DNA of 25,949 nucleotides, from positions 1 through 25,949 of IMG/VR virus record IMGVR_UViG_3300042564_001538; one strand, given 5' to 3'. This stretch comes from a virus. Shown here piece by piece: positions 1 through 25,949 of the stretch. Below the pieces are notes generated by a model. It searched no databases. It had not been told where the DNA came from and worked only from the letters and a program-made list of their open reading frames with translations. Every line of letters starts with the position of its first letter. Position 1 is the stretch's first letter. The position numbers and the translations under genes are program-made.

Positions 1-1
1 G

Positions 2-400
2 TTAGTGGTGAGCCTTTTGTTATTTTCTCAATCAGCGATAGCACAATATCCAACAAAGAAAATAATAGGTAATGATACAGTGGTTATCATTACAGAGAAG
101 CAAGCTAACGATATAAATAATATTTTTAAGAACATAAAGGGTGATAAGATTAAGTTCGATAGCTTAGTAGTTTCATTTGATAAAGCAAAAAAATTAAATA
201 AAGAATTGGATGCTAAACAGGCCAACTATTATTCATTGCTTGCTGAATCCAATAACAGGACTTCTATTGTAGAAGAAAAAAATAAAAATTTAACACTAAT
301 AAATACATCATTAACTAGGTCTAGGTTGTCAGTTGACTTATCAACGCTTTCGTTTATGTTTGCACTTGTTAGTGTATTAGCAGTGTCATTTAAACCATAA
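2..400 (+). CDS. Secreted/membrane coiled-coil protein, 5' end cut by window
   Basis: The frame is open to the left edge (codon 2-4 is Leu), so the true start probably lies upstream; a GTG at position 5 is the first possible start inside the window. The visible N-terminus is hydrophobic and ends in SAIAQ, which looks like a signal peptidase I site (AIA before Q). There is no lipobox Cys. The middle is Lys/Glu/Asn-rich and probably coiled coil. The last 25 or so residues form a hydrophobic segment (LSFMFALVSVLAVSF) ending at the C-terminus. An exported N-terminus plus a C-terminal membrane segment recalls unimolecular spanins, but those are lipoproteins, so this is only a guess. It is followed 4 bases later by another membrane/coiled-coil gene. 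Confidence 0.6.
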   Translation, partial: LVVSLLLFSQSAIAQYPTKKIIGNDTVVIITEKQANDINNIFKNIKGDKIKFDSLVVSFDKAKKLNKELDAKQANYYSLLAESNNRTSIVEEKNKNLTLINTSLTRSRLSVDLSTLSFMFALVSVLAVSFKP

Positions 401-404
401 ATAT

Positions 405-743
405 ATGTTAGAGAAATTAATAATTTATGCAAGTATAGCAGCAGCATTGTCTGTATACCCAGCATTGAAGCTTAGAAAAGCTACAGCATTGACTAGATAC
501 CAAGACAGGGTTAGTACATTAGAGCACAAGATTGATGTGATCAAGATCACAGAGCAAGATCCTGCTAAACGATTTGTAAAGATTGGTAAGATAGAGGCTA
601 AGATTGTAAAGGTGAGAGAGAAAGCAGACGAGACCATGAAGGTTTTGAAGCTAGATGCTAAGTGGGAATATCAAAAAGATTTGTTAAAACTTAAGCGTAA
701 GCAAGTCTATATTGATTCTACTATTGTATTAGATCCTAAATAA
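405..743 (+). CDS. Small membrane-anchored coiled-coil protein
   Basis: The 112-residue product has an N-terminal hydrophobic helix (about residues 4-22, LIIYASIAAALSVYPALKL) followed by a long charged helix rich in Lys, Glu, Val and Ile, typical of a coiled coil. This is the shape of an inner-membrane spanin or a membrane-tethered tail accessory protein. It starts 4 bases after the preceding exported protein, so the two are probably co-transcribed and could work as a pair, for instance in lysis. No recognised family motif is visible. The leader is AT-rich without a Shine-Dalgarno box. Role unknown; the topology is the only supported statement. Confidence 0.65.
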   Translation: MLEKLIIYASIAAALSVYPALKLRKATALTRYQDRVSTLEHKIDVIKITEQDPAKRFVKIGKIEAKIVKVREKADETMKVLKLDAKWEYQKDLLKLKRKQVYIDSTIVLDPK

Positions 744-799
744 TCAATTTGATTAGAGTTGATGTAATTAAATCAATTAACGTAAAGTTTTAACACTAT

Positions 800-832
800 A
801 ATATATATTGTTTAAACTAATATATATTTGTA
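800..832 (+). promoter_or_regulatory. Promoter/operator-like region before the fibre genes
   Basis: TATATTTG at 823-830, followed by TA, matches the Bacteroidota -7 element TAnnTTTG. No well-spaced -33 TTG is present; the nearest is at 808-810, only 12 bases upstream. The self-complementary decamer AATATATATT occurs at 800-809 and again at 819-828, 19 bases apart (about two helical turns), around the palindrome GTTTAAAC (810-817). The second copy overlaps the -7 element, so a dimeric regulator could sit here. The 744-852 gap otherwise holds only AT-rich DNA. Confidence 0.45.
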
Positions 833-852
833 ATATTTAATAAAAATTTATC

Positions 853-2043
853 ATGGCTATACCATCTAGACAAATAGGTTGGGGAACAGAAGAAAATCTG
901 TTATGGCAAATCTCTAAGCAGTTAGAGTACTTGTCAGGCATTACATATAATAGTGGTGGAGGATCAGGTTCAGGTACTAATGGCACTTCTGGTGTTAGTG
1001 GTACATCTGGAGTTAGTGGTACTAGTGGAACTGCAGGTGCTTCTGGTACATCTGGTTCAGCAGGTACTGCAGGATTGAGTGGAACCTCAGGAAGCTCAGG
1101 TGTAACTGGTACGTCTGGTTTATCTGGAGATAGATATAGAACAGAGTCTGTAACAGAGTTTACATTAGGTACTGGTGGAACTATAACTGTAGGTACAGGC
1201 TTAGCATATACTACAGCTCAAGATATTATCATAGCATATAATTCTACTAACCACCAAGTTTCGATGGTTACTTCTTATGACTCTGGTACAGGTATATTAG
1301 TATTTGGTACACCTTCTGAGGTTGAAGGAACAGGAACATTTAGTGACTGGACAGTTAACCTTAATGGTGCTGCAGGTGGTAATGGAACTAATGGAACGTC
1401 TGGATCTGCTGGAACAAGTGGACTATCAGGAACATCAGGTGTTGCTGGTACGTCAGGCTCTGCTGGTACTTCAGGTGCTACAGGAACTAATGGGTCCTCA
1501 GGAACTTCTGCATCTAGTGGCACAGCTGGTACAGCTGGTCTTACAGGAACTTCTGGAACTAGTGGAGTTAATGGAGCTGTTGGTGGTTATCTAGGATCTT
1601 TCTATGACACTACAACTCAAACAGGTGTTGCAGGAAGTGTTCTTACAATGGGTCTTAGTAATTCAGATTCTTGGAACAATGGTGTTTCACTTGTTTCTGG
1701 TAATCAAATAACTATAGCTAATCCTGGTGTATATAATATACAGTTTAGTGCTCAGATGGTAAAAAATGCTGGCAACACTGCAACACATGCACATATTTGG
1801 TTAGCACAAAATGGTACAAATGTAGCTACTAGTGCTTCTCAACTAGGATTTCCTTCTAACTCTATATATGTAGTTGCTGCTTGGAATTTCTTTTTCAAAA
1901 CAACAGTTGCAAATGAGTATGTTCAACTTAAGTGGGAAATAAATAGTAATGCAGATAATGCAGTAGCGATTACATCAGCTGTAGCTTCAGGAGATATTCC
2001 TGCTATTCCTGGTCTTATTGTAACAGTTAATCAAGTAGGATAA
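853..2043 (+). CDS. Collagen-like tail fibre protein with C1q-like C-terminal head
   Basis: A 396-residue modular virion protein, probably a trimeric fibre. Residues 1-33 form an N-terminal module (starts [10 protein letters not shown]) repeated almost exactly in the next gene, so it is likely the virion attachment part. Residues 35-92 and 172-245 are Gly-X-Y repeats dominated by GTSG, GVSG and GTAG, a collagen-like stalk. Between them (93-171) is a compact Gly/Thr-rich domain of a type common in collagen-like phage proteins. Residues 246-396 look like a C1q/TNF-like beta jelly roll, with the typical end-of-strand pattern around '[13 protein letters not shown]' and 'EYVQLKW'; such heads usually trimerise and bind receptors. 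The stalk is rich in Thr and Ser, which could be glycosylated. A putative glycosyltransferase gene lies two genes downstream. Start chosen at the ATG matching the paralogue. Confidence 0.88.
955..1128 (+). repeat. Collagen-like Gly-X-Y repeat, first block
   Basis: DNA encoding residues 35-92 of the fibre protein: repeated triplets of the GTS/GVS/GTA type. Codons for Gly, Thr and Ser are mixed, so the repeat is conserved at protein level and not as an exact DNA satellite. Confidence 0.85.
1366..1587 (+). repeat. Collagen-like Gly-X-Y repeat, second block
   Basis: DNA encoding residues 172-245 of the fibre protein, again GTSG/GSAG/GVAG-type triplets. It forms the stalk just before the C-terminal jelly-roll-like head. 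Confidence 0.85.
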
Positions 2044-2047
2044 AATT

Positions 2048-2305
2048 ATGGCAATTCCATCAAGACAGATAGGCTGGAGTACAAAGAGCAATTTGCTTTG
2101 GCAGATTTCTAAGCAATTAGAAGCTCTGACAGGTATTATGTATAATAGAGGTGAGACTACTACTACCACTACATCTAGTAGTACTAGTACAACAACCAGT
2201 ACATCTACAAGTACAAGCACAACTACTACAACTAGTACAAGTACTTCAACTACAACCACAACAACTACAGTAGCACCAACAACAACGACAACTACTACAG
2301 TATAA
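2048..2305 (+). CDS. Short Thr/Ser-rich virion protein sharing the fibre N-terminal module
   Basis: Residues 1-35 ([10 protein letters not shown], then [18 protein letters not shown]) nearly duplicate the N-terminus of the upstream collagen-like fibre, so both probably dock to the same virion site. The rest (37-85) is almost pure Thr and Ser with a short VAP break, ending in a Thr run. There is no C-terminal globular domain. The Thr and Ser codons vary (ACT, ACA, ACC, ACG, AGT, TCT), which argues for selection on the protein. This is a mucin-like composition and a likely acceptor for O-glycosylation, possibly by the glycosyltransferase encoded 22 bases downstream. It could also be a spacer, or a truncated duplicate that lost its head. 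Confidence 0.8.
   Translation: MAIPSRQIGWSTKSNLLWQISKQLEALTGIMYNRGETTTTTTSSSTSTTTSTSTSTSTTTTTSTSTSTTTTTTTVAPTTTTTTTV
2156..2302 (+). repeat. Thr/Ser low-complexity tract (mucin-like)
   Basis: ACN/AGT/TCN-rich tract coding for about 49 residues of Thr and Ser. The synonymous codons are mixed. It is similar in composition to tracts at 3497-3613 and 4074-4259, so it could support recombination between the genes. Confidence 0.85.
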
Positions 2306-2327
2306 TATAAATTAAACCAACAACTAC

Positions 2328-3344
2328 ATGAAGGAATTAAAGTTTATCTGTGCTCAACCAGATGATACCTACTACACTTGGCAGGTACATCTATGGTTAG
2401 AAAGCTTAAGAAACATTGGACATTCAGATAAGGCTATCGTACTTATCTTTATCCCATCATTCAGAGAGAAGAATGAGAAGTGGCAACAGGTGATAGATCT
2501 TTATCCAGAAGCAGAGTTTGCTTTCTATAAGGATCAAGATGGTGTTAGTCAGAAGTTAGGAATATATATTCCTGTTCTGCGACCATATGTATTAATGCGT
2601 TACTGGCAGGACAATCCAAATATGAAAGACAAAGCTGTCTTCTATTGTGACTCTGACGTATTGTTCACAGATAAATTTAATGTTGATGCATATATTGATG
2701 ATGATATAAACTATTTATCAGACACCAATAGCTACATTAACGCTTCATATTTTGATAGTAAGATACATCAAGTGCTTCCAGAAAGATTGGAAGCATATAA
2801 GCAGCTAGATGTTCTTGAAGACATTGCCACACAGTGTGGTATATCAAGAGCAATAGCAGAAGCTAACAACGAACACTCAGGAGGTGCTCAATATTTGTTG
2901 AAGAATATTGACGCCATATTCTGGGAGAAGGTACTAAGAGATTGCATTACAATACGTAGTTATTTATTAAACATAAACAAACTATACTTCAAGGATGAAT
3001 CTGCAGGCTTTCAAAGTTGGTGTGCTGACATGTGGGCTGTCCTCTGGACTATTTGGTTTAGAGGTAGGGACACTAAGAATTTACCTGAAATGGAATTCTC
3101 TTGGTCGTCAGATCCTATTGAGAAGGTCCACAGGCTTGGCATCCTGCACAACGCAGGAATAGTAAACAAAAACATGGGTGACTACCCAGCATTTTATAAG
3201 GGTGAGTATATTAATGGTAATGATCCATTCACTGATCCTCATTTAGAATTAGTATTCAACGATTCAAGAGCACAAGAGAAAGGTACACACTACTATGTTG
3301 AGCAAATGATGAAACTTAAATTTAAGTATAAATTAAATTATTAA
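2328..3344 (+). CDS. GT-A-fold glycosyltransferase-like protein
   Basis: A 338-residue protein with the hallmarks of a nucleotide-sugar glycosyltransferase. An N-terminal beta-alpha region (residues 1-45) is followed by the strand-plus-DxD motif AVFYCDSDVLF (D108 and D110), which in GT-A enzymes binds the metal and sugar nucleotide. Further on, a conserved-looking SGGAQYLLK segment resembles the acceptor/product loop of enzymes that glycosylate Ser, Hyp or Thr in proteins; a WCADMWAV segment and a late HNAGI segment complete the pattern. It sits between genes for Thr/Ser-rich virion proteins (2048-2305 upstream, 3350-3859 and 3924-4265 downstream) on the same strand and probably the same transcript. 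I infer that it glycosylates these fibres. It could instead modify host surface glycans. Family assignment is by eye, so the exact CAZy family is left open. Confidence 0.7.
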   Translation: MKELKFICAQPDDTYYTWQVHLWLESLRNIGHSDKAIVLIFIPSFREKNEKWQQVIDLYPEAEFAFYKDQDGVSQKLGIYIPVLRPYVLMRYWQDNPNMKDKAVFYCDSDVLFTDKFNVDAYIDDDINYLSDTNSYINASYFDSKIHQVLPERLEAYKQLDVLEDIATQCGISRAIAEANNEHSGGAQYLLKNIDAIFWEKVLRDCITIRSYLLNINKLYFKDESAGFQSWCADMWAVLWTIWFRGRDTKNLPEMEFSWSSDPIEKVHRLGILHNAGIVNKNMGDYPAFYKGEYINGNDPFTDPHLELVFNDSRAQEKGTHYYVEQMMKLKFKYKLNY

Positions 3345-3349
3345 ATAAC

Positions 3350-3859
3350 ATGGCAATTCAGAGAGATTTAAAAGCATTTGTTCGCTACGATGGTAGTGGA
3401 AGGGTTGTTGCAGGCAGCCTTATTCTGAGAAAGAACAAGCCAAAAGTGGGAAGATGGCAAGAGATTCCAGCATATGAGTGCTGTAATTACATTCCTACAA
3501 CTACGACTACTACGACAGCTAGTCCAACGACAACAACTACTTCTAGTAGCACTTCTACTTCTACAAGTACAACAACTAGTACATCAACGTCTACTACGAC
3601 AACTACTACTACTCAAGCATCTATAAGTGTAGGAACAAATTCAGAATCTTGTGGAACACCTAGTACCTTTGTAGACGTATCGTTTGTTGTTGGTAGTAAT
3701 ATATGTGACACAAGTGTTCAATTACAAGGTAGCTTCTCAACGTTCCCTTCAGAATTTTATATAATCTATGGTGGATTTTCAAGATTAGTTATTAAAATTA
3801 GTGATTCAATAATTCAAGGTGCAGGAGGAGCTCCTGGTGAATGTGTTTCTTGTGGGTAA
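3350..3859 (+). CDS. Modular virion protein: N-terminal module, Thr/Ser linker, C-terminal domain
   Basis: The 169 residues divide into three parts. Residues 1-49 are a compact module (AFVRYDGSGR ... SLILRKNKPK ... WQEIPAYECCN) shared with the gene at 3924-4265. Residues 50-88 are a Thr/Ser tract. Residues 90-169 are a unique Cys-containing, beta-rich domain (Cys near 'SESCGTP', 'NICDTS' and the C-terminal 'GECVSCG') that may be the binding tip. The CC pair in the N-terminal module is retained in the paralogue. The layout attachment module - flexible glycosylatable linker - head mirrors that of the collagen-like fibre, using a different attachment module. Starts 5 bases after the glycosyltransferase stop. 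No known family recognised. Confidence 0.8.
   Translation: MAIQRDLKAFVRYDGSGRVVAGSLILRKNKPKVGRWQEIPAYECCNYIPTTTTTTTASPTTTTTSSSTSTSTSTTTSTSTSTTTTTTTQASISVGTNSESCGTPSTFVDVSFVVGSNICDTSVQLQGSFSTFPSEFYIIYGGFSRLVIKISDSIIQGAGGAPGECVSCG
3497..3613 (+). repeat. Thr/Ser low-complexity tract (mucin-like)
   Basis: Codes for about 39 consecutive residues that are nearly all Thr or Ser, linking two globular domains. The beginning (TTTTTTTASPTTTTTSSS) closely matches the start of the tract in the gene at 3924. Confidence 0.85.
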
Positions 3860-3880
3860 TAATCTAATTAAATAATAAAT

Positions 3881-3905
3881 AGAGCACATCATAATGGTGT
3901 GCTCT
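3881..3905 (+). terminator. Hairpin between two fibre-like genes
   Basis: AGAGCACATC (3881-3890) pairs with GGTGTGCTCT (3896-3905) through ten pairs including one G-U, with an ATAAT loop. It is followed by AT-rich DNA but not a clean T run, so it may be a weak terminator or an RNA processing/stability element in the intergenic gap. Confidence 0.55.
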
Positions 3906-3923
3906 ATATAAAATATAAAAAAT

Positions 3924-4265
3924 ATGGCCAATAGTAATAATCAATTAAAAGCATACGTTCGTTTCGATGGAACAGGACGTATTGTACCAAGCAGCTTAAT
4001 CTTACAAAGATTTAAGCCTAAAGATGGTAACTGGCAAGAAATAGACGCAAAAGAATGTTGTAATTTTGTTCCAACAACTACAACAACTACCACTGCGACT
4101 CCTACGACTACGACTACGTCGTCTTCAACAAGTACATCAACATCTACTAGTACGTCAACTAGTACTTCAACTAGTACAAGTACTTCAACGTCAACGTCTA
4201 CTAGTACAACTACGACTACGACAACTGCAGAACCTACAACGACTACTACTACAACAGCATTATAA
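3924..4265 (+). CDS. Thr/Ser-rich virion protein sharing the second N-terminal module
   Basis: Residues 1-50 (AYVRFDGTGR ... SLILQRFKPK ... WQEIDAKECCN) match the N-terminus of the 3350-3859 product, including the CC pair. Residues 51-112 are then nearly all Thr and Ser, with long TS alternation and Thr runs broken by ATP and AEP. No head domain follows, so the protein is an attachment module plus a mucin-like tail. Synonymous codons are mixed across the tract. Probably exposed on the virion and a candidate for O-glycosylation. Its stop overlaps the next start as TAATG (4263-4267), suggesting translational coupling. It may be a decoration, a spacer or a truncated duplicate. Confidence 0.8.
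   Translation: MANSNNQLKAYVRFDGTGRIVPSSLILQRFKPKDGNWQEIDAKECCNFVPTTTTTTTATPTTTTTSSSTSTSTSTSTSTSTSTSTSTSTSTSTSTTTTTTTAEPTTTTTTTAL
4074..4259 (+). repeat. Thr/Ser low-complexity tract (mucin-like), longest copy
   Basis: Encodes about 62 residues of Thr/Ser, including a long alternating Ser-Thr stretch. It shares composition and a similar beginning with the tract at 3497-3613. Confidence 0.85.
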
Positions 4266-4678
4266 TGGCTAAATCATTATTCCCACAAGAAATGTTAAGT
4301 AAAGCAACTGGTAGCGAGCTCTCATTAGAGAGCATCGCTGCTAAGCTTACTTACTTTCATGAGCAATTACACTTGACTCACTGGCAAACAAAAAGCTATG
4401 CAGAACATCAAGCCACAGGAGCATTGTATGATTACGTACATGATTTCAAGGATGGATTGATTGAGAAGCTTATGGGCTATACAGGTAAGAGACCTGGAGC
4501 TTATAAAATAGAACCTCTTACAGACTGTACAGCTGAGCAATGTGTATCAGATATCATGTCATTTGCATCATCATTAAAGATGTATGGTGAAAAGAATGCT
4601 TATCATGATGTATGTAACTTAGCTGATGCATTATCTGGAGAGGCAGCAAAAACTAAATATCTATTAACCTTGTCTTAA
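4265..4678 (+). CDS. Dps/ferritin-like phage protein (DUF5856-like)
   Basis: The 137-residue, mostly helical protein has the pattern of a Dps/ferritin-like helix pair: LHLTHWQTKSYAEHQATG (about residues 35-52) followed by LYDYVHDFKDGLIEKL. In Dps proteins an HW...H...D spacing of this kind supplies the ferroxidase ligands, and here H, H and D fall in comparable places. It also resembles DUF5856, a phage family. The two Cys near 'DCTAEQC' are unusual for Dps. Translation is coupled to neighbours by TAATG on both sides. It may bind metal or simply reuse the helical fold as a virion component; a true iron-storing role is not shown. Confidence 0.65.
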   Translation: MAKSLFPQEMLSKATGSELSLESIAAKLTYFHEQLHLTHWQTKSYAEHQATGALYDYVHDFKDGLIEKLMGYTGKRPGAYKIEPLTDCTAEQCVSDIMSFASSLKMYGEKNAYHDVCNLADALSGEAAKTKYLLTLS

Positions 4679-4962
4679 TGCAAGTAGAGAAGAGATTCTT
4701 TCCAAAAATAATGGCTGATAATGATGCAATATATTTTGCTCATCTAGAAGGCATTATAGATTCAGTTGATGAATTATCTAGTATGGAAGTTGTAAAACAT
4801 CCTAATCACTATTCATTTAGAATCGCACCTTCTCTTCCTAGATACACAAACATGTTAATAGAGGAACTGTTTAAGTTCCACAACAGATTCCAGATCAAAC
4901 TAAATATGAGTAAGAGCATTAAAACTAATGCAGTTATTTCTTTTGAAATTGATTTAGGATAA
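4678..4962 (+). CDS. Hypothetical small phage protein
   Basis: 94 residues, with an alternating hydrophobic/polar pattern suggesting a small alpha/beta fold, a central helix (YTNMLIEELFKFHNRF) and a C-terminal strand (NAVISFEIDL). Its ATG overlaps the preceding stop (TAATG). No family recognised. Position among structural and accessory genes is the only hint of function. Confidence 0.65.
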   Translation: MQVEKRFFPKIMADNDAIYFAHLEGIIDSVDELSSMEVVKHPNHYSFRIAPSLPRYTNMLIEELFKFHNRFQIKLNMSKSIKTNAVISFEIDLG

Positions 4963-4971
4963 TTATATTTG
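4943..4971 (+). promoter_or_regulatory. Bacteroidota-type promoter before 4994 gene
   Basis: TTG at 4943-4945 (within TTTTG), 18 bases, then TATATTTG at 4964-4971. Both elements and the spacing fit the Bacteroidota sigma consensus TTG-N17-23-TAnnTTTG. A start near 4978 would leave a leader of about 15 bases before the ATG at 4994. Part of the site overlaps the end of the preceding gene. Confidence 0.6.
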
Positions 4972-4993
4972 TTCAAACCAAAATAAAAATAAA

Positions 4994-5254
4994 ATGCAAA
5001 TAGTAAAAGACGACGAGACAGGTGCTTCAGAAGTACCAATGTACGATCCATCAAAGAAGTATACTTGGCATCAAGATGCCCAATTTGTGCTTTCAGGTAA
5101 CGAATTTGGGATGCTTTTAAACTCATTACGTGGAATTGTCTCTACGCCAGAGGCTAGAGTTATATTACGTGCTGCTGATGCAGCTGACGCTATTGAAAGT
5201 ATAATGGCTAGGGCTGTTGAATCAGGACTAGTTGTTGAATATCAAGAACAATAA
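4994..5254 (+). CDS. Hypothetical phage protein
   Basis: 86 residues with a tryptophan-containing, probably extended N-terminal part (YTWHQDAQFVLSG) and a helical C-terminal half rich in Ala (RAADAADAIESIMARAVESG). No catalytic motif is visible. The leader is A-rich (AAATAAAAATAAA before ATG), as usual in Bacteroidota, and the gene follows a good promoter candidate. The next gene starts at the base after its stop, so the two are probably co-expressed. Confidence 0.7.
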   Translation: MQIVKDDETGASEVPMYDPSKKYTWHQDAQFVLSGNEFGMLLNSLRGIVSTPEARVILRAADAADAIESIMARAVESGLVVEYQEQ

Positions 5255-5680
5255 ATGAACATTAAAGAATTTGATATGGGCAAGTACATCTTACTGATTG
5301 GTAAGGATGCCACTGACATATTCAAATACTATAAGGTTAAAGAAATGCATGGGCTAAATCTAAAAGATGCTCAAGCAGAAGAGGTTGATAAGACAAAAGG
5401 TAATGGTGTATACATCTATGGATTGACAAATTATGATCCAGCAGATAAAAAGCTAACAGCTAAAGCTCCTTATAAACCTTTTCTGTTTTTAAACATGGGC
5501 ACATTTAAAAGATATAGTGCTGATGAACAGAAGACAGCTATAATGCATGAAACAATGCACGTGGCTCTTCTCCTATACAAATGGGATGCTGAGAAAAAAT
5601 CAGAAGAGATAGTAACAATGGCTGAAGATGAGGCTAATAAAATCATCAAAAAACTCAAAGGTATTAAAGTTATAAAATAA
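5255..5680 (+). CDS. Small HExxH zinc metallopeptidase-like protein
   Basis: The 141-residue protein carries HETMH (about residues 100-104), the HExxH zinc-binding motif of zincin peptidases, on a predicted helix (AIMHETMHVALLLY). It is preceded by a strand-like segment (PFLFLNMGTFKRY) and followed by an acidic helix that could give a third ligand (EEIV or EDEAN). It is short for a peptidase, about the size of minimal zincins. It abuts the preceding gene and is joined by TAATG to the first gene of a train of very basic small proteins. A role in processing virion or host proteins is possible; the neighbours are plausible but unproven substrates. HExxH can occur by chance, but the hydrophobic helical context supports it. 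Confidence 0.6.
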   Translation: MNIKEFDMGKYILLIGKDATDIFKYYKVKEMHGLNLKDAQAEEVDKTKGNGVYIYGLTNYDPADKKLTAKAPYKPFLFLNMGTFKRYSADEQKTAIMHETMHVALLLYKWDAEKKSEEIVTMAEDEANKIIKKLKGIKVIK

Positions 5681-5877
5681 TGGCAAAAATGAAAAAGATG
5701 GGTGAGTTATCTGCAGGTGTAGGTTCTCAACCTAAACGTCAAGGACCTGTAGACCCTAAAGGTGCATGGACTAAAGTACAAGAGCGTACATTAGCTGGTA
5801 CAAAAAGTGGTAAGCCTGTATTGAAAAAAGATAAGCAACTTGGTGCTACCAAGATGGGTGCTAAAAAGAAGAAGTAA
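5680..5877 (+). CDS. Lys-rich small basic protein
   Basis: 65 residues, strongly basic and low in hydrophobics, with a KKKK C-terminus; probably disordered. First of a run of basic proteins extending to 8100. It is joined to both neighbours by TAATG overlaps, so translation is probably coupled. Such proteins could bind DNA in the capsid or nucleic acid in the cell. No known family recognised. Confidence 0.7.
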   Translation: MAKMKKMGELSAGVGSQPKRQGPVDPKGAWTKVQERTLAGTKSGKPVLKKDKQLGATKMGAKKKK

Positions 5878-6110
5878 TGATCTTTGAACCTGCTAACAGA
5901 ATAGATGTATCTACGCCTAAGGGTGATGGAGTCATCTGGCTTGTTACAGAATATGGTCACGAGACTGATACAACGTATACAGTTATCATTAATGCCACAG
6001 GGGAGCTCTGGCAATTCATTCATAAAGATATTAGGGTGAAACCTAATGTAACATTTAGAAGGTATGGCAAAGCAATGGATCCAGAAGGCAACAGCCTCAA
6101 TCAAACGTAG
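5877..6110 (+). CDS. Hypothetical small beta-rich protein
   Basis: 77 residues with strand-like segments (GVIWLVTEYG, TTYTVIINATGELWQFIH, NVTFRRYG), unlike the basic neighbours. This pattern suggests a small beta-barrel or SH3-like fold. The start overlaps the previous stop (TAATG), and its last 47 bases overlap the short basic gene at 6064. It ends in TAG. No family assigned. Confidence 0.65.
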   Translation: MIFEPANRIDVSTPKGDGVIWLVTEYGHETDTTYTVIINATGELWQFIHKDIRVKPNVTFRRYGKAMDPEGNSLNQT

Positions 6111-6219
6111 AGGTACAGAGGGCAAATGCACTCCCATCACTAAACCTGGATGTACAGGTAGAGCTAAAGCTCTTGCTAAGACATTCAAGAAGATGGCTGC
6201 TAAACGTAAGAAGAAATAA
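6064..6219 (+). CDS. 51-residue Lys/Arg-rich protein, overlapping gene
   Basis: This short frame begins at ATG 6064 inside the 3' end of the 5877-6110 gene and ends TAA at 6217-6219, overlapping the next ATG as TAATG. The product (MAKQWIQKATASIKRRGTEG...) has 13 Lys and 4 Arg in 51 residues, two Cys (residues 22 and 30) and a KRKKK end. Composition, TAATG coupling and the fact that it fills an otherwise empty 108-base gap all support a real gene. It is easily missed because of its length. Probably a nucleic-acid-binding or virion-packaged protein like its neighbours. Confidence 0.75.
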   Translation: MAKQWIQKATASIKRRGTEGKCTPITKPGCTGRAKALAKTFKKMAAKRKKK

Positions 6220-6572
6220 TGGCTAAGTCATCACTAAAATCTATGGTGAAGTCTGGTCTTAGAGCTGGTTTACGTAACTCTAAGCCTGAGAATGTCACTA
6301 AAGGTAATGGAGTTAAGAATCCACAGAAGGCTACAGCTTACGTAGGTAAGGGTGTCCTTAGAAATGGTGATAGTATTCCTGCAATTAAAGGAGCTATTAC
6401 ACCTGTACCTAATGGTCATCTTATTAAGAAGGATGGTACATCATTAAAGAATGGTGGTAAGGTGGATGCTTTCAGCAAGGTTAAGAAAACCATGAAGCCT
6501 AAAAAAGAAAAGCTTTTTATGGATAAGATTAAGAAAAATCTATCCAAAGTTCAACCTCTTAAGAAAAAGTAA
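6219..6572 (+). CDS. Lys-rich basic protein
   Basis: 117 residues, Lys-rich at both ends with a less charged Gly/Val middle (TAYVGKGVLRNGDSIPAIKG), which looks like a small beta segment. It ends KKK. Coupled by TAATG to genes on both sides. No family recognised; probably works with the other basic proteins in this cluster. Confidence 0.7.
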   Translation: MAKSSLKSMVKSGLRAGLRNSKPENVTKGNGVKNPQKATAYVGKGVLRNGDSIPAIKGAITPVPNGHLIKKDGTSLKNGGKVDAFSKVKKTMKPKKEKLFMDKIKKNLSKVQPLKKK

Positions 6573-6826
6573 TGGCAAAGAGCGAAGCTTGGCAACGTAA
6601 GGAAGGTAAGAATCCTTCTGGTGGCCTAAATGCAAAAGGTAGGGCTTCCTACAATAGAGCTAATCCAGGTAAGCCTGGTCTGAAAGCTCCACAACCTGAA
6701 GGTGGTCCTCGCAAGAAATCATTCTGTGCTAGGATGTCAGGAATGAAAAAGAAATTAACTAGCTCTAAGACAGCTAACGATCCTAATTCTCGTATCAATA
6801 AATCTCTACGAAAGTGGAAGTGTTAA
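6572..6826 (+). CDS. DUF6321-like small basic protein
   Basis: The 84-residue sequence has a recognisable pattern: AWQRKEGKNPSGGLN, then PQPEGGPRKKSFCARMSGM and a C-terminal NDPNSRINKSLRKWKC. I recognise this as the phage/metagenome family DUF6321, function unknown. Two Cys, one internal and one C-terminal, and many Lys/Arg. The length is close to the whole domain, so it is probably complete. It begins with a TAATG overlap and is one base from the next ATG. Its conservation across phages suggests a virion or genome-associated role, but this is inference. Confidence 0.78.
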   Translation: MAKSEAWQRKEGKNPSGGLNAKGRASYNRANPGKPGLKAPQPEGGPRKKSFCARMSGMKKKLTSSKTANDPNSRINKSLRKWKC

Positions 6827-6827
6827 G

Positions 6828-7157
6828 ATGGCAAAATTAAAGAAAGCTCAAGATGGTGATAGTTTAAAATATCGAATGGAGGCAGCAAAAAATAAAGTTA
6901 AAGCTGCAGTAAATCCATCTGATAAACTAACTAAGTCTCCTTTGAAAAAAAGTCTTTCAGAGTATGAAAAACTATATAATAAAGATTTTTCTGCTCCTAA
7001 AAAGAAGATGGGTGGCATGATTAAACGTGCTGATGGTTCATACTCTAAGCGTGGTTTATGGGACAATATTCGTGCCAACAAGGGAAGTGGAAAGAAGCCA
7101 ACTTCAGCAATGCTAAAGCAGGAAAAGAAAATTAAAGCTCAAACTAAAAAGAAATAA
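6828..7157 (+). CDS. Lys-rich protein with KKAQDG motif
   Basis: 109 residues. The N-terminal KKAQDG motif recurs in the next two genes (KKAQEG, KKAQKG). The middle has a KKKMGG sequence, also recurring. The rest (IKRADGSYSKRGLWDNI ... ANKGSGKKPTSAML) is a better-defined segment that may be structured. Highly basic and probably partly disordered. Starts one base after the previous stop. A relation by duplication with the next two genes is likely. Confidence 0.7.
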   Translation: MAKLKKAQDGDSLKYRMEAAKNKVKAAVNPSDKLTKSPLKKSLSEYEKLYNKDFSAPKKKMGGMIKRADGSYSKRGLWDNIRANKGSGKKPTSAMLKQEKKIKAQTKKK

Positions 7158-7161
7158 CATC

Positions 7162-7599
7162 ATGGCAACAGTTAAAAAAATGAAGAAGGCCCAAGAAGGC
7201 ACTGAACTTAGAAAAGGCCAATACAAAAGAATTGGTAGAATTGCAGAAAGAAATCCTGCAAGAGCTGAGCGAGTAGCTGAGCGTATGAACACACGAGCTA
7301 GTCGTGTAGATCGTGGTAAAGAAATTGCAAATCCTCCTAAAATGGAATACGATCCTATGGATTTAATGAGAAAGATGGATATGGATTCACAGTTTAAAAG
7401 AGCTCTGCAACGTGATGATAAGAGAGAAAGAGAAAAATCAAAAATGAAAAAAGGTGGAGTAGTTAAAAAGAAGATGGAGATGGGTGGTAGCTTAAAAACA
7501 CCTACTGCTGATCAAAAAGGTTTAAAGAAACTTCCTACAGCTGTAAGAAATAAAATGGGCTTTAAGAAGAATGGTGGAACAATGTCTAAAAAGAAATAA
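7162..7599 (+). CDS. Lys/Arg-rich protein with KKAQEG motif
   Basis: 145 residues. It starts with MATVKKMKKAQEG, has an Arg-rich helix (RIAERNPARAERVAERM) that could be a coiled coil or an RNA/DNA-binding helix, and ends with repeated KKGG / KMEMGG / KKNGG segments and KKK. The short basic motifs recur in the genes before and after it. No family recognised. It lies in the same run of tightly spaced late genes. Confidence 0.7.
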   Translation: MATVKKMKKAQEGTELRKGQYKRIGRIAERNPARAERVAERMNTRASRVDRGKEIANPPKMEYDPMDLMRKMDMDSQFKRALQRDDKREREKSKMKKGGVVKKKMEMGGSLKTPTADQKGLKKLPTAVRNKMGFKKNGGTMSKKK

Positions 7600-7601
7600 T
7601 C

Positions 7602-7943
7602 ATGGCAATGATGAAGAAAAAAGTAATGGGTAAGCCCATGAAGAAAGCCCAAAAGGGAAAAAAAGTACCTATGTATGATGATGATGCTAATGATAGACTC
7701 ATGGCAGATACTTATGCAGAATATATGAGAGATAAGGAAGCAGCAGAAAGAGCTAAAGCTAAACCTAAACCTCTTCCTAAACCCACTAAGACTGTTCCTA
7801 AAAAGAAAATGCAAATGGGTGGTTCAGCTGAGTCAAATACGTTTACAATCCCTTCTAGAAATAAGATCTCTATTCCTAAGAAGAGTGCTACCATGATGAA
7901 GAAAGGTGGTACAATGAAAAAATGTAAATATGGCTGCAAGTAA
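7602..7943 (+). CDS. Lys-rich protein with KKAQKG motif
   Basis: 113 residues. N-terminal KKKVMGKPMKKAQKGKK, then an acidic helix (YDDDANDRLMADTYAEYMRD) in an otherwise basic protein, a Lys/Pro-rich linker, KKKMQMGG, and a Cys-containing C-terminus (KKCKYGCK). The KKAQ and MGG motifs link it to the two preceding genes. The 3' end overlaps the next small gene by 14 bases. Function unknown. Confidence 0.7.
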   Translation: MAMMKKKVMGKPMKKAQKGKKVPMYDDDANDRLMADTYAEYMRDKEAAERAKAKPKPLPKPTKTVPKKKMQMGGSAESNTFTIPSRNKISIPKKSATMMKKGGTMKKCKYGCK

Positions 7944-8100
7944 AAAGAAAAAACCTGTGCTAAAGATGCACAAACCTGCAAAGGCTCCAAAGGTGGCACC
8001 TCCTAAACCAGTTGATGGTAATTACATGAGGGAGGCTGATACGCCATTACGTCTTAAGAGTAAGATGTGGCCTTTGAAACAGAAAAGACTATCAAAGTAA
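7930..8100 (+). CDS. 56-residue Lys/Pro-rich protein, last gene of the plus block
   Basis: A short frame from ATG 7930 to TAA 8098-8100 that fills the space between the previous gene and the terminator. The product begins MAASKKKKPVLKMHKPAKAP, has a Pro/Lys-rich stretch, then a conserved-looking tail (GNYMREADTPLRLKSKM, ending LKQKRLSK). Composition matches the neighbouring basic proteins, supporting a real gene despite its length. It overlaps the preceding gene by 14 bases. Confidence 0.7.
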   Translation: MAASKKKKPVLKMHKPAKAPKVAPPKPVDGNYMREADTPLRLKSKMWPLKQKRLSK

Positions 8101-8143
8101 ATTTTGTTCATTTCGATTCTATTTTGTGATTTTTCATGCAAGT

Positions 8144-8170
8144 AAAAAGGAGACCATTGGCCTCCTTTTT
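8144..8170. terminator. Bidirectional intrinsic terminator between convergent blocks
   Basis: AAAAAGGAG (8144-8152) pairs perfectly with CTCCTTTTT (8162-8170) around a 9-base loop that can itself form CC/GG pairs. T runs follow on the plus strand, and the A run gives U's on the minus strand. It lies between the plus-strand stop at 8100 and the minus-strand stop at 8174, so it probably ends both convergent transcripts. Confidence 0.85.
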
Positions 8171-8173
8171 CTT

Positions 8174-8710
8174 TTATGGTTGTAATGAATTATATGTAGA
8201 TAACACTTTATTAATGTAGTGTTTATTCTTTGCTCTGTTATAACAGTTCTCAGCAAACACGCCATCTGCATCTCTTCTATTTATAACAAACTTTTCATCA
8301 CCTATTAATGATGTATGCACAATAAAGTTATGACTATCAACATAGCTTAACTTAACTATGTTTCCATATAGTCTGTGTGCACCACTCTTCCAAATCTGAT
8401 CAAATGATATAAAATCATTATCTAGATCTTTGATATTATCCCATAAGTCTGGATGCATGATTGTATCATCGTCTTGTAAATACACCCAACCTTCTGTTAT
8501 CAACTCAAGTGCTAAGTTTCTTTGACCAAAACCAGATACACTATTTACATCTTTAATGCAATAAGCTTCACACTCTGGGATGTTTTCTGGAATAGTTTCT
8601 GAATCAAAAACAACAATCCACCTATAATGTTCTTTAGGTATATTGATACTTTTAGATACAACATCTAAGTTTTCTGGTCTTGAGCAGGGGGTTATTATGT
8701 TTAAGAACAT
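8174..8710 (-). CDS. Family-2-like glycosyltransferase (short)
   Basis: 178 residues with a GT-A start (MFLNIITPCSRPENL) and the metal/nucleotide-sugar motif in WVYLQDDDTIMHP (D80-D82). QRNLAL before it matches the usual family-2 helix. A conserved-looking late segment (VHTSLIGDEKF) could be the acceptor side. It is shorter than typical family-2 enzymes (about 220-300) but covers the core. Last gene of a three-gene cassette (glycosyltransferase, methyltransferase, this), with 1-2 base gaps. Probably adds a sugar to a virion or host-surface glycan. Confidence 0.75.
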   Translation of the reverse strand: MFLNIITPCSRPENLDVVSKSINIPKEHYRWIVVFDSETIPENIPECEAYCIKDVNSVSGFGQRNLALELITEGWVYLQDDDTIMHPDLWDNIKDLDNDFISFDQIWKSGAHRLYGNIVKLSYVDSHNFIVHTSLIGDEKFVINRRDADGVFAENCYNRAKNKHYINKVLSTYNSLQP

Positions 8711-8712
8711 AT

Positions 8713-9270
8713 CTATTTATTTAACTTTATAATCCAACTAGTATCTTGAAACGTTTCATCAGGCTCACCTATTGTTTCATGTATAGCATCTATAACTCCT
8801 TGCCAAACTGGATGATGATCATGACCACTAATAAATCCAGATTCTTTGATTAAGCTCTTATAGTTATTGATGTCTTTCTTAACTTGATCATAGGTGTGTA
8901 AACCATCAATATAAATTATATCTACCTTGATATCTTTAAGCTCATCAACAGCATCGTCAGATGTTTTTCTGATATGAGTTATGTTATCATACTTAGAGGT
9001 TGTTGAACTAAAAGTATTATAAACATTTGTAAGGTCCATATAGCTGCAAGCAGGATCGTTTGGATCATAATCATTCATAAAAGGATCAATAGCTATGACA
9101 CTTTTAAAGTTCTGAGCAAACATTTCTGTTGACTCTCCAGCATAAGATCCAATCTCAATGATAGTCATCTCCTTAGTGTCAGAAAATGTATTCACATAAT
9201 TGATTAAGTCTTCTAATCCATTCTTATAATGCCCACTTCTCATGGCATACAGCGTATCTTTAATTGACAT
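8713..9270 (-). CDS. SAM-dependent class I methyltransferase
   Basis: 185 residues. The SAM-binding motif I is TIIEIGSYAGEST (about 36-48), followed by an acidic strand end (VIAIDPF), then VDIIYIDGLHTYDQV and GFISGHDHH. This matches the Methyltransf_24-type family, often found in polysaccharide and glycan gene clusters, where members methylate sugars or small molecules. It lies between two glycosyltransferases with 1-2 base gaps, so I infer it methylates the sugar they transfer. DNA methylation is unlikely, as no NPPY or PC motif is present. Confidence 0.8.
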   Translation of the reverse strand: MSIKDTLYAMRSGHYKNGLEDLINYVNTFSDTKEMTIIEIGSYAGESTEMFAQNFKSVIAIDPFMNDYDPNDPACSYMDLTNVYNTFSSTTSKYDNITHIRKTSDDAVDELKDIKVDIIYIDGLHTYDQVKKDINNYKSLIKESGFISGHDHHPVWQGVIDAIHETIGEPDETFQDTSWIIKLNK

Positions 9271-9271
9271 A

Positions 9272-10024
9272 TTATTTATCTTTATTGATGAAATCTTTTA
9301 ACATTTGTGGATAGTCTTTAACCCAATGAGGATTAAGTTTAACTTCTCCTACAGGTATTACTCCTTTGCGTCTTTCTTTCTCTATGTGAGCACTATGTCT
9401 TTGTATAGCGTTAAGTTTGTCAGGATGATCAGTACCCTCACCACTCATATGATATCCTCTACCACCCCACATATAGAACCAACTAGCTTCTTCCTTAGGT
9501 GGATTAGCAAATAGTCTTCCTCCATATTCATGAATACGCTCAATGAAAGTCATATCATATCCAGCATTCTCAAGAGGATGTCCTCCTATAGCTTTCCAAG
9601 CTGACTTCCTGAACACAATACCAGAGTTTCCCACCCAACCAACATGTTCAATCCCTGTAACGTGACACAACACTCCCACTTCCCAATGAATAATATTTAC
9701 ATCATCAGTCATGTACTTAGCTACATTCTGTAAGTGATTTGATAGGGCTACATCATCATCATCCCACTGACATATAATTTCTCCTTGACATAATTCTGTT
9801 GCATAGTTTTCTTTTTCTCCTATGATATCAAAAGTTTTGTCTAGGTTAACTATCTTAATTTGTGGATGATCAAATACAAGAGTTTGTAAGGGGTAGTCAT
9901 TAACTATTATAAGCTCACACTTATCAGCAGGATAGTCCTGCTTGAGGAAAGATTCAATACTCTCCTCAAGCGTGGACACTCTACCATACGTTATACACTT
10001 ACATGATATGAAAGGTAGTTCCAT
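9272..10024 (-). CDS. Family-2 glycosyltransferase
   Basis: 250 residues with clear family-2 features: an N-terminal strand and loop (FISCKCITYGRVSTLEESIES), KCELIIVNDYPL, and the metal-binding run CQWDDDDVAL (D88-D91). A later segment (GHPLENAGYDMTFIERI) fits the acceptor/catalytic region with an acidic residue. First gene of the glycan cassette that continues with the methyltransferase and the short glycosyltransferase. Substrate unknown. The cassette could modify the Thr/Ser-rich virion proteins of the opposite strand or host envelope sugars. Confidence 0.85.
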   Translation of the reverse strand: MELPFISCKCITYGRVSTLEESIESFLKQDYPADKCELIIVNDYPLQTLVFDHPQIKIVNLDKTFDIIGEKENYATELCQGEIICQWDDDDVALSNHLQNVAKYMTDDVNIIHWEVGVLCHVTGIEHVGWVGNSGIVFRKSAWKAIGGHPLENAGYDMTFIERIHEYGGRLFANPPKEEASWFYMWGGRGYHMSGEGTDHPDKLNAIQRHSAHIEKERRKGVIPVGEVKLNPHWVKDYPQMLKDFINKDK

Positions 10025-10025
10025 A

Positions 10026-10313
10026 TTACCAAACTAAAATAACATCAAATGATGACACTAATAACTTAGGATCATCTCCCATAGGAATAACAGGAGCTTT
10101 AGATAAAGAAGATGGATCTACTAATACAGAGTCTCCTGGTTTTACATCAGTGATAACATCACCTACAGCATACACTGTAAGCTTCTGATACTTCTGAATC
10201 ATCTCTCTTTCAAGAGCCTCCTTTGTGTTCTCATCTACAATGAGTTTACCTTCTTCTTTTTTAGGAAGGTCTAGCAATATTCTATTGCCACGTAGTTGTT
10301 TGAAATTTGCCAT
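10026..10313 (-). CDS. GroES-like co-chaperonin
   Basis: 95 residues, the size of GroES. The order of elements matches: an N-terminal strand (LRGNRILLDLPKKEEGKLIV) that aligns with the first strand and mobile-loop start of GroES, a middle strand with a Gly-Asp turn (VYAVGDVITDVKPGDSVLVDP), and a C-terminal strand (SSFDVILVW) like the closing strand of GroES. Phages such as T4 encode a co-chaperonin (Gp31) that fits host GroEL for capsid protein folding, so that role is plausible. Start overlaps the preceding stop as TAATG. Identity is by pattern only; the mobile-loop IVL tripeptide is not obvious. Confidence 0.6.
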   Translation of the reverse strand: MANFKQLRGNRILLDLPKKEEGKLIVDENTKEALEREMIQKYQKLTVYAVGDVITDVKPGDSVLVDPSSLSKAPVIPMGDDPKLLVSSFDVILVW

Positions 10314-10588
10314 TAGAATTGAATAGTTGTTAGTTTACGAAATCTTACAATGTCTTCACCTGTTAAGTGAATATCTGATTGGAAAATATCACGCTTACGT
10401 TGAACGCCAATCACTTTACCAGTCTTAGGGTTAAGTGTAGGAACCTCTTCAACACGCTCATGAATATCATCTAATAGAACTACTAGATCATTTTCAAATT
10501 CGATGCTGCGAATTACTTTGTTTACATTGAAAGAGTCTGTGAACTCTTTGTCACCCTCTTTACGAGTGTAGAAAAATTGGTTTGTCAT
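10313..10588 (-). CDS. Hypothetical phage protein
   Basis: 91 residues, charged, with strand patterns (FENDLVVLLDDIHERVEEV) and a basic turn (VIGVQRKRDIFQSDI) typical of a small beta-rich protein. No family recognised. Both ends overlap neighbours: TAATG with the GroES-like gene and ATGA with the NinG-like gene, so translation is likely coupled. Confidence 0.7.
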   Translation of the reverse strand: MTNQFFYTRKEGDKEFTDSFNVNKVIRSIEFENDLVVLLDDIHERVEEVPTLNPKTGKVIGVQRKRDIFQSDIHLTGEDIVRFRKLTTIQF

Positions 10589-10995
10589 TGGTTTATTTTG
10601 TTTAAAAGTTCAATACGTCTCTTGTTAACTTCCTCAAATCTGTACATATCATTCTCTACAGATTCATGTTCTGGTAAAGTTAATAAAATAATATTAGATT
10701 TATCATATGCTAACTCTGGATATTTACTCTTAGGAAGTATGTGATGAAAGAAAGTTGATAATGGTTCCTTTCCTAGATACTCACCACTTACCTCAGAGTA
10801 GTGCTTGCGTTCGTCCCAGATCTCCATAAAGAAATTTCTCATGGTCTCTACCTTGGTTCTCACTACAAACAACTCACGCCTCATTTTCAGCAATCCACCT
10901 CTCTTAGGGGTGATGGGCTTACGTTTGATATGACTCACACATAAGCCCTTTCCCCATACAGGATTGTTACAGTTGTCTACACTACAAGTCTTCAC
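10585..10995 (-). CDS. NinG-like HNH nuclease with zinc-finger N-terminus
   Basis: 136 residues. The N-terminus has C4, C9, C19 and H22, probably a zinc finger. The C-terminal half reads FFHHILPKSKYPELAYDKSN, then LLTLPEHESVEND. The HH pair (84-85), N101 and H110 fit an HNH fold like that of phage NinG/Rap recombination nucleases, which cut branched DNA. It lies just downstream of recA and dUTPase in the same transcription unit, consistent with recombination. It overlaps the upstream DUF3310-like gene by 14 bases. Confidence 0.75.
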   Translation of the reverse strand: MKTCSVDNCNNPVWGKGLCVSHIKRKPITPKRGGLLKMRRELFVVRTKVETMRNFFMEIWDERKHYSEVSGEYLGKEPLSTFFHHILPKSKYPELAYDKSNIILLTLPEHESVENDMYRFEEVNKRRIELLNKINQ

Positions 10996-11467
10996 GATCT
11001 ATCTCTCTTTGTATGTACCAGATAGCTTTCTTCAGGTCTTGTTTCCTAGCACCCTTCTTGTCAGCTCTAAGGATATACTTGATAGCATTACCTAAAGAGA
11101 ATCCTAAGTCGTAGTCTTCGATAACATCTATAACCTCAAACTTATTACCTTGGTAATGATCAGGATGATTGACCATCTCTCTTTCTAGTATCTGTTTCAT
11201 AACCTTATGTGCTCCATAAGGATCATCTTCTTTTAAAGTAGATCCTTTTAATCTTTCATTAATTTCCTCAGGAGTTAAAGATACAGTAGTAAGTTCTACG
11301 TCTAACTGTTTTTTCATTTCTTTATCTGTTAATGTGTTATGAAAATAACTAGCTTGTTTTCTTCTCTGCATCTCTGCTTGATTCGCTTGATGCATTTCTT
11401 CTTCTATTTGATTAATGTCCTGTCGAGCCATGTCCATCTGTTCCTCTTTGTGTTTCTGATAATTCAT
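10982..11467 (-). CDS. DUF3310-family protein
   Basis: 161 residues. The C-terminal part (PDHYQGNKFEVIDVIEDYDLGFSLGN..., AIKYILRADKKGARKQDLKKAIWYIQREID) is the typical DUF3310 sequence found in many phages; T7 gp1.7, a nucleotide kinase, has a related region. The N-terminal half (about 80 residues) is Gln/Glu-rich and probably helical. The start overlaps the dUTPase 3' end by 56 bases; internal ATGs at residues 11 and 13 would still overlap. A nucleotide-metabolism role is suggested by family and by neighbours, but not proven. Confidence 0.82.
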   Translation of the reverse strand: MNYQKHKEEQMDMARQDINQIEEEMHQANQAEMQRRKQASYFHNTLTDKEMKKQLDVELTTVSLTPEEINERLKGSTLKEDDPYGAHKVMKQILEREMVNHPDHYQGNKFEVIDVIEDYDLGFSLGNAIKYILRADKKGARKQDLKKAIWYIQREIDREDL

Positions 11468-11840
11468 CTACTTCTTTATACTGTATCAATGGTACAGGCA
11501 TGATTACTAACTGAGCAATGCGATCACTTACTTGATAAATTGTATTATCAGGAGTTCTAGAGTTAAAATTAAATGTAACCATGATCTCACCTCTATAACC
11601 ACTATCAATTACGCCCACTGAGTTAGCCATTGATAAATTGTAGTTACGTACAGAGGAACGTGGGAACACAAGTCCCACCATTCCTTCAGGTATCTCTACT
11701 GCAATACCTGTACCATATACTACTTGACCATCTCTAGATAGGTCAACTGTTGTAGCTACAAGATCTGCACCTGCATCTCCTGGCTTCCCAAACTTAGGCT
11801 TCTGTGCCTGTGGGTTCAACTTCTTGAAGTGTATCTTCAT
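11412..11840 (-). CDS. dut: dUTP diphosphatase
   Basis: 142 residues, full length for a trimeric dUTPase that hydrolyses dUTP to dUMP. All five motifs are visible: DAGADL (22-27), PRSS (60-63), GVIDSGYRGEI (76-86, with the catalytic Asp), DRIAQLVIMP (106-115) and a C-terminal RGTDGHGSTG, where His occupies the usual Phe position, as in some other dUTPases. It protects phage DNA from uracil and supplies dUMP. It overlaps the 3' end of recA by 47 bases and the next gene by 56. The same block encodes a divergent uracil-DNA-glycosylase homologue. Confidence 0.95.
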   Translation of the reverse strand: MKIHFKKLNPQAQKPKFGKPGDAGADLVATTVDLSRDGQVVYGTGIAVEIPEGMVGLVFPRSSVRNYNLSMANSVGVIDSGYRGEIMVTFNFNSRTPDNTIYQVSDRIAQLVIMPVPLIQYKEVDELSETQRGTDGHGSTGH

Positions 11841-12861
11841 CTTCTGTTTCGTTTATTTCGTTTACGTCATTAATTTTATCAGTGATATCTTTCTTCAATC
11901 TCTCAAAGAATTCATCATTGTCTTCTAGTAGAGTTCTAAACTCATCAAGCTCATACTTGATCTCATTGTATGTGATAGTCTTACCATACTTACGTAAGAT
12001 TCCAAAATCACTAGCCATGTCCATGATCTCTAGCATACGATCAATACCTACGCCAAACAAGATCTCAAACTCTACACCCTTGAAAGGAGGAGCCATCTTA
12101 TTCTTGATAGTTTTAATCTTAGTTAGATTACCATAAGCTTCTGTACCTTCTTTAACAAGAGTCTTACTAACTTCTACACGTACATCACTATAGAACTTTA
12201 ATGCATGACCACCTTGTGTAGTACGAGGATCGCCAAACATTACGCCAATCTTCTCACGATACTGAGATACAACAATTACACATGTCTGATGCTTAGATAG
12301 AATACCTTTCAGTTTAGGATAGACATCACTGTTAAGCTTAGCCTTTCTACCAATAGAGCTATCACCAACCTCACCATCCAAAACCTTCTTAGGGATTAAA
12401 GATGAATCTGAGTCAATGATAACAAGATCAATCTCTCCAGTGTTAATCATATCCATAGCAATCTGGAAACCCTCCTCGCCACAAGTTGGCTGAGAGATTA
12501 ACATGCTTGAAATATCTACGCCTAGAGCAGTGAAGTAATTAGGATCAACAGCATGCTCGCCATCTATGTATAAGACTTTACCACCTGCCTTCTGACAGTT
12601 AGCAACAGCATGACCACAGATAGTAGATTTACCACTACCCTCCCAGCCAACTAGCTCATACAATTTACCTTTAACAAAACCTCCCACACCTAGAGCGATG
12701 TGATCAAATGCAATCGATCCTGTAGAAATAAGATCGTATTCATTGTGGTTCTTATCACCTAAGGATAAGATAGTACCCACGCCATACTTTTTGTTTAGGG
12801 CGTCTAATGCGTCCTCCAGCTTAGATTTACCTGAAGCTGCCTCTGTTTGCTTTTTTGCCAT
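11794..12861 (-). CDS. recA: RecA-like recombinase
   Basis: 355 residues, close to bacterial RecA length. Walker A is GWEGSGKST (72-80) in place of the common GPESSGKTT; the catalytic Glu follows in YIDGEHAVD (E102), and Walker B is DLVIIDSDSSLIP (145-157). A loop-like region (GRKAKLNSDVYPKL) and the TTQGGHALKFYSDVRVEV segment match RecA. The C-terminus is acidic, as in bacterial RecA. It should form filaments on ssDNA and drive strand exchange, repair and genome replication. Preceded by a hairpin terminator and a weak promoter-like site. Divergence from E. coli suggests a phage lineage. Confidence 0.95.
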   Translation of the reverse strand: MAKKQTEAASGKSKLEDALDALNKKYGVGTILSLGDKNHNEYDLISTGSIAFDHIALGVGGFVKGKLYELVGWEGSGKSTICGHAVANCQKAGGKVLYIDGEHAVDPNYFTALGVDISSMLISQPTCGEEGFQIAMDMINTGEIDLVIIDSDSSLIPKKVLDGEVGDSSIGRKAKLNSDVYPKLKGILSKHQTCVIVVSQYREKIGVMFGDPRTTQGGHALKFYSDVRVEVSKTLVKEGTEAYGNLTKIKTIKNKMAPPFKGVEFEILFGVGIDRMLEIMDMASDFGILRKYGKTITYNEIKYELDEFRTLLEDNDEFFERLKKDITDKINDVNEINETEDEDTLQEVEPTGTEA

Positions 12862-12891
12862 TTCGTTTATTTTTTTGTTCTATTAAAATTA

Positions 12892-12899
12892 CAAATTTT
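12892..12899 (-). promoter_or_regulatory. Weak promoter-like site before recA
   Basis: On the minus strand AAAATTTG, followed by TA, resembles the Bacteroidota -7 element TAnnTTTG but misses the first T. No well-placed TTG lies upstream. It sits just downstream of the terminator at 12912-12944, where a promoter for recA would be expected, and shares TTTGTA with the sites at 823, 14951 and 17921. Confidence 0.3.
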
Positions 12900-12911
12900 C
12901 TGTTAAAAAAG

Positions 12912-12944
12912 AAATAGCCTAGACGCAAAACATCTAGGCTATTT
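12912..12944 (-). terminator. Intrinsic terminator after the nucleotide reductase transcript
   Basis: AAATAGCCTAGA (12912-12923) and TCTAGGCTATTT (12933-12944) form a perfect 12-bp stem with a 9-base loop. On the minus strand the stem is followed by CTTTTTTAACA, a U run. It lies between the Cys-rich gene and recA, so it ends the upstream transcript and insulates recA. Confidence 0.85.
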
Positions 12945-12968
12945 AAACTATTATACAATCTAAATACA

Positions 12969-13121
12969 CTACTCTTTAGATCCCTTCACCCACTTAGGGG
13001 TGTAAGGACAGTTCTTACACTTATTGCCACAGCAGACGCCTCTACTTGCTAAGAATTCTCTAGACAAGCTCGCAGGCACCTCCACCACAGGCAACTGATT
13101 CGTTGAAGTTAACTGTGTCAT
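12969..13121 (-). CDS. 50-residue Cys-rich protein (DUF5522-like), overlapping nrdJ 3' end
   Basis: From ATG at 13121 to TAG at 12969-12971, a frame of 50 codons, the first 20 or so overlapping the reductase gene in another frame. The C-terminal half reads SREFLASRGVCCGNKCKNCP then YTPKW: a CC...C..C cluster followed by PY, as in the small DUF5522 proteins that probably bind metal. The conserved-looking part lies beyond the reductase stop (13060), so it is not merely a shadow. Start is uncertain; a TTG closer to the motif is possible. It may act in metal or redox handling near the Cys-dependent reductase, but this is inference. Too short to be found by length-based gene calling. Confidence 0.68.
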   Translation of the reverse strand: MTQLTSTNQLPVVEVPASLSREFLASRGVCCGNKCKNCPYTPKWVKGSKE

Positions 13122-14910
13122 CTATCTCTTTAACTTTAGTGATATCAATCTCTTTTAACTGACCAATGCGTGAATTGTATTGCTCTTCAGTGATGTCTTC
13201 AAATGGAGCTTGTTGATATGTTCCACCCCAATAAGGTAGTACAGACAAACCATTATAGAACTCACGATTCTCCCACATCCAGTCACCTACAGTCTTCCAC
13301 TCATCTTCCTTAATAGAGATGGTAGCAGATACGTTGTGTGTATTGTCACCATTAACATGTCCTGCATTGATCCAATCAGTAGAGAAATGTTTAACTCTCT
13401 CTAATGTATCAATAGCAGTTTCTGTACGAAGAATAGAATTCTCTGGTGCCTTAACAGGAATACGTACACAGATGGTATCTTGTGGGCGTAACACATCATC
13501 CTCAACTAACTCTGGATGATTCTTCATTAGATACATAGCAATGTCTTCGTTCTTATTGAAACGCATTGTACGTAAATAATAATCGTTATGCCATGCATGA
13601 ATACCTGATGCTGTTCCTAACACTAGTGATGTAGTGCCTGAAGGTTTAACACAACTAATACGAGCTGCCTCATTGATGCCTGTTCTTTCAGAAATCATTT
13701 GGTTAACCTTCTTAGCAATGTGTGCTGCCATCTTCAAGTCATACTTCATGATCTCACCTGATCCAATACCAGTCATACCAATACCCAATAGAGCATCGTG
13801 CTGTGTAGTCTTAGCCCAGATAGGACGTAAGTAATGAAAGTCTGTAAAGCCTGCTTGTAATGTACCAAAGAATGCTGCAGCACCTACACGATTGTTAAGA
13901 TCATACTGGTCTTGTACATCAGATACATTCACTTCACATAGGTTACAGAACTGATATGGACGTAGAGCAATCTCACAACATGGGTTGGTTCCCCAATCTT
14001 TGTTGTTAGTCCAATACAATCCTGGCTCTCCTGATCCTGATGCTTCTACACGCTTCCATAACGCCATGAACTCTTCTTCACTCACTTCTCCACGTTTTAA
14101 TACAGCAGAGTTGTTAGCACGTCCACGTTGTTCGTTAAGTTCCCACCAATTACCATACTTACATGTAATCATCTCTTCATCATCATGATCAAATAGAGAG
14201 ATCATAGCTGAGCGACGAATACCACCAGCTAATACAGAGTTAGCAATGTGACATAAGATATCATGGCAGTCTAGTGGAGATAACTTCTCACCTTCAGCCT
14301 TTCTATCTAACATAGCCTGAACATGTGTAAGACATAACTTCAATGGCTCTGGTCCTGGTGCTTTACCACCAGCTGTAACTAGACGTGCACCTTTCTCACG
14401 AACTGCACGATAGTCAAACTTAGGTAGGAATGATCCTTCAAGATAAGCTTTCATTAACACCTTTACAGCATCAGCCCAGCCCATGATGGAGTCTTCAATT
14501 AAATAAGTACGAGCCTTACCTGGTTTCTTGATTTCAGGTAGTTCAGCTACGTGATGGCGTTGTACAGAATAACCTACACCTGTACCACCTAATAACAAGA
14601 ACATTGCTTCAGAAAAACTATGTAAGCTATCAATAGGAAGATAACAACAGTTGTAAATACGAGCGTTGTTAACTTCAGCAGCAGCACCAGCAAACTGTAG
14701 TGCTCTCATAGAAGGCAAGATCTTCTTGTCTCTAATCATTGGAATAGACTCCTTGATTGACTCCTCTAAATAAGGATACTTCTTAATCATCATAGCCTCA
14801 TAACGACTAATGATTTCATCCCACGTTTCTCTTCTGTTTAGCTCAGGGATGTACTTGGCGTACTTGCTAAACACTGTAATTTTACTCAAGGCTTCTAGTC
14901 CTAAATCCAT
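13060..14910 (-). CDS. nrdJ: Adenosylcobalamin-dependent (class II) ribonucleotide reductase
   Basis: 616 residues, related to the monomeric B12-dependent ribonucleoside-triphosphate reductases (for example Lactobacillus RTPR, about 740 residues). The NPCCEI motif (309-314) gives the thiyl-radical Cys and Glu; FCNLCEVN (321-328) has the partner Cys; LGGTGVGYSVQRHH and KPSGTTSLVLGTASGIHAWH are typical class II/I barrel segments; and the C-terminus CGGGAC (C608, C613) is the CxxxxC pair that re-reduces the active site. No small-subunit (NrdB) gene is present, as expected for class II. It reduces ribonucleotides to deoxyribonucleotides for phage replication and needs host cobalamin. No ATP-cone is visible. 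Promoter and terminator elements lie upstream at 14943-14981. Confidence 0.9.
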   Translation of the reverse strand: MDLGLEALSKITVFSKYAKYIPELNRRETWDEIISRYEAMMIKKYPYLEESIKESIPMIRDKKILPSMRALQFAGAAAEVNNARIYNCCYLPIDSLHSFSEAMFLLLGGTGVGYSVQRHHVAELPEIKKPGKARTYLIEDSIMGWADAVKVLMKAYLEGSFLPKFDYRAVREKGARLVTAGGKAPGPEPLKLCLTHVQAMLDRKAEGEKLSPLDCHDILCHIANSVLAGGIRRSAMISLFDHDDEEMITCKYGNWWELNEQRGRANNSAVLKRGEVSEEEFMALWKRVEASGSGEPGLYWTNNKDWGTNPCCEIALRPYQFCNLCEVNVSDVQDQYDLNNRVGAAAFFGTLQAGFTDFHYLRPIWAKTTQHDALLGIGMTGIGSGEIMKYDLKMAAHIAKKVNQMISERTGINEAARISCVKPSGTTSLVLGTASGIHAWHNDYYLRTMRFNKNEDIAMYLMKNHPELVEDDVLRPQDTICVRIPVKAPENSILRTETAIDTLERVKHFSTDWINAGHVNGDNTHNVSATISIKEDEWKTVGDWMWENREFYNGLSVLPYWGGTYQQAPFEDITEEQYNSRIGQLKEIDITKVKEIDDTVNFNESVACGGGACELV

Positions 14911-14942
14911 GTGTTTGATTGTTTATAAGTTGTTAAAAAAAT

Positions 14943-14972
14943 AAGGGCTACAAATGTATATCTGTAACCCTT
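14943..14972 (-). terminator. Intrinsic terminator after the 15001 gene, overlapping the nrdJ promoter
   Basis: AAGGGCTACA (14943-14952) and TGTAACCCTT (14963-14972) form a stem with one mismatch and a 10-base loop. On the minus strand it is followed by ATTTTTTTAACA. It therefore looks like a terminator for the upstream genes. The -7 promoter element 14951-14958 sits inside the loop and 3' arm. Confidence 0.75.
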
Positions 14973-14981
14973 ACCAAACAA
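14951..14981 (-). promoter_or_regulatory. Bacteroidota-type promoter for nrdJ
   Basis: On the minus strand TTG (14981-14979), 20 bases, then TACATTTG (14958-14951) match TTG-N17-23-TAnnTTTG. Initiation near 14944 would start inside the 3' arm of the terminator, so the new transcript lacks the other arm and cannot form that hairpin. Confidence 0.65.
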
Positions 14982-15000
14982 CCACTTTTAAAAATTAACT

Positions 15001-15405
15001 TTAACTATTTTCCTTATCACTAACTGATTTAGTTAGTGTCTCTTCAAGCTTCTCTATAGCTAGCTCTAAGCCTACTTTATCAGCTTCTTTTCTAGTATGA
15101 AAAACCTTAGGTGAGCTAACACTAGAGTTGTGATCTAGTATAGAATATGTAATACCATCGCTAGCAATATAGCGTGTGACGTTGATAAATATTCCTTTGT
15201 TATCAAAGAACTCTAATAAGTTTCTAGGATTACCATCAATGATGGCACCAATCTTCTCATTATCTATTCCTTGCTCTCTGATGCTATTTTTAAAGTCATC
15301 AGGTAACGCCTCATCTTTTAAAGATTCTAACATTATTTCCAAATAGTAGCTGCATATAAGCTTAGCTACGTTTGGATTCTTTTCTAATAATTCTAATCCT
15401 GTCAT
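15001..15405 (-). CDS. Hypothetical phage protein
   Basis: 134 residues. The first 70 or so are mainly helical (NVAKLICSYYLEIMLESLKD ...); a strand-rich middle (IFINVTRYIASDGITYSILD) and a Lys/Glu-rich helical C-terminus follow. No known family. Its start overlaps the stop of the preceding gene (ATGA at 15402-15405). Last gene of a transcript ending in the hairpin at 14943-14972. Confidence 0.7.
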   Translation of the reverse strand: MTGLELLEKNPNVAKLICSYYLEIMLESLKDEALPDDFKNSIREQGIDNEKIGAIIDGNPRNLLEFFDNKGIFINVTRYIASDGITYSILDHNSSVSSPKVFHTRKEADKVGLELAIEKLEETLTKSVSDKENS

Positions 15406-15959
15406 ACTAATTCAATTTGTTTAACTTTATCCAAATCTAAAACCTCATCTTCATAAACAAAAGTCCTCCAAAGCTCCATATCATCTGTAAAAGATACATC
15501 TAATTTATCTTCCCAGTATTTACGTAGCTCTTCTGACTTGTTGAAGATTCTATATTGTAGAGATATCTCATCTCTACGTAAACCATTGTTTACAACTTTA
15601 ATAACTTTAGTAAATATATTTTGAAAATCTTTAGAAGTTTCAGAATACTTGCCTTGTTTAACAATATCAAAATCTTTCTCCCATTTCTTATTGAGTTGAT
15701 ATACTAAAACAACAAATCCTTCTTCATAATCATAATCATCAATAATATCTTTCGTTCTTTCGTATTCTTTATCTAAGAACTCTCTAAATTTATCAAAATT
15801 GACTGGTTTAAATAAGAGATACACAGCATTTTCATACTGTATATCTCTTCTTACATCTTCTAAATAAGCATTTAGGAAATTATTCTCAGTAAAATCATCT
15901 CTATTGATTTTAAGAGTGGGCACCATAAAAATACTAGTGATTGTCTTCTTTAACTCCAT
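15402..15959 (-). CDS. Hypothetical phage protein
   Basis: 185 residues, acidic and charged (many Asp, Glu and Lys), with alternating helix and strand (VYLLFKPVNFDKFREFLDKE, then EGFVVLVYQLNKKWEKD). No family recognised. One base separates it from the nuclease gene upstream, and it overlaps the next gene by 4 bases, so it is likely part of a nuclease-containing operon and could be a partner or regulator. Confidence 0.7.
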   Translation of the reverse strand: MELKKTITSIFMVPTLKINRDDFTENNFLNAYLEDVRRDIQYENAVYLLFKPVNFDKFREFLDKEYERTKDIIDDYDYEEGFVVLVYQLNKKWEKDFDIVKQGKYSETSKDFQNIFTKVIKVVNNGLRRDEISLQYRIFNKSEELRKYWEDKLDVSFTDDMELWRTFVYEDEVLDLDKVKQIELV

Positions 15960-15960
15960 G

Positions 15961-17031
15961 TTATTCTTTAATATTTACAATACCACTTTTCAAATGATTC
16001 TTGCGAGATATATTCCACACGTCATTCTCAACAGCCCATTTTAAATCATCTATTGTTTCTAGTACGCCTGGATATGTATATCCTTTAAGATCAAAACCAT
16101 CTCTAGCCTGTGTCATGTCTTGTGTATCTAGTGTATAGATGAGTGGACTAAAGTAGTTGGTACTATCACAGACAATAAACCTAGGATATGCTACTTTATA
16201 TCCTGCGTCTACTAACTCTTGAAAGTGGAAGTGACCTGCATGCCAATATAAGAATGCTTGGATGTATGCTCTTCTATAAAGATAATATTCTTTGAAGAAA
16301 CCTTCAACACTCCAAGTACATTTTAGATCATAGATTTGAATTATTTTCTCCTGATGATCTACAATTACCTTATCCATCATACTCTTGAACTTATGACCAT
16401 GTACTTGATAACCCTCTACCTGGAGCTGGTTATACACATCATATCTAGCTGTCTGATCTTGATTGACAATAGCTGCAGTGATAGGATTAGTCTTTAATTC
16501 TGTCACAATTTTTTCACAATTTGTGACATCATTAATGCTAACAACTGTCATGCCTTTACGTCTCACCAACATAATCTCATCAAAGTATGCCTCTGCGTCA
16601 GAGTCTATGAACTTCTTCATGACAGCTTCGTACGCAATCTTGAATCCAGAATCTCTATATGCATCTTGAGCCACATCGTTGAACTCACGAGTTATCTCTC
16701 CTGATGCATTAGTAGCTTCTACCATGTGTTTGTATAGAGCTTCTACAAAATCCAACATTAGTCCTGTTGGTGTAGTTTGACATGTAGATAGATAGAACTT
16801 CTCATCAAACAACTCTGGTTCCATTAGCTTGGTCTCAACCAGTCTGCCCATGATGGCAGCTTTGTTCTCTTCATCGCTAACCTTCTCACCAAGAATATAT
16901 CTCTTGTGATACTTCTTGCGATCCATTGAAAACTCTTTTAGACTAGAAGAGCTATCCATTACGATAGCTCTATAACTTGCTTCTGTTTTAACTGTTCCTT
17001 TAATCATTTCTTTTTTTGTTTTGTGATTCAT
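15961..17031 (-). CDS. PD-(D/E)XK exonuclease (RecB/ExoVIII-like)
   Basis: 356 residues. MGRLVET (61-67) fits the N-terminal G..E helix of RecB-family nucleases. The catalytic core is D220 (MMDKVIVD) followed by IYDLK (D235, K237), i.e. D...DxK, and a QxxxY motif follows in YIQAFLYW (Q258, Y262). This layout is the PDDEXK_1/RecE-type used in phage recombination to resect 5' ends. With RecA and a probable SSB in the same block it likely takes part in recombination-dependent replication or host DNA degradation. Its 5' end overlaps the previous small gene by 32 bases. Confidence 0.83.
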   Translation of the reverse strand: MNHKTKKEMIKGTVKTEASYRAIVMDSSSSLKEFSMDRKKYHKRYILGEKVSDEENKAAIMGRLVETKLMEPELFDEKFYLSTCQTTPTGLMLDFVEALYKHMVEATNASGEITREFNDVAQDAYRDSGFKIAYEAVMKKFIDSDAEAYFDEIMLVRRKGMTVVSINDVTNCEKIVTELKTNPITAAIVNQDQTARYDVYNQLQVEGYQVHGHKFKSMMDKVIVDHQEKIIQIYDLKCTWSVEGFFKEYYLYRRAYIQAFLYWHAGHFHFQELVDAGYKVAYPRFIVCDSTNYFSPLIYTLDTQDMTQARDGFDLKGYTYPGVLETIDDLKWAVENDVWNISRKNHLKSGIVNIKE

Positions 17032-17257
17032 AAAATGCTTCTACTATTTGTTCATGCATTCTCCTTACTTCCATAGGGATACGCTTGAACCACCACCTAA
17101 CTTCTATTTCGTATTCACGACCTTGCTCATCTAATCCTCTAGGATTAACAAGCCAGAAGTTATGTGTCTTGCCATCAAACTCTACTGATCCTTCATACCA
17201 GATTTCTGTGAATGAAGAATTCTTATTGATCGATACTATTGCTTGTTTCTCTTCCAT
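17000..17257 (-). CDS. Hypothetical small phage protein
   Basis: 85 residues with a beta-rich, tryptophan-containing core (FTEIWYEGSVEFDGKTHNFW, EYEIEVRWWFKRIPMEV) and a helical C-terminus. No family identified. The start overlaps the preceding stop as TAATG and the end overlaps the nuclease gene by 32 bases. Confidence 0.7.
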   Translation of the reverse strand: MEEKQAIVSINKNSSFTEIWYEGSVEFDGKTHNFWLVNPRGLDEQGREYEIEVRWWFKRIPMEVRRMHEQIVEAFYESQNKKRND

Positions 17258-17508
17258 TATATTTCATCTATTTTTTTAATTGGATTCCACTTATAAGCAA
17301 ACAGTTCATAACCACCTCCTGAATCTGTTTTACCAATGATTTCATTCTTTAACTGTTCTGGCGTTAAAATCATTACATCCTCTTTATGGATGATTGTAAA
17401 GTTTTCGCCTAACTTATAACATTCCCTAACTTCTTTTGAAGTTAAGTCTGCCCACATTATATCAGAATCCATTTCTGGTTGGTATAACTTCTTTAGTTCC
17501 TTTTGCAT
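17257..17508 (-). CDS. Hypothetical small phage protein
   Basis: 83 residues, with a helical N-terminus and a short strand region (NFTIIHKEDVMILTPEQL). No motif of known function. The first 47 bases overlap the end of the HNH gene, and its stop overlaps the next start as TAATG. An internal ATG at residue 13 (MDSDIMW) would shorten the overlap and is a possible alternative start. Confidence 0.65.
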   Translation of the reverse strand: MQKELKKLYQPEMDSDIMWADLTSKEVRECYKLGENFTIIHKEDVMILTPEQLKNEIIGKTDSGGGYELFAYKWNPIKKIDEI

Positions 17509-17902
17509 CTTTTTCTAATTTTGTTTTAGCATTGTGACATGTTTCACATAATACCTGTAGATTATCTACTTCACAAAACAGCCTCTCAATAAAATCAGGC
17601 AGGTCTTGTGCAGAATTAAGACTTCCTGCTGGGCAAATATGATCCACATTAATCTTCTTATCAGGAAACCAATTCTTACACTGATTACACTGATATTCAA
17701 ACTTCTGTCTCTTCAAAGGTCCTTTGTATGGACGCTTTGCTCTAGATTTAGCTTCAGAGATAGGTTTCCACCATCTTGACTTCTGTCTTAGTGCACTTCT
17801 GATGAAGGACCAAAACGCTGATTCTGTCATGGTACCAGAGTTCCTTGTTTTAGGAACCCTGGACCTTTTAACTGGTATCTTCTTTACTATTCTCTTAGCC
17901 AT
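17462..17902 (-). CDS. HNH endonuclease
   Basis: 146 residues. Very basic N-terminus (about 65 residues), then C72 and C75 (YQCNQC), the catalytic VDHICPAGS (D87, H88), N114 in DNLQVLC, and CETCHNAKT (C119, C122, H123). This is the classic zinc-stabilised HNH fold with a betabeta-alpha-metal active site. Free-standing phage HNH enzymes can be homing endonucleases, packaging-associated nucleases or recombination helpers; here it is the first gene of a probable transcript that includes a PD-(D/E)XK nuclease. A promoter-like element lies just upstream (17921-17928). Confidence 0.85.
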   Translation of the reverse strand: MAKRIVKKIPVKRSRVPKTRNSGTMTESAFWSFIRSALRQKSRWWKPISEAKSRAKRPYKGPLKRQKFEYQCNQCKNWFPDKKINVDHICPAGSLNSAQDLPDFIERLFCEVDNLQVLCETCHNAKTKLEKDAKGTKEVIPTRNGF

Positions 17903-17915
17903 AATGTGTCTTATA

Positions 17916-17943
17916 TGTTACAAATATACATAGAATTGTAACA
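17916..17943 (-). promoter_or_regulatory. Promoter within an inverted repeat, before the HNH gene
   Basis: TGTTACAA (17916-17923) and TTGTAACA (17936-17943) form an 8-bp inverted repeat. On the minus strand TATATTTG (17928-17921) within it matches the -7 element. A TTG at 17955-17953 lies 24 bases upstream, one more than the usual maximum. The repeat and its position echo the nrdJ promoter, where GTTACA and TTTGTA also flank the -7 box. Confidence 0.5.
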
Positions 17944-17947
17944 CTTA

Positions 17948-19435
17948 TTACACAATAACTACACGCCCATCAATTACTTGCTTCATATCTTCAAGACTAG
18001 AGATGATATTCTCTACAGTTTGAGGATTTATAGTAGGGAAATTAAAGTTGTACTTCTTAGCCTCAGCTGCGAATCCTTCTTTAACTTTCTCTGCCAAGTT
18101 ATCAAGCTCCTGGATAGCGTAAGAGTCATCTAGCTGCATAGTATCAAAGTCTAGATCATGTAATATAGATGTAGCCTCGTTACGTGGTACAGTCATGATT
18201 GGTAAATACTCATAACATCTACCCTTATGCTGACCAATACCTACCACCTTCATAGGATTGATTAACACTAACATAGACTGGTCACCACATCCTACATAAT
18301 GAATCTGATCTGCAGTGAAGTGTAAACCTGCTGCTGCACAATCTTGTGTAGACCAGTTACACTCTTCCATAGGCATCTTTACAGGAACGCCTACACGAAT
18401 GTCGAACGTCTTAGTCCAATCATCTGTGAAACGATTCTCTGCACGATTAGGTAGATCAAGATATAACTGTGTCAAGTTACCAATGTTCTGACCATGGTTT
18501 ATAGACCACGTTCTAGTCTCAGTATACTCATCAACATCTCCTGCACCTTCACAGTTAGGACACTCTACCCACTCATAGCTATCATTCTCCTCATTCCAAT
18601 CATCACCTTCCCATCCACCTTCTCCTAAGCACTCTGGACATGTTGTAGTTGTAAGAGTTTCCTCTTCAAACAAATCATCCTCATGTACAAGCTTGTAATC
18701 ACCATTCTGTAAGAACACTTCATACTTATCAGGACTCTTCTTCCATACAGCTTTCACCTTGTTATAGCTATTGCTTACAAAGTGTACAAGCTCTGCACCA
18801 CCATGTAATGTAACTACGTTACGCAATGCAACAAAGAAACCTTGCTTAGTGATTCTGAAGCTATTGTCTTTCAAGAAGCGAAACAACTCATCAGCTACCT
18901 CAGCACGTGGATTCAAGCAGCACCACATCCAGAAACGCTTTAAGCCTTCCCAACGCTCTGCATTTTCATTAGTCATAGGTGCATCAATTAACATGATGAA
19001 TTCTTCAATTAATAACTGAGGCATACTGCGATCAATGCCAATCATGTATAAAGCACCATCACGCTCTTCAAACTCATCATCACAATGGTCTAATAATGTT
19101 TTAACACCTTCTGCTAATGCTGCGTTACGTCTAACTTCTTCTTCTATCTTACGCTTCTCTTGTAAACCTTCAGAAGAACTACAGATAGCAAACAATTCTT
19201 CTTCCCACTCTGCTCCACGAGCAAGGTTGAAGTGATCAATTGTAGCTGGATGCTTACTGATGATACTACCATCGTTTAAGATGACAGTAAGTACATCATT
19301 TACAAACTTGATATTGGAGTATGGTTTATCATACTGCTTCTCAAGACTAGGACCTGTTGACTCAACCAACATGTCTAACACTGCCTTATCACGATCTAAT
19401 AAGGACTTGAAGAACTCTAAACTTGACTTGTTCAT
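17948..19435 (-). CDS. rIIB: RIIB-like protein with DnaJ-type zinc-finger insert
   Basis: 495 residues. The central part (LIEEFIMLID... then FRITKQGFFVALRNVV, GDYKLVHED) and the late GLHFTADQIHYVGCGDQSML, VLINPMKVVGIG and KGRCYEYL segments match phage RIIB-like proteins, which are longer here than T4 RIIB (about 310). Between them lies CPECLGEGG (C266, C269) and CPNCEGAGD (C292, C295), two CxxCxGxG repeats as in the DnaJ zinc finger, an insertion worth noting. RIIA/RIIB in T4 are membrane-associated proteins needed to overcome lambda Rex exclusion. The rIIA-like gene is immediately upstream on the same strand, as in T4. A perfect 12-bp hairpin separates them. Confidence 0.83.
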   Translation of the reverse strand: MNKSSLEFFKSLLDRDKAVLDMLVESTGPSLEKQYDKPYSNIKFVNDVLTVILNDGSIISKHPATIDHFNLARGAEWEEELFAICSSSEGLQEKRKIEEEVRRNAALAEGVKTLLDHCDDEFEERDGALYMIGIDRSMPQLLIEEFIMLIDAPMTNENAERWEGLKRFWMWCCLNPRAEVADELFRFLKDNSFRITKQGFFVALRNVVTLHGGAELVHFVSNSYNKVKAVWKKSPDKYEVFLQNGDYKLVHEDDLFEEETLTTTTCPECLGEGGWEGDDWNEENDSYEWVECPNCEGAGDVDEYTETRTWSINHGQNIGNLTQLYLDLPNRAENRFTDDWTKTFDIRVGVPVKMPMEECNWSTQDCAAAGLHFTADQIHYVGCGDQSMLVLINPMKVVGIGQHKGRCYEYLPIMTVPRNEATSILHDLDFDTMQLDDSYAIQELDNLAEKVKEGFAAEAKKYNFNFPTINPQTVENIISSLEDMKQVIDGRVVIV

Positions 19436-19452
19436 TTTTGTGATTGTTTGTA

Positions 19453-19490
19453 AGAATGTCCAGTAAATTACACAATAAACTGGACATTCT
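19453..19490 (-). promoter_or_regulatory. Perfect hairpin in the rIIA-rIIB gap
   Basis: AGAATGTCCAGT (19453-19464) and ACTGGACATTCT (19479-19490) are a perfect 12-bp inverted repeat with a 14-base AT-rich loop. On the minus strand no U run follows, only TACAAACAATCAC before the rIIB ATG at 19435. It could be a weak terminator, a processing site, a translational regulator in the rIIB leader, or an operator. Confidence 0.6.
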
Positions 19491-19528
19491 CAAGTTGAAA
19501 ATACTATTTAATTAATTGATAATCAGGA

Positions 19529-21877
19529 CTATGCAGCTTCATCTAATGATATCACCTCTACCTCTTTTACTACTGAGGTGAACTTGTAATTAGGCTTACC
19601 CATACGTGTCTTTTTGTAACGACACATATCTTTAAGAACACTTATCATTGGATCCACAGTAGAACCAGGATAGGTTCTCATGTGATATGCAATTGTTTCT
19701 ATAAATGGAAACTTTGTAACAAGCTTATCTACTTTCAATAACATTGGATACATCTCTACATCATACTTGTTATTGTCTGAAGCAAACTTATCAATATCAA
19801 ATGCCTCACATTTATGTGATACAACATAATCATAATAATAAATCTTCTTAAACTTTACTAGTCTATCTACATCATATGTAAGATCAGGGAGTACATCTCT
19901 CATTCCTGGCTTAGCATCAAATGTAGCATCGTAAACACTCATCATCTTCTTGATAAGTCTTGCAGTAGCAATACGTCTGAATGGTTTGTTATCACCTTTT
20001 AAGAATGTCTCTAGGCTCATAAAGTTATGAAGATTGTACATCTCCAATACTTTAATCTCTCTATCAGACATAATTACTAAGTGAACATGATTCTTGAACA
20101 TACCAAATAGATAATCTAGCACTGGACGATCAGTCTCCTTACCATAAACAGTCAAGCTCTTTCTCCTGTGAAGAGTCTTACCACTCAATATGATAGGTGT
20201 GAACTTAGCATTACCACCTGTATAACGCTCAGGAGTTTCAGCTATCTTGCAATTGACATCACCTTTCTCCTTAACAGTGCCATCTTTAGCAGCTTTAGGT
20301 TTAGGCTTAGCGTTCTTTGCTTTGTCAGCAATAATCCATGCTTCTGGTATCTCAATAGCGTCAAGATCAATAAACTCTTCAACTATCTTATTAACACAAG
20401 ATTGAAACTCTGTAATGATAGCTCGCCACTGTGTCTTAGGATAGTTGTACAACTTCAATAGATCAAAGTAGGAAGACATGTCTGGAGTACCTGTACTATG
20501 AGTGTGTCTAGTCCATGTCTTATCTTTAGAGAATAATGTGAAATCCTTAACCTTTTTGATAAACTTTACAGATCTACCTTTCCATATCTCTTTGATGTAA
20601 CGACGTTTACGATCACCAAATACACCAGTGAATATAGCAAGCTGAGAAGATGCTCTATGTCTACTAAGATTAACTTCCTTATCCCATTGACCTCTAGTTT
20701 CATATAGTCTACTTCTGTAACTATTAAGTTCATACTTTGCTTCATACTCACGCATCATATAGTCTTTAACTTTGAAAAGACTTTCTGCTGTGAAATACGT
20801 ACATCCTATCAACGTTGGTTTACGCATTGGGATAGTAGCATGCTTCAAGATCTCAGTAACTTCCATATCATCACCATTGTGGTTCTTGATATATCTAGAA
20901 CTTGAACTAAAATACTCAATAGCTGTACGTACATCATCAGTATCTACAATAGTTTCATTGTATTTAGCCATGAATACGTTAGCTACAGTTGCAATCTTAT
21001 CAAGGATAATCTGCTTAGCTTCCTGAGTGTATCGTAATGCCTCTCTGTTAGGAGTTGGAAAGATACCATCTGTAAGACTAAACTTAAGACCAAGACGTAC
21101 GTCAATACGTTTGATGCCAAGCTTGTCAAAGTCTAATGGATAGTAAACGTTATCAAGACATACGTGAAGATAATGATCTGGGCATAGCTCAGACTTCTGA
21201 TAGTGCTCACTTCTAATAATGTTGAACTGGTTATCCATACCTTCAACATCAAAGTACACGCTCTCAAAATATGCTAGCTGCTCTTTAATCTTAGTCTTGA
21301 AGTCATAGCTGTCTGACCACTTAACAGGAATAGTAACCTTAACACCATTACTGTGTGGTGTAAGTGTCTCATGTAACAAGTCAATAGAGTTAACGTCTTC
21401 TCCTTCGTACATCATATACTTACGCTCCACACCATTCTTGCGTGTTGTAAAGTAGAAGCTAGATGCATAGGCTAATGGAGCCTTGAAACCAAGGCCCATC
21501 ATACCTAATTCTGTGGTAGAGTTACGCTTTGTACTCTTACCATACTTACTGATAATGTTTTCTACATCATCAGCATCTAAGCCTGTACCAAAATCCTCAA
21601 CAGAGAATTCATAACTATTATTGTTATTCTTGGATAGTTTAACAATAATTGGTGCATCTACACCTGCTCTACGATGAGAGTCTAGTGCATTACTTGCACA
21701 CTCTCGTATCGTAGAACCAATTGCATCTGAGTAAAGATTTTTACTCAACATCTGCATCAATACTTGTGCAGAATCTAAGTCTAATGACATACCAATGGTA
21801 GCCTGTGTACCATTGACTTCGTGTATTAAAGATTGTTTTTGTTTTTCTAAGATCATATCTCTACTTTTTGTAGCCAA
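19529..21877 (-). CDS. rIIA: RIIA-like GHKL ATPase protein
   Basis: 782 residues, similar in size to T4 RIIA (725). The N-terminal GHKL (Hsp90/gyrase-type) ATP-binding domain is clear: N-box IRECASNALDS (E59, N63, D66), G1 box VEDFGTGL (93-100), and the lid with GMMGLGFKAPLAY (125-137). The remainder is a long charged region with predicted helices and no further motif I can name. In T4, RIIA and RIIB together prevent phage exclusion. The gene precedes rIIB in the same orientation and overlaps the uracil-DNA-glycosylase-like gene by 25 bases, so it is likely co-transcribed with DNA-metabolism genes. Confidence 0.9.
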   Translation of the reverse strand: MATKSRDMILEKQKQSLIHEVNGTQATIGMSLDLDSAQVLMQMLSKNLYSDAIGSTIRECASNALDSHRRAGVDAPIIVKLSKNNNNSYEFSVEDFGTGLDADDVENIISKYGKSTKRNSTTELGMMGLGFKAPLAYASSFYFTTRKNGVERKYMMYEGEDVNSIDLLHETLTPHSNGVKVTIPVKWSDSYDFKTKIKEQLAYFESVYFDVEGMDNQFNIIRSEHYQKSELCPDHYLHVCLDNVYYPLDFDKLGIKRIDVRLGLKFSLTDGIFPTPNREALRYTQEAKQIILDKIATVANVFMAKYNETIVDTDDVRTAIEYFSSSSRYIKNHNGDDMEVTEILKHATIPMRKPTLIGCTYFTAESLFKVKDYMMREYEAKYELNSYRSRLYETRGQWDKEVNLSRHRASSQLAIFTGVFGDRKRRYIKEIWKGRSVKFIKKVKDFTLFSKDKTWTRHTHSTGTPDMSSYFDLLKLYNYPKTQWRAIITEFQSCVNKIVEEFIDLDAIEIPEAWIIADKAKNAKPKPKAAKDGTVKEKGDVNCKIAETPERYTGGNAKFTPIILSGKTLHRRKSLTVYGKETDRPVLDYLFGMFKNHVHLVIMSDREIKVLEMYNLHNFMSLETFLKGDNKPFRRIATARLIKKMMSVYDATFDAKPGMRDVLPDLTYDVDRLVKFKKIYYYDYVVSHKCEAFDIDKFASDNNKYDVEMYPMLLKVDKLVTKFPFIETIAYHMRTYPGSTVDPMISVLKDMCRYKKTRMGKPNYKFTSVVKEVEVISLDEAA

Positions 21878-22569
21878 TCAATTTTATATCCATTGGTTTC
21901 TTTGATTAGCGTATTGATTTTTGTGAATACTCCTTCTGTATCCCATTCACTATTCCTGTAAGAAGCTGCAGCTGGATGGGCCAATTCAAAATGAAATGTG
22001 AATGGTGACACATACTTCTTAAGCTTAGCTGCTTCTTTACCAAAGAATACGATTGGTATACCTGTAAATGCAAACATCTCTTCTAGTAGATATTTCATAA
22101 ATGGTTCCCATAGTTGAATATGAGAGCCTGCTTTATTAACTTCTGTAGTGAGTGCAGCATTACATAATAACACGCCTTGCTTAGCTAGGAATGTTAGATC
22201 TGGGTTTCTATTTCTGTCGAAAGCAAAACCACCATACAACTCTTTTTCTATGCCTTGATATAATTGAAACAAGCTTGGCTGTAACGATCTAGTTACAGAG
22301 CAGCTCATCATCAATCCATCAGCAACAGGTGTACCACTCACCATTGTGTGATATGGGCACATACCTATGAGAATAACCTTGACATCTTGAAAGCGTGTTT
22401 CTCTAAAACATCTCCACACGTTTTCAGGAAGAGGAGCAATTAACTTGCCCCTCTTACTGTCAGCCTTCAATTGTTGGTAAATCTTGTCACAAGCTTCACT
22501 TTCAATAAATGGCTTAATTTTATAATGCCAACTCTCATCAAATAAATGTTCGAATTTTTCCCAATTCAT
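21853..22569 (-). CDS. Uracil-DNA-glycosylase-like protein with altered active site
   Basis: 238 residues, about the normal UDG family 1 length. The fold signature is visible: KVILIGMCPYH (64-74), GTPVADGLMMSCS, LLCNAAL (N137) and LAHPAAAS (H198). Compared with the canonical GQDPYH motif, residues 70-71 are Met-Cys instead of Gln-Asp: the catalytic Asp that activates water is Cys. The usual stacking Phe in GLCFSV appears replaced by Met, and the HPSPLS Leu by Ala. Asn and His remain. The substitution needs two codon changes (TGC versus GAC/GAT), so it is not a single-base read error. It may be a low-activity enzyme, a binder of uracil DNA, or a decoy for host UDG. The same block encodes a dUTPase. 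Coupled to the previous gene by TAATG. Confidence 0.82.
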   Translation of the reverse strand: MNWEKFEHLFDESWHYKIKPFIESEACDKIYQQLKADSKRGKLIAPLPENVWRCFRETRFQDVKVILIGMCPYHTMVSGTPVADGLMMSCSVTRSLQPSLFQLYQGIEKELYGGFAFDRNRNPDLTFLAKQGVLLCNAALTTEVNKAGSHIQLWEPFMKYLLEEMFAFTGIPIVFFGKEAAKLKKYVSPFTFHFELAHPAAASYRNSEWDTEGVFTKINTLIKETNGYKIDWLQKVEI

Positions 22570-23354
22570 TATAACGATAGTTCTAATTGTTGATAATCCA
22601 TTTGTGGCACACTAATGATTGCTGGTCTTTTGCTAGACATCAATTCACCTTGTGCATTAACAAAGAAGCTATGAGCGTTCATGTGATCACTCATCCAAGA
22701 ACCTGGATGTACTTCTTTCATTGAATGTGTAGTGTGCTGATACAAGTCCCACAACGTATTCTCTACACCATAGTCATAGCTAGGTTTAACTAGCTCCTTA
22801 CGAATGATGTTAAGCTGCATTGTACTAATGATGTCTTCTTCATACACCATACGTCCTAGTAGCTCACCTTGCTGACGCTTAGTAAGTTCTACCTGTTTCA
22901 TCATCTCACGCTGAATTTGCATGTCACGAAAAGCATCTCCTGCACTCTTGATGTACTCAGAGATAGCTGTTGGCGTAAACTCTTGAATAGAGCCTTTGTG
23001 TGCTTTCTTGAATGTACCCATGTCACCAGACACACAACCATTCTGACAAACGAACACTCGTACACCAATAGCAAACTTTAAGCTAACCATACGATTGTAA
23101 CTGTTCTGCCAAGCTATCTGGATCTGCATCTCGCTATCTTGTACATTACTCAATGCAAACTTACCTGTTGCAATCTGACCATCACCTGATAAGGTGTACG
23201 CCTCTTGAGCAAGATTAAATCCTGCTTTCTCAATTGATTCTAATGTAAGATCAATTAACTGTGCATTACTTACTGGTTTGTAAGTTTTAGTTTGTGCTGG
23301 CACTTGTACATCTGTTACTAAGTGCTTCAAGCTTGTGTAGTCTGTTCTTTTCAT
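22569..23354 (-). CDS. DUF932-family phage protein
   Basis: 261 residues. Patterns typical of the DUF932/phage-plasmid-like family include GVRVFVCQNGCVSGDMGTFK (about 97-116) and the C-terminal VENTLWDLYQHTTHSMKE, HPGSWMSDHMNAHSFF. The family is widespread in phages and plasmids with unknown function. It is flanked by primase and UDG-like genes and coupled by ATGA to a 57-residue gene upstream and by TAATG to the UDG-like gene downstream, suggesting a replication role. Confidence 0.7.
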   Translation of the reverse strand: MKRTDYTSLKHLVTDVQVPAQTKTYKPVSNAQLIDLTLESIEKAGFNLAQEAYTLSGDGQIATGKFALSNVQDSEMQIQIAWQNSYNRMVSLKFAIGVRVFVCQNGCVSGDMGTFKKAHKGSIQEFTPTAISEYIKSAGDAFRDMQIQREMMKQVELTKRQQGELLGRMVYEEDIISTMQLNIIRKELVKPSYDYGVENTLWDLYQHTTHSMKEVHPGSWMSDHMNAHSFFVNAQGELMSSKRPAIISVPQMDYQQLELSL

Positions 23355-23524
23355 TGTTGTGATATTCTAATTTTAAATCCAAAAAATTTTGATAGTATTC
23401 CTTCTAAGTTCTCAATGCCTATGCATTCGATAGAGTCTCCTTCTGTAGTCTCTAACCATTCTGTTTCTTGCTGTATCTCGTATGTGAGATCTTCTATAGC
23501 TACTGCTAATTCTTCTACATTCAT
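23351..23524 (-). CDS. 57-residue acidic small protein
   Basis: From ATG at 23524 to TGA at 23351-23353. The product (MNVEELAVAIEDLTYEIQQE ..., ending FKIRISQQ) is acidic with a helical N-terminal half. ATGA overlaps link it to the primase stop (23521) on one side and the DUF932-like start (23354) on the other, so its translation is coupled in both directions. That and the exact gap filling make it a real gene, though no family can be named. It could bind or regulate primase. Confidence 0.75.
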   Translation of the reverse strand: MNVEELAVAIEDLTYEIQQETEWLETTEGDSIECIGIENLEGILSKFFGFKIRISQQ

Positions 23525-24534
23525 AGTAGTTGTTTTTGTTTTAGATAATTTTCGATTGTTTGCATACCATGGGCTCTTGCTAGATCAGCCCAATCCTTAA
23601 TGCCCTCAGATAAATACTTCCTGGGTACATTACAGTAATCAAAGTCAAAGATCTTGGTGATTTGTTGTGAATTCTCTACGCCTGTTACATCTGAATCAAA
23701 ACTAAGAATCTGCCTAGCAGAGTTACTCTTGATATAATCAACGTTCTCAGGAGAGAAACAACCCAATCCTTCATTCTGTACAGCACAGCTGCATGGAAAA
23801 AGTTTCTTCATAACCATATAATCTTTCTTCGATTTGTTGATAAATGCTACATCGCAATCTTTGATGTCATCTTTACCATCCATAGCAGTGATGGGTACAT
23901 TGTTTGGTACCCACTTACTCTTCTTATCCTTAGCGTGTGGACGATATATCTTCCATTTATCATCATACAAATAACCAAACCTCAGCTCACTAAGAGGAGC
24001 TGGGAATAGTTGTTTGTTTAGATAAACCTTAGATATACTATAAACATTATTTGCTTTCAGATCATCAAGACTTAGATGATACTGATTCCAATAAGCCAAT
24101 TCATCATTAGTGAATGGTTTGACAATCACTTGGATGTTGGAGTATGCTTTGACAGCACGTACTGGTTGGATGTATTGTGCGACAATACGTTTGTATTGTT
24201 CTGTATTGGTTTCTTTGGAGAATCCTAGTCCAAAGTCTCTATCGATTAGTGCTAAGACTTCTTTCAAATCTCTAAGATTGAAAACCATTCTAACAAAATC
24301 AAAACAAGAACCTCTTTTACTAGTATCTGCAAAATCAATAAACGTTAACCTTCCATGCTTATTTCCAATCATGAATGATGGATTACGCTCGTTTCTAAAT
24401 GGAGAAAACGTCACAACATTTGGCTCCCAATCAGTATTGGGCATATAATATTTAAATATGTCATACTCTGTTATCTTTTCGAGTATCTTTTCTGGCGTAA
24501 GGAAAGAAGGTTTTAATCTTCCTGTTATTCCCAT
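23521..24534 (-). CDS. DnaG-type DNA primase, zinc-less
   Basis: 337 residues. N-terminal primase zinc-domain-like region: FSPFRNERNPSFMI (43-56), then FIDFADTSKRGSCFDFV (65-81). It follows the DnaG CPFHxEKTPSF...C..C...DFV layout, but the Cys/His ligands are mostly lost, so it probably binds no zinc. The C-terminal Toprim core has VAFINKSKKDYMVMKKL in the first acidic position and LSFDSDVTG (D280, D282) as the DxD metal motif. Such TKS/NKS-like replacements of the first Glu occur in phage primases. It should prime replication. A terminator-like hairpin lies just upstream. Confidence 0.83.
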   Translation of the reverse strand: MGITGRLKPSFLTPEKILEKITEYDIFKYYMPNTDWEPNVVTFSPFRNERNPSFMIGNKHGRLTFIDFADTSKRGSCFDFVRMVFNLRDLKEVLALIDRDFGLGFSKETNTEQYKRIVAQYIQPVRAVKAYSNIQVIVKPFTNDELAYWNQYHLSLDDLKANNVYSISKVYLNKQLFPAPLSELRFGYLYDDKWKIYRPHAKDKKSKWVPNNVPITAMDGKDDIKDCDVAFINKSKKDYMVMKKLFPCSCAVQNEGLGCFSPENVDYIKSNSARQILSFDSDVTGVENSQQITKIFDFDYCNVPRKYLSEGIKDWADLARAHGMQTIENYLKQKQLL

Positions 24535-24557
24535 TTAATTTATTTAGTTTAGATAAG

Positions 24558-24586
24558 AAAGCCCAATCTAAAATAGACTGGGCTTT
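24558..24586 (-). terminator. Terminator-like hairpin between SSB and primase genes
   Basis: AAAGCCCAATCTA (24558-24570) pairs with TAGACTGGGCTTT (24574-24586): 12 of 13 pairs with a 3-base loop. On the minus strand it is followed by CTTATCTAAAC, a weak U stretch. It lies between the 24615 and 24534 ends, so it may end the upstream transcript or act as a processing site. Confidence 0.65.
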
Positions 24587-24614
24587 GCTATAAAAATATT
24601 ATGAAAAGTTAAAA

Positions 24615-25472
24615 TTAAAAATCTGCATCATCAGTTGCAATAACCTTGTCTGATTCAACTAGGTTTGCTTCTGGATCATAGTCATGCAACTCTCTGAATG
24701 TATAGAAGTCTTTGCATCCATACTCACCTGTTACATTAACAACAAAACGCTCGTGCATCTTTAGCTCAGCAGACTTTCTAAATGCTAGTCCACGAACTAC
24801 ATCAGGATTGTTGTAATCAATCAAACGCATGCTTCTAATAGAGTAGCCTGGGAAGAATGATTTAACAAAGATGTTCTGGTAAGACTTAGGACCTTCTCCC
24901 TTATCACTTGTCTTGATGGTAGCTAACGCACCAACAGTCTGTGTAAACTCACCATCAATCTGCTCTTTCAAATCAGATAGGTCATTATTCATAACCTTCT
25001 TCCAATTCAAGAAGATTTCAGTATCTGGATCAGAAAAGTCAAGACCACCTAACCATATACGTACAAATCCTAAGAATTCCTCCTCACCAATATGTGCTAC
25101 ACGATTCTCACGCTTAGCAAACCAAGGTGGAAGATTCTCAACACTACTAGCCCAGCTACATACACCAATGTTATTGATGTATTGTTTCTTGGTGCCATCT
25201 TTGTTAACTTTCTCACCATGCTCTAACCAGAATGTAGCATTAGTTTTGAAGTCACTGTTTACATCTTGTAACCATACGTTAACACGTAACTTCTTTGCAA
25301 CCTCATCATAATAATTAGTTGCCTTACTATCCTCTTTCAAATCAATCCCTAAGATTTCTTTGTACTCCTGTACAGTTGGATTGATAGCGATTACTTTCGC
25401 TTCAAATATACCAACCTTCTTTGGAAAATCTCCACCTTGTGGGATTTCTCTCTTTGATCCACCAATTGCCAT
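24615..25472 (-). CDS. Probable single-stranded DNA-binding protein
   Basis: 285 residues. An N-terminal region (GIFEAKVIAINPTVQEYKEI), a strand-rich centre with aromatic residues (NVWLQDVNSDFKTNATFWLE, FLGFVRIWLGGL) and a short acidic C-terminal tail DDADF, resembling the acidic Phe-ended tails by which SSBs recruit partners (E. coli ends DDDIPF). Phage gp32-type SSBs also have a core plus acidic tail. It neighbours the primase and a P-loop NTPase, which fits replication. Identification is from the tail and context rather than a recognised OB signature, so moderate. Confidence 0.5.
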   Translation of the reverse strand: MAIGGSKREIPQGGDFPKKVGIFEAKVIAINPTVQEYKEILGIDLKEDSKATNYYDEVAKKLRVNVWLQDVNSDFKTNATFWLEHGEKVNKDGTKKQYINNIGVCSWASSVENLPPWFAKRENRVAHIGEEEFLGFVRIWLGGLDFSDPDTEIFLNWKKVMNNDLSDLKEQIDGEFTQTVGALATIKTSDKGEGPKSYQNIFVKSFFPGYSIRSMRLIDYNNPDVVRGLAFRKSAELKMHERFVVNVTGEYGCKDFYTFRELHDYDPEANLVESDKVIATDDADF

Positions 25473-25492
25473 GTTTCTAGTTTTTATTTAGT

Positions 25493-25949
25493 TTATTTAT
25501 AATACTCATCTACTGTGTCTGCAACAAGTTGCAAGTTATTAGGAATCTTGATGTCAGTAAACATACCATCAGGACTCTTGGCAGGGAACTTTCTGAACCT
25601 ATTGGTTACAAAGTTATACGTAACTGATCCATCTTTGTTCTCCTCTACAAATGTGTAAAGACAAACAGTTAATAGACCCTCTAATAAGATTTGATTGTCA
25701 ATCAGCTTGCCTGCTGTCTTGATTTTGTATCCTACAATCTCACCACCTTCCTCAATAGTCTCTGGATGTGTGAAATAGAATACTTTCAAATCGTCACGTA
25801 GTTTACGAGCTTCCTGAAATAAGGCCACCATATCTCTAGCCATGATGCTAAATTTAGTGAAACCAACTTCTGTTGCTCGTGCCACAATGTTAAAACCCAT
25901 GATGTAGTTTGAATCTTCGATCACGATGTTTTTGATGTGGGGTGCTTTC
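25493..25949 (-). CDS. Phage P-loop NTPase (AAA_24/Sak4-like), C-terminal part, cut by window edge
   Basis: The frame stays open to the right edge (in-frame residues KAPHIKN upstream of the first GTG), so this is only the C-terminal part of a larger protein. The beginning IVIEDSNYIMGFN resembles Walker B (hydrophobic stretch then ED/DD) followed by the conserved 'Y.M' segment of phage AAA_24/Sak4-like ATPases; KFSIMARDMVALFQEARKLR and LKVFYFTHPE match the following helix and sensor-like strand. Such proteins are RecA-fold ssDNA-annealing or recombination ATPases. Walker A is outside the window. It would act with the SSB-like protein next door. Confidence 0.65.
   Translation of the reverse strand, partial: KAPHIKNIVIEDSNYIMGFNIVARATEVGFTKFSIMARDMVALFQEARKLRDDLKVFYFTHPETIEEGGEIVGYKIKTAGKLIDNQILLEGLLTVCLYTFVEENKDGSVTYNFVTNRFRKFPAKSPDGMFTDIKIPNNLQLVADTVDEYYK

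Follow-up and report, generated by a model that had tools for sequence, protein, structure and literature searches.

The gene at positions 2328-3344 of a 25.9-kb viral record, referred to here as the window (the whole stretch of DNA that was analysed), appears to encode a GT-A glycosyltransferase that attaches O-linked sugar to poly-Thr/Ser tags on virion proteins of the same phage, a reading to which we assign a probability of about 0.84. Virion self-glycosylation is the best reading of the evidence, and phages of several bacterial phyla probably sugar-coat their own particles in this manner, with a dedicated enzyme acting on a portable tag. In the proposed mechanism, the enzyme would be dependent on a metal and a nucleotide sugar and would transfer sugar to the threonine hydroxyls of the tags. 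The tags would be carried by short proteins of the flanking genes in the window phage (ORFs 2048, 3350, and 3924, named by first position), also by other same-strand genes in near-complete relatives, and by C-terminal tails of major capsid and major tail proteins in Bacillota relatives. The contigs that carry close relatives of the window in IMG/VR reach about 119 kb, and Chryseobacterium phage MA9V-3 is one distant relative, which makes a Bacteroidota host likely for the window phage.

Five ORFs between positions 853 and 4265 are closely packed on one strand in an operon-like arrangement, and all five were recovered where the original prediction had placed them (Table 1). The first has the collagen-like stalk that had been proposed for it, with a PF01391 match (1.5e-14) and matches to tail-fibre PHROGs, including phrog_5073 (3.5e-15), and thus agrees with collagen-like phage tail fibres in both the repeat profile and the PHROG assignment. 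An N-terminal module (residues 1-33, containing ...QISKQLE) is common to this protein and that of ORF 2048-2305.

Table 1. Features of the window discussed in the text
Feature	Position	Strand	Remarks
Collagen-like (GTSG repeat) fibre-type protein, 396 aa	853..2043	+	without poly-Thr tract
85-aa protein	2048..2305	+	N-terminal module, T/S tract 2156-2269, VAP, T7 2279-2299
GT-A glycosyltransferase (predicted), 338 aa, PHROG_4417	2328..3344	+	predicted fold, profile, invariant residues
DxD (D108, D110)	2649-2657	+	invariant in homologues
HxxG (H274, G277)	3147-3158	+	invariant in homologues
169-aa protein	3350..3859	+	folded ~45-aa N-terminal module, T/S tract 3497-3613, C-terminal domain
113-aa protein	3924..4265	+	N-terminal module as in 3350-3859, T/S tract 4074-4226, AEP, T7 4236-4256
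178-aa protein	8174..8710	-	only a sub-threshold GT43-like match, E=0.086, below curated cut-off
Methyltransferase (PF13578)	8713..9270	-	present in only 1/17 relatives
GT2-family glycosyltransferase (PF00535)	9272..10024	-	accessory, variable among relatives

The Thr/Ser tracts have the lengths originally reported. ORF 2048-2305 contains 38 pure Thr/Ser residues followed by VAP and seven threonines (49 in all), ORF 3350-3859 contains 39 residues (27 Thr, 10 Ser), and ORF 3924-4265 contains 51 residues (33 Thr, 16 Ser) followed by AEP and seven threonines (62 in all); threonine and serine together make up 11% of the remaining window proteins. Codon variety within the tracts was likewise borne out, each of them using three or four different codons for Thr along with several for Ser, and no two of the seven runs of seven threonines (T7) in the window share a DNA spelling, so the tracts are not a simple DNA repeat. 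The N-terminal module shared by the proteins of ORFs 3350 and 3924 recurs in 124 distinct sequences whose tracts vary, and the N-terminal modules of the window tract proteins had no match among annotated phages. In an AlphaFold2 model of the ORF 3350 protein, the first 45 residues or so fold into a module and the tract after it is unstructured; the model is poor beyond residue ~45, and the C-terminal domain is predicted at low confidence. Mucin and other Pfam matches to the tract proteins were rejected as composition artefacts, the mucin model PF01456 reaching only E=0.083 and 13.3 bits against a curated cut-off of 34.7.

The putative enzyme matches PHROG_4417 over residues 4-328 (E=7.6e-52) and is a member of this family ('prophage pi2 protein 34'), which has no assigned function; one homologue of the enzyme (L100) matches it at E=4.9e-120. 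The window protein had no sequence match in Pfam, NCBIfam, or PDB, and none of 44 family members gave a Pfam GT8 match. Structure prediction had been suggested as a check, and AlphaFold2 with 44 homologues gave a GT-A fold with a pLDDT of 95.1 and a pTM of 0.92. Comparison of this model with solved structures returned 148 PDB matches at E≤0.001, and the best 50 of the 148 are glycosyltransferases. The best match is glycogenin (GT8; E=4.6e-7, TM 0.58 by target), followed by GT6 enzymes, with glycogenin/GT8 structures at 10-13% identity and TM 0.39-0.48 by query. Among viral models, the nearest are a protein from an uncultured phage and Orf49 of Lactobacillus phage LP65, which is one of the homologues. 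The DSD motif that had drawn attention to the gene lies at residues 108-110, and 44 homologues, some with as little as 26% identity, all retain D108, D110, H274, G277, and K291, as would be expected for a metal-dependent nucleotide-sugar transferase. Structure comparison and the invariant DxD and H...K residues (metal/phosphate-binding) thus both place the protein in the GT-A fold.

Homologues of the enzyme were found in 74 annotated phage records at about 22-34% identity, nearly all from phages of Lactobacillus, Enterococcus, Staphylococcus, and Lactococcus. In Bacillota phages, the gene often adjoins capsid or tail genes whose products end in poly-Thr. The head protein of Enterococcus phage phiFL2B ends ...TTTTTKPTTTTTKPTTTTTTTQG and its tail protein ends ...TTTTTSTTTTTTSSTTTTTTTQASSK, while in Lactococcus phage 1706 the capsid ends ...TTTTTTTTTHHD and orf13 ends ...TTTTTTTTTTHHD. 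By PHROG profile, the poly-Thr-tailed proteins include major head proteins (phrog_10, 840, and 544) and major tail proteins (phrog_88, 238, and 2645). Poly-Thr tails also occurred at all 34 Bacillota bacterial-genome loci, which are mostly prophage-like; the usual carriers there are the major tail protein just upstream of the glycosyltransferase gene and a capsid protein five or six genes upstream.

The survey of co-occurrence that the original prediction had called for gave a consistent result. A tagged ORF was defined as an ATG-start ORF with at least five consecutive threonines on the same strand as the glycosyltransferase, and one lay near the enzyme gene at all 80 window-like loci, at all 34 genome loci of Bacillota, at 79 of 80 Gram-positive loci from IMG/VR, and in 6 of 8 phage records. 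The two misses among phage records were ENFP1, in which TTVAP is repeated, and PMBT8, where the major tail protein ends with a 16-Thr run and has a TTG start that evaded the ATG-only caller. A 5.6-Mb Bacillus genome (L107) contains (ACN)7 at three places only, which lie in a stretch of about 2.2 kb adjoining the glycosyltransferase gene, where three tailed proteins are encoded. The last residues after the Thr run were identical between proteins of one phage in 16/44 pairs, against 3.3 by permutation.

Enzyme and tag are also gained and lost together. Capsid relatives from phages that do not encode the glycosyltransferase have no poly-Thr tail. In an even, unselected draw of 299 genomes from one order, 30 encoded a protein clearly related to one capsid family; four of these capsids ended in poly-Thr, and they came from exactly the four genomes that encode the enzyme, and the other 26 had neither a tailed capsid nor the glycosyltransferase when the whole genome was searched. 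A maximum-likelihood tree was then built from 62 capsids of one family using only the core, with tails trimmed by match to a tail-less query. All 17 rows with the glycosyltransferase were tailed, as were none of the 45 rows in which no glycosyltransferase was found, and on the tree the enzyme and the tail each require 11 changes. Close relatives can differ, with enzyme and tail both present in L109 and both absent from its sister clade (L229/L231/L235). Phylogenetically independent pairs were concordant in 11/11 cases (p=0.00098), a result that was stable when rows with insufficient downstream sequence were dropped and only those of known glycosyltransferase status were kept. The explanation that enzyme and tag are mere neighbours through shared descent was rejected on the basis of these independent pairs. 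Taken together, the controls, the capsid tree, the shared end residues, and the clustering of (ACN)7 matches in the Bacillus genome indicate that enzyme and tag are very likely linked in function, as judged by comparative genomics. The central part of the original prediction, a GT-A enzyme with Thr/Ser tracts as its acceptors, is therefore strongly supported by the predicted fold, by co-occurrence across phyla, and by concerted gain and loss with capsid and tail-tube tails.

The location of the tags bears on what they might otherwise be. In near-complete relatives of the window, (ACN)7 runs occur at several sites, on a single strand per genome and often far from the glycosyltransferase gene. 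The proteins concerned include giants of 1,500-2,400 aa and smaller ones with several domains, and some runs form C-terminal tails. Many tracts in the window lineage are inter-domain linkers of large proteins, which would suit an alternative in which the tracts are mere flexible linkers or stalks and the glycosyltransferase targets a host surface glycan, DNA, or a small molecule. The occurrence of poly-Thr proteins in phages without a PHROG_4417 enzyme points the same way. This alternative is nevertheless unlikely, because the tags of Bacillota phages are C-terminal tails that come and go with the enzyme in all 11 independent comparisons, and because a run length of six or seven threonines is held in phages with the enzyme and not in poly-Thr contigs that lack it.

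For the window itself, we infer that the tagged proteins are located in the virion, since ORF 2048 shares its module with the collagen-like fibre gene and the Bacillota tags are on capsid and tail proteins. The description of the carriers as mucin-like fibres is too narrow, as the tags of relatives are on capsid, tail-tube, and small decoration-type proteins as well as on giant fibre-type ones.

Some phage glycosyltransferases modify host glycans. Poly-Thr might be a docking site that recruits the enzyme to the virion, with another residue or protein being glycosylated, or the enzyme might be a minor virion component that modifies the host surface; either arrangement would produce the same linkage of tag and enzyme. 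We regard these possibilities as very improbable, given that the tag consists almost entirely of hydroxyl residues, which are the natural acceptors for O-glycosylation, that several proteins of one phage carry it, and that glycogenin, the closest fold, glycosylates a protein.

The length of the Thr runs is a further point for the main reading. Among runs without flanking serine at window-like loci with the glycosyltransferase, the length was seven in 175 of 241 (range 4-9), eight in 47, and four to six in only 14, and lengths of six and seven predominate at Bacillota loci with the enzyme (79/104 runs). In poly-Thr contigs without the glycosyltransferase, counts drop steadily from four to eight with no peak at seven, a comparison in which only the shape is informative because that set had been selected for runs of roughly 10 or more, and in which related sequences are not fully independent. 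These distributions suggest that the enzyme needs or fills about seven threonines. The tracts contain weak short-period DNA repeats, and the length of (TS)n varies between near relatives, both of which speak for the tracts being functionless by-products of replication slippage at ACN/AGN repeats. That origin is the least probable of the readings weighed here: the 318 T7 runs have 166 different DNA strings, which argues for selection on the peptide, the Thr codons are mixed, and the presence of the tag tracks the enzyme on the capsid tree.

The converse relationship does not hold. In a reverse scan, 57 viral fragments that encode at least nine threonines in a row were searched, and the glycosyltransferase was found in 7 and not in the other 50; 17/21 larger poly-Thr records were without a PHROG_4417 enzyme, so the proposition that poly-Thr implies this glycosyltransferase was rejected. 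GT-B enzymes are encoded in some of the records without it: a Glycos_transf_1 domain scored over the cut-off in 6 of those 17 records, and at one poly-Thr locus (L427) a GT4-type gene shares its gene cluster with the gene of a major tail protein whose last residues are 14 Thr and a Glu. Poly-Thr tags elsewhere may be served by other enzymes, or some may be plain linkers. Homologues on Bacteroidota chromosomes lie in peptide-natural-product-like loci, where poly-Thr partners are not consistent. A broader proposal, which we advance tentatively and at somewhat less than even odds, is that T7, often as T7-xxP repeats, is a portable O-glycosylation tag read or filled by PHROG_4417 enzymes and put on displayed virion proteins in phages of Bacillota and Bacteroidota, that unrelated GT-B enzymes may serve the tags of other phages, and that the chromosomal branch acts on secreted leader peptides in Bacteroidota.

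Other parts of the original prediction fared less well. The minus-strand cassette at 8174-10024 had been proposed to complete the glycan, yet it is variable and not a conserved partner: a close GT2 homologue (>60% identity) was found in 7/17 relatives with the tag enzyme, with none in four, and the methyltransferase is rarer still. The cassette could decorate the glycan in the window phage. Binding of mucus by a glycan-coated fibre and protection from proteases, both offered as possible benefits, are unsupported. Shielding of the virion is plausible only by analogy with mycobacteriophages, and the most likely benefit would be a coat of glycan by which the particle is shielded or its surface contacts are altered.

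Several uses would follow from a paired enzyme and tag. The pair predicts virion glycosylation in widespread phages of Lactobacillus, Enterococcus, Staphylococcus, Lactococcus, Bacillus relatives, and freshwater Bacteroidota, and glycosylated virions would be predictable from sequence by a run of about seven threonines together with the glycosyltransferase gene. A role as virion glycosyltransferase is proposed here for PHROG_4417, the unannotated phage family to which the window enzyme belongs. The tag is also a candidate for a simple peptide tag for protein glycosylation, and the proposal is testable in cultured phages.

Among known systems, glycogenin and CAZy family GT8 offer the nearest solved fold, with a similar arrangement of DxD and HxxG/K and a protein as acceptor, but the acceptor there is Tyr, whereas Thr is proposed for the window enzyme. 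Eukaryotic mucin domains resemble the tracts in having dense Thr/Ser stretches that are presumed O-glycan carriers, but the phage units are T7 separated by xxP and gave no significant Pfam mucin match. To our knowledge, mycobacteriophages are the only phages whose own enzymes have been demonstrated to glycosylate the virion, and no description of poly-Thr phage tails was found in open-licence papers. As described in the citing articles, the capsid and tail-tube proteins of mycobacteriophage virions carry O-glycans at their C-termini, added by phage-encoded glycosyltransferases (Freeman et al. 2023, Cell Host Microbe 31:1216, as cited in PMC12619734, PMC10877033). The modified C-termini are thus on the same two proteins as the poly-Thr tails of Bacillota relatives, which have acceptor-like C-termini on both the major capsid and the major tail protein; the window tags are on other proteins. 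There were no Mycobacterium phages among the 74 homologue-bearing phage records, and the capsid and tail proteins of mycobacteriophage Che8 have no poly-Thr tail. The system described here differs in having Bacillota and Bacteroidota hosts, a PHROG_4417 glycosyltransferase, and a repeated Thr block as its putative acceptor, and the enzyme-tag pair is distinct from the mycobacteriophage system in enzyme family, hosts, and acceptor.

Poly-Thr C-termini, the proposed O-glycosylation acceptors, are found on the major tail protein (PHROG_807) and other virion proteins also in phages L385, L427, and L420, which lack PHROG_4417, the predicted GT-A glycosyltransferase family. In L427, the cluster with the poly-Thr-ended virion protein also holds a GT4-type gene. 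There may be a second enzyme-tag pairing. Among disrupted loci, one prophage (L260) has lost the integrity of both the glycosyltransferase and the capsid C-terminus, and locus L131 keeps its tail-protein tag although the glycosyltransferase is broken into three open reading frames; these disruptions could be due to decay or sequencing error.

Within the window, the inverted repeat between two tract genes is a possible terminator or processing hairpin. At its start, the gene for the DUF5856/starvation-inducible regulator overlaps the last tract gene's stop; in the window's lineage, this regulator gene is conserved 3′ of the tract genes. Chryseobacterium phage MA9V-3, a distant relative, has a ribonucleotide-reductase large chain annotated as B12-dependent.

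Other features of the window
Feature	Position	Details
Inverted repeat read from the sequence, AGAGCACA ... TGTGCTCT	3881-3905	Perfect, 8 bp, 9-nt loop; between tract genes 3350-3859 and 3924-4265; A/T-rich stretch after
DUF5856/starvation-inducible regulator gene	4265-4678	PHROG_858
Ribonucleotide-reductase large chain	13060-14910	
Large HATPase-domain protein	19529-21877	Similar to rIIA-type phage proteins

PHROG_4417-type domains are also encoded on Bacteroidota chromosomes (loci L124-L130, L132, L133, L135, L136, and L138-L142), where they form the N-terminal part of a longer chain, often of 440-590 amino acids. Frequent neighbors include double-glycine-leader peptides (...LKxVLGG...), LanC-like proteins, and C39-peptidase ABC transporters, and a few of the leader peptides are Thr-rich (e.g., WTTTTTTSSV in L141). 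These chromosomal loci appear to encode a family of secreted peptides that are glycosylated.
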